Positions 1-64,000 of a stretch of 64,000 nt of DNA are shown one piece after another (the stretch's first letter is position 1; every line of letters begins with the position of its first letter). The stretch lies in contig NZ_JAUGQQ010000006.1 of the NCBI RefSeq assembly GCF_030410135.1, positions 1 through 64,000 of the forward strand, given 5' to 3'. Both the position numbers and the translations under genes were made by a program. The notes under the pieces were generated by a model. That model was not told where the DNA came from, searched no databases, and saw only the letters and a program-made list of their open reading frames with translations. The stretch comes from Aequorivita aurantiaca. GTDB lineage: Bacteria; Bacteroidota; Bacteroidia; Flavobacteriales; Flavobacteriaceae.

Positions 1-42
1 CGCAAGAACCTGGTTCAGCAAATTTTGATTCGTGTTGCTCAT
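1..42 (-). CDS. Possible start of a gene leaving the left edge (partial)
   Basis: An ATG at 42 on the reverse strand opens 14 codons (MSNTNQNLLNQVLA) that stay open to the edge. The polar, Asn/Gln-rich start is compatible with a cytosolic protein, but 14 codons cannot identify a family. No clear ribosome binding site precedes it, which is common in this phylum. It could be chance; the only support is that the frame is open and the adjacent gene lies on the same strand. Confidence 0.3.
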   Translation of the reverse strand, partial: MSNTNQNLLNQVLA

Positions 43-281
43 AATGTAAAATTTAAGTGGTTTATAGTGTGACAATTATGGTGAAAATATAAACATCAGT
101 CAACAGGAAAAACCCTGTTTTTTTTAGGGGGAAATCCCCTTTTTTTTGGGTAGGCCCGAGTACTGGGGGCGTCAAGGGAGTAAGGATATCTTTTGGTAAT
201 TTTTGGTATGGGGAGAGTACCGCTAGCTACGGTAGGGCGGGGGACGGGAGCATTCCTCTTTCTGTTTATTTAGGCAAACTA
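43..281. other. Intergenic region with two hairpin/T-tract structures
   Basis: No gene is visible. Two small hairpins each followed by a T tract on the + strand sit back to back: AACAGG/CCTGTT (102-119) then T's to 125, and AGGGG/CCCCT (126-140) then T's to 147. They look like weak rho-independent terminators for rightward transcription, although no rightward gene is visible to the left. The remaining sequence to 281 is unusually G-rich on the + strand and holds nothing I recognise. Confidence 0.4.
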
Positions 282-2612
282 TTACCGTTTCAGCGTAAAA
301 TGGCCTCGGTACACCAATCCGTTTTTAAAGGTGGCTTTAAACCAATAGTCTGAAGAGGGCAGCTGCCGGCCATTATAGGTGCCATCCCACCCACTGCCGT
401 TTAGGTTTAGGGCATACAGAATTTTGCCAAAACGGTTGAAAATTTCCACCCGTTCCACCAGCCCATTGTTGCGGTCCTGCCCCGCCACCTGCCAGTAATC
501 GTGGTACCCATCATTGTTTGGGGTGAAGAAGCTGGGGAAGCCCACCACAAAGGCCAACAGGGTAGTGGTGCCACAGCCGTTCGCGTCCTTCACAACAATG
601 GTATGCTCGCCCGGCGAAACGTTTTCAAAAATGGGGCTTTGCTGAAAGGGGCCATAGTCCAAGGCATATAGATAGCTACCCGCCCCTTCAGCCTGTACGG
701 TTAGGGTTGCGTTGCCCACGTTGCCCGATAATTGGTAGGTAATCTGTGCCGTTTCGGAAGGGACAACGGTGAAGGTGCGCACGCCAGTACAGGCAAAGGT
801 TTCATTATTAATGGTTTCACTTCGGGTTACGGTTACGGTATAGTTTCCGGGCTCGTTTATGGTTATGGAAGGCGTGGTTTCCCCCGTGGACCATAGAAAT
901 TCGGTATTGGTGGTGGTTCCTATCAATCCGGAATCAATTGTAATCGTTTCGGGGTAAGTGTTTAGGCAGTATAGTAGTATTTCAGCCCCTTCAAACGCTG
1001 GGGTATCTATTACGTTCAAGTGTACTTTGGCAGTGGCCAGGCAGCCACGGTCGCCACCAATGCGCGCATACACAGTCTGGGTGGTGGGCTGGGTGTTGGT
1101 GAAGGGCTGGGGCAGCGGGTTGGTATGTTCAATTGCATCCTCATAGGAAAGATGGTAGGTTACTTCGGAATTATTTCCGAAGAGAATTTGCAACGCTGCA
1201 GTGGTTTCAGAAAAACTGAAGCTCGCAAAACTCGGGGTGCCTGCTGCAGCGCATTCCACCAGAAAAAAATCGGATACGGTGTTGGTGGTGGTTTTCAGCG
1301 TAATTTCAGCCACGCCCACGCAGCCGTATTCCGAAACAATGCGGGCGTAAACTCTTTCGTCCGGCTGGCTGTTTGTATAATTTTCAGGGTTTGGTATGGG
1401 TTCCGTATTGTTTTCGGCATGTATAAAACTCTTGTGAAAGGAATATACCCGTAGCAGCGGGTCGCCATTAATGACGGTTGCTTCCGCATCAAAAAGGTTG
1501 AAAACAGCTATGCCACTGGCGGTTGGCTCACACTGGTAAAGTTCCGTATTTTGGGGGTTAACGGAATTGCTGTATTCAATTAGAACCTCATCTGTAGCTA
1601 TACAGGTGTTGCCATAATCTATTGCCACGGAATACATGCCGGGGGTGGTAACGGCTAGTTGGGCGGCAGTTTCCCCGGGAAGGATGGTCCCATCCCTATA
1701 CCAGGTGTAACCCAAAGGGGTGGTGCCTTGTGGGGTGGCGTCAAGGATATACGTTTCACCATCGCAAAGCGGATTATTGGTTCTAAAACTGCGGTCTGGA
1801 CCAAGATTGGCGGCAATGTTGAAACTGCCACCCTCCAAAAATACGGCGGAGTCATACCTATAATTTTTTTCATCAGCAATTACCAGTTTTATATGGTAGG
1901 GCTGGTTTACGGTTACCGGGGTTTCCGCAACAAGTATTTTGGTTTGACCATTAAAGTTAATGGGGGCGTTAGGGCCATTCCAGCCCTCAAAATACGTTTC
2001 GTTAATGGGCGGGCAACTGCCGGGAATTCCCGAATGTACGGTGGTTACCAGTACCGGGGTAGTAGTGCCGGGAACAACGGCAATATTAGTGTAGGTGCCT
2101 CCAATGGGTTTTATTAAAAAGGCGAAGGCATCACTATAAATACACGTATTGGGGTCGCCTTCCTGATATTCCTCCGAAGCGAAAAGATAGCGGAACTGTA
2201 TATTATCTGCATTGGGAACAAAATCAAATTCCAATATGGTTGCGTTGGTTGTATTGCTGATGTTTAGGGCGGTTTCCAGATCTTGGTCGCCATTCCATCC
2301 AGGGGCATCGTCATCGCTCAGGCTTGTATTCGGTCCGGGCACGTTTTTTAGCTTGCCAGTACTCATAACTACACCGCGCTGAAATGGGAAGGTACTGCCA
2401 TTTGCAGTATAATACCCAAAACTTTTGTCGCCATCGGGAAAGTTACCACTTGTGGAAGAAGTTATCTGCACGTTGCTGATGCAGCCACTGTCTATAAGAA
2501 TATCTTCCACCAGCTGTTGCGGGGTGTAGGTGGTGGCATCTATTTGGATGTTTTGTGCGATTGCCACTGAAACACTGAGAATGGCCAACAGCGCGAAAAC
2601 GAAAAACTTCAT
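282..2612 (-). CDS. T9SS type B sorted protein with choice-of-anchor L domain
   Basis: A 776-residue secreted protein, probably surface-attached. Residues 1-19 form a signal peptide ending before Gln20. Residues about 25-270 match the choice-of-anchor L domain (blocks such as RYLFASEEYQEG and a DAFAFLIKP segment are typical). The middle contains Ig-like/PKD-like segments with phrases such as TEFLWSTGETTPSI and a repeated YARI(G/V) beta-strand module. The last ~85 residues are the CHU_C/gliding-motility-associated type B tail, with FFTPNNDGYHDYW near its start and a KR C-terminus, which directs export by the type IX system and often needs a PorP/SprF partner. No such partner lies next to it here. 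The ligand or adhesion target cannot be inferred. It is separated by 109 bp from the upstream MepB-family gene. Confidence 0.88.
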   Translation of the reverse strand: MKFFVFALLAILSVSVAIAQNIQIDATTYTPQQLVEDILIDSGCISNVQITSSTSGNFPDGDKSFGYYTANGSTFPFQRGVVMSTGKLKNVPGPNTSLSDDDAPGWNGDQDLETALNISNTTNATILEFDFVPNADNIQFRYLFASEEYQEGDPNTCIYSDAFAFLIKPIGGTYTNIAVVPGTTTPVLVTTVHSGIPGSCPPINETYFEGWNGPNAPINFNGQTKILVAETPVTVNQPYHIKLVIADEKNYRYDSAVFLEGGSFNIAANLGPDRSFRTNNPLCDGETYILDATPQGTTPLGYTWYRDGTILPGETAAQLAVTTPGMYSVAIDYGNTCIATDEVLIEYSNSVNPQNTELYQCEPTASGIAVFNLFDAEATVINGDPLLRVYSFHKSFIHAENNTEPIPNPENYTNSQPDERVYARIVSEYGCVGVAEITLKTTTNTVSDFFLVECAAAGTPSFASFSFSETTAALQILFGNNSEVTYHLSYEDAIEHTNPLPQPFTNTQPTTQTVYARIGGDRGCLATAKVHLNVIDTPAFEGAEILLYCLNTYPETITIDSGLIGTTTNTEFLWSTGETTPSITINEPGNYTVTVTRSETINNETFACTGVRTFTVVPSETAQITYQLSGNVGNATLTVQAEGAGSYLYALDYGPFQQSPIFENVSPGEHTIVVKDANGCGTTTLLAFVVGFPSFFTPNNDGYHDYWQVAGQDRNNGLVERVEIFNRFGKILYALNLNGSGWDGTYNGRQLPSSDYWFKATFKNGLVYRGHFTLKR

Positions 2613-2721
2613 TAAAAAAGGGGATTACTTATTTTTTGAGAGGGCAAATTTAGGTCTTTTTTTCTTTTATAGTCACGCCGTCCTGCTAACCAATTTTATG
2701 GAAAAAGAGTGTGACTTAATG

Positions 2722-3225
2722 CTATTTGTACTCGTTGAATAGCTTTTTCACCGTATCAAAATCGGTTTTTTTGTCCATTTCATAAAAATAAGCAAGTTGC
2801 CATTGTTGGGTTTTTAAGGCTATGTTGCTGGTGGGGAAATCCCATATAGGGTAAACACGAAAGCCTCTCTTGCCATCTTTTTTTGCTGTGGAAACAATGC
2901 CCTTGGCAATTAAAATGGATTTTGGAAAAACGAATTGCCCTAGGCGGTTGTTATGCTTTGCATTTATAATGAAGAAATGAAAATCGTCCAATTCGGAATA
3001 GGGTTGGGTAATGCCAAAATTGTTCCGCTTCCAACAGGTTACGAACTGCCCCACCTTCTTGGGGGTTTGTTTTGCCGTGCGGCCTATGGCCCAATGCCCA
3101 TCAATTTCAAATCGGCAAGCGTCATATTCCCGACTTTCGGGTTCGGCTGTGTAGTTTGTAATGCTAAGGCCACAGTTGTGGTATGTATGCAGGTTTACTT
3201 CCTGCATAAAAGAAGAATTTGGCAC
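2722..3225 (-). CDS. mepB: MepB family protein
   Basis: A 167-residue cytosolic protein resembling MepB, the third gene of the staphylococcal mepRAB multidrug efflux locus, whose biochemical role is unknown. The family signature is seen in the EYDACRFEIDG segment, GRTAKQTPKKVGQFVTCWKR, and the C-terminal GKRGFRVYPIWD. No mepA-type MATE pump or MarR regulator lies nearby, so the efflux link cannot be carried over. The gene starts 7 bp after the stop of the upstream small secreted protein, which suggests co-transcription. Length is normal for the family. The symbol is by family resemblance only. Confidence 0.75.
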   Translation of the reverse strand: MPNSSFMQEVNLHTYHNCGLSITNYTAEPESREYDACRFEIDGHWAIGRTAKQTPKKVGQFVTCWKRNNFGITQPYSELDDFHFFIINAKHNNRLGQFVFPKSILIAKGIVSTAKKDGKRGFRVYPIWDFPTSNIALKTQQWQLAYFYEMDKKTDFDTVKKLFNEYK

Positions 3226-3232
3226 TTAATTA

Positions 3233-3625
3233 TTAAATAGGTTTGTTCACCTCAAATTTTAATCCGCTTTGCTGGTCGGTAAAAAATACTTTATCACCGG
3301 TTTTGGAAATTTTAAAGGTCATATTGGCGCGGTTTGTAGTAATAGTTTGGGTGCCTGGATTAAAGTTCCATGTAGCATTTTTATGCGAAGTGGTGCTATA
3401 GATATAGTTTGCGCCAGATTGTTGTCTTTCCTTTATTTCAAAACTGTTATCTGCATAAAGATTAATTACGGCATGTTGCATTGCGGCGGCCAATTTTGGG
3501 TTACTGCTGTTGTTTTCAACATTTACCACTAGCCAAGTGCCCGTAACATCTGCCTGCGTAAGGGATTGGCTTTGTGCGGTAGCGGCAATAAGAATAAAGG
3601 CGAAGAGTGCGAGTATATTTTTCAT
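3233..3625 (-). CDS. Small exported lipocalin-like protein
   Basis: A 130-residue protein with a clear signal peptide (residues 1-19, cut before Gln20). The mature part has the pattern of lipocalin-like Bacteroidota proteins: a GTWLVVNVE opening strand followed by alternating strands (NSFEIKERQQ, ATWNFNPGTQTITTNRANMTFKI, DKVFFTDQQSG). I do not recognise a characterised homologue; ligand binding is an inference from fold pattern only. It precedes the MepB-family gene by 7 bp, so the two probably share a transcript. The upstream boundary is the terminator hairpin near 3785-3806. Confidence 0.65.
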   Translation of the reverse strand: MKNILALFAFILIAATAQSQSLTQADVTGTWLVVNVENNSSNPKLAAAMQHAVINLYADNSFEIKERQQSGANYIYSTTSHKNATWNFNPGTQTITTNRANMTFKISKTGDKVFFTDQQSGLKFEVNKPI

Positions 3626-3775
3626 CGGTTTATTTTTTTAGGAATTGTTTGTGCGTTTTTCATAACTTTTGTGAAAGATAGCAAATCTTCAGCTTTTGGA
3701 AGCACGCCGGTTCTAAGAATAAGAAAAGTAACCTGTTGTAATTATTTGGAGGCTTATAATACACCTCTTTATTTT

Positions 3776-3806
3776 ATAAATAAAGAAGCCTCATTTCAGA
3801 GGCTTC
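3776..3806 (-). terminator. Rho-independent terminator after the 180-bp-repeat gene
   Basis: A perfect 8-bp stem GAAGCCTC/GAGGCTTC (3785-3792 with 3799-3806) with a 6-nt loop is followed on the reverse strand by TTTATTTAT. A third copy of the arm, GAGGCTT at 3749-3755, could pair with 3786-3792 instead, giving a mutually exclusive fold just downstream. Confidence 0.8.
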
Positions 3807-3844
3807 CTTCGGCGTATTTACTAAAATATAAAAAATAAATAAAA

Positions 3845-5434
3845 TTATCGTTTTGTTATTTTAAGTGTCTCGTGTCTATCATTGGGAGTTGTTAGAGTGG
3901 CAAAATAAATTCCTGCCGCCCCATTGATTTCTACATCAAGCATCTGTGCATTTTTATAGGTGGTGGAAGAAACAAGTTGGCCAAGCATATTGGTAATGGC
4001 AACGCTTATCTCTGGATATTTCGTGCCTAGGTTTATGATGAATCGCCCATTTGTTGGGTTTGGATATGCACTGATTTCCGTATCAAAACCCTTATTTGGA
4101 ATGCCAAGAATGGCTGCAGTGGTTTCAAACACCCAATAATCATCCAAGCCTCGATTGTTTTCACTTTTATCACCAGAAATATTGGAATCTGAAGAACAGA
4201 ACATAGCGAAGTTGCCACCTGCCGTTGGCCGGATATAGGGCCCGCTTTCATCTGCAGATCCGCCAATGGAATTTTGCGAGATGATGCTGCCAGAAACATT
4301 TAATTTTACCAACCAATAATCATAACCACCATTGCTATTCTCAGTTTTATCACCAGAAATGTTACTGTTGCCGTAGCCCGCAAGCATATACGTATTATCT
4401 GCTAATTGTATTAGGTCGCGCAAATAGTCTATACCACTGCCGCCTATAGTGTTTTGCCATACAAGATTTCCATTAGTATCCAGTTTTAGTATCCAATAAT
4501 CATAATCGCCTTGGGAATTTTCAGTCTTTTCCCCCGAAATATTTGATTTTGAATATCCGCCCAAGAGGTAACCACCGTCGGCTGTCTGTATCATGTTTCT
4601 AAATGTGTCACTATCATTTCCACCAATAGTATTTTGCCATTGAATATTTCCGTTGGTATCCAGTTTTGCCACCCAATAATCAAATCCACCTTGATTTTGT
4701 TCGGTTTTATCTCCGGAAATGGGAGAGGTAGAAGATCCGCCAATTATAAAACCTCCATCAGCAGTTTGGAAAGCTGCTTGTGGCCGGTCAATCAACGAAC
4801 CGCCAATACTGTTTTGCCACAGGATGTTGCCGCTACTGTCCAGTTTCAGGGCCCAATAATCACGTTGTCCGTTTGTGGGGTCCGTTTTGTCACCTGAGAT
4901 ATCGCTATCGGAATATCCGCCCGCAAAATAGCCGCCATCAAAAGTTTCAACTACATAAACATCAAATTCGGGTTGTGCACCACCATAGGTTTTTTGCCAG
5001 AGAATATTTCCCGAAGAATTAAGTTTTAGAATCCAATAGTCCAAACCACCACGAGAGTTTTCGGTTTTGTCGCCAGAAATATTTGAGTCTGAACTTGCTC
5101 CCACAATAAAGCCTCCATCTGCAGTTTGTTTTAGGGAAATCAAGAAATCTTCGCCACTTCCACCTATTGTGTTCTGCCACATTATATTGCCGGAACCATC
5201 AATTTTTACAATCCATATATCCGTACCACCATTGCTATTTTCAGTTTTTTCGCCAGAGATATTACTTGTTGAATAGCCGCCTATAACAAAGCCACCGTCG
5301 GTAGTTGGTTCAAAAATGGTGGAAAAATCACCTGCACTGCCACCAATGGTTTTTTGCCAAATGATGGCTGGGTCCTGCGCAATGGCAATGCAGTTGCTTA
5401 ACATTAATACTAAAATTGTAATTGAAATTTTCAT
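3845..5434 (-). CDS. T9SS type A secreted protein with eight ~60-residue repeats
   Basis: A 529-residue protein with a signal peptide (about 1-19) and a T9SS type A tail beginning near AYPNPTNGRFIINLG and ending in ITKR. Between them are about seven to eight units of 60 residues, each with the pattern WQ(K/N)TIGGS, QTADGGFI(V/I)GG, SD(S)NISGDKTENS, GG(x)DYW(I/L)LKLD. In the DNA the unit is 180 bp: the CCAATAATC-type element (the DYW codons) recurs at about 4130, 4310, 4490, 4670, 4850, 5030 and 5210. The repeat pattern fits a beta-propeller-like extracellular repeat protein. Substrate or role is unknown. A terminator follows it, and 215 bp separates it from the divergent mvaD gene. Confidence 0.85.
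   Translation of the reverse strand: MKISITILVLMLSNCIAIAQDPAIIWQKTIGGSAGDFSTIFEPTTDGGFVIGGYSTSNISGEKTENSNGGTDIWIVKIDGSGNIMWQNTIGGSGEDFLISLKQTADGGFIVGASSDSNISGDKTENSRGGLDYWILKLNSSGNILWQKTYGGAQPEFDVYVVETFDGGYFAGGYSDSDISGDKTDPTNGQRDYWALKLDSSGNILWQNSIGGSLIDRPQAAFQTADGGFIIGGSSTSPISGDKTEQNQGGFDYWVAKLDTNGNIQWQNTIGGNDSDTFRNMIQTADGGYLLGGYSKSNISGEKTENSQGDYDYWILKLDTNGNLVWQNTIGGSGIDYLRDLIQLADNTYMLAGYGNSNISGDKTENSNGGYDYWLVKLNVSGSIISQNSIGGSADESGPYIRPTAGGNFAMFCSSDSNISGDKSENNRGLDDYWVFETTAAILGIPNKGFDTEISAYPNPTNGRFIINLGTKYPEISVAITNMLGQLVSSTTYKNAQMLDVEINGAAGIYFATLTTPNDRHETLKITKR
3850..5400 (-). repeat. In-gene 180-bp tandem repeats
   Basis: Coding repeats with an exact 180-bp period, judged from the regular spacing of the DYW-encoding element between 4130 and 5210. 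Copies differ at many synonymous positions but keep length, so no indels have accumulated. The units encode the 60-residue modules of the type A T9SS protein. The limits given are approximate. Confidence 0.75.
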
Positions 5435-5649
5435 AATTTGGTTTTAAGGGTTAGTAGAGTTTTATCGGAAAATGTTGAAGAATGTCATCAATATTTATAA
5501 TGGCATAGGAAGCAGACGAAATGCCAATTGGCATAGCATTTACTCGATAAAGCTTTCATATTAAGGAGTGTTTTTTATAGAAACCTTTTATAAAGAACAA
5601 CCCAATAACCAAAAAGAGTTTTTACTTTTGTAATAACTATCAACCAACT
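5435..5649. promoter_or_regulatory. Divergent promoter region with a -7 element for mvaD
   Basis: The 215-bp gap separates two divergent genes. TACTTTTG at 5623-5630 matches the Bacteroidota -7 consensus TANNTTTG and lies 19 bp before the mvaD start. I found no good -33 TTTG at the usual distance, so the call is weak. No gene is visible in the gap. Confidence 0.4.
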
Positions 5650-6732
5650 ATGGCCGAACACCGTTTTATTGTTTCGCACTACTCCCATTCGTTACACTCA
5701 GGAACTGTTTCTTGGCAATCGCCCAGCAACATCGCCCTGATAAAATATTGGGGAAAATATGGCCAGCAGTTGCCAATGAACCCCTCTGTGAGTTTTACTT
5801 TAAATAACTGCCACACCCGTACATCTCTTTCCTTTGAAAGAAAAAATACTGAAGGCTTTGAGTTTGAAGTGTATCTGGATGGAAAAAGAGAGGAAGGTTT
5901 TGAGCCCAAAATCCAGAAATTTTTTGAAAGGGTGGAAGTGTATTTGCCCTTTTTGGCAGATTATAAATTTAAAATAGAAACATTCAATAGTTTCCCGCAC
6001 AGCAGTGGCATTGCTTCTTCAGCCAGCGGTATGAGCGCGTTGGCATTATGCCTTGTTAGTATGGAAGAGCAATTGGCGCTTGATTATATGGATGATTATT
6101 TTTTTGAAAAAGCTTCGTTCCTTGCAAGACTTGGTTCGGGTAGTGCTTGCCGTAGCATTCAAGGACCATTGATTGTGTGGGGTGAGCATCCGGAAATTGA
6201 TGGAAGCAGTAATCTATTCGGCACAAAATATCCTTTTGAAATACATCCAATATTCACGAATTTTCAAGACACTATTTTATTGGTTGATAAAAGTGAAAAG
6301 CAAGTTAGTAGCTCCTTGGGCCACAATTTGATGCTGGACCATCCGTTTGCCGAGCAGCGTTTTCGGCAGGCGAAAGATAATCTTTTAAAATTGATTCCTG
6401 TTTTTAAAAGTGGTGATTTATCTGAATTCATAAAAATTGTGGAAAGTGAAGCCCTCTCGCTGCACGCTATGATGATGACCTCAATACCGTATTTCATTTT
6501 AATGAAACCAAACACTTTGGAAATTATAAATCGCATTTGGAAATTTCGGGAAGAAACCGCCAGCAATGTTTGCTTCACGCTTGATGCGGGTGCAAATGTG
6601 CACGTACTTTATCCACAATCTGAAAAAGATTTCGTTCAAAATTTCATTAAAGATGAACTTTCCCAATTCTGCAAAAACGGCGAATTCATTTTGGATGAGG
6701 TAGGTTTTGGGGCTAAAAAAATTCAGCTTTAG
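5650..6732 (+). CDS. mvaD: Diphosphomevalonate decarboxylase
   Basis: Converts mevalonate 5-diphosphate to isopentenyl diphosphate with ATP, the last step of the lower mevalonate pathway; cytosolic GHMP-superfamily enzyme. The 360-residue length is normal. SPSNIALIKYWGK (about 24-36) is the family N-terminal signature; the GHMP ATP-binding loop PHSSGIASSASG lies at about 116-127; RLGSGSACRS follows, and the C-terminal FTLDAGANVHVLYP is also typical. A mevalonate kinase and a UbiA prenyltransferase lie 3.5 kb away on the same strand, with the CHAT gene inserted in the opposite direction. It ends 5 bp from the stop of that convergent gene, leaving no room for a separate terminator. Confidence 0.93.
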   Translation: MAEHRFIVSHYSHSLHSGTVSWQSPSNIALIKYWGKYGQQLPMNPSVSFTLNNCHTRTSLSFERKNTEGFEFEVYLDGKREEGFEPKIQKFFERVEVYLPFLADYKFKIETFNSFPHSSGIASSASGMSALALCLVSMEEQLALDYMDDYFFEKASFLARLGSGSACRSIQGPLIVWGEHPEIDGSSNLFGTKYPFEIHPIFTNFQDTILLVDKSEKQVSSSLGHNLMLDHPFAEQRFRQAKDNLLKLIPVFKSGDLSEFIKIVESEALSLHAMMMTSIPYFILMKPNTLEIINRIWKFREETASNVCFTLDAGANVHVLYPQSEKDFVQNFIKDELSQFCKNGEFILDEVGFGAKKIQL

Positions 6733-6737
6733 AAATT

Positions 6738-9700
6738 CTAGGTTCGGTGTGGCCATGAAGTTTTACTTCGAAAAATAGAATATAATAGCAGTGCCGCCAC
6801 AAATGCAGCTAAAATATACCACCACCACGAGATTCCAGTCTGTAAATGAATTGGCGAGGTATCGCCAATGAGCACGAGGCCTGCCCAATATTGTGGTGCT
6901 ACCGTGCGACCTTCGGCGGTAGCAATGTAACTAAGTTTCGCTTGCCTCAGCGCCTCATCCTTGGACAATCCGTTGGAAATATTCTCATAAAAAAATTCCA
7001 CAATTTTGGCACTGGACTTTTCGTCTATTTCCCATAAACTGGTAAGGATGCTCTCGCTGCCCGCATAATTAAATGCGTGTGCCAATGATATCATTCCTTC
7101 CCCGGCCTGATAGGTTGGTTTGCCGGTTTCACAGGCAGTCAAAATGGCTAGATTGGAGGCAAGATCTATATTATAAATTTCATAGGAATAGAGTGAATTC
7201 TCATTATAATTTTCTGCGCCGTCGGTTTTTTTTGCGAAAATAAGACGGCTCAATTCGGGACTTATATTATTGCTTTCAGCGTGGGTGCCAATGTGGATTA
7301 TTTTGTGTTCCTTGGCCCGATTGATGAACAATTCCTTGCTGGCATTCTCATTTATAAAATAATTCCCATTAAAAACCTTGGCGTAATGTTTAACCAAATC
7401 TTCGCTAAAGGGTTGGGGCAACAGCCTTAGATAAGTTTTGTCCAATGCAACTGAATCTTTGATGGTAAGTTTATAATTCTGTTTCATTTCGGCGTTGAAG
7501 CCTGGGGCAAATGCAATAAATTCAGAAGAATAATCGGCCACCTTCCCTTTGTCCTTGTATAGCAAAAGACTGAAATTATAGGAAATATCATATTTTGCCA
7601 AGAGGCTTATAGTGGTCATTTCCTGAAAATTTCGCATTGGTTTAATGGTAAGGGTTTCAAAACTCAAATTAAAAAGTTCCCGGTCGGGAATAATCACCAC
7701 TTTTGGGGTATGTACATATTTTTCTAGCGGAAACCAAAGTGCGCGGTAAAGTTCATAAAGTAACGGACGCATTTTTTCAACCGAAAATTCATCATTTTGA
7801 AGTTTGGAAATATGATCTTTCACTGAACCATAATTCAGTTTTATCATTTTTTTTATGGATGCGGAAACCACGAAAACATAAAGGTTATCTTCATTGAAAA
7901 TATACCGCAAAACAGTAGTATTATTGGGAATTTTTTGTTGCAGATCGTGTATGGGTTCCTCCAGGGTGGCATAGCGCATTTTGTAATATTTCGGATACTT
8001 ATGCTGTAGGGAATCTAAAAATAGCTCCCATTTGTCAGAAGCTTCAAAGAAGGGTGCAATGCTGCTATTTTCAGAATCGTTCAGGGAAGAGACCATTTTT
8101 GCTTTTAAAGCGTTTTCCCGTAAAACTACCTCTTGAGGAATATGTTGAAATGCCACGTTGTCCCGAAGGTTCAATCGGGACCGTATGCGGTTGTAGATGC
8201 TAGATTCGTGAAGGGCAATCATTTTGTCCAGATACATTTCATCTTTCGTCAACTTGAAAAGCTCGAGCCGAAGATTTTTGGCGAAATTCAATAGTTCCTC
8301 ATTCTCCGTAATGAGCAAGGTAACATCGCTATTATTGCTCACCACTTTTTTGCGTTGTTCCAAAATGGAGATTCCCTCTTCCACCTGTTGCAACAGTTCC
8401 TTTAGGAAAAAGGGATTCTTGTTTTCCATGGAATAATATTTCGATTGGGCGTTAATGAGAAGCGCTTGTGGTTTTCGGTATTGGCTGAGTATGGAATCTG
8501 CCGTGGTAATTTTTTCGCCCTTTTCTGTGAAATTGAAGCAGAGCGCCTCTTCGCTATATTTTTCAGCTTCGGAATAGTCTTTCAGTAAATAGTGCACTTG
8601 GGCCAGGTTAATAATGTGGTAAAATTCCTGAAGCGTGTTTTTGAAATCGCCGGTGCGGGTAAAATTATACGTTTCTTGGGCCAAGGAAATTGCCTTCTCT
8701 CTTTTATTGTTCTTAGCCGCGAATAGCGAATATTCCAAAACATTATCGAGAAAATCTTTCGTATAGGTATTTCCCATTGTTTTCCTGTATACAGTTTCTG
8801 CTTTGTCATAAAACTCGGCTGCGCTCTCAATATCCTCCAAATATTCGAAAATAGTTGCGCGTGTTGAGAGGGCTGCAGCTTCCCAATACAAATTGGCACC
8901 GGGACTGGTTTTTAACATTTCCAAAGCGTAATCGGCATTTTCGGCGGCACCTTCAAAATCACGGCTGGCGGTTTTCGCCTCTGCAAGAATTATGTTTGAA
9001 ATAATTAAATTAATGTCATTCTTTTCAAATAACTTTTTTTTCTGTCCGAAAGAATATTCTATTAGTTCCTGTGAACGGGAATATTCTCCCAAGGTATTAT
9101 AAAATGTTGCCATATTATCGATAACTACGCACTGATGATTCTTTGCTTTTAAAGTGCGCGCTTCATCTGTGGACCGGTTTATGTATTCCTGAAAACCAGC
9201 AATCGCCTCTTCGGAAACTGCTATGGCTTCTTGATTTTTACCGAGGGCATTCCACAAAACCGCAAGATTCATTTTTACAAGAGCGGGCCGATAATATCGG
9301 TTCATAATATCAGATTCATCGGTTTTTTCCAAAACTTTGACAGCCTCCTGAAAATAGTATTTTGCGCTGTCCAAGTTTGCTTCCTGCCACATCATTCCGC
9401 CCAGGGCATTGTATACTTGGTTGTAAAAAACATAGTCGGGTTTTCCAGTTTTTTTCAAAAGTCGCAATGCTTTTCCGTAATGCTTTTTTGAAAGAGGAAA
9501 ATTACCAAGTTTGGAGGCGTAATATCCCTGCCTGTACTCTATTCCCGCAAGATCAGTATTATTTGGGTCTAGGTTTTTCTTCGCAAATGGAATTGCGGTT
9601 GCTAAAAGATTATATGCTTTTTGATGCTGCCCCGCATCGTCATAAATCCAACCCATTTCTGTAATTGCCTCTACTATATAATGCGGTGTGGCGCTGTTTT

Positions 9701-9995
9701 TTATTTCTTGAACGAGCGCCTCGCCCTTGCTTATTGCCAGAGATTTGTTGCCTTTATTCAGCTTGAAACTGCCTACAAACTGAATGTAACTATACAGACT
9801 ATCATTAATTTTATTTGAGCTGTAATAGGAAATATTCCTCGCAATTTCGCTTTGGGCTTTTGCGAGGGAATCCTGTTCAACCAACATTTGAATTTGTTTC
9901 ACAGTTGAAAGTTTTTCCTGCGAAAAAGCGCAACAACAGGAAAGAAAAATGACGCATTGAAGAGCTGAAAAAATAATCCCGCGTTGGTTTGTCAT
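6738..9995 (-). CDS. Exported TPR-CHAT domain protein with C-terminal membrane anchor
   Basis: A 1085-residue protein. Residues 1-25 look like a signal peptide with an unusual Cys run (LSCCCAFSQ). Residues about 35-560 are tetratricopeptide-type helices (for example a NALGGMMWQEANLDSAKYYF segment). The C-terminal third is a CHAT domain, a caspase-like clan CD protease fold: the catalytic pair would be His905 in HIGTHAES and Cys955 in LTACETG, and the QAGEGMISLAHAFNYAGS segment after it is typical. A hydrophobic segment follows at about 1057-1076, then a basic tail. With a cleaved signal peptide the TPR and CHAT parts would be periplasmic, tethered to the inner membrane. Most studied CHAT proteases are cytosolic, so this topology is notable. 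TPR-CHAT proteins are common and mostly uncharacterised in Bacteroidota. No defence genes lie nearby. Confidence 0.85.
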   Translation of the reverse strand: MTNQRGIIFSALQCVIFLSCCCAFSQEKLSTVKQIQMLVEQDSLAKAQSEIARNISYYSSNKINDSLYSYIQFVGSFKLNKGNKSLAISKGEALVQEIKNSATPHYIVEAITEMGWIYDDAGQHQKAYNLLATAIPFAKKNLDPNNTDLAGIEYRQGYYASKLGNFPLSKKHYGKALRLLKKTGKPDYVFYNQVYNALGGMMWQEANLDSAKYYFQEAVKVLEKTDESDIMNRYYRPALVKMNLAVLWNALGKNQEAIAVSEEAIAGFQEYINRSTDEARTLKAKNHQCVVIDNMATFYNTLGEYSRSQELIEYSFGQKKKLFEKNDINLIISNIILAEAKTASRDFEGAAENADYALEMLKTSPGANLYWEAAALSTRATIFEYLEDIESAAEFYDKAETVYRKTMGNTYTKDFLDNVLEYSLFAAKNNKREKAISLAQETYNFTRTGDFKNTLQEFYHIINLAQVHYLLKDYSEAEKYSEEALCFNFTEKGEKITTADSILSQYRKPQALLINAQSKYYSMENKNPFFLKELLQQVEEGISILEQRKKVVSNNSDVTLLITENEELLNFAKNLRLELFKLTKDEMYLDKMIALHESSIYNRIRSRLNLRDNVAFQHIPQEVVLRENALKAKMVSSLNDSENSSIAPFFEASDKWELFLDSLQHKYPKYYKMRYATLEEPIHDLQQKIPNNTTVLRYIFNEDNLYVFVVSASIKKMIKLNYGSVKDHISKLQNDEFSVEKMRPLLYELYRALWFPLEKYVHTPKVVIIPDRELFNLSFETLTIKPMRNFQEMTTISLLAKYDISYNFSLLLYKDKGKVADYSSEFIAFAPGFNAEMKQNYKLTIKDSVALDKTYLRLLPQPFSEDLVKHYAKVFNGNYFINENASKELFINRAKEHKIIHIGTHAESNNISPELSRLIFAKKTDGAENYNENSLYSYEIYNIDLASNLAILTACETGKPTYQAGEGMISLAHAFNYAGSESILTSLWEIDEKSSAKIVEFFYENISNGLSKDEALRQAKLSYIATAEGRTVAPQYWAGLVLIGDTSPIHLQTGISWWWYILAAFVAALLLYSIFRSKTSWPHRT

Positions 9996-10267
9996 AAGTA
10001 ATAACCTGAAATTAATCCAATTTTATAGGGGGATATTTTTAAGAAAGGTACAAATAAATTTTTGATTGAAATTTCCCTAAAATACCTGCTATTTTATGGC
10101 GTTATGGATAATGGGAAGCTAATATTCCTTTTGGGATAGTGAGCCTTATGAGGTTGAAAGAGACTTATTCACACAACTTTCTGAATATATAATTGTTAAA
10201 ATTATTATCTTTGTCACGGATTTAAGTTTTAAATTTAAATCCATTTTATCGAAGGAATTAAAATCAT
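9996..10267. promoter_or_regulatory. Divergent promoter region of the CHAT and mevalonate kinase genes
   Basis: A 272-bp gap between divergent genes. TATCTTTG at 10206-10213 matches the TANNTTTG -7 element for the rightward mevalonate kinase gene, leaving a leader of roughly 50 nt. No convincing -33 element is seen. Nothing else is recognised in the gap. Confidence 0.45.
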
Positions 10268-11206
10268 ATGAACGGCCCCCTTTTTTACTCAAAAATTTTA
10301 CTCTTTGGCGAATACGGAATTATTAAAGATTCCAAAGGACTTTCCATTCCCTATAATTTTTATAAGGGTGCTTTAAAAATCGATAGCCATCACACCATTT
10401 CCACTCATAAATCCAATGCATCACTCAAACGTTTTGCGGAATATTTGGAAACACTTCAGGCAAAAAACCCAGATTTGGTTTCATTTGATTTTGAAGAATT
10501 AAAATCGGATGTAGAAAACGGATTGTATTTTGACAGCAGCATTCCGCAAGGTTACGGAGTTGGCAGCAGTGGCGCATTGGTAGCCGCTGTTTATGATAAA
10601 TATGCCAAAAATAAAATTACCGTTCTTGAAAATCTTACCCGTGAAAAACTGCTTTCCTTAAAAGCAATTTTTGCCGAAATGGAATCTTTTTTCCACGGAA
10701 AATCGTCAGGTTTAGATCCGTTAAATAGCTATTTGAGTCTTCCTATTTTAATTAACTCTAAAGATAATATTGAACCTGCCGGTATTCCTTCGCAAACCGA
10801 AAATGGCAAAGGTGCCGTGTTTTTATTGGACAGCGGAAGCACTGGCGAAACTGCACCGATGGTCCAGATTTTTATGGAAAATATGAAGCAGGAGGGCTTT
10901 CGGAATATGTTAAAGGATCAATTTACCAAACATACCGACGCCTGTGTGGAAGACTTTTTACAGGGCAATGTAAAATCGCTTTTTGGGAATATAAAGCAAC
11001 TTTCAAAAGTGGTTCTCGACAATTTTAAGCCGATGATTCCTGCACAATTCCATAAACTTTGGAAAAAGGGAATCGACAGCAACGCTTATTATCTAAAACT
11101 CTGTGGTTCCGGCGGAGGTGGTTATATGCTTGGTTTCACGGAAGATATTGATGAAGCCCGTAAAGCTTTGAAAGATTATAAATTGGAAGTGGTTTATAGT
11201 TTTTAG
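10268..11206 (+). CDS. mvk: Mevalonate kinase (GHMP kinase)
   Basis: Phosphorylates mevalonate to 5-phosphomevalonate using ATP. The 312-residue protein shows the N-terminal KILLFGEYGII motif of the family, the ATP-binding loop PQGYGVGSSGA at 93-103, and a C-terminal LKLCGSGGGGYMLGF glycine motif. HGKSSGLDPLNSYLS in the middle supplies the conserved Asp region. It is followed 47 bp later by a UbiA prenyltransferase, so both are likely on one transcript serving isoprenoid use. The neighbouring mvaD supports mevalonate rather than another GHMP substrate. The phosphomevalonate kinase needed between the two enzymes is not in this window. Confidence 0.88.
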   Translation: MNGPLFYSKILLFGEYGIIKDSKGLSIPYNFYKGALKIDSHHTISTHKSNASLKRFAEYLETLQAKNPDLVSFDFEELKSDVENGLYFDSSIPQGYGVGSSGALVAAVYDKYAKNKITVLENLTREKLLSLKAIFAEMESFFHGKSSGLDPLNSYLSLPILINSKDNIEPAGIPSQTENGKGAVFLLDSGSTGETAPMVQIFMENMKQEGFRNMLKDQFTKHTDACVEDFLQGNVKSLFGNIKQLSKVVLDNFKPMIPAQFHKLWKKGIDSNAYYLKLCGSGGGGYMLGFTEDIDEARKALKDYKLEVVYSF

Positions 11207-11253
11207 GAATATCCAATTCTGAAATTTTCTTCAGATTTCTTCAATAAAAATTT

Positions 11254-12165
11254 ATGCTGAACCGAAAACAAAAACTCGTTCTTTTAAAGTTTTTCAGTCT
11301 GTTTTCTGTAGTTCGCGGTTATAATATTCTCATAATTGTAATTGCCCAATACCTTACCAGTATTTACATTTTAGCGCCACATTTGCCCGTTCGGCACATT
11401 TTGTTTGATGCTAATTTGTTGATGCTCGTCCTCGCATCCTCGTCCGCCATTGCGGCAGGATATATAATAAACAGTTTTTATGACAGTGAAAAGGATTTAA
11501 TCAACCGGCCGCAAAAAACAATGTTGGACAGGCTTGTGAGCCAGCGCACGAAGCTTTCAACTTATTTTGTACTCAATTTTTTGTCGGTCATCTTTGCGAG
11601 CTATGTTTCGTTTCGAGCGGTTTTGTTTTTTTCTATTTATATCTTTTTCCTTTGGTTCTATTCGCATAAACTAAAAAAATATCCATTTATTGGGAACAGT
11701 ACTGCTGCCGTTTTAGCCGTGGTTCCCTTCTTTGCCATTTTTGTGCATTACGGCAATTTTGATGTAGTAATCTTTGTGCACGCCACTTTCCTGTTTTTGC
11801 TTATTTCAATGCGCGAATTGGTAAAGGATCTCGAAAATCTAAAAGGCGATTTGGTCCATGGTTATCGCACAATTCCTGTAGTTTATGGCGAAAAAACTTC
11901 CAAAAGAATGCTTACGCTTTTAAGTGGATTGACCTTGGTGCCAATCATATTACTGATTACAAAATTTAAGGAAGAAATAGGCTTTATGGATTTTTATTTC
12001 TACGCAAGCATTGCTGGATTGTTAGTGTTTCTTGCGGTTCTATGGTATTCCAAAAGAAAAATGCACTATGTTATACTTCACAATATTTTGAAATTTGCCA
12101 TAGTTATCGGCGTTTTCAGTATAGTGCTTATTGATGTAGAATTGTTGTTGAATCGATTTTCCTAA
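11254..12165 (+). CDS. UbiA-family prenyltransferase, geranylgeranylglycerol-phosphate synthase-like
   Basis: A 303-residue integral membrane protein with about eight hydrophobic helices. The first Asp-rich motif is DSEKD at 77-81 (within YDSEKDLINRPQKT) and the second is the RELVKDLENLKGD segment, both binding Mg-prenyl-diphosphate in UbiA enzymes. Flavobacterial members of this clade are commonly annotated as geranylgeranylglycerol-phosphate geranylgeranyltransferase, but the acceptor is not proven; a quinone- or heme-type acceptor cannot be excluded. It follows mevalonate kinase by 47 bp, which links isoprenoid supply to use. It ends convergent to the SpoU gene. Confidence 0.82.
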   Translation: MLNRKQKLVLLKFFSLFSVVRGYNILIIVIAQYLTSIYILAPHLPVRHILFDANLLMLVLASSSAIAAGYIINSFYDSEKDLINRPQKTMLDRLVSQRTKLSTYFVLNFLSVIFASYVSFRAVLFFSIYIFFLWFYSHKLKKYPFIGNSTAAVLAVVPFFAIFVHYGNFDVVIFVHATFLFLLISMRELVKDLENLKGDLVHGYRTIPVVYGEKTSKRMLTLLSGLTLVPIILLITKFKEEIGFMDFYFYASIAGLLVFLAVLWYSKRKMHYVILHNILKFAIVIGVFSIVLIDVELLLNRFS

Positions 12166-12225
12166 AGAGGAAGAGATGTTAGAAAAGAGAAATAGCTGCA
12201 TTTATTTTTGCGCAAATTTCACATC

Positions 12226-12765
12226 TTAAACTTTTCCCAGTTTCACAAAAAGATCCCAAACCACAACCCCAACGCTCACCGAAATATTAAGTGAATGTTT
12301 GGTGCCAAACTGTGGGATTTCAATCACCGAATCGCTGGCAGTAACCACTTTTTGTTGCACACCCTTCACTTCATTTCCGAAAATTACTGCGTATGTCATT
12401 TCTTTTTGAACTGAAAAATCATTCAGGTTTTCGGCGAGCTCGGCCTGCTCTATGGCGGCAACAAATATGCCTTCCTTTTGCAGATTTATTACTACATCCA
12501 TCACGTTTTCGGCATATTCCCAATCTACACTATCGGTCGCCCCCAAGGCTGTTTTTTGAATATCTTTGTGCGGTGGCTGCGCGGTAATGCCGCAGAGGTA
12601 GATTTTCTTCACCAAAAAGGCATCGGCCGTGCGAAAAACCGAACCGATGTTGTTCAAACTGCGAATATTATCGAGAATAATAATAAGCGGCGTTTTTTCC
12701 GAAGCCTTGTATTCATCGGGGTTTATGCGATCCAATTCGCTGTTCTTTAATTTGCGGTATTTCAT
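12226..12765 (-). CDS. SpoU/TrmH-family RNA 2'-O-methyltransferase
   Basis: A 179-residue SPOUT-class enzyme predicted to methylate a ribose 2'-OH in tRNA or rRNA using S-adenosylmethionine. Motif 1 is LDNIRSLNNIGSVFRTADAF (Asn and Arg typical), motif 2 is VIFGNEVKGV, and motif 3 is IPQFGTKHSLNISVSVGV, which forms the trefoil knot that binds the cofactor. It lacks an N-terminal RNA-binding extension, resembling short TrmH/TrmL-type members; the target nucleotide cannot be deduced. It diverges from mutS. Confidence 0.87.
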   Translation of the reverse strand: MKYRKLKNSELDRINPDEYKASEKTPLIIILDNIRSLNNIGSVFRTADAFLVKKIYLCGITAQPPHKDIQKTALGATDSVDWEYAENVMDVVINLQKEGIFVAAIEQAELAENLNDFSVQKEMTYAVIFGNEVKGVQQKVVTASDSVIEIPQFGTKHSLNISVSVGVVVWDLFVKLGKV

Positions 12766-13013
12766 AGGGGTACAAAGTTAGAAGTTATATGTTAAAAGTT
12801 ATTGGGTTATTTGGTTATTTGGTTATTTTTCTGCGCAATTCTCTGCTTCTCCGCGAAACTTTACGGAATAACTTTTGAGAAATTGTTGATAAAACCCAAT
12901 AATTCACAATCACTTCATTTTAGGGGAAATGGCATATTTCTTACATTTATAAATTAAATAACCAATAACCAATAACCAATAACCAATAACCAATAACGAA
13001 TAACCCATAACAA
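12766..13013. repeat. mutS leader with octamer and heptamer tandem repeats
   Basis: No gene in 248 bp. At 12961-13009 five perfect ACCAATA units are followed by two imperfect ones (ACGAATA, ACCCATA), ending 4 nt before the mutS start. At 12802-12828 a complementary-looking array of TTGGTTAT units lies in the opposite sense. The two arrays could pair in an RNA that spans both. Heptamer length would slip without changing a reading frame, but could change leader length or structure. Confidence 0.85.
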
Positions 13014-15629
13014 ATGTCGAAGAAGGAAACCCCGTTAATGAAACAGTACAATACGATTAAAGCGAAGTATCCCGACGCTTTGCTGCTGTTTCGAGTGGGC
13101 GATTTCTACGAAACGTTTGGCGAGGATGCCGTGCGTGCAGCGGGAATTCTAAATATTACGCTAACCCATAGAAATAATGGGGGCGACCGCACTGAACTCG
13201 CTGGTTTTCCGCACCATTCCCTAAATACGTATTTGCCGAAATTGGTTATGGCGGGCTGCCGCGTTGCAATCTGCGATCAGCTCGAAGACCCAAAAATGAC
13301 CAAAACCATTGTGAAACGTGGCGTTACCGAATTGGTAACCCCGGGCGTTGCATTTAATGATGATATTCTAAAATCGAAATCCAATAATTTTTTGGCGGCT
13401 GTCCATTTTGGAGCTAAAAATCTGGGCGTTTCCTTTTTGGATGTTTCCACGGGCGAGTTTTTGGTCTCGGAAGGTAATACGGAATATGTGGACAAGCTGC
13501 TGCAGAATTTCAACCCTTCGGAAGTACTTTTTTCCAAACAGAAACGGAAGCTTTTTACGGATACCTTCGGAGGCAACTATCATGTTTTTCATTTGGAAGA
13601 TTGGATTTTTCAAAGCGATTATGCTTTTGAAACACTCACAAAACATTTCGATGTAAAAAATCTAAAAGGTTTTGGGGTCGATCATATGGAAGAGGGGATA
13701 ATCGCTGCCGGCGCCGCGCTTCATTACTTAAGCGAAACGCGCCACACAAAATTGCAGCATATTTCGCGCTTGTCGCGCATAGCCGAAGATGAATACGTGT
13801 GGATGGACCGATTTACCATTCGCAATTTGGAGCTGTATCATTCCAATCAGCAAAACGCGGTTACGCTATTGGATGTGATTGACAAAACCATTTCGCCAAT
13901 GGGCGGAAGGCTTTTGAAGCGTTGGATGGCGCTTCCGCTGAAAAATCCTGACAAAATTGTACGCCGTCACGAGGTTGTGAGTTTTCTTTTGGACAATCCA
14001 ATAACGTTGGAAAAAACCCAACAATACACAAAACGCATTGGCGATTTAGAGCGATTGATTTCAAAAGTAGCCACTGGAAAAGTGAATCCGCGCGAGGTTA
14101 TTCAACTTAAAAATTCGTTGGAAGCCGTTGTTCCAATAAAAGCGCTTGCATTAAATTCCAAAAATGAATCCCTGAAAATTATTGGCGAACAATTGCACGA
14201 TTGCGAATTGCTTCGGAATAAAATAAAGGAAACACTTTTTGAGGAAGCACCCGTAAACATTTTAAAGGGAAATTCCGTAGCCGAAGGTTTTTCGGAAACG
14301 CTCGATGACTTGCGGAATATTTCAGCAAACGGAAAAGGGTATTTAAATGAAATGCTGGAACGCGAAACCAAACGCACGGGAATTTCTTCGCTTAAAATTG
14401 ATTCGAACAATGTTTTTGGATATTATATAGAAGTCAGAAATACCCATAAAGACAAGGTGCCACAGGAATGGATCAGAAAGCAGACTCTGGTTAGTGCCGA
14501 AAGATATATTACCGAGGAATTAAAAGAATACGAAACGAAAATCCTGGGCGCCGAGGAAAAAATCCTTGCGCTGGAACAGGAAATTTTTGCGAAATTGGTG
14601 GAATGGATGCTTCAGTTTATTGGTTCGGTGCAGCAAAATGCCGCTTTGATTGCGCAATTGGATTGCCTTTGCTCCTTCGCTACCCAGGCCAAAGAGGCGA
14701 ATTACACGCGTCCACTTTTAGATGAAACCTTTGATTTGGATATAAAGGAAGGTCGCCACCCGGTAATTGAAAAGCAACTTCCGCCGGACGCGCCGTACAT
14801 TGCGAACGATGTTTTTCTCGATCGTGAAAATCAGCAAATTATTATGATTACTGGGCCCAACATGAGCGGTAAATCTGCTATACTTCGGCAAACGGCTTTG
14901 ATTGTTCTGTTGGCGCAAATGGGCAGTTTTGTTCCTGCCAAAGCCGTGCGAATGGGTTGTGTGGATAAGATTTTTACGCGCGTTGGTGCAAGCGATAATA
15001 TTTCGATGGGCGAATCAACTTTTATGGTTGAGATGAACGAAACGGCGAGTATTCTAAATAACCTTTCAGAAAGAAGTTTGATTCTTTTGGATGAAATTGG
15101 CCGAGGAACCAGCACCTACGATGGAATTTCCATCGCTTGGGCCATCAGCGAATATTTGCACGAACATCCATCAAAAGGAAAAACGCTTTTCGCCACGCAT
15201 TATCACGAATTGAACGAAATGACCGAAACTTTTTCGCGGATAAAAAATTACAATGTTTCGGTAAAGGAATTGAAAGACAACGTACTTTTTCTTCGGAAAT
15301 TGGTTCCCGGCGGGAGCCACCACAGTTTCGGAATCCATGTTGCAAAAATGGCGGGAATGCCGCAAGCAGTGCTTCAACGGGCGAATAGAATATTGAAAAG
15401 ACTTGAAAAAAGCCACGCCTCCGAAGAATTGACCGAGGAAATGAAAGCGGTTTCAAAAGAAGAAATGCAACTCAGCTTTTTTAAACTTGACGATCCACTT
15501 TTGGAAGAACTTCGCGAAGAGATTTTAGAGATTGATATTGACACACTTACGCCGGTTGAGGCATTGATGAAATTGAACGAGATTCGCCGAATGCTCCAGC
15601 GCAACGCAACGGTGAAAATCAAAAAATAA
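13014..15629 (+). CDS. mutS: DNA mismatch repair protein MutS
   Basis: Recognises mismatches and small loops and, with MutL, starts mismatch repair. The 871-residue length is normal for MutS1. The mismatch-reading Phe-X-Glu is in [11 protein letters not shown] near residue 31. Core and clamp domains follow, and the C-terminal ATPase has Walker A (GPNMSGKS, about 614-621), Walker B ([17 protein letters not shown]) and an ATHYHEL switch. No mutL is adjacent. The start codon is directly preceded by a run of 7-bp repeats. Two tRNA genes follow about 100 bp downstream with their own promoter. Confidence 0.97.
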
Positions 15630-15657
15630 AATTCACAAATAATTTATTGAAAAAGAC

Positions 15658-15687
15658 TTTGCTTTTGAAGTAAAATTTTTAAATTTG
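15658..15687 (+). promoter_or_regulatory. Promoter of the tRNA genes
   Basis: TTTG at 15658-15661 and TAAATTTG at 15680-15687, 18 bp apart, match the Bacteroidota housekeeping promoter (TTTG / TANNTTTG). Transcription would begin near 15693, about 35 nt before the mature 5' end of tRNA-Gly. Confidence 0.65.
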
Positions 15688-15727
15688 CTCCCGCTTTCAA
15701 TAGGAAGCAGCGTTCATTAAATTTTCT

Positions 15728-15800
15728 GCGAAAATAGCTCAGTTGGTAGAGCGCCACCTTGCCAAGGTGGAGGTCGCGGGTTCGAATCCCGTTTTTCGCT
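15728..15800 (+). tRNA. tRNA-Gly (GCC)
   Basis: A 73-nt cloverleaf: acceptor GCGAAAA/TTTTCGC, D arm GCTC...GAGC, anticodon arm CCACC TTGCCAA GGTGG with anticodon GCC, T arm GCGGG TTCGAAT CCCGT, discriminator T. No CCA is encoded; this is usual in the phylum. Confidence 0.96.
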
Positions 15801-15807
15801 CAACCTT

Positions 15808-15834
15808 AAATGCCGATGCAATTCGGCATTTTTT
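15808..15834 (+). terminator. Hairpin/T tract between the two tRNA genes
   Basis: AATGCCGA (15809-15816) pairs with TCGGCATT (15823-15830), followed by TTTT. It has the form of a rho-independent terminator, yet only 27 bp remain before tRNA-Leu, so it may act as a partial terminator or processing structure. Confidence 0.65.
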
Positions 15835-15861
15835 GTTAAGTCTGAGTTGTAATTAACAACT

Positions 15862-15945
15862 GCTCGAGTGGTGGAATTGGTAGACACGCCGGACTTAAAA
15901 TCCTGTGACCATTTGGTCGTGCGGGTTCAAGTCCCGCCTCGAGTA
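15862..15945 (+). tRNA. tRNA-Leu (TAA)
   Basis: An 84-nt class II tRNA: acceptor GCTCGAG/CTCGAGT, D loop with TGGTAGACA, anticodon loop CTTAAAA giving anticodon TAA, a long variable arm (TGACCATTTGGTCGT) and T arm GCGGG TTCAAGT CCCGC. The anticodon stem has one apparent C-T mismatch. Confidence 0.95.
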
Positions 15946-15946
15946 C

Positions 15947-15979
15947 AAAGTCTCTTCGTAATTGAAGAGGCTTTTTTTT
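15947..15979 (+). terminator. Terminator after tRNA-Leu
   Basis: AAGTCTCTTC pairs with GAAGAGGCTT (one G-U) around a short GTAATT loop and is followed by a run of T's. Confidence 0.85.
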
Positions 15980-15995
15980 ATTGATTTTATAAAAC

Positions 15996-16026
15996 AAAAA
16001 AAGTCCTTTCACCACTGAAAGGACTT
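15996..16026 (-). terminator. Terminator of the small lipoprotein gene at 16052-16291
   Basis: An 11-bp perfect stem (AAGTCCTTTCA at 16001-16011 with TGAAAGGACTT at 16016-16026) and 4-nt loop; on the reverse strand it is followed by a T run (A's at 15996-16000). Confidence 0.85.
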
Positions 16027-16051
16027 TCTGATTTTTTAGCAAAAAATTTGC

Positions 16052-16291
16052 TTATTGGCCGTCAGTAGCGTCTTCTACAGCATCCTGAGTTTCGTCAGCA
16101 GCATTCTCGATAGCGTCGCCAGTGTCCTCAGCAGCTTCCTCGATAGCATCTCCTGTGTTGTCCATAGCATCTTCTACATCGTTAGTTGTAGTTTCAGCAG
16201 TATCGTCAACTTTTACTTCTGTAGTTTCTCTGCAAGAGTAAACTGAAAATACTAATGCAAGTGCGGCAAGTGATAAAAATACTTTTTTCAT
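16052..16291 (-). CDS. Small acidic lipoprotein, CRET type
   Basis: A 79-residue lipoprotein. The signal peptide ends in FSVYSC, so Cys20 would be lipidated and the mature protein starts CRETTEVKVDD. The rest is a low-complexity, very acidic Ala-rich helix with a repeated NTGDAIEEAAEDTGDAIENA pattern (TGDAIE twice) and no hydrophobic core, so it is probably an extended or coiled-coil anchor. Two further small lipoproteins at 19317-19807 begin with the same CRE tripeptide after the lipobox. Function unknown. Its own terminator and a 50-bp leader indicate a monocistronic gene. Confidence 0.8.
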   Translation of the reverse strand: MKKVFLSLAALALVFSVYSCRETTEVKVDDTAETTTNDVEDAMDNTGDAIEEAAEDTGDAIENAADETQDAVEDATDGQ

Positions 16292-16342
16292 GTTGAAATA
16301 GATTAGTGATTAATAGTGCGCAAAAGTAATTAAAAATTTGGT

Positions 16343-17110
16343 TCAGCAATTTTTTTCAGATAAATATTTCCAATACCTTTTTGGAATGTGTTTTATGTGC
16401 AATTTCATATTCTTGCGGGATTTTATGTTGCTGTTTTTAAAATAGTTTCCCCATAATTCCTGAAACTGCATTTCATCAATAGTGAAATAACGTTGCAACT
16501 GAGATTTTTGATTGATTTCAGAAGAAAATTCCAAGGTGATTGTTTCCATTTTTTCCAAATTATAATAGATGCCATAATTTCTTTTCAAATCGAATATTAA
16601 CCACTTTTGATCTGCATATCTCTTTTTAAAGTGACCGGCATTTAATGGTAAAACATTAAAGTCTGGTTCAATCGTGGCAAAATAAATTCCGTCTTGCGTT
16701 AATCGAAATCTCACGAAAGCATCCATTCGATGCTTTTCCCGACTTACCTTTTTGGCAATTTTATCAACCAATAGCACATTTTGATCGGTAAAATCTGTTT
16801 CAATATTTTTTTCCGAGGTTAGCCCCCGACGGATATAGCCCAAAATTGTATTTTCCATCTGAGGTATTTCACTTAAAAAAGTTTTGTAAAGCTTCATTTT
16901 TCCTTCAGGCGATATTTTTTTTGAAATACCTTTCCAAACTCTTGTGGCTTTTTTTGCATCAGTGACAATTTCTTCCTCAGAATCAAAAAAAGTTGACGAA
17001 GCGATTTCAGTTTTAATAATTTCAACCTTTTCTAATTTATATTCATAAATATGAAAAATTGAAGTTAGCAACCCTTCAAAAGTGCCGTCATATTTTATAA
17101 TTTCAATCAA
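16343..17110 (-). CDS. Putative DNA repair/metabolism protein partnered with a radical SAM enzyme (TIGR03915-like, DUF4130)
   Basis: A 255-residue cytosolic protein. The start (YDGTFEGLLTSIFHIYEYK), the VSREKHRMDAFVRFRL block in the middle and the IEPDFNVLPLNAGHFKKRYADQKW segment after it are the signature of the SAM-associated DUF4130 family, which nearly always sits beside the radical SAM gene found here. Its reaction is not established; nucleic-acid repair or modification is the family annotation. Its start overlaps the stop of the upstream radical SAM gene by 4 bp (ATGA), so the two are translationally coupled. Regulation is probably through the dyads upstream of that gene. Confidence 0.85.
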   Translation of the reverse strand: MIEIIKYDGTFEGLLTSIFHIYEYKLEKVEIIKTEIASSTFFDSEEEIVTDAKKATRVWKGISKKISPEGKMKLYKTFLSEIPQMENTILGYIRRGLTSEKNIETDFTDQNVLLVDKIAKKVSREKHRMDAFVRFRLTQDGIYFATIEPDFNVLPLNAGHFKKRYADQKWLIFDLKRNYGIYYNLEKMETITLEFSSEINQKSQLQRYFTIDEMQFQELWGNYFKNSNIKSRKNMKLHIKHIPKRYWKYLSEKNC

Positions 17111-18390
17111 AATGACGAAGTATTTTGTGTCTCAAAAAGGTTTAGTTGAGGGCTAAGCATTCCTTTGAATTTACTGGTGGAATTTGAAAATATGAGCCCC
17201 TTTATTTGCGCGGCGGTTCTGTCTTTCGTTTCAAAAATTCTGGAATCGCAGGTGATGAAATATTTTGCCCGATTTAACGAAGCACCGATTATTTTAAGGT
17301 TGTCCCAATTCAATTTTCTGAATTTCCGTGCATGAATAATTTTATGGACAGATTTTACGCCAAAGCCGGGAACCCGTAGCAACATTCTCATATCCGCAGT
17401 ATTCACATTAATGGGAAATTGATCGAGATTCCGGAGCGCCCAGCTCAATTTTGGATCAATATCCGATTCCAAATTTGGAAATTCCCTGTTCAACAATTCC
17501 CGAATTTCAAAGCCATAAAAGCGCATTAACCAATCAGTTTGGTATAATCTATTTTCACGCAATAATGGAACCTCCGATCCAATGGAAGGCAGGCGTGGGT
17601 CATAACTTATGGGAATATAGCCCGAATAATATACCCTTTTAAGATTATAATTTTTATAAAAATGTGCCGAAGTGTACATAATTTCAGCATCTGTTTCGCC
17701 GCTGGCGCCAACAATCATTTGGGTGCTTTGGCCCGCCGGCGCGTAGAGCGGAACTTTTTTTAATAATTTTTTTTCGTTTTTATATTGAATAATCTCATTT
17801 TTTACCTTTTCCATCGGCTTAATAAAGTCTTTTCTGTCCTTATCTGGCGCTAATAATTTCAAGCCTTTTTCTGTGGGAATTTCTATGTTCACTGAGAGTC
17901 TATCAGCATATAATCCGGCTTCTCTCATTAATTCGTCACTTGCTCCGGGGATTGATTTTAAATGAATATAACCATTGAAATTTTCCTCTTCCCGCAATTT
18001 TTTCGCCACGGAGATCAATCGCTCCATGGTGTAATCCGCATTTTTGAAAATTCCGCTGCTTAAGAAGAGTCCTTCAATATAATTTCTTCTGTAAAAATTA
18101 ATGGTAAGATCCACAACCTCCTGAACTTTGAAAGCTGCACGTTTTATATCATTGCTTTTTCGGGTCACGCAATATGCGCAATCAAAGATGCAATGATTGG
18201 TCAGTAGAATTTTTAAGAGTGAAACACACCGACCATCTTCAGTATAACTATGGCAAATGCCCATACCCGTGCTGTTGCCCAAACCCTTATTTTTATTTTG
18301 TCTACTACTTCCGCTTGAAGAGCAGGAAACGTCATATTTTGCGGCATCCGCAAGTATACTGAGCTTTTCTTTTATTCTTTCGAAATTCAT
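17107..18390 (-). CDS. Putative DNA modification/repair radical SAM protein (TIGR03916-like)
   Basis: A 427-residue radical SAM enzyme. Cys67, Cys71 and Cys74 in CIFDCAYC form the CX3CX2C motif that binds the 4Fe-4S cluster and S-adenosylmethionine. The preceding GICHSYTEDGRCVSLLKILL block is family-typical. Residues about 320-375 contain a helix-hairpin-helix DNA-binding segment (VNTADMRMLLRVPGFGVKSV), which supports action on DNA. Substrate is unknown. It forms an operon with the DUF4130-type gene and diverges from a LexA-like repressor with a 101-bp operator-rich gap, which suggests damage-inducible control (inference). Confidence 0.87.
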   Translation of the reverse strand: MNFERIKEKLSILADAAKYDVSCSSSGSSRQNKNKGLGNSTGMGICHSYTEDGRCVSLLKILLTNHCIFDCAYCVTRKSNDIKRAAFKVQEVVDLTINFYRRNYIEGLFLSSGIFKNADYTMERLISVAKKLREEENFNGYIHLKSIPGASDELMREAGLYADRLSVNIEIPTEKGLKLLAPDKDRKDFIKPMEKVKNEIIQYKNEKKLLKKVPLYAPAGQSTQMIVGASGETDAEIMYTSAHFYKNYNLKRVYYSGYIPISYDPRLPSIGSEVPLLRENRLYQTDWLMRFYGFEIRELLNREFPNLESDIDPKLSWALRNLDQFPINVNTADMRMLLRVPGFGVKSVHKIIHARKFRKLNWDNLKIIGASLNRAKYFITCDSRIFETKDRTAAQIKGLIFSNSTSKFKGMLSPQLNLFETQNTSSF

Positions 18391-18395
18391 TTTGC

Positions 18396-18474
18396 TGGGA
18401 ATATTGCCAAAAATATGGAATAATTCCTACTTATTTGGATTATATCCATTATATTTTTTGGATATTTTCCAATT
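18396..18474. promoter_or_regulatory. Cluster of operator-like GGA-N5-TCC dyads
   Basis: In the divergent gap, three dyads share T(A/T)TGGA-N5-TCC: TATGGAATAATTCCT (18414-18428), TTTGGATTATATCCA (18434-18448) and TTTGGATATTTTCCA (18457-18471). A degenerate fourth, GGA-N5-GCC, is at 18398-18408 beside the radical SAM start codon. Half-site starts lie 19, 20 and 23 bp apart, about two helical turns. The last dyad overlaps the -33 element of the repressor promoter, as expected for autoregulation. Confidence 0.7.
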
Positions 18475-18487
18475 TTAACTATATTTG
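18457..18487 (+). promoter_or_regulatory. Promoter of the LexA-like repressor gene
   Basis: TTTG at 18457-18460 and TATATTTG at 18480-18487, separated by 19 bp, match the Bacteroidota promoter consensus. The -7 element ends 4 bp before the ATG at 18492, so the transcript would be leaderless or nearly so. Confidence 0.65.
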
Positions 18488-18491
18488 TTTT

Positions 18492-19262
18492 ATGGGAAAA
18501 CAATTAGCTATTGAGGCTCAACGATTTAAAAAAATCAGGGAAGAGTTTCGTCATACACAGCAATCCTTTGCTGAATTATTAGGTATTGGCACCACCACCG
18601 CCGATTTGGAGAGGGGCAAAACCAAAATTACGGGTAAAATCGTGATGGAATTAATGAATCAATTCAACATAAATCCGCTGTGGCTTTATGGAAAGAGTTT
18701 CGAAAAATATATCAATTTGTCACAGGGCGATGTAAGTCCAAAGGTGATTTCCGTTGATGATTCGGGCAATGACACCATTCTATTGGTAAATCAAAAAGCA
18801 GCGGCCGGGTATCCAAATAATATACAGGATGTGGAATGGTATCAATCCTTGCCCGCATTCAATATTCCGTTGCCCGAATATAGAAATGCCTCCTACCGCG
18901 GCTTTCAAGTAGAAGGCGATAGTATGTTGCCAAGCCTGCGGCCAAATGAATGGGTTTTGGGCCGTGCCGTTCCCAATATTGATGAGGCTTCCGATAGTAA
19001 AATTTATATTGTTGTTCTAAGAGATTCGGTTTTGGTAAAAAAACTCCAAAAGATTCCGAACAATCTGCAAAGTATTCGATTGATTTCCCTGAATCCAGAG
19101 TATTTGCCTATAGATGTGCGCGTAAAGGACATTCAAGAATTGTGGCAAGTGAATAGTAAGTTAAGTTTCGGGGTGGATGAACCGGTGGAAAGTAATCTTC
19201 TCCGTCAATTGCAGAAATCCATGGATGATTTGAAAGGACAGATCAGCAGTTTAAAGCAATAA
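18492..19262 (+). CDS. LexA-like repressor: HTH plus self-cleaving S24 peptidase domain
   Basis: A 256-residue protein. Residues about 8-60 are an XRE-type helix-turn-helix (HTQQSFAELLGIGTTTADLERG). The C-terminal half is a peptidase S24 domain: an Ala105-Gly106 bond in AAAGYP is in the position of the LexA cleavage site, Ser144 in EGDSMLPSL is the nucleophile, and Lys183 in VLVKK is the general base. The last 20 residues look coiled-coil. The expected mode is repression until damage or RecA-triggered self-cleavage. The start at 18492 was preferred to an upstream ATG at 18435 because the latter would extend into the operator and promoter. It diverges from the radical SAM repair operon. It could also be a phage-type CI relative, but no phage genes are near. 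Confidence 0.87.
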   Translation: MGKQLAIEAQRFKKIREEFRHTQQSFAELLGIGTTTADLERGKTKITGKIVMELMNQFNINPLWLYGKSFEKYINLSQGDVSPKVISVDDSGNDTILLVNQKAAAGYPNNIQDVEWYQSLPAFNIPLPEYRNASYRGFQVEGDSMLPSLRPNEWVLGRAVPNIDEASDSKIYIVVLRDSVLVKKLQKIPNNLQSIRLISLNPEYLPIDVRVKDIQELWQVNSKLSFGVDEPVESNLLRQLQKSMDDLKGQISSLKQ

Positions 19263-19263
19263 A

Positions 19264-19296
19264 GAGAGGGATGATAATAATACTCATCCCTCTCTC
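19264..19296. terminator. Bidirectional terminator
   Basis: A 12-bp perfect stem, AGAGAGGGATGA (19264-19275) and TCATCCCTCTCT (19285-19296), lies between convergent genes. T's follow on the reverse side (TTTATTG); the forward side is less T-rich. Confidence 0.8.
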
Positions 19297-19316
19297 TATA
19301 CTTGGACTTATTGATG

Positions 19317-19553
19317 TTATTCTTTGTCCTTTACTTTTATTTTGACGTTGCCTTCATCATCCGTTTTGATCTTGGCTTTTTCGTCTTCAGTTTCCATTTT
19401 GATTTTGTCGCCGTCATCTTTTATTTTTACATCGGCTCCTTTGTCCTGCATTTCTTCAATTACGGCTTCCTTTTGAGTTTTTTGTTCTCTACAAGAGGTT
19501 AACGTTACTGTCAAAAATCCTGCAAATAAGGCAATCATTATTAACTTTTTCAT
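19317..19553 (-). CDS. Small lipoprotein, CREQ type
   Basis: A 78-residue lipoprotein with lipobox LTSC and mature start CREQKTQKE. The mature part is charged and repetitive (alternating K/D/E with KIKDDGDKIKME and VKIKVKDKE), suggesting short amphipathic strands or an extended chain. It follows the next CRE lipoprotein gene by 26 bp on the same strand, so they likely share a transcript. Function unknown; it resembles the 16052-16291 lipoprotein in its first mature residues and in charge. Confidence 0.75.
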   Translation of the reverse strand: MKKLIMIALFAGFLTVTLTSCREQKTQKEAVIEEMQDKGADVKIKDDGDKIKMETEDEKAKIKTDDEGNVKIKVKDKE

Positions 19554-19579
19554 TGTTTCATATTTAGGGTTAGTGTAAA

Positions 19580-19807
19580 TTATTTATTGTTTCCGATATC
19601 GTCAATTTTTTTATCAATTTCTTCATTAACTTCTTTATCCACTTCTTTTGCGGCACGCTCAAAAATTCCTTCATTTTCAGTAGTCGGCGGCGTTTCCGCT
19701 TCTACTTCAACTTCTCGAATAACTTCCCGAGTTTCTGTTTTCGTTTCACGGCACCCGCTTATTGAAAGAACAGTGATGGAAAGCGTGATTAAAAATGTTT
19801 TTTTCAT
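19580..19807 (-). CDS. Small lipoprotein, CRET type
   Basis: A 75-residue lipoprotein with lipobox SISGC and mature start CRETKTETREVIREVEVE. The remainder (IFERAAKEVDKEVNEEIDKKIDD) is predicted as a charged amphipathic helix. First gene of a two-gene unit with 19317-19553. Function unknown. The repeated CRE(T/Q) start in three lipoproteins within 3.8 kb suggests either a shared sorting signal after the lipidated Cys or common descent. Confidence 0.75.
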   Translation of the reverse strand: MKKTFLITLSITVLSISGCRETKTETREVIREVEVEAETPPTTENEGIFERAAKEVDKEVNEEIDKKIDDIGNNK

Positions 19808-19934
19808 AATCGATTTAATTTTAGGTTAGTCAAATTTATACTATTTAGGCCCCATCAATTAACAATTTTATCCCAAAAAATGTGAAATTTATATTAATTG
19901 CATTTTCATTCGTGCTATATCAATAAGAATGTTT

Positions 19935-21185
19935 TCAACTTTCCGCAATATTATATTTAGTAATATGATTTAGAATAGAACGAGTTGCTCCTCTATTATT
20001 TTTGACAAATTGTCTACAAATCTCTCCCGTTTCCAGTCTGAAACTCTCGTTGCTGACCAATTTTTGTAAAACAGCTGTACATTCAGTTTCATTTTTTATT
20101 GAAAGAACACCGGACAAATGAAGCAAATGTACTGCCTCGGGAAATTCCTTATAATTTTTTCCCATAATAATCGGAACTCCAAAAGTTGCGGCTTCCAAAA
20201 TATTGTGCAGCCCCGTTTTTCCCATCGCTCCGCCCACATAGGCAATGTCGGCATAGCTATAAAGCCTTGTCAACAAACCGATGCAATCAACAATCAAAAC
20301 AGAATATTCCCAAATAGCAACTTCATCCTTTTCCGAATGCAATAGTGTTTTTTTGATGATTTTGTTTCTGAAATTTTCAATCCGTTCGGTTTCAATTTTA
20401 TGGGGTGCAATGATGAATTTTACATTTTCGGGCGCTGAATTTATATACTCCAAAAGCACCGTTTCATCTTCCGGCCAAGTACTTCCGCAGACAATGCACA
20501 GGGAATTTCCTTTAAAATCCTCCGCAAACTTCAATGTGTTGTCCATTTCAATTTGCTTCAAAACACGGTCGAAACGGGTATCACCACTAATCGAAACATT
20601 TTTGAAACCAATAGTTTTTAAAAGGATTTGGGAATTTTCATCCTGCACAAATAAATGTTCGAAAGTGGCTAATGCCTTTCGCATAAACCCGCCATAACTT
20701 TTAAAGAAAATCTGATTTTCCCGAAAAACGCCTGAAATTAAAAATGTGGGGATTTTCTTTTTTTCAAGCTCGAATAAATAGTTGGGCCAAAATTCATATT
20801 TCACAAAAAATGCAAGCGAAGGTGACACCGAGGCAACAAATTTTTCGGCATTTTTCAACGTATCCATTGGCAAATACACAACCGCATCGGCCAGCGGAGT
20901 ATTTTTTTTGTTTTCAAAACCCGAAGGGGAAAAAAAGCTGACCACTATTTTATGATCGGGTTTCCGCTTTTTTATTTCTTCCATAATAGGCACACCCTGC
21001 TCAAATTCGCCAAGGGAAGCGCAGTGGAACCAAATAGTTTTATCGCTGGAGGAAACTTTTTGTTGAAGCGTTTCGAAAGTGTGTTTTCTTCCGTCTACAA
21101 ATAGTTTCATTTTTTTGCTGAATAAAGCCACGGCCCTTAAAACAAAGGAGGCCACCTGAATCAGCAAATTATAGATTGTGTGCAT
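19935..21185 (-). CDS. waaA: 3-deoxy-D-manno-octulosonic acid (Kdo) transferase
   Basis: Transfers Kdo to lipid A precursor on the cytoplasmic face of the inner membrane; GT30 family. The 416-residue form starting MHTIYNLLIQ matches the usual family N-terminus (membrane-interacting helix); an in-frame ATG 69 bp upstream would add atypical residues. Seen motifs: FHCASLGEFEQG near residue 60 (the conserved Glu base), FFSPSGFENKK, SGDTRFDRV, and the nucleotide-sugar-binding AYVGGAMGKTGLHNILEA. It diverges from the DegT-type aminotransferase, with which it shares envelope polysaccharide themes. Confidence 0.92.
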   Translation of the reverse strand: MHTIYNLLIQVASFVLRAVALFSKKMKLFVDGRKHTFETLQQKVSSSDKTIWFHCASLGEFEQGVPIMEEIKKRKPDHKIVVSFFSPSGFENKKNTPLADAVVYLPMDTLKNAEKFVASVSPSLAFFVKYEFWPNYLFELEKKKIPTFLISGVFRENQIFFKSYGGFMRKALATFEHLFVQDENSQILLKTIGFKNVSISGDTRFDRVLKQIEMDNTLKFAEDFKGNSLCIVCGSTWPEDETVLLEYINSAPENVKFIIAPHKIETERIENFRNKIIKKTLLHSEKDEVAIWEYSVLIVDCIGLLTRLYSYADIAYVGGAMGKTGLHNILEAATFGVPIIMGKNYKEFPEAVHLLHLSGVLSIKNETECTAVLQKLVSNESFRLETGEICRQFVKNNRGATRSILNHITKYNIAES

Positions 21186-21298
21186 AGCTTGTAAAAATAC
21201 CAAATTATGAAATATCAAATCCCAAATCCCTATTGCCAAATCCCCATATAACAAATATCATTTTTGTAATTTTACCAAATTCAAATTATTTCCAAGGA

Positions 21299-22447
21299 AT
21301 GAAGAAAATACAAATGGTGGACCTAAAAGGTCAATATGAAAATATTAAGGAACGTGTGGATAGTTCTATTATGAATGTGATTGAAACCACCGCTTTCATC
21401 AATGGTCCGGAGGTTCAGGAATTCCAAAAAGAACTTGAAAACTATCTAAATGTAAAACATGTAATTCCGTGCGCGAACGGCACAGATGCGCTGCAAATAG
21501 CAATGATGGGCCTCGGCCTGCAACCCGGCGATGAAGTAATTACTGCGGATTTCACCTTTGCCGCAACCGTGGAAGTGATTGCGCTATTGCAATTGACCCC
21601 AGTTTTAGTAGATGTGGATCCAGTGAATTTCAATATTGACATTGAGGCAATAAAAAAAGCGATTACTCCAAAAACAAGGGCGATAGTTCCCGTTCATCTT
21701 TTTGGCCTTGCCGCAAATATGGACGAAATTATGGCCATTGCCGAAGAACACAATTTGTACGTAATTGAAGACAACGCACAAGCCATTGGCGCCAATTATG
21801 TTTCAAAGGATGGCACAAAACATAAGGCCGGGACCATCGGTCATGTTGCTTCCACATCCTTTTTCCCTTCAAAGAATTTGGGATGTTATGGCGATGGAGG
21901 TGCGATTTTTACAAATGATGATGATTTGGCCCACATTATTCGCGGTATCGTCAATCACGGCATGTACGTGCGCTACCATCACGATGTGGTGGGCGTAAAT
22001 TCGCGATTGGATTCCATTCAAGCCGCCGTGCTACGCGCGAAACTTCCGCATTTGGATGAATATAACGCGGCAAGAATTGAGGCCGCCAATAAATATACCG
22101 CGGCTTTTGAAAACATTGAAAATATTGTAACTCCGGGGGGTTTTGATGCCGAAAATAATCTTTCGGAAAGAAGCCACGTTTTTCACCAATACACTATAAA
22201 AATTTTGAACGCAGACCGCGATGCGTTGGTGAATCACCTGAATGAAAAAGGCATTCCGTGCGGCGTTTATTACCCAATTCCGTTGCATCTTCAAAAAGCT
22301 TACAGGGATGAGCGGTATAAAGAAGAAGATTTTACCGTTACCAACCAATTGGTAAAAGAAGTGGTTTCCCTCCCAATGCACACCGAATTGGACAATGAGC
22401 AAATTAAATATATTACAGACACTGTTATAAATTTCGTTTCCAAATAA
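21299..22447 (+). CDS. DegT/DnrJ/EryC1/StrS sugar aminotransferase family protein
   Basis: PLP-dependent enzyme of 382 residues, expected to transaminate a nucleotide-linked keto sugar for surface polysaccharide. The family hallmarks are seen: NGTDALQIAMMGLGLQPGDEV, the VIEDNAQAIGA aspartate motif, and the PLP-binding Lys in SFFPSKNLGCYGDGGA. The start at 21299 (MKKIQMVDLKGQ) is the usual family start; the longer frame to 21233 adds an atypical extension. The stop overlaps the galE start by one base (TAATG), so the two genes are translationally coupled. The exact sugar is not known. Confidence 0.9.
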   Translation: MKKIQMVDLKGQYENIKERVDSSIMNVIETTAFINGPEVQEFQKELENYLNVKHVIPCANGTDALQIAMMGLGLQPGDEVITADFTFAATVEVIALLQLTPVLVDVDPVNFNIDIEAIKKAITPKTRAIVPVHLFGLAANMDEIMAIAEEHNLYVIEDNAQAIGANYVSKDGTKHKAGTIGHVASTSFFPSKNLGCYGDGGAIFTNDDDLAHIIRGIVNHGMYVRYHHDVVGVNSRLDSIQAAVLRAKLPHLDEYNAARIEAANKYTAAFENIENIVTPGGFDAENNLSERSHVFHQYTIKILNADRDALVNHLNEKGIPCGVYYPIPLHLQKAYRDERYKEEDFTVTNQLVKEVVSLPMHTELDNEQIKYITDTVINFVSK

Positions 22448-23466
22448 TGAAAAAAATTCTCGTTACCGGCGGTTTGGGCTATATTGGGTCGCACACCGTT
22501 GTTGAACTTCAAAATTCAGGTTATCAGGTTTTAATAATCGATAATCTCTCCAACTCGTCCTTGGATGTTTTGCAGGGAATTACGAACATTTCCAAAACGG
22601 CACCTAGTTTTGAACGCTTGGATTTACGTTTAAAAGCAGATGTTTCGGATTTGTTCAAAAGAAATCAGGATATTGAAGGAATCATTCATTTTGCAGCTAG
22701 TAAAGCGGTAGGCGAAAGTGTAGAAAATCCGTTGCTTTATTATGAAAACAACCTGAACACCCTTATTTATTTGCTTCAGGAATGTAACGCCTACGGAATA
22801 AAAAATTTCATTTTCAGTTCGTCGTGCACCGTTTATGGCGAGCCCGATACGTTGCCCATAACGGAAAATGCGCCCGTAAAAGAAGCCACATCTCCCTACG
22901 GAAATACAAAGCAAATTAGTGAGGAAATTTTGAAGGATACCTGCGCGGTTTCTTCCTTAAAATCTATTGCTTTGCGTTATTTCAACCCAATTGGCGCACA
23001 TCAAACTGCTGAAATTGGAGAGCTTCCCGTAGGTGTTCCGCAAAATTTGGTGCCATTTATCACCCAAACCGCTGCCGGTTTAAGAAAGGAATTATCTGTC
23101 TTCGGAAGTGATTATCCAACGGAAGACGGCAGTTGCATTCGTGATTATATTCATGTCGTGGATTTGGCGAAGGCCCATGTAATCGCGATGGAACGGTTGC
23201 TAAAAGATCAAAACGAAACGCAGTTTGAGGTTTTCAATTTGGGCACCGGTCGCGGAAGTTCTGTTTTGGAAGTTGTGAATTCCTTCGAAAAAACTACCGG
23301 CCAAAAATTGAATTATAAAATTGTAGACCGTCGCCCGGGGGATGTAATTGCAGTTTATGCCGACACCAAAAAAGCAAATGAGGTTTTGGGCTGGAAAACT
23401 GAGAAAACAATGGAAGATGCTCTGGAATCGGCTTGGAAATGGGAAAGAAAAATCCGAAATATTTAA
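22447..23466 (+). CDS. galE: UDP-glucose 4-epimerase
   Basis: Interconverts UDP-glucose and UDP-galactose (or the N-acetyl forms); NAD-dependent short-chain dehydrogenase/reductase fold. The 339-residue protein has the Rossmann motif GGLGYIGSH at the N-terminus, the SSSCTVYGEP strand, and the catalytic Tyr-X3-Lys in SPYGNTKQ. RRPGDVIAVYAD near the end is typical of GalE. Coupled to the upstream aminotransferase gene by overlapping stop and start codons, pointing to nucleotide-sugar supply for lipopolysaccharide or glycan. Confidence 0.95.
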   Translation: MKKILVTGGLGYIGSHTVVELQNSGYQVLIIDNLSNSSLDVLQGITNISKTAPSFERLDLRLKADVSDLFKRNQDIEGIIHFAASKAVGESVENPLLYYENNLNTLIYLLQECNAYGIKNFIFSSSCTVYGEPDTLPITENAPVKEATSPYGNTKQISEEILKDTCAVSSLKSIALRYFNPIGAHQTAEIGELPVGVPQNLVPFITQTAAGLRKELSVFGSDYPTEDGSCIRDYIHVVDLAKAHVIAMERLLKDQNETQFEVFNLGTGRGSSVLEVVNSFEKTTGQKLNYKIVDRRPGDVIAVYADTKKANEVLGWKTEKTMEDALESAWKWERKIRNI

Positions 23467-23574
23467 TTTATAATTGATTATTAATGATTTAACCCAGGTT
23501 TAACGCTATTGATTTGGAATTGGGAATTGACATTTGTTTCTTTGCCCGGAACCAAAAAAGATAGAAAATAAGTT

Positions 23575-23766
23575 ATGAAGTTAGTTTCAGTAAAACGAAA
23601 AACAAAAACAGAAAAACGATTTACAGAAAAAATGGGAATGTTCACCACGAGCGTGATTTACATCAAAAAAACATTTTTAAACATTCCTTTTAAAACCCTT
23701 CACAAATATCGCGAAACCTACTATGGCGAGGTAAAGGATTGTGCCGATTGCAGAATTAGTGCATAA
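23575..23766 (+). CDS. Small conserved-looking basic protein
   Basis: A 63-residue, Lys-rich protein. Its C-terminal part, IPFKTLHKYRETYYGEVKDCADC, has a compact conserved look with a CX2C pair that could bind a metal, and I have the impression of similar short proteins in other Flavobacteriaceae, which I could not check. It is followed directly by a strong terminator (23788-23821) and preceded by a 108-bp gap, so it looks like a real monocistronic gene rather than a chance frame. Function unknown. Confidence 0.6.
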   Translation: MKLVSVKRKTKTEKRFTEKMGMFTTSVIYIKKTFLNIPFKTLHKYRETYYGEVKDCADCRISA

Positions 23767-23787
23767 ACAATTCCAATAATTTAGAAA

Positions 23788-23821
23788 AACACCGGATGAT
23801 GTACTTTCATTCGGTGTTTTT
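23788..23821 (+). terminator. Terminator of the small basic protein gene
   Basis: A 12-bp stem, AACACCGGATGA (23788-23799) with TCATTCGGTGTT (23807-23818, one G-U), followed by TTT. Confidence 0.85.
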
Positions 23822-23900
23822 ATTTCTATATGATTTATCTCATACATTTTAGCTTTTGTGTTTATTAATTTTGTTGAATTCAAAACAAAATTCAAATATT

Positions 23901-24245
23901 ATGAAAGTAGCATCACTGACAGATGATATTCAATACCACGAAAGCCGTCCAACCATACAAGTTTTAATGGAAACTGAAACGGGAAAGGAAATTAGAATCG
24001 CATTTAAAAAGGACCAAATAATGAAAGAACACAAAACACCTTTCCCCATAGTGGTTGAAATCTTTGAAGGTGCGATTGATTTTGGCGTAAATGGAACCAT
24101 CCACAATTTAAAAAGAGGCGATTTGATTGCGCTAGACGGTGGCGTTCCGCATGATTTGAGAGCAATTGAAACAAGCACTGTAAGATTGAGTTTAAACAAA
24201 GCAGATTCTGCGACACGCGTGGATAAGGTTGCAAAAAATTCTTGA
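23901..24245 (+). CDS. Small cupin-domain protein
   Basis: A 114-residue single-domain cupin. Residues about 40-100 form the beta-barrel: HKTPFPIVVEIFEGAIDFGVNG and the second motif GDLIALDGGVPHDLRAIETS with the conserved PHDL histidine. The start at 23901 fits the family better than the in-frame ATG at 23856, which adds a hydrophobic stretch. Such proteins are often associated with denitrification- or stress-related functions, but no role can be assigned here. A bidirectional terminator lies just downstream. Confidence 0.82.
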   Translation: MKVASLTDDIQYHESRPTIQVLMETETGKEIRIAFKKDQIMKEHKTPFPIVVEIFEGAIDFGVNGTIHNLKRGDLIALDGGVPHDLRAIETSTVRLSLNKADSATRVDKVAKNS

Positions 24246-24272
24246 GATATATCTTTAACAATAGTTTAATTA

Positions 24273-24305
24273 AAAAACGCCGAGGAGATTTTCTACGGCG
24301 TTTTT
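24273..24305. terminator. Bidirectional terminator between the cupin and fabD genes
   Basis: AAAAACGCCG (24273-24282) pairs with CGGCGTTTTT (24296-24305); T's on both sides suit the two convergent genes. Confidence 0.85.
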
Positions 24306-24334
24306 ATTCCCTTAAATTAATTTTAGATATTGAA

Positions 24335-25216
24335 TTAAACTTCGGCCTTTTCTGTTTCCACGGAAGCGTCAATTTTCTTTACCAATCCCTGCAATACATT
24401 TCCCGGACCAACTTCAATAAATTTAATAGCGCCGTCCTTTATCATATTTTGAACACTCTGCGTCCATTTTACCGGAGCAGTCAATTGAAAGATTAGATTT
24501 TCCTTAATTTTGGATGGATTCGTAACGGCAAAAGTTGAAACGTTTTGGTAGATTGGGCAAGCGGGTTCTTTAAAATTTGTAGCCTCAATTGCCGCCGCTA
24601 ATTCTTCTCGCGCAGGTTCCATCAACGGACTGTGAAATGCGCCGCCCACAGGCAAAATAAGTGCTCTTCTGGCTCCCGCTTCCTTTAAACTTTCACAGGC
24701 TTTTTCTACAGCATTCACATCGCCGGATATTACCAATTGACCGGGGCAATTGTAGTTTGCCGCCACCACAATTCCGGGAGTGTCTGCGCAAATGGCTTCC
24801 ACCAAATGGTCTTCCAAACCCAAAACTGCCGCCATTGTTGATGGCGTTATTTCACAAGCGTGTTGCATAGCCAAGGCACGCTTGTAAACCAATTTGAGAC
24901 CATCAGCAAACTCCAGCGTTTTATTTGCAACCAATGCTGAAATTTCTCCCAAGGAATGTCCAGCAACCATATCTGGCTGAAATTTCGTTCCCATAACTTC
25001 TGCCAAAATTGTGGAATGTAGAAAAATTGCGGGTTGGGTAACTTTTGTTTCCTTTAATTCTTCCGCAGTGCCTTCGAACATTATTTTTGTAATGTCAAAA
25101 CCTAAAACTTCATTGGCTAGCTTAAAAAGTTCTTTCGCTTTGGATGAGTTTTCGTATAAATCGTGGCCCATACCGGAAAATTGAGCACCCTGTCCAGGGA
25201 ATATATGTGCTTTCAT
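24335..25216 (-). CDS. fabD: Malonyl CoA-acyl carrier protein transacylase
   Basis: Moves malonyl from CoA to ACP to feed fatty-acid chain extension in the cytosol. The 293-residue protein has the N-terminal FPGQGAQFSGMGHD motif, the nucleophile in AGHSLGEISAL, the FHSPLM histidine (GGAFHSPLMEPA) and the C-terminal EVGPGNVLQGLVKK. Stands alone here, with a terminator downstream and folA 35 bp upstream, so it may share a transcript with folA and the 2TM gene. Confidence 0.96.
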   Translation of the reverse strand: MKAHIFPGQGAQFSGMGHDLYENSSKAKELFKLANEVLGFDITKIMFEGTAEELKETKVTQPAIFLHSTILAEVMGTKFQPDMVAGHSLGEISALVANKTLEFADGLKLVYKRALAMQHACEITPSTMAAVLGLEDHLVEAICADTPGIVVAANYNCPGQLVISGDVNAVEKACESLKEAGARRALILPVGGAFHSPLMEPAREELAAAIEATNFKEPACPIYQNVSTFAVTNPSKIKENLIFQLTAPVKWTQSVQNMIKDGAIKFIEVGPGNVLQGLVKKIDASVETEKAEV

Positions 25217-25251
25217 TGCAGTAATTTTTTAGTTGATTTTATAATTTCATT

Positions 25252-25737
25252 TTAATTTCGAACCCAAGTTTCATAGGTAAAAGAATATTTGTGCCTTTCA
25301 TCTTTCGAATGCGCTATTTTTGAAACTAACCGCCATTCATCTTCGGAAAAATTCGGAAAAAAAGTGTCGGCATCTTCAAAAGTTCCATGCACGCGCGTAA
25401 GTTCAATTTTATTGGCAAATGGAAGTGCGATGTTGTAAATTTCTCCGCCGCCGATTATATAGGGATTTTCGTCATTTTCAGCAATTTTTAGCGCTTCATA
25501 TATACTGTGAATCACTACTGCACCATCTTTTTCATAATTTTCATTACGAGTGATTACAAGATGGATACGATTGGGAAGGGGCTTCGGGAAGGATTCAAAA
25601 GTTTTGCGCCCCATAATAATATAGTGGTGGCTGGTAAGTTCCTTAAAGCGTTTGAAATCGTCCGGCAAATGCCAGAGCAAATCGTTATCCTTTCCCAATT
25701 CGTTGTTTTCGCCCGCGGCGGCAATCATTGTTATCAT
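25252..25737 (-). CDS. folA: Dihydrofolate reductase
   Basis: Reduces dihydrofolate with NADPH to regenerate tetrahydrofolate, needed after thymidylate synthesis by ThyA (gene at 30609-31433). The 161-residue protein shows NNELGKDNDLLWHLPDDFKRF with the active-site Asp, MGRKTFESFP for NADPH, and the IIGGGEIYNIAL motif. Its start overlaps the stop of the 2TM gene by 4 bp, showing co-translation. Confidence 0.96.
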   Translation of the reverse strand: MITMIAAAGENNELGKDNDLLWHLPDDFKRFKELTSHHYIIMGRKTFESFPKPLPNRIHLVITRNENYEKDGAVVIHSIYEALKIAENDENPYIIGGGEIYNIALPFANKIELTRVHGTFEDADTFFPNFSEDEWRLVSKIAHSKDERHKYSFTYETWVRN

Positions 25738-26165
25738 TCTACGTCTGGGGGTAAGGGGTTGTTCAATTCGGTATTTTTGTTTTTTGGCATTGTTGGCAAC
25801 TGCAATTCCGTGTCAACCTGTTTTTGTATTTCTGCCATGCGCTCTGCTTGGCGTATTTTCAGCTTTTCCAATTGTCTGTCTTCCCATTCCTTTCCCATAA
25901 ATTTGTTGACTACAAAAACGTTGAAAAGGTGCACCAGAAATATAAATGTCCAAATTAAAATTGCCCAAACAAACCAATTTTGGAACAACAATTCATTGCC
26001 ATAGCCCAAAACGGGATTGATGATTAGTAACAAAACAGAACCCACCAAAAACAAAATAAAATGCCGCATCAAGTTTTTTTTCTGCTTTATGCGGCGGCGG
26101 GCATATTCGTACTGTTCGCGCTGTTCGGCGTCAATTCTTTCGGTTTTTGTAGCTTTTGAAAACAT
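25734..26165 (-). CDS. 2TM-domain membrane protein
   Basis: A 143-residue protein with a basic N-terminus (ARRRIKQKKNLMRHFILF), two transmembrane helices (about 34-54 and 65-90) and a charged coiled-coil-like C-terminus (DRQLEKLKIRQAERMAEIQKQ). The pattern is that of the 2TM domain found in many Flavobacteriaceae, where it is also fused to LytTR-type regulators. Here it stands alone. Function unknown; coupled by a 4-bp overlap to folA downstream. Confidence 0.8.
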   Translation of the reverse strand: MFSKATKTERIDAEQREQYEYARRRIKQKKNLMRHFILFLVGSVLLLIINPVLGYGNELLFQNWFVWAILIWTFIFLVHLFNVFVVNKFMGKEWEDRQLEKLKIRQAERMAEIQKQVDTELQLPTMPKNKNTELNNPLPPDVE

Positions 26166-26247
26166 AGTTGGTTAATTTCGTTGCAGCTTCACTGAAAAAT
26201 TCAGTATTGTAAAAATACCTAAAATTCATCGTTTACGCCTCCCGCTT

Positions 26248-27336
26248 ATGGAAGAAATACGCAAACACTTTCCCGCTTTGGAATCTTGCACCTACCTCAA
26301 CACCGCATCAAATGGGGTAATCCCAAAACCTGTGGTGGAATGGCGAAGGCAGCACGACTTGGATTTGATGAACCACGCCAGTGTTTTTCGGGATAAACAT
26401 AAAATTCATATTGAGGAAATACGAAAAACGGTTTCAACCTTTTTTAATGCTTCTGTGGAAGAAACTGCGTTGATTCCGAATTTTTCTTTTGGAATGAATA
26501 CCGTTTTGGAAGGCTTGCCGAAAAAACAAAAGATTCTGCTGTTGAAAAACGATTATCCCTCCATAAATTGGCCCGTGGAAACCCGTGATTTTGAAATCTG
26601 CTATGCCGAAATAGACGAAAACTTGGAGCGTAATATTGAAGAAGCGGTAGTAACGCAGAGGCCGGATGTATTTATGTTCAGCATCGTGCAGTGGCTGAAT
26701 GGGATTAAAATTGATTTTGAATTTCTTGACAGGTTAAAAAGCTATCACCCAAACCTGTTGTTGGTGGCGGATGGCACACAATATTTGGGTACTGAAAATT
26801 TCAGTTTTGCCGAAAGCCCGATTGATGTTTTGGGTGCGAGTGCTTATAAATGGTTAACTGCCGGTTATGGCAACGGATTCATTTTTGTAAAAGAAGCAGC
26901 ACGGGAGCGAATTTTCCCAAAGACCATCGGATTCAATTCTGCGGAACGGTTTGAAAGCAAGGCATCCGAAACCACTTTTATGAAACACTTTGAACCCGGC
27001 CACCAGGACACTTTGAATTATGGCAGTTTGCAGCAGGCATTTTTTTTTCAGGAAAATCTGGGAAAAGATGCGCTTTATGAAAAGATCGCTTCCCTTTCGG
27101 CAAAGGCAAAGAAACGTTTTGCTGAAATGGATTTGTTGCGAAATGATACGTTACTTCGAGAAAAACATTCTTCAATTTACAATTTAAAAGGAGATTCTGT
27201 TTTGTTTGGGAAATTAAAAGAGAACAATATTATATGTTCCCTTCGGGGCGGCGGAATTCGTGTCAGCTTTCATTATTATAATACTGAAGACGAATTGGAA
27301 AAACTTTTAGAGGTCGTGAAGTCGACGGGTCGATAA
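26248..27336 (+). CDS. Class V aminotransferase-fold PLP enzyme
   Basis: A 362-residue PLP-dependent enzyme of the class V/cysteine-desulfurase-like group. Seen: LNTASNGVIPKPVVEW at the start, the ADGTQYLGTENF aspartate region, and the PLP-binding Lys in ASAYKWLTAGYGNGF. It lacks the usual active Cys loop of NifS/IscS, so a desulfurase role is not supported. Substrate unknown; kynureninase- or isopenicillin-epimerase-like members are alternatives. Its neighbours on the other strand give no operon clue. Confidence 0.82.
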   Translation: MEEIRKHFPALESCTYLNTASNGVIPKPVVEWRRQHDLDLMNHASVFRDKHKIHIEEIRKTVSTFFNASVEETALIPNFSFGMNTVLEGLPKKQKILLLKNDYPSINWPVETRDFEICYAEIDENLERNIEEAVVTQRPDVFMFSIVQWLNGIKIDFEFLDRLKSYHPNLLLVADGTQYLGTENFSFAESPIDVLGASAYKWLTAGYGNGFIFVKEAARERIFPKTIGFNSAERFESKASETTFMKHFEPGHQDTLNYGSLQQAFFFQENLGKDALYEKIASLSAKAKKRFAEMDLLRNDTLLREKHSSIYNLKGDSVLFGKLKENNIICSLRGGGIRVSFHYYNTEDELEKLLEVVKSTGR

Positions 27337-27390
27337 GTTGATGGTTTATGAGTTTAAAGTTTAGGAGTTTATTTTCATCCGGAATCAGCA

Positions 27391-28362
27391 TCACGCTTTT
27401 CGAAAAACATAATTTTTATAATATTCATTGGCATCCGTAAAAGAAGTTTCAATTTTCAACCCAGCTTTTTCGGCCAGCCAACTTACAGTTTTGTCGTCGT
27501 ATTTCTGTGAAATTTCTGTGTGGATGGTTTCCCATTGTTCAAAATTTATCTGTAATTGCAATTGTTCAATAGTTACTTCCATTGCTTCGCTGGCGACCAA
27601 AAAACTTTTGGCGGTGCCGGTTTCCGGATTATAAGTTTCCCAATGGTTGAATTTTTCAACCTCAAAATTTCCGCCGAGTTCACGGTTTATTCGGGTTAAA
27701 ATATTTTTGTTAAATGCCGCCGTAATTCCTGTTTCGTCATTGTAAGCGTCAAGCACGGTCTGCGGATTTTTCTTCTGGTCGAAACCCATAAAGAGCAAAT
27801 CTTCCGAAAGCATGGTATCCTTCAATTGAGAAAGAAAGTCAATAGCTTTAGTATGCGGTAGATTACCGATATTACTTCCCAAAACCATAATTACTTTTTT
27901 TCTTTTGTTGTAACCTTTCAGCCGTTCCAAAACCTCAAAATATTCGCCCACTTCGGCATCAACTTTCAGCAATGGCATTTCCAAAGCAAGATTGTTGGAG
28001 AGCAATTCCACCGCATTTTCAGAAATATCGATTGGTTTGTAAACAAAATTGAAATTGTTTTCGGCCATATATTTCAGAAGCACCTTTGTTTTTTTTCCAT
28101 CTCCAGCGCCCAATTCAATTAAATCGAGCCCATTTTCCCTGTCACGGAAAAGTTCCCCAATCGTAAATGTATTGTTTGAAATTATATCCAATTCGCAACC
28201 CGTAAGATAATAGCTGGGCATCGCCATAATATCCTGAAAAAGTTTGTCGCCTGTTTTATCGTAAAAATATTTGGAGGAAAGATATTTTGGAGAAGCCGTA
28301 AGCCCCTCAAAAACTTCCTTCTTAAAGGCGGTATTGCGCTGTGGTTGCGTTTTTGTATCCAT
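27391..28362 (-). CDS. egtD: L-histidine N-alpha-methyltransferase (ergothioneine biosynthesis)
   Basis: Trimethylates histidine to hercynine using S-adenosylmethionine, the first step of ergothioneine formation. The 323-residue protein matches EgtD in length and carries YFYDKTGDKLFQDIMAMPSYY, the cofactor loop LIELGAGDGKKTKVLL and MVLGSNIGNLP. It starts 10 bp after the stop of egtB and shares its transcript. No egtC or egtE-type lyase gene follows, so the late steps are not in the window. Confidence 0.93.
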   Translation of the reverse strand: MDTKTQPQRNTAFKKEVFEGLTASPKYLSSKYFYDKTGDKLFQDIMAMPSYYLTGCELDIISNNTFTIGELFRDRENGLDLIELGAGDGKKTKVLLKYMAENNFNFVYKPIDISENAVELLSNNLALEMPLLKVDAEVGEYFEVLERLKGYNKRKKVIMVLGSNIGNLPHTKAIDFLSQLKDTMLSEDLLFMGFDQKKNPQTVLDAYNDETGITAAFNKNILTRINRELGGNFEVEKFNHWETYNPETGTAKSFLVASEAMEVTIEQLQLQINFEQWETIHTEISQKYDDKTVSWLAEKAGLKIETSFTDANEYYKNYVFRKA

Positions 28363-28372
28363 TAAATCATAT

Positions 28373-29536
28373 TTATTTTGCCAATCTCAATCCCGTAAAT
28401 TGCCAGCGCAAATTGGTTTGAAAAAAGTTTCGATAGGTGTGGCGGGTGTGTTTTTTTGGGGTTGCTACTGAACCGCCGCGCAACACTTTTTGGTTCACCA
28501 TAAATTTTCCGTTGTATTCCCCAATGGCGCCGGGAGCTTTGGTGTAGCCGGGGTAGGGAAGGTATGCGCTCTCGGTCCATTCCCAACGGCTGCCCCATTC
28601 AAAGTTTTTTTGCGCAGCTTCCCATTCAAATTCCGTTGGCAATCGGCAGTCCTTCCACTGCGCAAAAGCAAAGGCCTCAAAATAGGAAATGTGTGATACG
28701 GGCGCTTCCAAATTAATTTTTTGAAGTCCGCTCATTGAATATTGATGCCATTCGCCATCAATCTCGTGCCAATACATGGGTGCGGAAATGTTGTTTTGTT
28801 GCACCCAATCCCAGCCTTCCGCGTGCCAAAGGTTGAAATCTGTGTAGCCACCGGTGTTTATAAATTCCAAATATTCGGAATTGGTAATCAATTTATTCGA
28901 AATTTTATATTCGTGAAGAAAAACTTTATGACGCCCCAACTCATTGTCATAGCAGAATTCATCGGAGCTGTTGTGGCCTATTTCATAAATTCCTTCCTCC
29001 ATTGCTATCCATTCTTGTGAAAAATTCTGAGGAGGATTTTCTGAAAATGAATCGTTGTATTTTGGGAGCAATGGATTGTTACCGAGAATGTACTTTATAT
29101 CCGTAACCAAAAGCTCTTGATGCTGTTTTTCGTGGTGGATTCCTATTAAAAGGATTTCCTCAACTTCAGCTGAAATTTCTTCCGAAAGGAAATCCCTCAT
29201 TTCATTGGTAACGTAATGACGATAATCATAAACATTGGCAACTCCTGGGCGGGAAAGATTTCCGCGGTCATTTCGAATTACCCGTTTTCCCACATTTTCA
29301 TAATAGCTATTGAAAACAAAGGCAAAATCTTCATGAAACAACCGGTAATTGGGCTTGTGCGGTTTTAAAATGAATTCCTCAAAAAACCAGGTAGTATGCC
29401 CAAGATGCCATTTTGGAGGCGAAACATCAACGATTGGCTGGACCACATAATCTTCGATTTCCAGAGGTTTGCAAATATTTTCGGTATGTTGGCGGGTTTC
29501 GAGAAAGAAGGAAACCAAAGTATCAGTGGCAATCAT
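28373..29536 (-). CDS. egtB: Ergothioneine biosynthesis iron-dependent sulfoxide synthase EgtB
   Basis: Couples hercynine to a thiol (glutathione or Cys) to form a sulfoxide, using O2 and non-heme iron. From 29536 the protein has 387 residues: an N-terminal DinB-like helical domain with HLGHTTWFFEEF and the iron ligands HHEKQHQE, then an FGE-sulfatase fold with the typical LPTEFEWEAA, WEWTESAYLPYPGY and a VLRGGS ending in GLRLAK. I chose MIATDTLVSFF at 29536; an ATG 33 bp upstream would add residues encoded by a hairpin and T tract. First gene of the egtB-egtD pair. Confidence 0.92.
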   Translation of the reverse strand: MIATDTLVSFFLETRQHTENICKPLEIEDYVVQPIVDVSPPKWHLGHTTWFFEEFILKPHKPNYRLFHEDFAFVFNSYYENVGKRVIRNDRGNLSRPGVANVYDYRHYVTNEMRDFLSEEISAEVEEILLIGIHHEKQHQELLVTDIKYILGNNPLLPKYNDSFSENPPQNFSQEWIAMEEGIYEIGHNSSDEFCYDNELGRHKVFLHEYKISNKLITNSEYLEFINTGGYTDFNLWHAEGWDWVQQNNISAPMYWHEIDGEWHQYSMSGLQKINLEAPVSHISYFEAFAFAQWKDCRLPTEFEWEAAQKNFEWGSRWEWTESAYLPYPGYTKAPGAIGEYNGKFMVNQKVLRGGSVATPKKHTRHTYRNFFQTNLRWQFTGLRLAK

Positions 29537-29572
29537 AAAAAAAGTGCCGTTATTTTTTTTTGACGACACTTT
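29537..29572 (-). terminator. Terminator-like hairpin abutting the egtB start
   Basis: On the reverse strand AAAGTGTCGT (29572-29563) pairs with ACGGCACTTT (29550-29541; one G-U), loop of 12 nt, then TTTT to 29537 and the ATG at 29536. It looks like the terminator of the upstream TonB-like genes, but sits where a leader and ribosome site for egtB would be. Confidence 0.65.
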
Positions 29573-29638
29573 AAATATAAATATTAAAATTGTTGAAGAG
29601 TATTTTGCCAGCGTTAAACAGTTGTTAAACTAGGTGAA

Positions 29639-30151
29639 TCAATTCTTTGTCTTTCGCTTTTTCTTCTTTTTGTTGGTTTCTGTGGGCGGCTCTACCTTAA
29701 AAATAATGGGCAGGGAATAGAGAACTCCCACCGCTTCACCTTTTTGCATACCCGGTTTCATTTGTGGAAGGTTGCTTACAACCCGAACAGCTTCCTTTTC
29801 AATTTCCTCATTTTCCGCGCGTGCACGTACATCTACCACATCACCGTTTTTATCAATCTTGAATTGGACTGCGGTCCGGTAGATTTTGGGAGGTAAATCC
29901 AAAGATGCAATTTTTTTCATGTCGAAATGAATATTTATAAATTCCGAAATTTTAGAGGACATGCAGCTTTTCAATTCAACATTGCCATTGCCTTTGCAGC
30001 CAGGATAAACGGGAACATTTTCTATGGTGGCAAAAGGGACGTCAGTTTTACCCATTTCTGATTCGGAAACATCGGTGACGGTTTCCTCCACCTGTGCGAT
30101 AACAAATGTTGAGCAGAAGATAAGGCAAACTAGGTATAGATTTTTGAACAT
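29639..30151 (-). CDS. Exported TonB C-terminal-domain protein (paralogue 1)
   Basis: A 170-residue protein with an N-terminal signal peptide (about 1-19) and, from about 70, a TonB C-terminal fold (AVQFKIDKNGDVVDVRARAENEEIEKEAVRVV, then LPQMKPGMQKG and a final SLPIIFK strand). It lacks the Pro-rich spacer and a stable membrane anchor, so it is not a classical TonB. Tail is Lys-rich (KKKKKRK). A pair of Cys at about 52 and 63 brackets the start of the mature domain (YPGCKGNGNVELKSC), matching the paralogue upstream, which it follows by 2 bp. Partner transporter not visible. Confidence 0.8.
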   Translation of the reverse strand: MFKNLYLVCLIFCSTFVIAQVEETVTDVSESEMGKTDVPFATIENVPVYPGCKGNGNVELKSCMSSKISEFINIHFDMKKIASLDLPPKIYRTAVQFKIDKNGDVVDVRARAENEEIEKEAVRVVSNLPQMKPGMQKGEAVGVLYSLPIIFKVEPPTETNKKKKKRKTKN

Positions 30152-30153
30152 TG

Positions 30154-30588
30154 TTATTTACCTGTTTTGAAATTAAAGGGCACTGTATAATTTATGGCGC
30201 GCGGCTTTCCCCCTAACATTCCGGGTTTGGACATTTTGGGAATTGTCATAATATTTCGTTTTGCCTCTTCCTGCAATTCTTTGGTGCCACCGCTAACTTT
30301 TTTAATGTCTACCAGGCCTTTTTCATTTATGGTGAATTCTACAATCACTTTGCCCTGTTCGTTTTTTTTGTAGGCTGTTGGCGGATATTTAAAGTTTTTG
30401 ATAATATGTGAAGTCAATTTCTCGTCAAAACATTTTTCACGTTCGGCGGTACTTCCTTTTTCACAACCAGGCCATATTGGCGCAATTTCCTTGAGGGTAA
30501 CTTCATTGGCTACCACATTACCCCATTCTTCCTGGGCAAAAAAGGTAGTTGTTGAAAGTATAAAAAATGCAAATAACAGATTTTTCAT
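30154..30588 (-). CDS. Exported TonB C-terminal-domain protein (paralogue 2)
   Basis: A 144-residue relative of the downstream gene: signal peptide about 1-18, the paired Cys block WPGCEKGSTAEREKC, and the TonB fold (VIVEFTINEKGLVDIKKVSGG, then IPKMSKPGMLGGKPRAINYTVPF). The two genes are 2 bp apart, suggesting a duplication and co-expression. As in its partner, no membrane anchor remains after cleavage. It could bind peptidoglycan or an outer-membrane receptor plug, but no receptor gene is adjacent. It follows thyA by about 20 bp. Confidence 0.8.
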   Translation of the reverse strand: MKNLLFAFFILSTTTFFAQEEWGNVVANEVTLKEIAPIWPGCEKGSTAEREKCFDEKLTSHIIKNFKYPPTAYKKNEQGKVIVEFTINEKGLVDIKKVSGGTKELQEEAKRNIMTIPKMSKPGMLGGKPRAINYTVPFNFKTGK

Positions 30589-30608
30589 TTTATGGAATTT
30601 AGTAGAGG

Positions 30609-31433
30609 TTAAATGGCAACAGTGCCCTTAATATGCGGGTGAGGATTGTAATCCACAAGCGTAAAGTCATCAAAGTTGAAGCCAAAAATATCCTTTACAT
30701 TTGGATTGAGCAACATTTTTGGCAACGGACGTGGTTCGCGCGATAGCTGGAGTTCAACTTGTTCAAAATGATTGCTGTATATATGGGCATCGCCGAAGGT
30801 GTGGATGAAATCTCCCGGTTGATAGCCACAAACCTGCGCCACCATCATTGTGAACAGCGCATAGGATGCAATGTTGAACGGCACGCCCAGAAAAATATCT
30901 GCACTGCGCTGATAGAGTTGGCAGGATAGTTTTCCTTCGGCCACGTAAAATTGAAAAAAGGCATGACAAGGAGGAAGCGCTGCTTTGCCGAGGGCCACAT
31001 TTTCAGCAAACGGTTTTGAAGTATCCGGCATTACGCTTGGGTTCCACGCGCTCACGAGCATGCGGCGGCTGTCCGGATTAGTTTTGAGTGTTTGGATTAT
31101 TTCAGAAATTTGGTCAATTTCGTCATTGTTCCAGTTGCGCCATTGGTGGCCGTAAACGGGTCCCAAATTTCCATGTTCATCTGCCCATTCGTTCCAGATT
31201 CGAACCCCGTTTTCTTGAAGATATTTGATATTGGTGTCGCCCTTCAAAAACCATAAAAGCTCATATACAATTGATTTTAAATGTAGTTTTTTCGTCGTGA
31301 CCATCGGAAAACCTTCGCTTAAATCGAACCGCATTTGGTAGCCGAAAACACTTTTGGTGCCAGTGCCGGTGCGGTCCTGTTTCTGGGTGCCGTTTTGCAG
31401 TACATGTTTGAGTAGGTCGTGGTATTGCTTCAT
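30609..31433 (-). CDS. thyA: Thymidylate synthase
   Basis: Methylates dUMP to dTMP with methylene-tetrahydrofolate, yielding dihydrofolate for FolA. The 274-residue protein has [20 protein letters not shown] at the start, the nucleophile Cys in [32 protein letters not shown], and the HIYSNHFEQ dUMP-binding block, all canonical. Followed closely by the TonB-like pair. ThyA and FolA lie in the same region but are not in one operon. Confidence 0.97.
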
Positions 31434-31537
31434 TTTCCTTCGCTTTATTTTTAAGTTTTCTAAAATAGATAAATCACCGCAGGGGAACGAATGGGATTGC
31501 TCTATAATTTCAAAAGTTATTAACCAAGACGGCCCTT

Positions 31538-33244
31538 TTAGCCAATTATCATTCCTGCAATTGCGGCAGAAATTAAAGAAGCAATAGTGCCACCAATTAA
31601 GGCTTTCATTCCAAATTTAGAAAGAGTTTTTCGCTGTCCGGGCGCCAAGGATCCAATTCCGCCTATTTGAATTCCGATGGAGGCAAAATTCGCAAACCCG
31701 CAAAGCATATAGGTCGCCATAATTATACTTTTTTCATAGCTGAGGTGCAATTCGTTCTGAATGTTTTTTAATTCCGCCAGTTGAATGTATCCCACAAATT
31801 CGCTAGCTACTAGTTTTATTCCCAAAAGCTGGCCCATCATGGTCATGTCTTCTTTCGCAACCCCTATCAACCACATTAAAGGCGCAAAGATTGTTCCTAG
31901 AATTGCTTCCAATGTAAGACTCTTATATGCCGAATTGGCCGCGACCCAGGCATTAATATTGGTAACATCGCCCACCCAGCCAAGTATTCCGTTGAACATT
32001 GCGATAAAGGCCACAAAAACCAAAAGCATTGCACCCACATTTACGGCCAATCTTAATCCTTCTGTAGTTCCGTTTGCAATGGCGTCCAAAAAGTTGGAAC
32101 CAATTTTTTCTGAAGAAACCTTTACGTCGGTATTAATGGGTTCGGTTTGTGGGTAAAGAATTTTCGAGATAACAATTGCGCCTGGAGCTGCCATTACCGA
32201 AGCGGCCAAAAGGTGTTTTGCGAACATTAATCTTAACGCCGGATCATCACCGCCCAGAAAGCCTATGTAAGCCGCGAGCACCGCTCCAGCCACGGTGGCC
32301 ATGCCACCAATCATTACCAAAAGCATTTCACTTTTGTTCATTTTTTCCAAATAAGCTTTTATTAAAAGTGGCGCCTCGGTTTGTCCCAAAAAAATGTTTC
32401 CGGCAACGCTCAAACTTTCTGCACCGGAAATGTTCATTAGTTTGGTGAGCAACCAACCCATTCCTTTTACAACAACTTGAATTATTCCAAAATAAAACAG
32501 TACCGAGGTAAGTGCGGAAAAAAATATGATAGTGGGAAGCACCTGAAACGCAAAAATGAAGCCGAAGGAATTTATGTCCAACATGCCGCCAAAAAGGAAT
32601 TCACTTCCTGCTCTAGTATATTCCAGTACGTTCACGAAAAGCTGGCCTACCGTTTCAAAACCGTTTTTTATAAAACCAATTTTTAAAACGCCGATAGCAA
32701 TCAACAATTGAAACGCAAGGCCGATGCCTACGGTTTTCCAATTGATGGCTTTTCTATTGGCGCTGAAAAGAAAGGCTATGGCTAGCAATGAAAACATTCC
32801 CAAAACTCCACGCCATACGCTTTGCATGGAAAATCCTTGACTGGGTATAATGGATGTTGAGTTTTTAATGGTTTCGGGTGCCATTGTTATGGCTGGAAGT
32901 TTTAATTCATATTTCCAATTGTTTTCAGCTAGCGTGAGGGTGCTGTCGGTAACCTCTGAAACCCGCAGTCTACGGATGCTGTCCTTAGGTTTGTTGATAA
33001 AAAGTACCAACAAATTGTTTTGAAAAATATAATCCCCACTGGAAATTAAACTGTCTGAGGGGGCAAGTTGATATTCAAAAGTGCCATTTTCAAGCGTTAA
33101 GAAATTATTTTCCGCATCAATGTTTACTATAGACAGTCCATTTTCGTCCTTTACTTCTGAAAATTGCCAAGTTTTTTCAATGCTCTGCCCTACAATTGTT
33201 CCGAAAAAAAGCAGCGCAGTAGCTACAAGTATTAATTTCTGCAT
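31538..33244 (-). CDS. NupC-family nucleoside transporter with extra N-terminal exported domain
   Basis: A 568-residue protein. Residues about 140-568 are a concentrative nucleoside transporter (CNT/NupC): gate regions including GSEFLFGG, the [16 protein letters not shown] signature and the helical C-terminal half with [13 protein letters not shown]. Unlike classical ~400-residue NupC it begins with a signal-peptide-like stretch (1-19) and about 100 residues of lipocalin-like beta strands ([28 protein letters not shown]), which would lie outside the inner membrane. The fusion is unusual to me, though I believe it occurs in other Flavobacteriia. It takes up nucleosides by Na or H symport (family knowledge). 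Thymidylate gene thyA lies downstream. Confidence 0.87.
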
Positions 33245-33316
33245 AAATTATAATTCCCAAAAAATTAAATTTCCAATTCCAAATTCACAAATAGCCGCGG
33301 CTGTTGCATACCCCAT

Positions 33317-33940
33317 TTACTTACGTTTTGAGATTTCATCCCTTACGCTTGCCGCCTTTTCGTAATTTTCGTTTTTAACGGCTTCATCAAGCATTTTGTT
33401 CAGTTGCTTCAGGCTCAGTTTGCTATAATCTTCGCTTATGGGTTTTATAGATTCCTTATCTCCTCCCAAGATCAAATTATCTATAACGGCCTCTTCCTTT
33501 TTTGTAAGCAATTTTTTTGAAGAGGAGGTTTTTAAATAAATACCGGCCTTGTCCAGAATATTTTTATAAGTAAAAATAGGGGCGTTGAAGCGAAGTGCCA
33601 ATGCAATGGCATCACTAGTGCGTGCATCTATAATTTCTTCAATTTTGTCACGCTCGCATATAATGCTCGAATAAAATACGCCGTCAACCAATTTGTGGAT
33701 TATAACTTGTTTTACCACAATGTCGAAACGATCCGCAAAGTTTTTAAAAAGATCATGCGTAAGAGGCCGAGGAGGAGTAATTTCTTTTTCCAGCGCAATG
33801 GCAATCGATTGTGCCTCAAAGGCACCAATGACTATCGGGAGTTTGCGCTCGCCGTCCACTTCGTTCAAAATAAGGGCGTATGCGCCATTTTGTGTTTGGC
33901 TATATGAAATTCCTTTTATTGTAAGTTTTACTAAACTCAT
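33317..33940 (-). CDS. Bifunctional nuclease-family protein with UVR motif
   Basis: A 207-residue protein. Residues 1-130 match the BFN/DUF151 family (NGAYALILNEVDGERKLPIVIGAFEAQSIAIALE and the DARTSDAIALALRFNAPIF block), reported in other organisms to have DNase and RNase activity. The last 40 residues are a UvrB/C-type coiled motif (LNKMLDEAVKNENYEKAASVRDEISKRK), which often mediates protein contacts. It sits alone between the nucleoside transporter and the ETF genes. A DNA-related or stress role is inferred, not shown. Confidence 0.85.
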   Translation of the reverse strand: MSLVKLTIKGISYSQTQNGAYALILNEVDGERKLPIVIGAFEAQSIAIALEKEITPPRPLTHDLFKNFADRFDIVVKQVIIHKLVDGVFYSSIICERDKIEEIIDARTSDAIALALRFNAPIFTYKNILDKAGIYLKTSSSKKLLTKKEEAVIDNLILGGDKESIKPISEDYSKLSLKQLNKMLDEAVKNENYEKAASVRDEISKRK

Positions 33941-34138
33941 TTTTCAGTGGTCAGTATTCAGTATTCAGTTTTCATTATGCAGGGGTCAGTAATCAGAATA
34001 GAATAATGGACAATTTTCTACTTCCGTCATCGGTTATCAGTCTTCCGTCTTTTAGCTTTAAAAATAAGAAAAAGCTGTTTAAATTTGGATGTTTCCATAT
34101 CTAAACAGCCCTTTTTCGGGGTACAAATTAATAAAAAA
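33941..34138. repeat. Intergenic DNA with CAGTATT heptamer repeats
   Basis: Four 7-bp units (CAGTGGT, CAGTATT, CAGTATT, CAGTTTT) run at 33945-33972. The rest holds the etfA terminator at 34064-34109 and no gene. Confidence 0.75.
34064..34109 (-). terminator. Terminator of the etfB-etfA unit
   Basis: On the reverse strand a stem near 34108-34094 (GCTGTTTAGATATGG) pairs with CCAAATTTAAACAGC (34088-34074; one wobble and one mismatch) and is followed by a T-rich run. Confidence 0.75.
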
Positions 34139-35104
34139 TTAAGCGTTCTGCGCCTTAAATTCCTTTAATTTTTCGGTAAGCTTAGGAACGATTTCAAAAG
34201 CATCGCCAACCATTCCGTAATCCGCGGCTTTAAAGAAAGGAGCCTCCGGATCATTATTTATTACCACTTTCACTTTTGAGGCGTTGATTCCTGCCAAATG
34301 CTGGATCGCGCCAGAAATTCCCACGGCAATATATAGGTTGGAGGCCACCGGTTTTCCAGTTTGCCCCACGTGCTCGCTATGTGGTCTCCAGCCCAAATCG
34401 CTCACCGGTTTGGAGCAAGCGGTTGCGGCGCCCAATGTTTTCGCAAGATCCTCGAGCATTCCCCAGTTTTCAGGGCCTTTAAGTCCGCGACCGCCGGAAA
34501 CTACTATTTCAGCATCGGCAATGGTTACTTTATCCGTTGCTTTATCTACAGAAACAATTTCCATATCGAAATCGTGGGCGTCTAAATTTGGTGTAAATGC
34601 TTCGGTGGAAGCTGAGGTTTCGCTTTCCTTTAAACCATAGGAATTTTTTCCAATGCCGACTATTTTTCTATCGGTTTTTATCTCGGTTACGGCGAAGGCT
34701 TTGTTAGTAAAAACATTATGTTTAACCTTAAATGGCGAAGTGCTTTCGGGAAGTGTTACCACATTCGGCACGTAGCCCGCTTCAAGATTTACTGCGAGGG
34801 CCGGGGCCAGAAATTTACTGTTGGCGCTGGAAGTTAATACCACCACTTTCGCATCTTCATTTTTTGCGGCTTGTGCCAGAACATCGGCATAGGCCTCTGC
34901 GTTGAATTTGTTCAATTTATCATTGGAAACTTCCAAAACTTTTGAAGCTCCATATTTTCCCAATTCCGAAACATCGTTGGTGTTGATGGCGACCGCCGTT
35001 ACTGAAGTGCCCATTTGGTCTGCAATTCCTTTAGCGTATGCAACGGCCTCTAAGGCGATTTTCTTTATTTTTCCTTCTTCTGATTCTGTATATACTAATA
35101 TCAT
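34139..35104 (-). CDS. etfA: Electron transfer flavoprotein subunit alpha
   Basis: Alpha subunit of the FAD-containing heterodimer that carries electrons from acyl-CoA and other dehydrogenases to the quinone pool. The 321-residue length is normal. The C-terminal FAD-binding part carries the VSGGRGLKGPENW loop, SDLGWRPHSEHVGQTGKPV, YIAVGISGAIQHLAG and INNDPEAPFFKAADYG. It follows etfB with a 89-bp gap containing heptamer repeats; normally these two are closely spaced, so the repeats lengthen the junction. Confidence 0.96.
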   Translation of the reverse strand: MILVYTESEEGKIKKIALEAVAYAKGIADQMGTSVTAVAINTNDVSELGKYGASKVLEVSNDKLNKFNAEAYADVLAQAAKNEDAKVVVLTSSANSKFLAPALAVNLEAGYVPNVVTLPESTSPFKVKHNVFTNKAFAVTEIKTDRKIVGIGKNSYGLKESETSASTEAFTPNLDAHDFDMEIVSVDKATDKVTIADAEIVVSGGRGLKGPENWGMLEDLAKTLGAATACSKPVSDLGWRPHSEHVGQTGKPVASNLYIAVGISGAIQHLAGINASKVKVVINNDPEAPFFKAADYGMVGDAFEIVPKLTEKLKEFKAQNA

Positions 35105-35111
35105 AATTTTA

Positions 35112-35145
35112 GTTATGAGTTATGAGTTGTGAGTTATGAGTTATA
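35112..35145. repeat. GTTATGA heptamer repeats between etfB and etfA
   Basis: Nearly five copies of a 7-bp unit (GTTATGA, GTTATGA, GTTGTGA, GTTATGA, GTTAT) lie in the gap between the two subunit genes, just before the etfA start on the reverse strand. Confidence 0.85.
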
Positions 35146-35193
35146 AAAATTCCAAATCCTAAATTTGGAATGTAGCGCTTTTAATTTTTTGGC

Positions 35194-35934
35194 TTAGATC
35201 ACCTTTGCTTCGTTGTGCAAAAGATTTACCAATTCATCAACGCTATCAACCAATTTAACGGCACCTTTTGGCGCTGGTTTTTCGAAAGCCACTGTTGCAG
35301 TTTCTTCACTGGAAGCTATTGGTTCTTTCACATTTAGGGGTTTTGTTCGTGCCTGCATAATGCCGCGCATATTAGGAATACGAAGATCGCTTTCCTGCAC
35401 TAATCCTTTTTGTCCGCCAATTACCAACGGAAGCGATGTTTTCAAAGTTTCCTTTCCGCCGTCAATCTCGCGGATTGCGGTGGCTTTATCGCCTTCTATT
35501 TCTATTCCGATACAAGTATTTACGAAATTGGCACCAGTAAGTTTTGCAACCATTCCAGGAACCATTCCGCCGTTAAAATCTATAGATTCACGACCACCGA
35601 TTACCAAATCATAACCACCTTCCTTGGCAACATTTGCCAATTGTTTTGCAACTGTAAATCCATCGGTTGCAGCGGTATTTATTCTTATGGCTTCATCGGC
35701 GCCAATGGCCAAAGCCTTGCGAAGGGTGGGTTCAGTTTCGGCACCGCCAACGTTTATGACGTGTACGGTCGCGCCTTGTTTTTCCTTAAACCACATAGCG
35801 CGGGTTAGGCCAAATTCATCATTCGGATTAATCACGAATTGAACACCACTTGTGTCAAATTTGGTGTCGCCTTCGGTGAAATTAATTTTGGAGGTCGTGT
35901 CCGGTACGTGACTTATGCATACTAATATTTTCAT
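35194..35934 (-). CDS. etfB: Electron transfer flavoprotein subunit beta
   Basis: Beta subunit of ETF, which supports FAD and AMP binding. The 246-residue protein has KILVCISHVPDTTSKINF at the start, IGADEAIRINT, LVIGGRESIDFNGG and the recognition-loop-like RIPNMRGIMQARTKP. It is the first gene of the etfB-etfA unit and diverges from pdhB; a 24-bp perfect palindrome lies in the shared regulatory region. Confidence 0.96.
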   Translation of the reverse strand: MKILVCISHVPDTTSKINFTEGDTKFDTSGVQFVINPNDEFGLTRAMWFKEKQGATVHVINVGGAETEPTLRKALAIGADEAIRINTAATDGFTVAKQLANVAKEGGYDLVIGGRESIDFNGGMVPGMVAKLTGANFVNTCIGIEIEGDKATAIREIDGGKETLKTSLPLVIGGQKGLVQESDLRIPNMRGIMQARTKPLNVKEPIASSEETATVAFEKPAPKGAVKLVDSVDELVNLLHNEAKVI

Positions 35935-36207
35935 ATTTCTATGTAATTTGTTCTTGAATTGAAAACATGCTCAGGTAATTTTTTGGAGCGTTTTCTAATT
36001 AAACTTGGATTGAAAATTTCTGAAGAATTTCAACTAAAACAGTTTTGAAATGCTTGTGTGCGAAGTTACGGATATATTTCTTTTTTTTATTATGCGCGCA
36101 TAATAAAATTTGTTTAAAAGTGGATAAATATTATTTAAACGGATGGTAATTATAGTATTTTTGCTATCCCTGAAAAATTCAGTTATTTACATTTTCAAAT
36201 TATACCA
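35935..36207. promoter_or_regulatory. Divergent etfB/pdhB control region with 24-bp palindrome
   Basis: A perfect 24-bp palindrome centred at 36096/36097 (36085-36108; core TATGCGCGCATA with flanking ATT/AAT and T/A arms) has the form of an operator for a dimeric regulator, for example TetR/FadR-like. TATTTTTG at 36156-36163 is a -7 element for pdhB, with an approximate TTTA -33 near 36134-36137. No gene is present in the 273 bp. Confidence 0.6.
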
Positions 36208-37185
36208 ATGAAGACATTACAATTCAGAGAAGCCATACAGGAAGCGATGAGCGAAGAAATGCGTCGCGATGAATCTATATATTTAATGGGCGAGGAGGTT
36301 GCCGAATACAACGGCGCTTACAAAGCCAGTAAAGGAATGCTCGATGAGTTCGGCCCAAAGCGGGTTATTGACACGCCTATTTCCGAAATGGGTTTTTCGG
36401 GTATCGGAGTGGGATCGGCTATGAATGGCAACAGACCGATCATTGAGTTTATGACCTTTAATTTTTCTCTTGTAGCCATTGACCAAATAATAAACAACGC
36501 AGCCAAAATGCGCCAAATGAGCGGTGGGCAATTTAATATTCCTATCGTCTTCCGAGGACCGACGGCTTCCGCGGGGCAACTTGCCGCTACGCACAGCCAA
36601 GCTTTTGAAAGCTGGTATGCAAACTGTCCGGGCTTAAAAGTGGTTGTGCCAAGCAATCCGGCTGATGCCAAAGGTTTGTTGAAAAGTTCAATCCGCGATA
36701 ACGATCCGGTAATTTTTATGGAGAGCGAGCAGATGTACGGCGACAAGGCCGAAGTGCCCGAAGGCGAATATTTAATTCCGTTGGGAGTGGCCGATATTAA
36801 ACGGAAGGGAAAGGATGTTACCATCGTATCTTTCGGAAAAATCATTAAGGAAGCATATAAGGCTGCTGATAAATTGGCTGAAGAAGGAATTGAATGTGAA
36901 ATAATTGATCTGCGCACTGTGCGACCATTGGATTACGAAGCCGTTTTCGAATCGGTAAAAAAGACCAATAGACTGGTTATTTTGGAAGAGGCCTGGCCTT
37001 TCGGGAATGTTGCTACTGAAATAACCTATCAAGTGCAAAACAAAATCTTCGATTATTTGGACGCACCTATTGTAAAAATAAATACTGCCGATACCCCTGC
37101 ACCTTTTTCTCCAAATTTATTGGAGGAATGGTTGCCAAATAGTGAGGATGTAATAAAGGCAGTGAAGAAGGTTATGTATAAATAA
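36208..37185 (+). CDS. pdhB: Pyruvate/2-oxoacid dehydrogenase E1 subunit beta
   Basis: Beta half of the thiamin-dependent E1 that decarboxylates pyruvate (or a related 2-oxoacid) and passes the acyl group to lipoyl-E2. The 325-residue length fits. YLMGEEVAEYNGAYKASKGM and FGPKRVIDTPISEMGFSGIGVG with its TPP-contact Glu, plus FRGPTASAGQLAATHSQAFE and the C-terminal VILEEAWPFGNVATEI, are typical of bacterial PdhB. Its alpha partner is not in the window, so the exact substrate is assumed. Lipoate for the partner E2 would need LipB, encoded at 39849-40631. Confidence 0.94.
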   Translation: MKTLQFREAIQEAMSEEMRRDESIYLMGEEVAEYNGAYKASKGMLDEFGPKRVIDTPISEMGFSGIGVGSAMNGNRPIIEFMTFNFSLVAIDQIINNAAKMRQMSGGQFNIPIVFRGPTASAGQLAATHSQAFESWYANCPGLKVVVPSNPADAKGLLKSSIRDNDPVIFMESEQMYGDKAEVPEGEYLIPLGVADIKRKGKDVTIVSFGKIIKEAYKAADKLAEEGIECEIIDLRTVRPLDYEAVFESVKKTNRLVILEEAWPFGNVATEITYQVQNKIFDYLDAPIVKINTADTPAPFSPNLLEEWLPNSEDVIKAVKKVMYK

Positions 37186-37281
37186 GTATTCAGTATTCAA
37201 TAGATAGTTTTATACAAGATTTCAAAACCCATAACTATTAAATTACTTCATCCCTCATCCCAAATTCCTCAACCCTCATAA
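37186..37281. repeat. AGTATTC repeats after pdhB
   Basis: Two perfect AGTATTC heptamers (37185-37198) follow the pdhB stop. The rest of the gap has no gene; a Pro/Ser-codon-like ATCCCTCATCCC run precedes the next start without a clear ribosome site. Confidence 0.6.
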
Positions 37282-39774
37282 ATGAAGCACTTTCTATTGA
37301 TTTTCATAATTTTATTGGGTGCTGCGGGATTTTCCCAAACAAAGGTCAGTGGCGTAATAAAGGATGAATCGAATAATCCGGTTGCCTTTGCCAATGTTAT
37401 TTTTAAGGATTCACAGGAAGGAACAATTTCTGATGAAAACGGCCGGTTTTATTTGGAAAGTGACAAAACCTATAAATCCGTTATTTTTTCTTTCATTGGT
37501 TATACTTCTAAGGAAATAGATCTCCCGTCACGAAGCAACTACAATATGGAAGTAATATTGGAAGAAAGCGCCGCTGCATTGGACGAGGTGGTGGTTTATA
37601 GTGGAAAAACTTCAAAAAAGGATAATCCCGCAATCGATATTCTTAGGAAAATATGGGAAAATAGAAGGCAGAACGGAGTCAAGAAATTCAATCAATATCA
37701 ATACGATAAATACGAAAAACTTGAATTCGATTTAAACACAATTGATAGCGCACTTATAAAAAGTAGGCTTTTTAAGGGAATGGAATTCGTTTTTGATCAA
37801 ACCGATACTTCAAGCGTAACAGGAAATACGTACCTCCCAATTTTTATAAATGAAGCCGCTTCAATAGTTTATGGGGACAATCTTCTGAATGAAGAAAAGG
37901 AAATTTTGCGCGGTAACAAAAACTCGGGTTTTGAAAATAACCAAACTCTCATTGCCTTTGTAAAGGACCTTTACAGCGAATATGATGTGTATGACAATTA
38001 CCTGAAATTTTTCGATAAAGCCTTTACCAGCCCACTTTCCCGAACCGGAATAGACGTCTATAACTACGTATTGCGAGACAGTGCCTACCGCGACAACAAA
38101 TGGTGCTACAATATTATTTATTATCCACGCCGCAAAAATGAACTTACCTTTAAAGGAGATTTTTGGGTGAATGATACCACGTGGGCCATAAAGGAAATAA
38201 ATCTGCAAGCCTCTAAAAGCGCGAACTTAAACTGGGTGCGCGATGTTTACATTGAACAGGAATTTGAGGTGCTAAACGACTCCATCTTTTTGATAAAGCG
38301 TGATTATTTTATGAGCGATTTCAGCTTTCAAAAAAAGGAAGAAGCCAAAGGTATTTACGGAAAACGGACGACCTTGTATGATAATTATGCCTTTAATATT
38401 CCGAAGGACAAAAAGTTTTATGCCCAGCAGGTAGATCCCTATAATTATGAGGTCTATAACAGACCCGACGAATTTTGGGAAATGAATAGAATGGAAAAGC
38501 TAAGCAAGGATGAAAAGGGTGTTTATCAAATGTTGGACACCTTGAAAACGGTAAGACGCTTTAAAAATCTATATAATCTAGGCACAACGCTAGCCAGCGG
38601 CTATTACGAAATAAACAATTTTGATCTTGGTCCCGTATTTTCTGTTTTTGGTTATAACGAAGCGGAAGGTGTGCGAATCCGTATGGGCGGTCGAACCTAT
38701 TTTGGTCAAAACGACCCGTGGCGTATTGAAGGTTTCGGCGCTTACGGTTTTAAGGATGAAAGATTTAAATATGGCCTATCGGCAAAATGGCTTTTGGACC
38801 GAAAATCAAGATTGACGGTTTTTGGTGGCAACCGTCGCGATGTGGAGCAAACCGGGGCAAGCCTCACCAATAGCAATGATGTTTTGGGAAGAAGTCTGGC
38901 TTCCTCCACACTTTTGTCTGTAGGCGCGAATGATAGGCTTTCGAGAATAAATCTAACCACTGCTGGATTCGATATTGAACCCTGGAAAAATTTCATTCTT
39001 CGACTTACTACTTCTTATAGAACCTTAAAATCTGCCACGGAAACTTTTAGTATCGACTATAAAGTAATGGAAGATGGCGTTTTTACCGGCGAAATAAAAA
39101 GTGAACTGGAACAGGCCGAAATTCAAATTGGCTTTATGTATGCCCCCGGTCGCAAAACTTCCGGTTATGGGGTGGAGCAAACAGTAATTAATGCGGGCGA
39201 TTTTCCTTCCTTTTATGCAAGTTATGGTTATGGTTTGAAGGATGTGCTGGGAGGTGATTTTGAATATAAGAAAATTCAAGCCCTCTATACGCAGCCTTGG
39301 AATATTGGAGGATTTGGTCGACTTTTTTCCACCGTTGAAGTGGGCACAACAATAGGTGCGGTGCCGCTAAGCTTATTAAATCCTATTCCCGGCAATCAGA
39401 CATATTTCAGTATGTACAACAGTTTCACACAGTTGGATTATTATGAATTTGTGAGTGATACCTATGCCTCCCTGCATTTGGAACACAATTTTGGAGGCAG
39501 AATTTTTTCGCGCATTCCATTATTGAGAAAACTGGATCTACGGGAAGTTGTGGGATTTAGGGCTGTGTATGGAACCATATCGCAAGAAAATATAGATTTG
39601 AACGCATCCAATATTGTTTACAAAGCCCCCGAGGATATTTATTGGGAATATAGCGTAGGCGTTGGTAACATATTCCGAATTTTTAGATTGGATTTCAACT
39701 TCCGTGGAAATTATTTTGACATTACGGACGCCAGAAGCTTCGGCGTTACCGGGGTTTTTGGTTTTTCCTTTTAA
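37282..39774 (+). CDS. Outer-membrane DUF5686/carboxypeptidase-like regulatory domain protein
   Basis: An 830-residue exported protein. Signal peptide about 1-18, then a CarboxypepD_reg-like fold (GVIKDESNNPVAFANVIFKD, ISDENGRFYLES, IGYTSKEIDL) at about 20-105, followed by a long DUF5686 region with many aromatic beta strands and a C-terminal segment rich in alternating strands ending FGVTGVFGFSF, a typical outer-membrane barrel end with terminal Phe. No TonB-receptor plug is seen. Function in the family is unproven; surface or outer-membrane assembly roles are plausible. It follows pdhB by 96 bp and ends with a terminator. Confidence 0.85.
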   Translation: MKHFLLIFIILLGAAGFSQTKVSGVIKDESNNPVAFANVIFKDSQEGTISDENGRFYLESDKTYKSVIFSFIGYTSKEIDLPSRSNYNMEVILEESAAALDEVVVYSGKTSKKDNPAIDILRKIWENRRQNGVKKFNQYQYDKYEKLEFDLNTIDSALIKSRLFKGMEFVFDQTDTSSVTGNTYLPIFINEAASIVYGDNLLNEEKEILRGNKNSGFENNQTLIAFVKDLYSEYDVYDNYLKFFDKAFTSPLSRTGIDVYNYVLRDSAYRDNKWCYNIIYYPRRKNELTFKGDFWVNDTTWAIKEINLQASKSANLNWVRDVYIEQEFEVLNDSIFLIKRDYFMSDFSFQKKEEAKGIYGKRTTLYDNYAFNIPKDKKFYAQQVDPYNYEVYNRPDEFWEMNRMEKLSKDEKGVYQMLDTLKTVRRFKNLYNLGTTLASGYYEINNFDLGPVFSVFGYNEAEGVRIRMGGRTYFGQNDPWRIEGFGAYGFKDERFKYGLSAKWLLDRKSRLTVFGGNRRDVEQTGASLTNSNDVLGRSLASSTLLSVGANDRLSRINLTTAGFDIEPWKNFILRLTTSYRTLKSATETFSIDYKVMEDGVFTGEIKSELEQAEIQIGFMYAPGRKTSGYGVEQTVINAGDFPSFYASYGYGLKDVLGGDFEYKKIQALYTQPWNIGGFGRLFSTVEVGTTIGAVPLSLLNPIPGNQTYFSMYNSFTQLDYYEFVSDTYASLHLEHNFGGRIFSRIPLLRKLDLREVVGFRAVYGTISQENIDLNASNIVYKAPEDIYWEYSVGVGNIFRIFRLDFNFRGNYFDITDARSFGVTGVFGFSF

Positions 39775-39793
39775 ACCGCTAAATTATAGTTGC

Positions 39794-39815
39794 CCTTTTT
39801 CCAAAAGGTTTTTTT
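39794..39815 (+). terminator. Terminator after the DUF5686 gene
   Basis: CCTTTT (39794-39799) pairs with AAAAGG (39803-39808) around a TCC loop, followed by seven T's. The stem is short, so strength is uncertain. Confidence 0.55.
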
Positions 39816-39848
39816 AGCTGTTAAATAGTGAGGGCGTTTTTTTTCTTT

Positions 39849-40631
39849 TTAAAGGAATAAATTAGGAATCTGTTCCGTATGGATTACTTCTGTGGATTGT
39901 ACTTCGGCCTCAAAAAGAATAAGAAAATGTTTCAATAATTTTTCTTTTACATCGTCGACGGAAATTTCAGTTTTTCCCAGTTCCACATTCAATGAAGTAA
40001 CCGCTTTTCCTTTAATTCCACATGGAATCATATTATCAAAATAACCGAGATCCGTATTTACGTTCAGTGCGAAACCGTGCATGGTCACCCAACGACTCGC
40101 CCGTACCCCAAGAGCGCAAATTTTGCGGGCGAAGGGTGTGCCCACATCCAGCCAAACGCCAGTTTCTCCGTTGCTTCGTTCCGCTTTTAAGCCATATTCG
40201 GCTAAAGTGCGAATGATCATTTCTTCCAAAAAACGGAGGTATTTGTGAATATCTGTAAAAAAATTCTCCAAATCCAGAATAGGATAACCAACAATCTGGC
40301 CGGGGCCGTGATAGGTTATATCGCCTCCGCGGTTTATTTTATAGAATTTGGCATTGATGGTTTTCAGCCTTTCTTCGGAAATGAGCAAATTTTCAATATG
40401 TCCGCTTTTTCCGAGGGTATAAACGTGCGGATGCTCTACAAAGAGAAAATAATTTGGAGTAGTTTCGGCCAAATCATTTTTACGGTTCGTGCTTTTTATT
40501 TGCAGAATATTTTGAAATAGCGATTCTTGAAGATCCCAAGTTTCTTTATAGTCTTTTTGACCCAAGTCCACTACCTGTAAGAATTTGCCCAACGTTTTCC
40601 TGTTTTTTGAAGATGTCAAAGATAAGGCCAT
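39849..40631 (-). CDS. lipB: Octanoyl-[acyl-carrier-protein]:protein octanoyltransferase
   Basis: Attaches octanoyl groups to lipoyl domains of dehydrogenase E2 subunits before sulfur insertion. The 260-residue protein has the lipoyl-binding RGGDITYHGPGQIVGYPILDL motif and the nucleophilic Cys with Lys in MIPCGIKGKAVTSL. No other Met lies near the start, so ATG at 40631 is taken; the first ~20 residues are a variable extension. It supports the E1-beta gene nearby by supplying lipoate. Confidence 0.95.
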   Translation of the reverse strand: MALSLTSSKNRKTLGKFLQVVDLGQKDYKETWDLQESLFQNILQIKSTNRKNDLAETTPNYFLFVEHPHVYTLGKSGHIENLLISEERLKTINAKFYKINRGGDITYHGPGQIVGYPILDLENFFTDIHKYLRFLEEMIIRTLAEYGLKAERSNGETGVWLDVGTPFARKICALGVRASRWVTMHGFALNVNTDLGYFDNMIPCGIKGKAVTSLNVELGKTEISVDDVKEKLLKHFLILFEAEVQSTEVIHTEQIPNLFL

Positions 40632-40777
40632 TCAGAACTTCCTATATAATGAATGATGATTTATATTTTAAACAGATTTTTTCAAGGCTTCGTAAAAGTT
40701 AACATCTTAAAAATTCCTTAATTTCCTTAAGTCTATTATCTTTACAATTCTAAACATTCAAATAAATTACAACAAAA
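40632..40777. promoter_or_regulatory. Divergent promoter region, lipB / metalloprotease
   Basis: TTATCTTTAC at about 40736-40745 resembles the -7 element (TANNTTTG with a final A). Nothing else is recognised in the 146 bp. Confidence 0.35.
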
Positions 40778-43024
40778 ATGAAAAAAAGTACCTTTAAACC
40801 CCTTCTGATGGTATTCCTTATGCTTTTAAGCTTTGGGCTACATGCGCAGAATGCGTTATGGACGAAGGCTTCGCCATCGGAAACGCAAACCCGACAAAAA
40901 GCATACAGAAACAGTATGCCGCAAGAATTTAATCTTTTTAAGCTTAATACAGTAAACCTTAAAAGTCTTTTGAGCCGTGCGCCTGAAAGATTTTCTGGTT
41001 CATCCAATGTAATTGTTGAGCTCCCAACCAATAATGGAACAATACAACGATTCCGTACGTATGAGGCCTCAGTGATGGAGCCTGCCCTTCAAGCGCAGCA
41101 CCCAAATACACGCTCATACGTAGCACAAGGTATTGATGATGCTTCTGCAATTGCACGCTTCAGCGTTTCAAGTATGGGAGTTCATGTAATGATTTCTTCA
41201 CCAAATTATTCAACAATCTATATTGATCCTTACACAAGCGATAAAGATTTCTATATTTCCTATAACCGAAATAGCTTACCGGTAACTACGCAGGATTTTG
41301 TTTGTTATACAGAGGATAATGAAATTATCGACATGCCGGATGAAAACAGAAATGCAAACGATGGTACGTTAAGAACCTTTCGTCTTGCTTTGGCCTGTAC
41401 GGGAGAATATGCCCAGCGCCATTTAACCTTGCAAGGTGTAGACCCATCTGCTCCGGACCCTGTTAAAAAGGCTGCCGTTCTTAGTGCGATGAATACTACA
41501 ATGACTCGTGTGAATGGAGTTTACGAAAGAGATGTTGCGTTGACGATGGTTATTGTTGCCAATAACACCGATATCATTTTTCTTAACGCCGCCACAGATC
41601 CTTATACCAACAATAATGGCGGAACAATGCTTGGGCAAAACCAAACAACTTGCGACAATATTATAGGGACTGCAAATTATGATATAGGCCACGTATTCAG
41701 TACTGGTGGTGGTGGAATTGCCGGACTTCGCGTTCCCTGCGTTCCCGGTAATAAAGCGCGCGGTGTAACCGGGCTTCCAAATCCAATTGGCGATTCTTTT
41801 GATATCGATTACGTAGCCCACGAAATGGGCCACCAATATGGCGCTAACCATACATTTAATAATTCCTGTGGAAATAACCGAAATGGTTCTACAGCTTTTG
41901 AGCCTGGAAGTGGTTCCACAATTATGGCATATGCGGGAATTTGCGCTCCTAACGTTCAAAACAATAGTGATGACTATTTTCATGGAATAAGCATTCAGGA
42001 AATGTGGACCAATATTAAAAATGGCCAAAGTCAATGTGCGGCTCAAAGCCCAACAAATAATTTACCTCCCACTGCAGATGCGGGACCTGATAGAACAATT
42101 CCAAAGGGAACACCATTTATTCTAAGAGGTATAGCTACAGATCCAAATGTAAGCGATTTGCTTTCTCACATGTGGGAGCAATTGGATAGTCAAATAGCCC
42201 CAATGCCACCGCAAAATACCTCAACTATTGGCCCGGCTTTTAGGTCTATTGATCCATCACCTACACCAGAAAGATATATGCCTGCACTAAATACAGTATT
42301 AGCTGGAAACACGCAATCCACTTGGGAAGTTGTGCCACAAGTTGCAAGATCCATGCGTTTTAGATATACAGTTCGTGATAATGCGGCAATAGGAGGTTCT
42401 TCGGCAAGAGATGATATGTTCGTTACTACTGATGCAACCGCAGGTCCTTTTGTGATTACTTCGCAGAACACCGCTACTACTTGGGTAACCCAAACAACAG
42501 AAACCATTACTTGGGATGTTGCTGGAACCGATGTAGCTCCCGTAGATAGCCCATTGGTTGATATTCTATTTTCAACAGACGGTGGACAAACCTATCCTAT
42601 AACCATCGCTTTGAATGTACCGAATAACGGAAGTGCGGTTATCGACGTGCCCAACCTTAATACTACCACTGGTAGGTTTATGGTTATTTCGTCAAACAAC
42701 ATCTTTTATGATTTAAATAATGGCGTTGTTACAATTACTGGAACAGTAGGTGTTGAGGAGTTCAGTTTTGATAATTTTGCGGTTTACCCAAACCCATCAA
42801 ACGGAACTTTCAACCTTACCTTTAAGCCAGCCTCTAATGATAATGTGGAAATCTCTCTTTACGACTTAAGAGGTAGAATTATCGGTCAATCCACTTTTGA
42901 TGAGGTAAATGCTTCAAGCACCTTCAGCAAACAATTGGACTACAATTACGTTGAAAGCGGAATGTACTTCCTTGTTGTGAAGAATGGCAACAAAGTAACC
43001 ACCAAAAAGGTAGTTGTGAATTAA
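40778..43024 (+). CDS. T9SS type A secreted zinc metalloprotease, reprolysin-like (M12B)
   Basis: A 748-residue protein. Signal peptide about 1-24 (cut before QNALWTK). The zinc-binding motif HEMGHQYGANH has His348, Glu349, His352 and His358, the HEXXHXXGXXH pattern of metzincins, and a downstream MAYAGIC Met turn. An Ig-like region with PPTADAGPDRTIPKGTPF follows from about 430, and the last ~75 residues are a type A T9SS tail (VYPNPSNGTFNLTFK near its start, ending KKVVVN). Predicted to be exported and cut or attached by the type IX system, degrading protein outside the cell. No inhibitor or chaperone is adjacent. Confidence 0.92.
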   Translation: MKKSTFKPLLMVFLMLLSFGLHAQNALWTKASPSETQTRQKAYRNSMPQEFNLFKLNTVNLKSLLSRAPERFSGSSNVIVELPTNNGTIQRFRTYEASVMEPALQAQHPNTRSYVAQGIDDASAIARFSVSSMGVHVMISSPNYSTIYIDPYTSDKDFYISYNRNSLPVTTQDFVCYTEDNEIIDMPDENRNANDGTLRTFRLALACTGEYAQRHLTLQGVDPSAPDPVKKAAVLSAMNTTMTRVNGVYERDVALTMVIVANNTDIIFLNAATDPYTNNNGGTMLGQNQTTCDNIIGTANYDIGHVFSTGGGGIAGLRVPCVPGNKARGVTGLPNPIGDSFDIDYVAHEMGHQYGANHTFNNSCGNNRNGSTAFEPGSGSTIMAYAGICAPNVQNNSDDYFHGISIQEMWTNIKNGQSQCAAQSPTNNLPPTADAGPDRTIPKGTPFILRGIATDPNVSDLLSHMWEQLDSQIAPMPPQNTSTIGPAFRSIDPSPTPERYMPALNTVLAGNTQSTWEVVPQVARSMRFRYTVRDNAAIGGSSARDDMFVTTDATAGPFVITSQNTATTWVTQTTETITWDVAGTDVAPVDSPLVDILFSTDGGQTYPITIALNVPNNGSAVIDVPNLNTTTGRFMVISSNNIFYDLNNGVVTITGTVGVEEFSFDNFAVYPNPSNGTFNLTFKPASNDNVEISLYDLRGRIIGQSTFDEVNASSTFSKQLDYNYVESGMYFLVVKNGNKVTTKKVVVN

Positions 43025-43054
43025 GTAGAAATTTAAAAGTACTTTAAAATGAAT

Positions 43055-43098
43055 AAAGAGAAAAGACAGGATTGATTCCTGATCTTTTCTCTTTTTTT
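43055..43098. terminator. Long bidirectional terminator
   Basis: AAAGAGAAAAGA (43055-43066) pairs with TCTTTTCTCTTT (43083-43094), extended by CAGGA/TCCTG inside and a 1-nt bulge; T's lie on both sides. It separates the convergent protease and lipoprotein genes. Confidence 0.85.
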
Positions 43099-43139
43099 GA
43101 ATAAATAATTGTTGACCTGCCGGTAAAACTTTAATCAAA

Positions 43140-43676
43140 TTAAAGCCTCACCACTTCGGAAATATGTGTTATTACTTGGCTGGTTTTGTTTATCTTAAAC
43201 TTAAGGTCAATAACCAGTCCCAATCTATTTCTATTGATGGTAAGTTTGCCATCGGTTACAGGGTAATAACCTGCTTCTCCTTTACAAAAACAGTGTTTTC
43301 CGTAAAGCACTTTCACATCGCCTAATGCTGCATTTTCCTTGCTCAGTTTTTGGGTGTCCGCCGGAATTTCAATATGAATGGTTTCCGAATAGTTGCCGTC
43401 TGCCGTTCCCGGAGGGCCTTCTCTTAAAAAAGTGTAAACCACCACACTATTTTCACCGGTCACCATTTCTGGGTATAGTGCGCCCGTGCCATCTTCCTTA
43501 ATTTGCAGGTTCATATTGGGTTGCACTTCAACTGTGCATTTGCCATCTTCCGGGCAGTCGGAGGAAGCCGTGTCAATCGGGCCCATGCTCACATTGTCGG
43601 TTGAAGTTACAGTAACCGGCTGCGTTTTGCACGAGCCAATCATAAACATCGGAATTAAAAAATAAAGTGCTTTCAT
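43140..43676 (-). CDS. Small lipoprotein of a Pmp3-linked operon
   Basis: A 178-residue lipoprotein. The start at 43676 (MKALYFLIPMFMIGSCKTQPV) gives a proper lipobox IGSC; the longer in-frame extension to 43826 is Trp/Lys-rich and overlaps the upstream gene, so it was rejected. The mature part has paired Cys (DSSDCPEDGKCTVEV, GKHCFCKGEAG) and beta strands. Function unknown. It follows the lipoprotein at 43720-44454 by 43 bp and probably shares its transcript. Confidence 0.75.
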   Translation of the reverse strand: MKALYFLIPMFMIGSCKTQPVTVTSTDNVSMGPIDTASSDCPEDGKCTVEVQPNMNLQIKEDGTGALYPEMVTGENSVVVYTFLREGPPGTADGNYSETIHIEIPADTQKLSKENAALGDVKVLYGKHCFCKGEAGYYPVTDGKLTINRNRLGLVIDLKFKINKTSQVITHISEVVRL

Positions 43677-43719
43677 AACATGTATGTATATTATTAAGTT
43701 GAAATTATAATTTTCCCAA

Positions 43720-44454
43720 TTACTTCTCCAATACCACTTCCAAATCCAGCACATCCGGATTTTTATAATAATCCAAAAAGGGCCTTTGCAGGGTGAGGCT
43801 TTTTTTATCTTCCGAAATAACCGCATCTGGAGTGGAAACTTTTTTAATTTTTCGCGGAAAGGTATATTTCAAAGTATAATCAGAACTAGCCATAAAAGCC
43901 TCGGCCTGCTGCAGGCTATCAACCTCTTGTTGGTGCAGCTTTTCATTTTTTATATAGGCATCTCGTTTAAAAATTCCTTTGTCAAAGGTATAATTAACGC
44001 CAAACACTTCTGGGGTGTCTTCTTTTTTCGTTTCAGAGTTGGGGTCATTTGGCATCATCTTATCAATTTGTTCAATGCCGTTTACGATATCGTTCGCTTC
44101 GCTTATATTTTTGAAATTAGTAGAAATATCATAAATCATTTCAGAATTTTCCGTGTCCATTTTTATATGTAAATTGAACTTCTCCATTTTCTTTAGTTTC
44201 TGTTGTTCGCTGGCTGGAAGTTTCGCAATGCTATCTTTCTTTTCCTCCAGAAACTTTTTCATATAAATAATAGTATCCATTTTCACGAACATTGAATCTG
44301 CCATTCCGGCGCCACCAAATGCCATCATTTCATTCATATTCGCTTCAACAGATATTGTGCCGCTACCGTCCGGGTTCAACACCATAGTTTCTGTAAAGTG
44401 GCAGCCAACAAAGCTAAGTGCAAGCGTGCAGAGGAAAAATAATTTTACTTTCAT
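43720..44454 (-). CDS. Lipoprotein, unknown function
   Basis: A 244-residue lipoprotein: MKVKLFFLCTLALSFVGC gives the lipobox FVGC with lipidated Cys18. The mature domain has SGTISVEANMNEMM near its start and TLKYTFPRKIKKV near its end, with a mixed helical charged middle, and may resemble lipoproteins with a stress-binding fold, but I do not recognise it. Start at 44454 was chosen over ATG at 44463 because of the signal peptide. It starts 5 bp after the stop of the Pmp3-like gene, so both are co-transcribed. Confidence 0.75.
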   Translation of the reverse strand: MKVKLFFLCTLALSFVGCHFTETMVLNPDGSGTISVEANMNEMMAFGGAGMADSMFVKMDTIIYMKKFLEEKKDSIAKLPASEQQKLKKMEKFNLHIKMDTENSEMIYDISTNFKNISEANDIVNGIEQIDKMMPNDPNSETKKEDTPEVFGVNYTFDKGIFKRDAYIKNEKLHQQEVDSLQQAEAFMASSDYTLKYTFPRKIKKVSTPDAVISEDKKSLTLQRPFLDYYKNPDVLDLEVVLEK

Positions 44455-44459
44455 AAAAA

Positions 44460-44618
44460 TCAACGATTAGGGTTATTTAAGATTATTAATGCGGCAATTA
44501 CGCCTGGAACCCATCCACAAACGGTAAGAATAAAAACAATTAACACAGAACCACAACCCTTGCCAATAACGGCGAGCGGTGGAAAAAGAATAGCAAGCAG
44601 AACGTTCCATATACTCAT
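44460..44618 (-). CDS. YqaE/Pmp3-family small membrane protein
   Basis: A 52-residue protein read from the sequence: MSIWNVLLAILFPPLAVIGK, then KGCGSVLIVFILTVCGWVPGV, AALIILNNPNR. It has two transmembrane helices around the family-typical LLAILFPPLAV and GWVPGVIAAL blocks. Pmp3/YqaE proteins respond to salt or cold and affect membrane potential in other organisms. It opens an operon with the two lipoproteins downstream (its stop lies 5 bp before the next start). Too short for many gene finders. Confidence 0.82.
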   Translation of the reverse strand: MSIWNVLLAILFPPLAVIGKGCGSVLIVFILTVCGWVPGVIAALIILNNPNR

Positions 44619-44723
44619 AGAAAGCAAATCTACGATTAAAATTTTTTATTTTTTACCATAGTTTTTTCGCTGAATGCACTGCGTAAATCCGAAACCTAAA
44701 TCGCACTTCGCAAATCATTTCCC

Positions 44724-44731
44724 TATCTTTG
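44724..44731 (+). promoter_or_regulatory. -7 element for lysS
   Basis: TATCTTTG matches TANNTTTG and lies 24 bp before the start codon. No -33 element at the normal spacing was found. Confidence 0.4.
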
Positions 44732-44755
44732 CGAACTTATTTTTATACATAATTT

Positions 44756-46447
44756 ATGCAACTGTCTGAACTGGAAATCATCCGAAGAGAAAAACTAAAC
44801 CAACTGCGCGAGCGTGGAATAAACCCCTATCCCGCAGATTTATACCCTGTAAACAACACTTCAAAAAAGATAAAGGAGAATTTTGAGGAAGGAAAAAAGG
44901 TAGTGGTAGCCGGACGATTAATGTCCCGCAGAATCCAGGGGCCAGCATCATTCGCAGAACTTCAGGATGCAGACGGTCGCATTCAGGTATATTTTAATCG
45001 GGACGAAATATGCACAGGCGAAGACAAAAGCCATTACAACGATGTCTATAAAAAACTACTCGATATAGGCGATTTCATAGGCATTATAGGCGAACTTTTC
45101 AAAACCCAAGTAGGTGAAAAAACCATAATGGTGAAGAATTTCACCCTCTTGAGCAAAGCTTTAAAACCTTTGCCCCAACCGCGCGTTGATGCCGAAGGAA
45201 AAGTACACGATGCCTTTACCGACCCTGAACAGCGCTACCGCCAACGCTACGCAGATTTGGTGGTAAACCCTCACGTAAAGGAAATTTTCGTAAAGCGAAC
45301 CAAACTTTTCAACGCCATGCGAACCTTTTTTAACGAACATGGCTATTTCGAGGTGGAAACCCCAGTACTGCAGCCAATTCCCGGCGGTGCAGCGGCGCGG
45401 CCATTTATAACCCACCACAACTCCTTGGACATTCCCCTATATATGCGAATTGCAAATGAGTTATATCTGAAAAGACTTATAGTAGGCGGTTTTGACGGTG
45501 TGTATGAATTCTCCAAAAACTTCCGAAACGAAGGGATGGACCGCACCCATAATCCAGAATTTACCGCCATGGAAATTTACGTTTCCTATAAAGATTACAA
45601 CTGGATGATGGATTTCTGCGAACAATTGCTGGAATTCTGCGCAATACAAGTAAACGGAACTTCAAAAGCAACTTTTGGTGAACACCAAATAGATTTTAAA
45701 GCGCCATATCCAAGAGTAACAATGGCCGAATCCATTAAGCATTTCACCGGTTTTGATATTACCGGCAAGACTGAGGATGAAATTCGAAAGGCGGCCATGG
45801 ACATGAAAATTCCGGTAGATGAAACCATGGGCAAAGGAAAATTGATCGATGAGATTTTTGGCGAAAAGTGTGAAGGCAACTACATTCAGCCAACCTTTAT
45901 CACAGATTACCCAAAAGAAATGAGTCCGCTATGTAAAGAACACCGCGACAATCCAGAACTAACGGAACGTTTTGAATTAATGGTCTGCGGCAAGGAAATA
46001 GCAAATGCATACAGCGAGTTGAACGATCCCATAGACCAACGCGAACGTTTTGAAGCGCAATTAAAACTTGCAGATAGAGGCGATGACGAAGCAACGGCAT
46101 TTATAGATTACGATTTCCTTCGAGCGCTGGAATACGGAATGCCCCCAACCAGCGGTATGGGTATAGGGATGGATCGTTTAATTATGTTTTTAACAAATAA
46201 TCCTTCCATACAGGAAGTACTTTTCTTCCCGCAAATGCGCCCTGAAAAGAAAAAGGTAGAAATGACCGAAGATGAAAAAACGGTTTACACACTTTTAAAA
46301 GCAAACGCACCTATTGCTTTGGAAGAACTAAAAACCCAAAGCGGCTTAAGCAACAAAAAGTGGGATAAGGCTATAAAAGGCTTGACGGCTTCAAAAGTTG
46401 CTAAGGTTGAAAAGACTGATGAGGTTTTGATGGTGGCGGTTTTATAA
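44756..46447 (+). CDS. lysS: Lysyl-tRNA synthetase (class II)
   Basis: Charges tRNA-Lys. The 563-residue protein is slightly longer than typical LysS (about 500) because of a C-terminal extension. Residues 55-160 form the OB-fold anticodon domain (VVVAGRLMSRRIQGPASFAEL), then class II motifs: FFNEHGYFEVETPVLQP (motif 1), FRNEGMDRTHNPEFTAMEIY (motif 2) and GMPPTSGMGIGMDRLIM (motif 3). The ~65 residues after PEKKKVEM form a helical tail with a winged-helix look (IALEELKTQSGLSNKKWDKA), which I think is a flavobacterial feature. Confidence 0.95.
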   Translation: MQLSELEIIRREKLNQLRERGINPYPADLYPVNNTSKKIKENFEEGKKVVVAGRLMSRRIQGPASFAELQDADGRIQVYFNRDEICTGEDKSHYNDVYKKLLDIGDFIGIIGELFKTQVGEKTIMVKNFTLLSKALKPLPQPRVDAEGKVHDAFTDPEQRYRQRYADLVVNPHVKEIFVKRTKLFNAMRTFFNEHGYFEVETPVLQPIPGGAAARPFITHHNSLDIPLYMRIANELYLKRLIVGGFDGVYEFSKNFRNEGMDRTHNPEFTAMEIYVSYKDYNWMMDFCEQLLEFCAIQVNGTSKATFGEHQIDFKAPYPRVTMAESIKHFTGFDITGKTEDEIRKAAMDMKIPVDETMGKGKLIDEIFGEKCEGNYIQPTFITDYPKEMSPLCKEHRDNPELTERFELMVCGKEIANAYSELNDPIDQRERFEAQLKLADRGDDEATAFIDYDFLRALEYGMPPTSGMGIGMDRLIMFLTNNPSIQEVLFFPQMRPEKKKVEMTEDEKTVYTLLKANAPIALEELKTQSGLSNKKWDKAIKGLTASKVAKVEKTDEVLMVAVL

Positions 46448-46470
46448 TAAATCATTTAGTTTTAAAAAAA

Positions 46471-46503
46471 AAGGAACTGTTCTACAACAGTTCCTTTTTT
46501 TTT
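46471..46503 (+). terminator. lysS terminator
   Basis: An 11-bp stem AAGGAACTGTT/AACAGTTCCTT with loop CTAC (46471-46496) and a long T run. Confidence 0.9.
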
Positions 46504-46540
46504 AAATATTAATTATAATTTCATTCTGTAAAACGTACAT

Positions 46541-46608
46541 CACGTATTTCATGTTTGGACTAAATGTAAGTAATCATTTATTATATAAATACGTGCAAAC
46601 ACGTATTT
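46541..46608. promoter_or_regulatory. Operator-like inverted repeat (AAATACGTG / CACGTATTT)
   Basis: Arms AAATACGTG (46587-46595) and CACGTATTT (46600-46608) form a perfect 9-bp inverted repeat with a CAAA spacer. A third half-site, CACGTATTT, occurs at 46541-46549. The set lies 57 bp before the start of the coiled-coil gene at 46665. Confidence 0.6.
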
Positions 46609-46664
46609 CCTACAACCAATAATAGTTTAATTTTAAACATATTAATCTTTAAACCCTTAAAACT

Positions 46665-47387
46665 ATGGCATCAAAGTCAGAAGTAGGTCACAAAAAAAAT
46701 GTCGCAAACTTTAGCGCAGCCTACACAATCCTAGAAGAAATGGGACCCATGTACAATCCCACAAACACATTAATCACCCTGGAAAACCTAGCCCCAATTA
46801 AGGACACGCTAACCCTAGAGATGAACACACTAGACACCAAAATTGCAACCTACAGAGCAGATGTGGCAGACAATGAAAACGCCATGGAACAGATGGACAA
46901 AAAAGCTACAAAAATCCTCAACTACTTCAAGTCCCTAAACGTACCCCAGAATGAAATAGACAACATAGCCGCCCAAGTGCGCAAAATCCGGGGAGACAAA
47001 AGAAAAGCCCCTAAAAACCCAGAAGAAGGTAATGACCACACAATCTCAAACAGTCAGCAAAGTTATGATAGCAAGGTCGCAAACTTCAACACCCTCATCG
47101 CCCAGCTGGAGGCCTTCCCAGAATACGCCCCCAATGAAGATGAAATTAAAACCACATCACTGGAAACCTACACCGCACAGCTCGAGACCCTAAGAGATAC
47201 CCTTCGCGGCTCCAGCCATCAGCTCATTACAGCCCGTGCCGCCAGAAACAGCACCCTCTATTACAACCATCCAAACGTGCTGGAATTGATGCGCTTCATA
47301 AAAAACTATGTAAAATCCCTCGGCCTTCCCGCCAAACCCTATTATGACGCACTCGTAAGGCTCAAGTTCGTTATAATAAGACCATAA
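46665..47387 (+). CDS. Coiled-coil protein of unknown function in a C-rich island
   Basis: A 240-residue protein without signal peptide or membrane segment. Helical, charged and coiled-coil-like (TLEMNTLDTKIATYRADVADNENAMEQMDKKATKILNYF, then FNTLIAQLEAF and LETYTAQLETLRDTLR), ending in a basic LVRLKFVIIRP. I do not recognise it with confidence, though short coiled-coil hypothetical proteins with similar endings seem to occur in several Bacteroidota. Codons are C-ended (A/C-rich coding strand), unlike the neighbouring genes, as also in the adjacent 47715-48134 gene. An operator-like repeat lies upstream and a 21-bp minisatellite follows. Confidence 0.75.
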   Translation: MASKSEVGHKKNVANFSAAYTILEEMGPMYNPTNTLITLENLAPIKDTLTLEMNTLDTKIATYRADVADNENAMEQMDKKATKILNYFKSLNVPQNEIDNIAAQVRKIRGDKRKAPKNPEEGNDHTISNSQQSYDSKVANFNTLIAQLEAFPEYAPNEDEIKTTSLETYTAQLETLRDTLRGSSHQLITARAARNSTLYYNHPNVLELMRFIKNYVKSLGLPAKPYYDALVRLKFVIIRP

Positions 47388-47459
47388 AACGGCAAGCAAC
47401 AAACAACTCCCCAGTTAATTTTTGCAGAACCCGTCACCAAACTCCCAAACACCTCCCCA

Positions 47460-47627
47460 CAAATCACATTTCCCTTCCCACAAATTACATTACCCTCCCC
47501 GCAAATCACATTACCCTCCCCGCAAATCACATTACCCTCCCCACAAATCACATTCCCCACCCCGAAAATCACATTCCCCACCCCGCAAATCACACTCCAC
47601 TCCCCAAAATTCACATTCCCATCTCCA
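47460..47627. repeat. 21-bp minisatellite
   Basis: Eight head-to-tail units of 21 bp with the core CAAATCACATT(A/C)CC(C)TCCCC start at 47460, 47481, 47502, 47523, 47544, 47565, 47586 and 47607; the central three are nearly identical. It lies between two genes. Both strands are open in one frame (7-residue repeats), but Pro/Lys/His-rich or Gly/Val/Cys-rich products without leader or start context look spurious. Confidence 0.9.
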
Positions 47628-47628
47628 G

Positions 47629-47656
47629 AACCAACAACCAACAACCAACAACCAAA
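47629..47656. repeat. AACCAAC heptamer repeats
   Basis: Four AACCAAC units directly follow the 21-bp array. A further example of 7-bp intergenic repeats in this window. Confidence 0.8.
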
Positions 47657-47714
47657 ATTAAACCTATTGCAATTTCCAGCGTCCTACCAATGTTCAACAT
47701 TTAAAAACAAAAAC

Positions 47715-48134
47715 ATGAAAAAAGTAGTTATAATCCTTATGGCCCTCGCAACATTTGCAATGAGCGCCCAGAACAAGCCAGCCGGCAAAAAAGAAAACCG
47801 GACAGAAGCAAAACCAAATTACACCCCCGAACAAAAAGCCGACCTAAAGTCCAAGCAAATGACCCTGGTTTTAGACCTCACCCCAACACAGCAGCAACAA
47901 GTAAAACAAATCATCCTAAAATCTGAAAACGAAAAACCCCAACGGCCCACCAACTGGAAGGAAATGACCGACACACAAAAATACGAAGCAAAAAGCGCAA
48001 TGCTAGATCGGCGCATCGCAATGAAAAAAGAGATGAAACAAATTTTAACCGAGGAACAGTTAACGAAATGGGAGCAGGCCAGAAGCAAAAAACACGGAAA
48101 GCACAAGGCCAGGCAGCATCAAGGCAAAAAATAA
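47715..48134 (+). CDS. Spy/CpxP-like (LTXXQ) exported protein
   Basis: A 139-residue exported protein with a signal peptide (1-19, cut before QNKPAGK). The mature chain is basic and helical and carries two LTXXQ-type motifs (LTPTQQQQVKQI, LTEEQLTKWEQ), the mark of the Spy/CpxP envelope-stress chaperone group, although the family here is only by motif. The start at 47715 was preferred to an upstream in-frame ATG because of the signal peptide. C-ended codon use matches 46665-47387. The following gene is a shorter relative. Confidence 0.8.
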   Translation: MKKVVIILMALATFAMSAQNKPAGKKENRTEAKPNYTPEQKADLKSKQMTLVLDLTPTQQQQVKQIILKSENEKPQRPTNWKEMTDTQKYEAKSAMLDRRIAMKKEMKQILTEEQLTKWEQARSKKHGKHKARQHQGKK

Positions 48135-48198
48135 GACTATAAAATATTCTTAAATTTCATTCTTTTGGTGCAGTTATTGTTTCAATTATATACAAATT

Positions 48199-48214
48199 GG
48201 TTACATTAGTAACC
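48199..48214. promoter_or_regulatory. Inverted repeat before the 107-residue exported protein gene
   Basis: GGTTAC (48199-48204) and GTAACC (48209-48214) form a perfect dyad with a 4-nt spacer, 22 bp before the start codon at 48237. It may be an operator; no -7 element was placed. Confidence 0.45.
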
Positions 48215-48236
48215 TTAAAACTAAAATTCAACAAAG

Positions 48237-48560
48237 ATGAAAAACGTACTAACAGTATTTGCATTTGTAGCCGCCCTTTTTATGGGCGTTCAATCAAGTT
48301 CTGCCCAAGAGTTGTCACAGGATAAAACAAGGCCAGAGGTAATAGCAAAAGCTGAAACGGCACAATTAACGGATGCCCTGGGCCTTAATGGAGACCAAAG
48401 CCGTGCCGTATTTAGAGCGCTTGTTGCAAAGCAAGTTGGCTACCAAAAAAATGCCGATAACCCTGCAGAAAAGAAAAAACTGGATGACCAGCTTCAGGCA
48501 TCAATGAAAAAAACCTTGAGTGCAGATCAATATGCCCAATGGCTAAAAACGAATAATTAG
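48237..48560 (+). CDS. Small exported protein, LTXXQ-like
   Basis: A 107-residue protein with a signal peptide (1-23, cut before QELSQDK). The mature chain is helical with LGLNGDQSRAVFRAL and LSADQYAQWL, echoing the LTXXQ motifs of the preceding protein at 47715-48134, so it may be a shorter relative. Separated by 102 bp and a dyad from it, and closed by its own terminator. Function unknown; envelope stress is a guess. Confidence 0.72.
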   Translation: MKNVLTVFAFVAALFMGVQSSSAQELSQDKTRPEVIAKAETAQLTDALGLNGDQSRAVFRALVAKQVGYQKNADNPAEKKKLDDQLQASMKKTLSADQYAQWLKTNN

Positions 48561-48583
48561 TGATTAATTATATTTGAAAATCG

Positions 48584-48618
48584 AGGCCCTTTCTAAATTT
48601 AGAAAGGGCCTTTTTTTG
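48584..48618 (+). terminator. Terminator after the small exported protein
   Basis: A long palindrome AGGCCCTTTCTAAA/TTTAGAAAGGGCCT (48584-48611) is followed by T's. Confidence 0.9.
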
Positions 48619-48678
48619 TTTATAAAAAATTTTCTTTGGTTCGTATCTGACTTCTTTTCGCCATTTCCGGTAAAGGCT

Positions 48679-49968
48679 TTATTTAAGAGTCTTCGCTACC
48701 TTACCACAAGCCGCAATAGTAGCATCCAGATCTTCATAACTTAAAGCATCACAAATAAACCAAGTTTCAAAGGCACTAGGGGCGATATAAATTCCTTCAT
48801 TAAGCATTCCGTGAAAGAATATTTTGAAATTCTCGTTGTTGGCATCAGCAGCAGAAGCGAAATTAATAACAGGTTCATCAGAAAAATGCACCGAAATCAT
48901 GGAGCCAATCCGGTTTATCGTGTATTTCACATTTTCTGAAGAAAACACTTCATCCATACCCTTATGAAGATATTCCGTCTTTCTATTTATTGAATTGAAA
49001 ATTTCTCTATTATCATTCAATTCTTTCAACATGGCCAGACCAGCGGCCATCGCCAATGGATTTCCGCTTAAGGTCCCAGCCTGGTAAACCGGACCAATGG
49101 GCGCCAAATAATCCATAATTTCAGCTCTCGCCGCAAAGGCACCTACCGGAAGACCGCCGCCTATCACTTTTCCGAAAGTAACAATATCGGCACGTACGCC
49201 AAACAATTCCTGCGCACCGCCGGCGGCAAGCCGAAACCCTGTCATAACTTCATCAAAAATTAAAAGAATACCATTGTCATCACAAAGTTTTCGCAAACCC
49301 TGCAAAAAACCTTCAGCAGGAGGGATGCAGCCCATATTTCCGGCAACCGGTTCAAGAATGATACAGGCTATTTCATTTTTATTGGCGAGAATAACTTCTG
49401 CCACATTTTCTAAATCGTTGTAGGTGGCTAAAAGTGTATCTTTCGCAGTTCCTTCGGTAACGCCCGGGCTATTTGGGGTTCCGAAAGTAACGGCGCCACT
49501 TCCAGCTTGAATTAAGAAGGAATCGCTATGACCGTGATAACAGCCCGCAAATTTTATAATTTTATCCTTCCCCGTAAATCCACGAGCTAAACGTACTGCA
49601 CTCATACAAGCCTCCGTTCCACTATTCACAAAGCGTATTTTATCAATATTCGGAACCATTGAAACCGCTAGTGCGGCAATTTCCGTCTCAATTTCGGTAG
49701 GCATTCCGAAAGAAGTACCTTTTTGCGCTTTTTCAATAACGGCATTCACAACCGGGTCAAAAGCGTGGCCTAAAATCATGGGACCCCATGAATTTATGTA
49801 ATCAATCAATTTATTGCCATCTACATCAACTAGATATGCTCCTTTCGCTTTTTCAACAAAAATGGGTGTGCCGCCAACGGCTTTGAACGCTCGGACTGGG
49901 GAATTTACACCTCCAGGAATAACTTTTTGCGCCTCCGTAAAAAGGGCGCTACTTCTTTGGTAATTCAT
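48679..49968 (-). CDS. hemL: Glutamate-1-semialdehyde 2,1-aminomutase
   Basis: Converts glutamate-1-semialdehyde to 5-aminolevulinate, the C5 route to heme; PLP-dependent class III fold, cytosolic. The 429-residue protein has [59 protein letters not shown], the [16 protein letters not shown] aspartate and the PLP Lys in [16 protein letters not shown]. The stand-alone position is normal. No ALA synthase is seen. Confidence 0.97.
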
Positions 49969-50044
49969 AGTAATATTTGAAAAATTTGTAATAATTCAAG
50001 GGAAACGATTATAATAAAAAAGGACGATAGCGAAGAAATTATTT

Positions 50045-50890
50045 CTACTGATTTTTTACGGGATGCAGATATAAAAGCTGACCGACCGAAATATCATTGT
50101 TCTTCAAACCATTATAACCTTTAAGGGTTTCAACCGTAAGGTTGAAGCGTCTTGAAATACTGTATAACGTGTCCCCCGCCCTCACGGAATAAGTACCTAT
50201 TTTAGAATCGTCGGGATTTATAGGATTAACTTTTTTGCCAAGTACGGCATCGTCAAAAGCCTCCAAATTATATCTTTCGATAATGCTAATTAGTTTTTCC
50301 GGATATTTGGGATCCGTCGCATAACCCGCTTTCCGCAAGCCTTTTGCCCAACCTTTGTAATCATCTTTTGCAAGTTTGAACAAATCTTGATAGCGACTGC
50401 GTTGTGTTAAAAATAAGGAATGGTCGCGGTACGAATATTTTGGGTCTTTGTATTTTCTAAAACATTCCCCGTGCTCATCGTCGTCGTGGTAAACACTGTC
50501 TCCTTCCCAACCGGTGTGGCATTTAATACCGAAATGGTTATTTGCTTTTAGCGTAAGTTCTCCTGCTCCCGCACCGCTTTCCAAAATGCCTTGAGCAAGG
50601 GTGATGCTGGCCGGGATTCCATACTGAAGCATTTCTTCTTTTGCAATTTCGCCATATTCTGCTATATAATTGGCAACTCGCTCACTATAGGAAATGTTTA
50701 CGGGAACAACAACAACTTCGGGCTCTTCTGCTTTGGTATCCTTTTCTTCAATGGGTTGTTTTACCTTAACAACTCTTTCGGTAGATGGTTTTCTTTTGTA
50801 TTTAACTGCAGTTTTTTTTGATTTGCAACTTGAAAAACAGATTGTACAAAGAAGAAGTAACGTAAATATTCGGCCGATCATTTTATTCAA
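50045..50890 (-). CDS. Lipoprotein glucosaminidase with LysM domain
   Basis: A 281-residue protein with lipobox FSSC (lipidated Cys24 in CTICFSSCKSKKT), so it is anchored in the envelope. Residues about 75-205 are a glucosaminidase-type peptidoglycan hydrolase (AEEMLQYG-like start; ITLAQGILESGAGAGELTLKANNHFGIKC with the catalytic Glu region), and the last ~50 residues a LysM module (YSVRAGDTLYSISRRFNLTVETLKGYNGL) that binds glycan. It would cleave or remodel the wall at division or secretion sites. Start at 50890 overlaps the upstream stop by 8 bp; ATG at 50881 is an alternative. Confidence 0.9.
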   Translation of the reverse strand: MNKMIGRIFTLLLLCTICFSSCKSKKTAVKYKRKPSTERVVKVKQPIEEKDTKAEEPEVVVVPVNISYSERVANYIAEYGEIAKEEMLQYGIPASITLAQGILESGAGAGELTLKANNHFGIKCHTGWEGDSVYHDDDEHGECFRKYKDPKYSYRDHSLFLTQRSRYQDLFKLAKDDYKGWAKGLRKAGYATDPKYPEKLISIIERYNLEAFDDAVLGKKVNPINPDDSKIGTYSVRAGDTLYSISRRFNLTVETLKGYNGLKNNDISVGQLLYLHPVKNQ

Positions 50891-51797
50891 TTATGGGTAG
50901 GTTTTTCTTTTTCAATTTCTGGTTCATACCGGCAATGCCTTGCAGACCGCCTGTATGGATTGCAAAAATACGGCTATTTTCCTTGAAATATCCGTTTTTA
51001 AGTAAGTCCAAAATGCCAAACATCATTTTTCCGGTATAGATTGGATCCAATGGAATACCAGTTTTTTTCTTAAACTCATTAATGAAACGTATCAATTCGA
51101 TATCTATTTTGCCATAGCCACCAAAACTGTACGCATCGGTAATTTTAAAATTTGTTTTAGCGGTGTATTTTTTAATTTCGGAAGTTAGAAAATCCCCCTT
51201 CAAAGCTGAAAAACCGAGAATGCTTTGGTTTTCATTGGATGCTTTTACCAGTCCGGCCATGGTGCCCCCGGTGCCTACGGGTACACATACATAATCCATT
51301 GATTTTTCACATTCGCCTAAAATTTCCTCACAGCCCTTTACAGCCAGAGCATTGGTGCCGCCTTCAGGAAGGAGATAGCAATCGCCGAATTTTATTTTTA
51401 ATTTATGAAGATATGCTTCGTCATTTTTCAGTTTATACTCTTCCCGGGATATAAAATGAAGCTCCATACCGCATTTTTTGGCAAACTGGAGCGTAGGATT
51501 TGTTGAAAGTTTATCTTGAATTTCCTCGCCGCGAATAATGCCTATAGTTTTAAACCCTGATTCCTTACCCGCAGCGGCGACAGCGGCGATATGGTTTGAA
51601 TATGCACCGCCAAAGGTGAGCAGCGTATGCTGATTTTGATTCTTGGCCGCTATAAGATTATATTTCAGTTTTCTGAATTTATTGCCCGAGATAATAGGGT
51701 GAAGCAGGTCATCACGTTTTATATGAAGTGACAAATTCCTGAGGCCGAAGGGGGATAAGTCTACCGATTCAATGTTGGATAGCACATTTAAATTCAT
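50883..51797 (-). CDS. ACC-deaminase/D-cysteine desulfhydrase-like PLP enzyme
   Basis: A 304-residue PLP enzyme of the tryptophan-synthase-beta fold. The Lys in HPIISGNKFRKLKYNL binds PLP, with LTFGGAYSNHIAA next, LLPEGGTNALAVKG and a late AIHTGGLQGIAGM glycine motif. Members act on 1-aminocyclopropane-1-carboxylate or D-cysteine; residues deciding between them could not be compared, so the substrate is open. Start overlaps the downstream glucosaminidase gene start region, indicating a two-gene unit (8-bp overlap). Confidence 0.85.
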   Translation of the reverse strand: MNLNVLSNIESVDLSPFGLRNLSLHIKRDDLLHPIISGNKFRKLKYNLIAAKNQNQHTLLTFGGAYSNHIAAVAAAGKESGFKTIGIIRGEEIQDKLSTNPTLQFAKKCGMELHFISREEYKLKNDEAYLHKLKIKFGDCYLLPEGGTNALAVKGCEEILGECEKSMDYVCVPVGTGGTMAGLVKASNENQSILGFSALKGDFLTSEIKKYTAKTNFKITDAYSFGGYGKIDIELIRFINEFKKKTGIPLDPIYTGKMMFGILDLLKNGYFKENSRIFAIHTGGLQGIAGMNQKLKKKNLPIIE

Positions 51798-52032
51798 ACG
51801 GCAAAAATAATTAAAGGCATTGAGTTGGTTTATTAATTTGAAAGGAAAACTGAAAATTATCGGCCATTTTATAAACTATAAGAATTTTCTTAAAAAAATA
51901 TTAAAATATGTAAGAATTGACTGATAATAAATTGTTTAGACATAAAATATCTTAACTTTTTATCTATAAAAATTGCTTTTTATCGAATTTATCGTTTAAT
52001 ATTGTATCATATTTTCAACCTAACCCCAAATC
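51798..52032. other. A+T-rich leader of the tandem paralogue operon
   Basis: 235 bp of A+T-rich DNA between divergent genes. I could not place a clear TANNTTTG -7 element. No gene or terminator is seen. Confidence 0.4.
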
Positions 52033-52851
52033 ATGAAAATAAAATTACCTACGCTGTGGCCGTATTTTACGGTCGCAATTTTCTTAACCCCTGGTATTTT
52101 TCACGCGCAAGTGGGAATAAACACCACCACCCCAAATGGGATCCTGGAAATCAATAGTAGCGTTCACGGAGTTGTACTACCCCGGTTAGCGCTAACCGCT
52201 ACTAATGTTATGGCGCCTGCAATCAATCCACGAGGAGGGACAATTCCGGCTGGTACTACAATTTATAATACAAACTCTACTGCTAACGGAATTAATGATG
52301 TATATCCCGGAATTTATGTATGGGATGGCAATAGGTGGATAAATCAATTCACAAAGAAGGATATACAAATATACAAGCAAGACCCTCTGGGTTATAGGTC
52401 TAAATCTAGCGATGATTATATAGATCTCGGAAACTTGGGAAGTCGGAATTTTACACCGGTTTATTCGGGATGGTACAAAATTGAAGTGAGTATGAACTAT
52501 GGGGCAGGATCACCAAGAACGGTGAGCGGCGATTTTAGAGCGTTGACCCAGGAAGGCAATTTCCGATTTCGATTTGCCGGAGATAACCATGTAATTCCCG
52601 CAAGGGCATATTCCACCCGCTCCGGTAGTAATAGTGGGCAAGATTACTTTTTGATATGGGAGCAACATTCTTTTATTCTTTACAGAAATCTTGTGGCCGG
52701 ACAAAACTATAATTTTAGACTTCAATTTGATCAATTACCGGCGCCAAATTTTGATGGAAATGGGGATACTACTGGCGAATTGGCAGGAGGGGCGGGTTAT
52801 GTTGGTTATGATATTCCATGCTCGGTGGAATTTATATATATAGATGAATAG
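52033..52851 (+). CDS. Secreted protein, tandem paralogue 1
   Basis: A 272-residue protein with a signal peptide (about 1-25, cut after FHA before QVGINT). The mature part begins QVGINTTTPNGILEINSS, a form shared by many secreted Bacteroidota fibre-like proteins; a conserved VYPGIYVWDGNRWINQF block follows. The C-terminal half (YSGWYKIEVSMNYGAGSPR, HSFILYRNLVAGQNYNFRLQ) has the strand pattern of a jelly roll such as C1q/TNF, and the protein ends IPCSVEFIYIDE with a conserved Cys. No T9SS tail is recognised. First of three paralogues and the following T9SS gene, in one operon. Confidence 0.82.
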   Translation: MKIKLPTLWPYFTVAIFLTPGIFHAQVGINTTTPNGILEINSSVHGVVLPRLALTATNVMAPAINPRGGTIPAGTTIYNTNSTANGINDVYPGIYVWDGNRWINQFTKKDIQIYKQDPLGYRSKSSDDYIDLGNLGSRNFTPVYSGWYKIEVSMNYGAGSPRTVSGDFRALTQEGNFRFRFAGDNHVIPARAYSTRSGSNSGQDYFLIWEQHSFILYRNLVAGQNYNFRLQFDQLPAPNFDGNGDTTGELAGGAGYVGYDIPCSVEFIYIDE

Positions 52852-52889
52852 ATTACAAATACATAACAACGGAATAAATCAACTAAAAA

Positions 52890-53702
52890 ATGAGGCTCTA
52901 TAAATATTTTTTATTACTGATTTCCAGTACGGCCTTAGGTCAGGTTGGAATAGGAACCAATAACCCAAGAGGTGCACTCGATATAAATAGTTCAAATTCG
53001 GGAGTTGTATATCCAGTGGTTGCCCTTACAGCTACAAACTTACAGGCCCCCGTATTGAATCCCAATACAGGAGCCTTGGTACCCGGAACAGTTGTATTTA
53101 ATAATAATTTGAATAATTCCGGAACGCAGAGTGTTTATCCCGGCACCTATATGTGGAATGGAACAAAGTGGATTCCACAATTCAGTAAACGCCAATCGGA
53201 GATATTCTTTCAATCTTCAACTGTATTAAGATCCGAGTCCGACTTAAATAATCAAGACGTTCCAAATTTAGGCCTGATCGCCAATAAATTTTTTAGAACA
53301 AAATACAATGGATTTTATAGGATAGAGGTTAGGGTGAATTTTGGTGCAGGAAGAATAAATTCCCCCGTAGCGGGCAACGACAATGCAGCCTATCAAGATG
53401 GAACATTTAATTTTTCATTCAATGGAGAAAATCATGCCTTGAATGTTAAATCAATTTCAACCTATGATGAATCCACTGGAACAATAATATTCTATGAAGG
53501 AGTTTGGAAAGAATCGTATTTCGTTATTTATACAGATTTAATTGCGGCCACCGATTACTATTTTAATTTACGATTTACCCAATCCCCGGCTCCTGCCTTT
53601 TTTGATAGTGGAAATTCAGGCGCAGGTAGGGGTTATGTAGGTAAAGACATTCCTTGTTCAATAGAATTTACTTATATAGAAGATTACACACCAGCAAACT
53701 AA
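52890..53702 (+). CDS. Secreted protein, tandem paralogue 2
   Basis: A 270-residue paralogue of the previous protein: signal peptide about 1-17, mature start QVGIGTNNPRGALDINSS, the YPGTYMWNGTKWIPQFSK block, the YNGFYRIEVRVNFGAG strand and the ending DIPCSIEFTYIEDYTPAN. Middle segments differ strongly from paralogue 1, so divergence is old or selected. It starts 38 bp after the first paralogue and ends 8 bp before the third. Function unknown. Confidence 0.82.
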   Translation: MRLYKYFLLLISSTALGQVGIGTNNPRGALDINSSNSGVVYPVVALTATNLQAPVLNPNTGALVPGTVVFNNNLNNSGTQSVYPGTYMWNGTKWIPQFSKRQSEIFFQSSTVLRSESDLNNQDVPNLGLIANKFFRTKYNGFYRIEVRVNFGAGRINSPVAGNDNAAYQDGTFNFSFNGENHALNVKSISTYDESTGTIIFYEGVWKESYFVIYTDLIAATDYYFNLRFTQSPAPAFFDSGNSGAGRGYVGKDIPCSIEFTYIEDYTPAN

Positions 53703-53710
53703 AGCACAAA

Positions 53711-54514
53711 ATGATGAAAAGCATTCGAATGTTTATCCAAGGTAGCGTCTTCTTATGGTTAATTTCCACAACTATAGGTTATGCCCAAATTGGTATTGGT
53801 ACGGCAACACCGGAAGGAATGTTAGATCTTGAAAGTATTAACCAGGGCTTAGTTTTTCCTCGGGTTGCTTTAAATAAAACAAACCAGCAGGCTCCAGTAA
53901 TAAACCCCAACGGAGGAAATCTTGTGGCTGGAACAGTTGTTTATAATACTAGCACAACAAGCACAGGTGATCATGATGTATACCCAGGTGTTTATGCCTA
54001 TAATGGAACCAAATGGATTCCCCAGTTTATTATAGAACATTCGGCATTGTTTGAACAGAACCAATTAGACTTTTTGGTTCCCTTAAATGGTAGTTTTGTA
54101 GATATTCCGGGGTTGGGAAATGGCACATCTTTTACTGCAAAATATACAGGAACATATAGGATTGAGGCCAATTTTAATTTTGGCGCAGGACAAGTAAGAA
54201 ATCCTAGCGGAAGTGAAAGCGTAAGAATGGCTACACAAGAAGGTTATTTCCGTTTCTCATTCAATGGTAGTAATTACGATATATACACTCATTCATATTC
54301 AATTAGGAATAACACTACAAGCCAAAATTTCAATAAATTCCGTCATGATTCATCATTAATTTTATATGTTAATCTTAGAGCCGGGCAAACCTATAATTTT
54401 AGACTACAGATGGACCTCCAAGTATCAAATACAAATGATTACAATAGTAATATATCGGGGGTAGTCGGTATAGGAATACCGTGTAGTGTCGAATTTACAT
54501 ACATTAAAGAATAA
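53711..54514 (+). CDS. Secreted protein, tandem paralogue 3
   Basis: A 267-residue paralogue with a signal peptide to about residue 26 and mature start QIGIGTATPEGMLDLESI. It has the YPGVYAYNGTKWIPQF block, the YTGTYRIEANFNFGAG strand, LRAGQTYNFRLQMDLQ, and ends IPCSVEFTYIKE. The start at 53711 (Met-Met-Lys) was chosen because the longer frame from 53654 overlaps the preceding gene. Followed 35 bp later by the choice-of-anchor B protein gene. Confidence 0.82.
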   Translation: MMKSIRMFIQGSVFLWLISTTIGYAQIGIGTATPEGMLDLESINQGLVFPRVALNKTNQQAPVINPNGGNLVAGTVVYNTSTTSTGDHDVYPGVYAYNGTKWIPQFIIEHSALFEQNQLDFLVPLNGSFVDIPGLGNGTSFTAKYTGTYRIEANFNFGAGQVRNPSGSESVRMATQEGYFRFSFNGSNYDIYTHSYSIRNNTTSQNFNKFRHDSSLILYVNLRAGQTYNFRLQMDLQVSNTNDYNSNISGVVGIGIPCSVEFTYIKE

Positions 54515-54549
54515 AAAAATAAGATTGAAATATTTATTTTAAAAAACCT

Positions 54550-57500
54550 ATGAAAAAAAATCTACTCCTAATTTTAGGAATGTGCTACTTTATCACAATT
54601 GCACAAACCCCCTGTATTAACGGTTTTGCAACGGTGGGTGGTAAAAGCTATCCCTGCAATGGGCTTACTTTACAAAGCTATATTTCCTCCTCCACCATGG
54701 GCGCTAAGGAGTCCCAAGATTCTTGGGGCTGGACTGATCCTCAAAGCGGAAAAGAATATGCAATCATAGCATTGGACAATGGTACTGCTTTCGTTGATAT
54801 TAGCAATCCCACAAGCCCGAAATATCTTGCAAGATTGAATACTCATGTTGGCAGTAGTCTCTGGCGGGATGTGAAAGTTTATAAAAATCATGCCTTTATT
54901 GTAAGCGATGCAAATGGAAACCACGGGATGCAGATTTTTGACCTTAGAAGATTAAGAACGCTTTCAGGTAACCCCGCAATAACATTTACCAAAACCCAAA
55001 CAGACGGGAATTTGTTTTGGGACGGCTCCGGAAGTAATAGAAAAGGTAGCGCTCATAACATTGTTATAAATGAAGCCTCGGGCTATGCATATATTCTTGG
55101 TTCTCCGGGCTTTAATAGTGGGGGGCCAATAGTTGTAAAACTGGACAATAACAATAATGGTATTCCAAACGATCCGGTAATTGTAAAATTATATCCGAGT
55201 CAAGGTTATTGCCACGATGCCGAAGTGGTAATTTATGACGGTCCGGATCCAAATTATCAAGGTCGTGAAATAATGGTTGGAGCTTTCAGTGGGAATAATA
55301 AAGTGAATATTATTGATTTTACCGATAAAACAAATCCTGTTGTCATTTCTTCTATAACCTATTCCAATAAATATTATACACACCAAGGCTGGTTCACTGA
55401 AGACAAAAAGTTCTTCATTGCCGGGGATGAGGTGGACGAGGAAAATATTGGTTTTAATACACGCACTTTAGTTTTCAATGTAGAGGATTTAGACAATCCG
55501 TATTTAGCTTACACCCACTATGGAGCCACCGCGGCAATAGACCACAACGGCTATGTTAGAGGGAACAGATACTATCTTGCCAATTATGCCGCAGGCCTTC
55601 GGATTATGAAAGTTGATGGTCTTTACAATCAAAATCCATCTATGGCAGAAATAAATTATTTTGACTGTTATCCAACTAACAATAGCGCTGCTTTCAACGG
55701 TACGTGGAACGTTTATCCATTTTTTGAAAGTGGTAATATTATAGCCACAGGTTTCGGCAATGGAAATATAGATGGAGATGGAGGTCTGTTCGTTATAAAA
55801 GATCCAAATTATGACAACACTCCGCCAAACGCTAGTTGCCAAAACTACACAGCCACCTTAGATAAAAATACCGGGAGCGTTACCATCACCGCAGCAAATA
55901 TAGATAATGGTTCAAACGATAATTTTGGAATAACAAAAAGAACCATTACCGCAGGACAAACCACTTTTACATGTAAAGATGTGGGGCAAACATTTAATGT
56001 TACTCTTACCGTTGAAGATGATTACGCCAATAAGGCTTCCTGTACTGCAACAGTTACCGTGGTGGCGCCCACAACACGTTATATAAGCGGCGCTTGGAAC
56101 AACGGCACCCCGGGGCCAGGATCCAATGCCCGCATCAGCCAAAATTACAACACGGCCACCAAAGGAAATATTGACGCCTGTTCCTGTGAGATAGATGCGA
56201 ACAGAACTCTTACCGTTGCAGCCGAAGACTATTTAAGTGTAACAAAAAATATTGCAGTAAACGGCAATCTTATAGTCGAACATCAAGGTAGCGTGGTACA
56301 GACCTATAATACCGCGCAAGTATCCAATAACGGAGTCATAAATGTAAATTACACTACCCCCTATATGGTGCCAAGGGTGTTTATTGTTGCAGGAAGTCCG
56401 ATGACAACTGAAACTCGTGATGGTGCCTTCGGAAATTCCTATATGTTCCTAAACCACTTAACAGAAAATTTTCTTCCGAATCCCGACGTCGCCGCTCAGT
56501 TTCCGAGTGCTGAAAACTTTGCCGATGACAATTATGACAACTGGACGAGCTATACCGGAAGTATAAATCCGGGCGAAGGTTATATCGCTCGTCCCCAATT
56601 AAATGGAAATGATGGCAACAAAACCTACGACATGACATTTGAACTAGGCACTTTAAATACGGGAAATATTGATTTCAACGTAATTTATAACGGAAATAGA
56701 AACAGTAGTCCGAATGTTTTGGCAAATCCTTATGCTTCCGCTATTAGTGCAGTCGATTTTATCAATGCGAATTCCATGGTTGATGAGGTGTATTTTTGGA
56801 ATCCAAACACGCCCCCAAGTCCCTTGTTGCCAGGTGCATATACTATGAATTTTAGTATGGAAGATATTTCAATGTACAACCTTTTGGGCGGAACTCCCGC
56901 GCCATCTGATCCCACTCAAACCGAACCTAGCGGGTATATTTCAACGGGGCAAGGTTTCGGAATAAAAGCAACCGCAGCAGGAGTTGCCGCATTTTCTAAC
57001 AGCATGAGAGTAACCGGAAATAATAATACTGCAACCCGTCCGATGGTAGATGGCAATAACAGAATTTGGATCCAGGTAAAAAACGAACAATACCAAATGC
57101 AAAATAATACCCTAATAGGATTTTCTCAACTAGCTACCTCAGGGATGGATCAAGGTTATGACAGCCGTAGATTAGCAACAGTGCTTTCCCTTTACACACA
57201 TTTTGAAGACGGAAGCAAGGAATTGGGTATCCAAAGCCGTGAGACTTTTCAGGATGGTGCAAAAGTGCTCATGGGATTCTCCAGCTTATTGGACGAAAAT
57301 CTCGAATACGCAATATCAATCAAAGATATGCAAGGTCCAGCATTTAGTGATGTTACCGTTTTCTTAGTTGATAATGAACTCGACATAACAACTAATCTAT
57401 CACAACAAAATTATATCTTCAAAGTAGGAAAAGGAACTTACAACAACCGATTTACGGTGCTTTTTAGAAGTAACGAAATTTTGGGTGACGTTGCTACGGC

Positions 57501-57738
57501 ATTGGATAAAGTGGCTATATTTCCTAATCCCGCAAATAATTTTCTAAATATAGTTTCGCCGGAGGCCCATTTAAGCGGCGTGGAAATTTATGACCTTAGC
57601 GGACGACGATTAAAACATCTCAATATATCAAACAATTCAAATTTCAGGGTGGATATAAGCACTTTACAAAGCGCCATTTACTTCGTGAAAATTAGCACGG
57701 ATTTTGGTTCCGTTACTAAACAGATAATCAAACAATAA
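54550..57738 (+). CDS. Choice-of-anchor B (LVIVD-like) T9SS type A protein
   Basis: A 1062-residue secreted protein. Signal peptide about 1-19 (cut before QTPCING). The first ~430 residues match the choice-of-anchor B family: GKEYAIIALDNGTAFVDISNPTSPKYLARL, WRDVKVYKNHAFIVSDANGNHGMQIFDL and the ENIGFNTRTLVFNVEDLDNPYLAYT repeat, i.e. LVIVD-like propeller blades. An HYR-like beta module (GTFNVTLTVEDDYANKASC type) follows, then a long Asn-rich part and a type A T9SS tail (IFPNPANNFLNIVSPEAH, ending ITKQIIKQ-like). It ends with a strong terminator, closing an operon with the three paralogues. Confidence 0.88.
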   Translation: MKKNLLLILGMCYFITIAQTPCINGFATVGGKSYPCNGLTLQSYISSSTMGAKESQDSWGWTDPQSGKEYAIIALDNGTAFVDISNPTSPKYLARLNTHVGSSLWRDVKVYKNHAFIVSDANGNHGMQIFDLRRLRTLSGNPAITFTKTQTDGNLFWDGSGSNRKGSAHNIVINEASGYAYILGSPGFNSGGPIVVKLDNNNNGIPNDPVIVKLYPSQGYCHDAEVVIYDGPDPNYQGREIMVGAFSGNNKVNIIDFTDKTNPVVISSITYSNKYYTHQGWFTEDKKFFIAGDEVDEENIGFNTRTLVFNVEDLDNPYLAYTHYGATAAIDHNGYVRGNRYYLANYAAGLRIMKVDGLYNQNPSMAEINYFDCYPTNNSAAFNGTWNVYPFFESGNIIATGFGNGNIDGDGGLFVIKDPNYDNTPPNASCQNYTATLDKNTGSVTITAANIDNGSNDNFGITKRTITAGQTTFTCKDVGQTFNVTLTVEDDYANKASCTATVTVVAPTTRYISGAWNNGTPGPGSNARISQNYNTATKGNIDACSCEIDANRTLTVAAEDYLSVTKNIAVNGNLIVEHQGSVVQTYNTAQVSNNGVINVNYTTPYMVPRVFIVAGSPMTTETRDGAFGNSYMFLNHLTENFLPNPDVAAQFPSAENFADDNYDNWTSYTGSINPGEGYIARPQLNGNDGNKTYDMTFELGTLNTGNIDFNVIYNGNRNSSPNVLANPYASAISAVDFINANSMVDEVYFWNPNTPPSPLLPGAYTMNFSMEDISMYNLLGGTPAPSDPTQTEPSGYISTGQGFGIKATAAGVAAFSNSMRVTGNNNTATRPMVDGNNRIWIQVKNEQYQMQNNTLIGFSQLATSGMDQGYDSRRLATVLSLYTHFEDGSKELGIQSRETFQDGAKVLMGFSSLLDENLEYAISIKDMQGPAFSDVTVFLVDNELDITTNLSQQNYIFKVGKGTYNNRFTVLFRSNEILGDVATALDKVAIFPNPANNFLNIVSPEAHLSGVEIYDLSGRRLKHLNISNNSNFRVDISTLQSAIYFVKISTDFGSVTKQIIKQ

Positions 57739-57770
57739 TTCCCCACAATCAATTCTAGCTTAACCTTAGA

Positions 57771-57798
57771 AAGACCGCTTTCCAGCGGTCTTTTTTTA
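57771..57798 (+). terminator. Terminator of the tandem paralogue operon
   Basis: AAGACCGCT (57771-57779) pairs with AGCGGTCTT (57784-57792), 4-nt loop, followed by T's. Confidence 0.9.
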
Positions 57799-57924
57799 TT
57801 CTTCAAAAGTTACTGCTGAAGCAATGTTCGATAATAGAAAAATGCCAACGGCAATAGGTTACTCGTCATTTTTTACATTACTTATATAATAAAAAAGGAG
57901 CATAAATTAGTCGTAATCAGAAAA

Positions 57925-58620
57925 CTATCTTCGAAAACCGGTCAATTCTACATAATTCTCTAAATTTCCATCTTTATAGTTCTCAATTTTTACGGTGCCC
58001 ACTCCTCTGGCAACCCAGTGTTTTTGTGTAGTTGTGGAAGGGGGAATCATATTTGGATCCATGCGGAGATGGGTCGTAGATTCAATAAGAAAGCATTCAA
58101 AATTTCCTGCGAGCGTTTCCACATTTTCTTTTGCTGTTACTTTTCTGCCATAGGTTTGCGACGATAGATTTATTTCCATTCCACTAACGGTTGCGAAGAC
58201 CTCGAAATAAGAATCGGATAATTCATCGCCTAGCTGTAAGTTATATGGAAGCTCCAGCGCACTTTTTTCTATTCTTCCATTATATTCATTTATAAATTGG
58301 TCAATCATTCCAGGAGGCATATTTTCTGATGGATCCATATATGTTACATCCCCATTGCATTTTACTTCCATTGTGGTATTATATATAGAGCCGGTGCTTA
58401 CTAAGTTCCCAACTAATTCAACTTGGGCATTTACGCTTCCGCTGGCAGTACTTACATTGGTTACGGTTGCGTCCACAATTGTTTCCAAGGTTCCGTCACC
58501 TTTATAGTTTGAGTGTTGAAACTTTACTCCCAGTTCCATGGGGAACATTGCTGTGCAGGTTTGTGAAACAGCGACTACCGAGATAAATGCTACCATTACT
58601 ACTGAAATAAATGCTTTCAT
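57925..58620 (-). CDS. DUF3108-like exported protein, paralogue A
   Basis: A 231-residue exported protein; signal peptide about 1-20 from MKAFISVVMVAF (start at 58620; an upstream ATG at 58653 would precede it without a good signal peptide). The mature part, MFPMELGVKFQHSNYKGDGTLE and AKENVETLAGNFECFLIESTT, matches the other exported protein in this cluster (FPFSEGAKFQITTY; TTPAGTFECFVITY), with a paired HWVARGVGTVKIENY/QWIAEKVGMVKSENY segment at the end. The pattern suggests the DUF3108/TapB-like fold, but that is by eye. Function unknown. Confidence 0.78.
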   Translation of the reverse strand: MKAFISVVMVAFISVVAVSQTCTAMFPMELGVKFQHSNYKGDGTLETIVDATVTNVSTASGSVNAQVELVGNLVSTGSIYNTTMEVKCNGDVTYMDPSENMPPGMIDQFINEYNGRIEKSALELPYNLQLGDELSDSYFEVFATVSGMEINLSSQTYGRKVTAKENVETLAGNFECFLIESTTHLRMDPNMIPPSTTTQKHWVARGVGTVKIENYKDGNLENYVELTGFRR

Positions 58621-58682
58621 GTTTATTTGTTTAGTTTTATTATCGAACACCAATGTGACTAATTATAAAATGAAAGGTAATA

Positions 58683-59369
58683 TCAATTGCTGAATTTAGT
58701 CAACAGGCTGGTGCTTATAACATTGCCTTTTTTATCGTAATTTTCAGATTTTACCATTCCCACTTTTTCCGCGATCCATTGTTTTGCGGTTGATTGTTCC
58801 TTCATTCCCATTTTTAGATCCATGATGTAGGTAATTACGAAACATTCAAAAGTTCCGGCGGGCGTAGTTACGGTTTCTGTGCCCATTACTTTTCTTTCTG
58901 TCATTGCCATTTCCATATGCATCTTGATGCCACCCATGTCTATTTTCATATCCATATTTGCATCTTTAAGCGTTTGGCCCATAGCAAGTGTGTTTGGCCA
59001 TTCAACATCAGTTCCGTTTATGGTATATTCCATATTGCCGAACTGCTGAAAAATTTGAGGATTCATTAGGGATTTTCCTTCTATGGCAATTTTATTCCCA
59101 CCGCAAATAACGTTATATGACGTTTGTACGATTTCCTTTCCCCTGTCATCACTGATTATGGCATTTACGGTTCCAATTTTATCGGAACCTACATTTTTGA
59201 TATCCAAAACCGTATAGTCAATTACACCACTAACCCGATCTTTTTTATCATATGTAGTAATTTGGAATTTGGCACCCTCAGAAAAAGGATAATATTTTCC
59301 GCAATCGTTCTGTGCTACTACACCCGATGCAACGAGGTGTAAGAGAAAAATGGTGATTAATTTTTTCAT
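58683..59369 (-). CDS. DUF3108-like exported protein, paralogue B
   Basis: A 228-residue relative of the downstream gene, with a signal peptide MKKLITIFLLHLVASGVVAQ (start 59369, after which Asn-Asp-Cys follows). Met-rich middle (DMKIDMGGIKMHMEMAMTE) is striking and could reflect metal or redox sensitivity. It starts just 30 bp after the stop of the lipoprotein gene upstream. The pair A/B are probably an old duplication; role unknown. Confidence 0.78.
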   Translation of the reverse strand: MKKLITIFLLHLVASGVVAQNDCGKYYPFSEGAKFQITTYDKKDRVSGVIDYTVLDIKNVGSDKIGTVNAIISDDRGKEIVQTSYNVICGGNKIAIEGKSLMNPQIFQQFGNMEYTINGTDVEWPNTLAMGQTLKDANMDMKIDMGGIKMHMEMAMTERKVMGTETVTTPAGTFECFVITYIMDLKMGMKEQSTAKQWIAEKVGMVKSENYDKKGNVISTSLLTKFSN

Positions 59370-59399
59370 GGTATTCAATATTTTAATGTTTAATATCAT

Positions 59400-60119
59400 T
59401 TATTGATAGGAATAATTAACTGTTACTGACGGTTCTGCGGGTTCGAAAATTATTTGGTTGGAACCTACCAATCCATTTTCGTTTTCCACTGGGATACATA
59501 TAATACTTGGCACCAAAAAATAATTTGAAATATGTACAAGTGCATCCTCTGAATAAATATAGAGTTCATACAAGTTCAGCAAATAAAAAACCCTATCAAC
59601 GTTCACATTTCTGAAAGGTCCTCCAATGGTCGTATTTGAGGTAAAGATGCAGGCATATGAACTATTGGAAATTTCCTTAATTTGATTTTCCTCACTGAAA
59701 TACAGATTGAGTTCGCCGTCAATATTTGTTTCAAAACCCGTGGGCGTTTCGGTAACAGTTATAATGTAGGCACCAACGTCAAGGTTCACTATCTTTCCTT
59801 CAGCATTATAATTTATGACGGCTTCTTCAGTATAGGTAGGGGTGATACGTGTCAATTTTTTTAATTTATTTCCAACGTTATATTCATACATTTCCGTAGT
59901 TATTCCTGCCGTAAAGGTCTTGACGATCTTTGTGATTTGGTTTATATCGTTATATTCAAATTCGTATGAACCCGATTCCCCAGCACCCGTGGTGAAATTA
60001 ATGGCTATGGGTATCGGACTTATTTCCAATTCCTCTGGCGGGTTGCTGTCATCGTCTTTATTGCAACCCATTGTGCCAAGAATAATGAGAATGGATAGAA
60101 TTAATTTTGTTGTTTTCAT
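59400..60119 (-). CDS. Lipoprotein, unknown function, beta-strand repeats
   Basis: A 239-residue lipoprotein: MKTTKLILSILIILGTMGC gives lipidated Cys19. The mature chain has YD/RHS-like short strand repeats (YEFEYNDINQITKIVKTF, MYEYNVGNKLKKLTRI, INYNAEGKIVNLDV), resembling DUF4595-like lipoproteins. The ending is VTVNYSYQ. It starts 10 bp after the OmpA-family gene stop, so the cluster 61428 to 57925 may be one transcript. Function unknown. Confidence 0.75.
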   Translation of the reverse strand: MKTTKLILSILIILGTMGCNKDDDSNPPEELEISPIPIAINFTTGAGESGSYEFEYNDINQITKIVKTFTAGITTEMYEYNVGNKLKKLTRITPTYTEEAVINYNAEGKIVNLDVGAYIITVTETPTGFETNIDGELNLYFSEENQIKEISNSSYACIFTSNTTIGGPFRNVNVDRVFYLLNLYELYIYSEDALVHISNYFLVPSIICIPVENENGLVGSNQIIFEPAEPSVTVNYSYQ

Positions 60120-60129
60120 CTTTATTTTT

Positions 60130-61428
60130 TTAAAGTTTAATAAATTCTACTCTTCGGTTTTGCTCTTTTCCCGAAGTACTATTATTGTCCGCAACTGGGT
60201 TTGCTTCTCCCTTACCGTCGGTTTGAATTCTTCCCATGTCTATTCCATATTGATTTACAAGCGCCGCCCGGACAGATTTTGCGCGTTCCTGTGAAAGTTT
60301 TTGGTTGCTATCCGCACTGCCCTCGGCATCGGTGTGGCCGATGATCATAATGCGCATATCCGGCACGCTTTGCATTGCTTCGCCTACTTCTTTTAGAATA
60401 GCTTCACTACCGCTTTTTATGGTGGCCGAACCTGTGTTGAAAAGAATAGCATTGGTGGAAAGCTTGCCCTCTGTAACCAATTTGCTGCGATTGTCTTGGC
60501 TGCTTTTTGCCATTCTGAAATTGCTGATATGTATTTCATCAAGGGCTCGGTCATCTCTTAAACCTCTTGTGCCTATTTTAAAACTCGTAATCCCTTCTGG
60601 CACTAGTCTTGGCACATCCACAATTTTATTGTCATTGAGCCAAACGCGCATCCGGGTTTTATTAATGGCAATGGAAACTCTTGATTTTCCATTGATGGTA
60701 TTTCTGTAATCTTTTCCTATTTGATTTCTAAATTCCCGTTTCCCGTCCACTACTTTTTCTAAAGCACCTATATTTCCTATAAATTGGCAGGGCGTCAACT
60801 CGACCATACTCCAATTTCTGCCTTTTTCATATTTGTTATTATCAGAAAGAAACAATGTAACCATTGCTTGTGAGCTGGTTTTGTTATCAATTCCCGTAGT
60901 TAAAAGATCAAATTCTATAGTATAATTTTCTGGAAGATTGTGTGCTGTAATTGGAATAAACATGGAATTATTGGCAAGTCGGAACCATTTTTCACCATTT
61001 ACCGTTACAATTTCACCACTTCCGTTTGTATCCCATTTTGCGGGAAAATCACCATCGTTATCTCTTGAAAAATTATCCTCAAATATGGCTACGTTACCCG
61101 GTTCAAAATCAAAATTGGAATATACGCTGGGGGTATTCTGCGAATTGGTTCCTGGATTGGCTGTTTCCGTATTTTCTGAGCCGCCTATTATAAAGCCGTT
61201 GTCGTTTTTATCTTTTTTGCGATTTTTTTTCTGTTCCTTTTTTGATTTCTTCGGCGCATCAACAATAGTGTCCAACACTCGATCGGTGCTTTTTGTGGTT
61301 TCTTTTTCTACGCGTCTTTCCACAGTGCGTTCCACTGCGTTTGTGGCTCTTTCTCCCAACTTCTCTAGAAATTGTGCTTGGCATAAACCGGCCATTCCTA
61401 ACATTATAACTGTTAAAATTGTTTTCAT
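60130..61428 (-). CDS. OmpA-family outer-membrane protein
   Basis: A 432-residue protein with a signal peptide (1-19) followed by a charged coiled-coil-like stretch (ATNAVERTVERRVEKETTKSTD) and a KKSKKEQKKNRKK basic linker. The middle has a lectin-like or LamG-like beta region (NVAIFEDNFSRDNDGDFPAKWDTNG and INGKSRVSIAINKTRMRVWLNDNKIVDV). The last ~110 residues are the OmpA peptidoglycan-binding domain (FNTGSATIKSGSEAILKEV, IIGHTDAEGSADSNQKLSQERAKSVRAAL and the NRRVEF end). It would link the outer membrane to the cell wall. Likely first in a transcript with the lipoprotein and the DUF3108-like genes. Confidence 0.87.
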   Translation of the reverse strand: MKTILTVIMLGMAGLCQAQFLEKLGERATNAVERTVERRVEKETTKSTDRVLDTIVDAPKKSKKEQKKNRKKDKNDNGFIIGGSENTETANPGTNSQNTPSVYSNFDFEPGNVAIFEDNFSRDNDGDFPAKWDTNGSGEIVTVNGEKWFRLANNSMFIPITAHNLPENYTIEFDLLTTGIDNKTSSQAMVTLFLSDNNKYEKGRNWSMVELTPCQFIGNIGALEKVVDGKREFRNQIGKDYRNTINGKSRVSIAINKTRMRVWLNDNKIVDVPRLVPEGITSFKIGTRGLRDDRALDEIHISNFRMAKSSQDNRSKLVTEGKLSTNAILFNTGSATIKSGSEAILKEVGEAMQSVPDMRIMIIGHTDAEGSADSNQKLSQERAKSVRAALVNQYGIDMGRIQTDGKGEANPVADNNSTSGKEQNRRVEFIKL

Positions 61429-61432
61429 CTAT

Positions 61433-61582
61433 TTATTTTTTAAAGGTTACTTCTTTTATCACTTTATTATTGAGCATTATTTTTAGAGTATATATTCCCT
61501 TTGCCAGATTATTGATGTTCAAATAAATCTGCTTTCCCGGTACAATCCCCAGGCTACCGGAATATTGTTTTCTTTTATTCAT
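61433..61582 (-). pseudogene. Orphan T9SS type A tail-like fragment (49 codons)
   Basis: A short open frame reading MNKRKQYSGSLGIVPGKQIY, then LNINNLAKGIYTLKIMLNNKVIKEVTFKK. The last 30 residues look like the end of a T9SS type A sorting domain (IYTLKI and EVTFKK). The upstream frame stops 30 nt before this ATG, so no body is attached. It may be the remnant of a secreted protein, or a small stand-alone protein. It lies 4 bp before the OmpA gene start. Confidence 0.55.
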
Positions 61583-61703
61583 TAATGGGGAAAGAAGGAT
61601 GAAGCAAAGTTAAAATGGTGAGAATGGAGTACATGTAAATAATGTAACCAAAACTATAACAGATGTAACAAGCCTTTGTTTACGGCCTTTTGGGATGGAA
61701 AAT

Positions 61704-64000
61704 TTAGTTCGAAATATATTCGGAGGGAGAACAGCCAAATTCCTGTTTGAAACATTTTGTGAAATAGGAGGGATCATTAAAGCCAACAGAATAGCCAACT
61801 TCAGAAATGGAAATCTTGTTAGTTTTTAATAATGCCGCTGCCAACTTCAACCGTTGTGAACGCAAAAATTCCGAGGAGGATTGACCTGTTAGCGCTTTCA
61901 GTTTTCGGTAAAGTTGCATTCTGCTTACGCCCATTGCGCTGCTGAAGGATTCGGCAGAAAAATCTGGCTCGGTCATATGTTCATCCAAAACTTTTTGAAG
62001 TTTTTCCAAAAACTTTTCGTCTTCCGAGGAAATGGCAATATCCTTTGCTATTAAAATGGCTTCCTGTGCAAAACGCTGCTGTAGTTTTCTTCGGTTTTCA
62101 ATTAAATTTTCAACCGTTGCTTTTAGAAGCTGACTGTTAAAGGGTTTGGTAACATAGGCATCTGCGCCAATCCCCATTGCTTCCAGTTTGGAGGTTATCT
62201 GTGATTTGGCGGTGAGTAAAATAACCGGGATGTGTGATGTTAGTTGATGATCCTTTAAATGTTTTGTGAGCGTAAAGCCATCTTCCTCGGGCATCATCAC
62301 ATCACTAATCACAATATCTGGAATAAGGTCAATGGCGGCGGTAAACCCTTCTTTTCCGTTTATGGCAGTATGCACGGCAAAAGTCGTTTCGAAAATAGAA
62401 CTCACATAATCGCGAATATCCTTATTGTCATCAATAACCAAAATAACCGGTGCGTCCTCAGGCAGGATAAATTCTTTTTCAACTATCATTTCTGCAACAG
62501 GACCAGAATCGAAATGTTCAATTGTTGTGTTTTCGGTGACTATCTGTGAGGTGTCGAACTCCGCTCTTTTTACGGGAATTGTAACTGTAAATTCATTTAT
62601 TCCACTTTCCTCGCTCCGCAATAAAATATTTCCCTTATGTATTTCAACCAACTCTTTTGTGAGGGCCAATCCAATACCGGCTCCGGGGTTCTTGTGATTG
62701 GATTGATAAAAACGTTGAAATATTTTTTGCTGCAGTTCCCGGGGAATAAATTCGCCGGAATTGGTTACGGAAATTTCATATTTATTTCCCACTCTTTTTC
62801 CGTTGAGCTTTATAAACCCTTTTTCGGGTGTATATTTTATGGCATTACCCATTAAATTATAAATAATTTTTTCCAAAATGTCCTGGTCAAACCAATCTTC
62901 CTTTTCATCAATAGTTACGGACACAGCAAATTCAATATGTTTTTCTTTGCAGCTAAAATGAAAGGCTTCGGTCTGTGCAACTAGAAATTTCGGCACATTG
63001 GCGCGTTGTATATTCAATTTTAAAACCCCACTTTCCAGCTTCGCCAACGCTAAAAGTTGATCCACCAAATCTTTCAATCGTTGGGTATTACGGAGGGCAG
63101 ATTTTAAATTTTTGGTTTCGGCAACAGACAGGTTTTTCGAAGCAAGTTGGTCTTCAATCGGTCCATTAATCAGGGTTAGCGGAGTTCGAAATTCATGAGA
63201 TATGTTCGCAAAGAAGGTGCTTTTTGCAGTGTCCAATTCCTGTAATTTAAGGTTTGTTTTTTTTCGGTTTCGCAATTGGAAGAATAGAAAAATTCCCCCA
63301 AAGGTTACCAAAAAAACTATTGCCAATAAACTATTCCTTTGGTTGATTTTCTGTTGCTCTGCCAGTTGATTCTGGGTAGTCAGCAAGGCAATTTCCCGAT
63401 CCCTACTTTCGGTTTGGTAGATGCCTTCAATTTCCTTGATTTTTGCGGCACTTTGCACCTGTTGGATGGAATCATTTATATTTTTTGCAATTTCTGAATT
63501 GTAAAAAGCCGCTTTGTAATTTCCCTGAAGCGCATACGCATCTGCCAGCAATAAATGGGCTTTTTGGTTGATGGTCCCGTTTTTAATTTCGCGATTATAG
63601 GTTAGGGCGTTTTCCAGAAATTTAATAGCCTCGGTGGCCTGTCCTTTATCAATATACAGTCCTCCCATTTGCAGCGCAGATTGGGCAGCTTCCAAAAAAT
63701 ATCCATTTTTCTTTTGAAATGCCAGAGAATTCTGGAAATAGGTTTCGGCTTTGTCAAGATTACCGTATTCCAAATTTATCAGCCCAAGATAGTTTGCTAT
63801 TTCGCTAACAGTTCTTTCATCATTTATTTTTTCGAAAAAAACAAGGGCGGTGGCCAATATATTTTCTGCCTTTTTGTTTTCGCCTTTGTGATAGTACACT
63901 TGGCCCAAAAATACGTTTGTGGTATTAAAATAAAAGCTACCGGGGCCAGGCATTTTTTCGAATTCCTTGTTTGCTTTTAGGTAATATTTTTCCGCGGCAT
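61704..64000 (-). CDS. Hybrid histidine kinase/AraC two-component regulator (partial)
   Basis: The frame stays open past the edge (residues encoded before 63953 read AEKYYLKANKEFEKM), so the start is missing; a fully visible 749 residues remain. N-terminal TPR repeats (KAETYFQNSLAFQKKNGYFLEAAQSA) are followed by a membrane helix (LLAIVFLVTFGGIFLFFQL), a HisKA (FANISHEFRTPLTLI with the phosphorylated His), HATPase (GNAIKYTPEKG and GAGIGLALTKEL), a receiver (VIDDNKDIRDYV, VISDVMMPEEDG with the phospho-Asp, VTKPF), and an AraC-type HTH at the C-terminus (MGVSRMQLYRKLKAL, EVGYSVGFNDPSYFTKCFKQEF). It would sense an external cue through the extracytoplasmic part and control nearby genes. Its targets are unknown. 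Confidence 0.9.
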   Translation of the reverse strand, partial: AAEKYYLKANKEFEKMPGPGSFYFNTTNVFLGQVYYHKGENKKAENILATALVFFEKINDERTVSEIANYLGLINLEYGNLDKAETYFQNSLAFQKKNGYFLEAAQSALQMGGLYIDKGQATEAIKFLENALTYNREIKNGTINQKAHLLLADAYALQGNYKAAFYNSEIAKNINDSIQQVQSAAKIKEIEGIYQTESRDREIALLTTQNQLAEQQKINQRNSLLAIVFLVTFGGIFLFFQLRNRKKTNLKLQELDTAKSTFFANISHEFRTPLTLINGPIEDQLASKNLSVAETKNLKSALRNTQRLKDLVDQLLALAKLESGVLKLNIQRANVPKFLVAQTEAFHFSCKEKHIEFAVSVTIDEKEDWFDQDILEKIIYNLMGNAIKYTPEKGFIKLNGKRVGNKYEISVTNSGEFIPRELQQKIFQRFYQSNHKNPGAGIGLALTKELVEIHKGNILLRSEESGINEFTVTIPVKRAEFDTSQIVTENTTIEHFDSGPVAEMIVEKEFILPEDAPVILVIDDNKDIRDYVSSIFETTFAVHTAINGKEGFTAAIDLIPDIVISDVMMPEEDGFTLTKHLKDHQLTSHIPVILLTAKSQITSKLEAMGIGADAYVTKPFNSQLLKATVENLIENRRKLQQRFAQEAILIAKDIAISSEDEKFLEKLQKVLDEHMTEPDFSAESFSSAMGVSRMQLYRKLKALTGQSSSEFLRSQRLKLAAALLKTNKISISEVGYSVGFNDPSYFTKCFKQEFGCSPSEYISN

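Follow-up and report, generated by a model that had tools for sequence, protein, structure and literature searches.

Within the window (the whole 64,000-nucleotide stretch of Aequorivita aurantiaca DNA that was analysed), a gene for an S24-family, CI-like SOS repressor (18492..19262, + strand, ATG start at 18492) lies back to back with a two-gene operon encoding a radical SAM (rSAM) putative DNA repair protein of family TIGR03916 (17107..18390, - strand) and its DUF4130 partner of family TIGR03915 (16343..17110, - strand, TTG start). The chromosomal neighbours of the repressor are mutS, tRNA-Gly and tRNA-Leu. A Pfam scan matches the repressor to the S24 model PF00717 (45.4 bits) and, at its N-terminus, to the CI-type multi-helical domain HTH_3 (PF01381; 27.1 bits versus a cut-off of 23). 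Counting from M1 at 18492, the full S24 apparatus described in an earlier note on this DNA is present exactly (Ala105-Gly106, Ser144 and Lys183), and the same residues occur in all 44 readable rows of an alignment of 47 relatives, three rows being unreadable with the start choice used. The protein does not qualify as a canonical LexA: no LexA model was matched in the Pfam scan at E 0.001, and HTH_3/HTH_19 were found instead of a winged-helix DNA-binding domain. A search for solved structures gave no relative of the repressor at E 0.01. The genome yields no other PF00717 match, and hence no second S24 gene, and one orthologue each is present in 47 of 120 family genomes (E < 1e-70).

The rSAM protein scores 672.4 bits against TIGR03916 (rSAM_link_UDG; curated cut-off 343.5), and the cysteines of the CX3CX2C motif noted earlier (Cys67, Cys71 and Cys74) are invariant across the alignments. 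The helix-hairpin-helix (HHH) region also claimed is weaker than stated, since HHH_3 reaches 22.4 bits, below its 27-bit cut-off; it is backed by the C-terminal HHH part of the family profile, which matches RuvA chains (E 0.0018 and 0.0034). The predicted rSAM structure (mean pLDDT 61.5) was too poor for use. The second protein scores 279.6 bits against TIGR03915 (SAM_7_link_chp; curated cut-off 112.25) and 174 bits against DUF4130, and its TTG start and the rSAM stop share the proposed 4-bp overlap (TTGA, 17107-17110). NCBI reportedly describes this pair as always occurring together. No biochemistry of the pair appears in the papers searched, which describe the family by association.

Dyads and promoters in the divergent gap

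The 101-bp gap between the repressor and rSAM starts holds three exact GGA-N5-TCC dyads within 54 bp: GGAATAATTCC (18417..18427), 1 nt upstream of the rSAM -7 box; GGATTATATCC (18437..18447), in mid-gap; and GGATATTTTCC (18460..18470), overlapping the repressor -33 element. A degenerate fourth dyad, GGA-N5-GCC (18398..18408), adjoins the rSAM start; several relatives likewise have a dyad with 0-1 mismatches at about -92 relative to the start of the repressor. The number and exactness of the dyads are as first noted, but their spacing is even only roughly, since the GGA starts (18398, 18417, 18437 and 18460) are 19, 20 and 23 nt apart; in relatives, spacings of 18-20 (32/75) and 21-23 (34/75) are both common.

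The repressor has a predicted promoter of full Bacteroidetes type, TTTG-N19-TATATTTG (18457..18487, + strand), its -33 and -7 elements being called by the Bacteroidetes promoter consensus. The TTTG (18457-18460) stands 19 nt before TATATTTG (18480-18487) and is overlapped by the dyad at 18460, as first noted for the repressor's own -33 element. At least 19 of the 47 relatives have TAnnTTTG 11-12 nt ahead of their start codon, and the transcript is expected to begin at or beside the ATG and to be near-leaderless. The predicted rSAM -7 box, TATTTTTG (18408..18415, - strand), is called from the dyad-to-box distance in relatives: of 23 named loci with a near dyad on the rSAM side, 21 have TAnnTTTG 0-1 nt beyond it.

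Over the whole window, the bare GGA-N5-TCC pattern is not above chance (15 versus 11.85 expected). The 47 family repressor promoters, by comparison, contain 120 dyads versus 1.5 on average (at most 5) after shuffling, with at least one in the repressor's own promoter in 45 of 47; among 20 weaker repressor homologues fetched, no promoter had one.

Dyads elsewhere in the genome

A strict form of the motif occurs at 17 distinct sites in the genome (27 strand matches, versus 4 for the reversed control pattern). The genome scan that the earlier note had proposed does find the dyad near other repair genes: nine strict sites fall in five repair-gene promoters, seven inside ORFs and one in a gap without a nearby gene start. 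Besides the locus itself, dyads precede dnaE2-dinB and a splB-like gene (paired dyads in both cases), Ku/exonuclease, and a UvrD/GIY-YIG divergon. The splB-like gene (contig C11) matches only Radical_SAM in Pfam; its label, and that of LigD beside Ku, were given by eye and are presumptive. The promoters of recA (C11:518060), a second dinB (C11:267696) and both SRAP loci contain no dyad; these genes were rejected as targets, and the regulon is therefore partial by E. coli standards.

Conservation and partner exchange in relatives

At 32 of 47 loci the repressor faces a repair gene (Pfam check of nine proteins), its partners including rSAM, DUF4130 alone, DinB, SRAP and UvrA; the DinB at locus L128 is presumed, having been labelled by eye. 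At least three dyads are present in 25 of the 32 loci with a repair-gene partner versus 1 of the 15 others, a contrast that is not independent of ancestry; analysed by ancestry, three supported independent pairs remain, on average 2.3 of which point the same way and none the opposite way, which is not significant. Gene order is kept at 16 of 28 rSAM loci, and all 16 gaps hold at least two exact dyads, the conservation in relatives that the earlier note had called for. Of the 21 genomes with the repressor, 18 have dyads ahead of the rSAM operon, versus 0 of 7 without it; the count rises to 20 of 21 on including two longer operons, in which rSAM is clearly (G111) or probably (G010) in the same operon as dinB-dnaE2. 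Among five genomes in which rSAM has been relocated away from the repressor, two still have dyads ahead of it, as do 4 of 14 such named loci. The zero dyads recorded at one rSAM locus (L118), which run counter to the dyad-number trend, are a search-window artefact of a long gap; the rSAM side in the same genome (L109) has two.

Taxonomic grouping by eye of 80 named rSAM loci points to an exchange of motifs. CTAA-N5-TTAG lies ahead of the rSAM operon in 22 of 25 Sphingobacteria-type loci and the GGA dyad in none, versus 23 of 36 Flavobacteriaceae-like loci with the GGA dyad and 0 of 36 with CTAA-N5-TTAG. Both motifs are absent from 10 of 14 Flavobacteriaceae-like loci with rSAM away from the repressor, 16 of 16 Chryseobacterium loci and 3 of 3 Flavobacterium loci, and enumeration gave no convincing common dyad at the Chryseobacterium loci. 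The weaker repressor homologues were not taken as the CTAA group because the exact motif was absent from all 20 within 200 bp; six had a one-mismatch site.

DUF4130 without its partner

DUF4130 occurs without an rSAM gene in 10 of 38 genomes, beside the repressor in all ten. Two otherwise invariant blocks, REKHRMxxFVRF and a basic tail, RKNxKLHxxHxPKRYWKYL, which is disordered by itself, have decayed where the rSAM gene was lost. These genomes form a natural experiment pointing to the DUF4130 residues important for the pair, whose biochemistry is thereby directly testable. Foldseek matched the DUF4130 model to PDB 8a8k with E 9.9e-5 and probability 1.00, but with a TM-score of 0.41 and an rmsd of 8.4; BFVD matches were mainly DHH-type (E 9e-4 and up, low TM-scores), and a search for solved relatives returned only S100A6-type matches at chance level. 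The protein is tentatively predicted to fold like the DHH/DHHA1 phosphoesterases (RecJ, NrnA/PAP phosphatase). It has no profile similarity to them (hhalign probability 0.03 percent versus NrnA-like and 0.14 percent versus RecJ) and no DHH metal triad, only a motif-I-like Asp8 being kept (84 of 85 rows), with positions 12 and 51 variable; DHH membership by sequence was rejected on these grounds. A speculative and rather doubtful reading is that DUF4130 is a RecJ/DHH-like protein without metal-phosphoesterase chemistry that became the obligate second subunit of the rSAM enzyme, its two blocks forming a surface that completes the rSAM active site on DNA and decaying on rSAM loss. On the same reading, the remainder of DUF4130 would be kept under the SOS repressor after that loss, which would give the protein a second, rSAM-independent SOS job.

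Proposed mechanism and alternatives

We consider it highly likely that the locus is an autoregulated SOS hub, in which the repressor sits on the dyads, is cleaved in response to RecA and releases repair genes, among them rSAM-DUF4130 as a two-subunit lesion enzyme. The residues, promoters, dyads, their conservation and the genome-wide set of sites are read directly from sequence, and the repressor very probably controls itself and the divergent rSAM operon through the dyads. In undamaged cells it would occupy the gap and shut both promoters: the dyad at the -33 element would serve to block its own, and the dyad abutting the -7 box the rSAM-DUF4130 promoter. Upon damage, RecA filaments would trigger cleavage at Ala105-Gly106 by Ser144/Lys183, vacating the dyads and inducing the repressor together with rSAM-DUF4130, dnaE2-dinB and the splB-like gene. 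The Ku and UvrD/GIY-YIG genes would probably be induced as well. The rSAM-DUF4130 pair would most likely be one two-subunit enzyme acting on a DNA lesion, in which the HHH end of rSAM and the basic tail of DUF4130 would grip the DNA or one another; the chemistry of the pair is inferred. Binding, cleavage and induction are proposed by analogy with a published relative (Sanchez-Osuna 2021, PMC8565304), and the link to damage draws on the mitomycin C and gel-shift data that the paper gives for another species.

A damage response private to these two transcription units, as the earlier note's "small, self-contained" wording implied, would suit the fact that the gap is the strongest dyad cluster in the genome. 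It is nevertheless very improbable, because dyads precede further repair genes (nine strict sites in five promoters, paired at dnaE2-dinB and the splB-like gene) and a single S24 protein would have to serve all sites; a damage-type autoregulated repressor over the rSAM operon stands, but self-containment does not. The CI/HTH_3-type N-terminal domain could also suggest a prophage or mobile-element repressor adjoining repair genes by chance, yet the single orthologue in each of 47 genomes, the setting beside mutS and the two tRNA genes, and the recurrence of repair genes as partners make this very improbable. That rSAM-DUF4130 modifies RNA or protein, and is damage-induced for a reason other than DNA repair, would be compatible with its description by association in the literature; the HHH/RuvA-like end of rSAM, the operons shared with dinB-dnaE2 and the occurrence of a damage-type motif in two lineages whose repressor motifs differ argue against it, and it is unlikely. 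Comparative evidence from those two lineages ties the putative enzyme pair firmly to damage control.

Comparison with known systems

Lambda CI combines a CI-type DNA-binding domain with a self-cleaving domain and acts at several operators between divergent promoters. The repressor here resembles it in domain make-up and in this arrangement, but is chromosomal, and the gap lacks an opposing repressor of the Cro kind. Canonical LexA shares the RecA-type self-cleavage residues and role, and differs in having a winged helix where HTH_3 is found here. As in the TIGR03916/TIGR03915 putative repair pair, both genes are far over cut-off, overlapping and under a damage motif; the ten relatives with DUF4130 and no rSAM gene depart from that pair. 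A further difference, from the pair and from DUF4130 as PMC3765255 describes it, is that the second gene here is a DUF4130 without a uracil-DNA glycosylase domain.

The closest likeness is to the Bacteroidetes non-canonical LexA proteins of the GGA-N5-TCC group, an assignment that the sequence supports well and a class already in print. PMC8565304 describes the class, its motif in Flavobacteriaceae and a regulon with the COG1573-COG4277 repair operon, with mitomycin C induction and gel-shift binding in another species; S. agarivorans, whose repressor protein is gel-shift-validated, is reported there to lack recA induction. Common to that description and this genome are the S24 catalytic residues, the CI-like HTH, the motif and its presence in the repressor's own promoter, as well as dnaE2-dinB, splB, the COG1573-COG4277 operon and an exonuclease/GIY-YIG protein as regulon members. 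The regulatory part confirms the published system and adds one more genus. Beyond what the available part of that paper describes are the fixed array of several dyads, the exchange of partners, Ku as a putative target and DUF4130 without its partner; new here are the relation of dyad number to partner type, the range of partners, the CTAA/GGA swap, the solitary DUF4130 and the lead on its fold.

Organization of the repressor locus

The repressor (18492-19262, + strand; 256 residues) is identified by Pfam as an S24 peptidase with an HTH_3 domain, and PF00717 has no other match in the 3.09 Mb host genome, which was searched for repressor, motif and targets. Opposite it on the - strand lie a 427-residue radical-SAM protein (17107-18390; NCBIfam TIGR03916) and a 255-residue DUF4130 protein (16343-17110; NCBIfam TIGR03915), whose genes overlap by TTGA. 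The radical-SAM protein is 88-89% identical to its nearest named relatives, which are Aequorivita; besides Cys67/71/74, alignments contain invariant Cys 23, 46 and 55, which could hold a second metal site. Beside this radical-SAM-DUF4130 cassette, at 13014-16291, are mutS, tRNA-Gly, tRNA-Leu and a small lipoprotein-like ORF. A similar small ORF directly opposes the repressor in four relatives lacking radical-SAM-DUF4130 (loci L034, L040, L048 and L053), as though the cassette can be gained and lost.

Within the 101 bp between the repressor and radical-SAM start codons, the three exact dyads and one degenerate dyad (GGA-N5-TCC) described in an earlier note were confirmed, with GGA at 18417, 18437 and 18460 (exact) and 18398 (degenerate); the claimed overlap with the repressor -33 element also held, as the last dyad overlaps the TTTG of the predicted promoter, TTTG-N19-TATATTTG. 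The repressor -7 box ends 4 nt before the ATG, pointing to an mRNA that is probably almost leaderless; at least 19 of 47 relatives have TAnnTTTG 11-12 nt ahead of the repressor start codon. The predicted radical-SAM -7 box (TATTTTTG, 18415-18408, - strand) begins one nt after the dyad at 18417. Amongst the best 80 of 577 named radical-SAM loci, an exact dyad stands no more than 110 bp from the radical-SAM start in 23, and in 21 of these TAnnTTTG follows 0-1 nt behind that dyad. Judged from their position on or against both promoters, the dyads would occlude transcription of the repressor and of the radical-SAM operon alike.

Conservation of the dyads

The bare dyad pattern is at chance level over the window (15 observed versus 11.85 expected). 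A close repressor orthologue (E <1e-70) is present in 47 of 120 family genomes, and these 47 promoters contain 120 exact dyads versus a mean of 1.5 and at most 5 after shuffling (no dyad in 2 promoters, one in 3, two in 16, three in 19, and four in 7). The 30 closest relatives have their sites at about -31, -54, -73 and -92 relative to the repressor start codon, the -92 site often being degenerate. The dyads also persist where gene order does, the circumstance on which the earlier note had made its proposal depend: all 16 adjacent family radical-SAM loci have at least two exact dyads, and dyads lie within 150 bp in 19 of 22 adjacent Flavobacteriaceae-like loci amongst the best 80 of 577 named (226-459 bp away in the remaining 3), with species overlap between the two sets possible.

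The partner opposite the repressor in the 47 genomes is the radical-SAM gene (16), DUF4130 without it (10), DinB (4), SRAP (1), UvrA (1) or another gene (15), nine partner or operon proteins having been confirmed by Pfam and the others by eye or TIGR03915. At least three dyads are present in 25 of the 32 promoters with a repair partner versus 1 of the 15 with another partner (p 4e-6 by Fisher's test, a contrast inflated by kinship); with kinship considered, there are 3 supported independent pairs only, too few for a sign test to become significant. The outer dyads are most simply read as serving the divergent promoter.

Amongst the 28 family genomes with the radical-SAM gene, 21 have a close repressor, and dyads directly precede the radical-SAM gene in 18 of these 21 (16 adjacent and 2 relocated, in genomes G087 and G100). 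In genome G111 the radical-SAM gene is the third of a dinB-dnaE2-rSAM-DUF4130 operon opposite the repressor. G010 probably has it within a more widely spaced SRAP-dinB-dnaE2-rSAM-DUF4130 run, leaving G063 as the only one of the 21 without dyads at the operon. A different helix-turn-helix gene is divergent from the radical-SAM gene at that locus (L246). In the remaining 7 of the 28 genomes, which lack the repressor, no dyads were found before the radical-SAM gene.

The best 80 of 577 named loci divide along the motifs of two published repressor groups. Within 150 bp, Flavobacteriaceae-like loci have GGA-N5-TCC in 23/36 and CTAA-N5-TTAG in 0/36, and Sphingobacteria-type loci have CTAA-N5-TTAG in 22/25 and GGA in 0/25 (groups assigned by record titles, the latter taking in a few Chitinophaga- and Cytophaga-type loci); neither motif was found before the radical-SAM gene in 16 Chryseobacterium and 3 Flavobacterium loci. 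Two loci without either SOS motif (L168 and L171, from Cellulophaga and Formosa) have another AT-rich palindrome, resembling ATATCATAATATGATAT, before the radical-SAM gene, perhaps reflecting takeover by another regulator. One flavobacterial-type repressor-radical-SAM locus (L165) occurs in a record titled Saccharospirillaceae MAG, probably a mis-binned contig.

Other dyad sites in the host genome

A scan of the host genome with the strict pattern WTGGAWWWWWTCCWW gave 27 strand matches, i.e., 17 places, versus 4 for the reversed pattern. The genome scan suggested earlier for dyads at other repair genes proved productive, since 9 of the 17 places are at five repair promoters: the repressor/radical-SAM gap (3), dnaE2-dinB (2), a splB-like radical-SAM gene (2), and two intergenic regions with one each. 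The first of these, between Ku and an RNase_T/GIY-YIG exonuclease (G000:C44:224628; L082, site 3130), has a perfect dyad, with a LigD-like gene recognized by eye behind Ku, and its end-joining genes may be under SOS control. The second lies between a UvrD-type helicase and a 444-residue GIY-YIG protein (G000:C53:35235; L084, L245); the helicase open frame continues upstream to very near the dyad with no ATG. Seven of the 17 places are within ORFs and one is in a gap without a nearby gene start. No promoter dyad was found at recA, the second dinB or both SRAP loci of this genome.

DUF4130 with and without the radical-SAM partner

TIGR03915 is present in 38 and TIGR03916 in 28 of the 120 family genomes, and in all 10 genomes with DUF4130 alone (G018, G026, G030, G032, G037, G056, G102, G103, G104 and G106) it is divergent from the repressor. 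These solo genomes, clustered on the repressor tree but not forming a single clean clade, are a natural experiment marking which DUF4130 parts depend on having a radical-SAM partner. Solo proteins score 114-218 bits against TIGR03915 versus 249-286 bits for the 28 paired ones. Residues R124, H127, R128, R134, R164, D167, Q168, W220, R232, N234, P243, R245, Y246 and W247 are invariant in 85/85 paired rows (the window's own protein counted twice), but in solo rows H127, for example, is kept in 2/10, W220 in 2/10 and W247 in 1/10, whereas D8, G13, S80, W170, D174 and R177 are kept in 10/10. The tail from residue 211 has a mean net charge of +4.6 in paired versus +1.3 in solo proteins.

The AlphaFold2 model of DUF4130 (pLDDT 87.7) is good except for the invariant tail (57, 55 and 44 in blocks from residue 231), as would be expected of a segment folding on a partner. 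Foldseek matches in the PDB begin with DHH-type structures (8a8k, E 9.9e-5; 5yh1, E 9e-4), followed by RecJ (0.05) and weaker ones; the first 16 BFVD matches are DHH/DHD (8), phosphoesterase/phosphohydrolase/exopolyphosphatase (4), repair exonuclease (1) and unnamed (3). Because TM-scores are low (best 0.41) and comparing its profile with RecJ and NrnA-like alignments showed no sequence relation, the DHH-like fold is a lead rather than an assignment.

Comparison with known systems

In the mostly non-subscription literature searched, the names DUF4130, TIGR03915, TIGR03916, COG4277 and rSAM_link_UDG were found only in PMC8565304 and PMC3765255, and no biochemistry under them was found in print. 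According to PMC3765255, DUF4130 is predicted to be a mutagenesis-related enzyme and is associated with SplB-like proteins and uracil-DNA glycosylases. The radical-SAM-DUF4130 pair, whose comparative ties to damage control are strong, is the main value added here. The main text of PMC8565304 nowhere uses the words Aequorivita, end joining, LigD or COG0178. That paper reports the repressor class and the two motifs (with the GGA group chiefly in Flavobacteriaceae), a COG1573-COG4277 operon amongst the targets, induction by mitomycin C, and gel shifts of GGA-N5-TCC with the S. agarivorans protein. The regulatory unit is well supported as an additional member of this published system.
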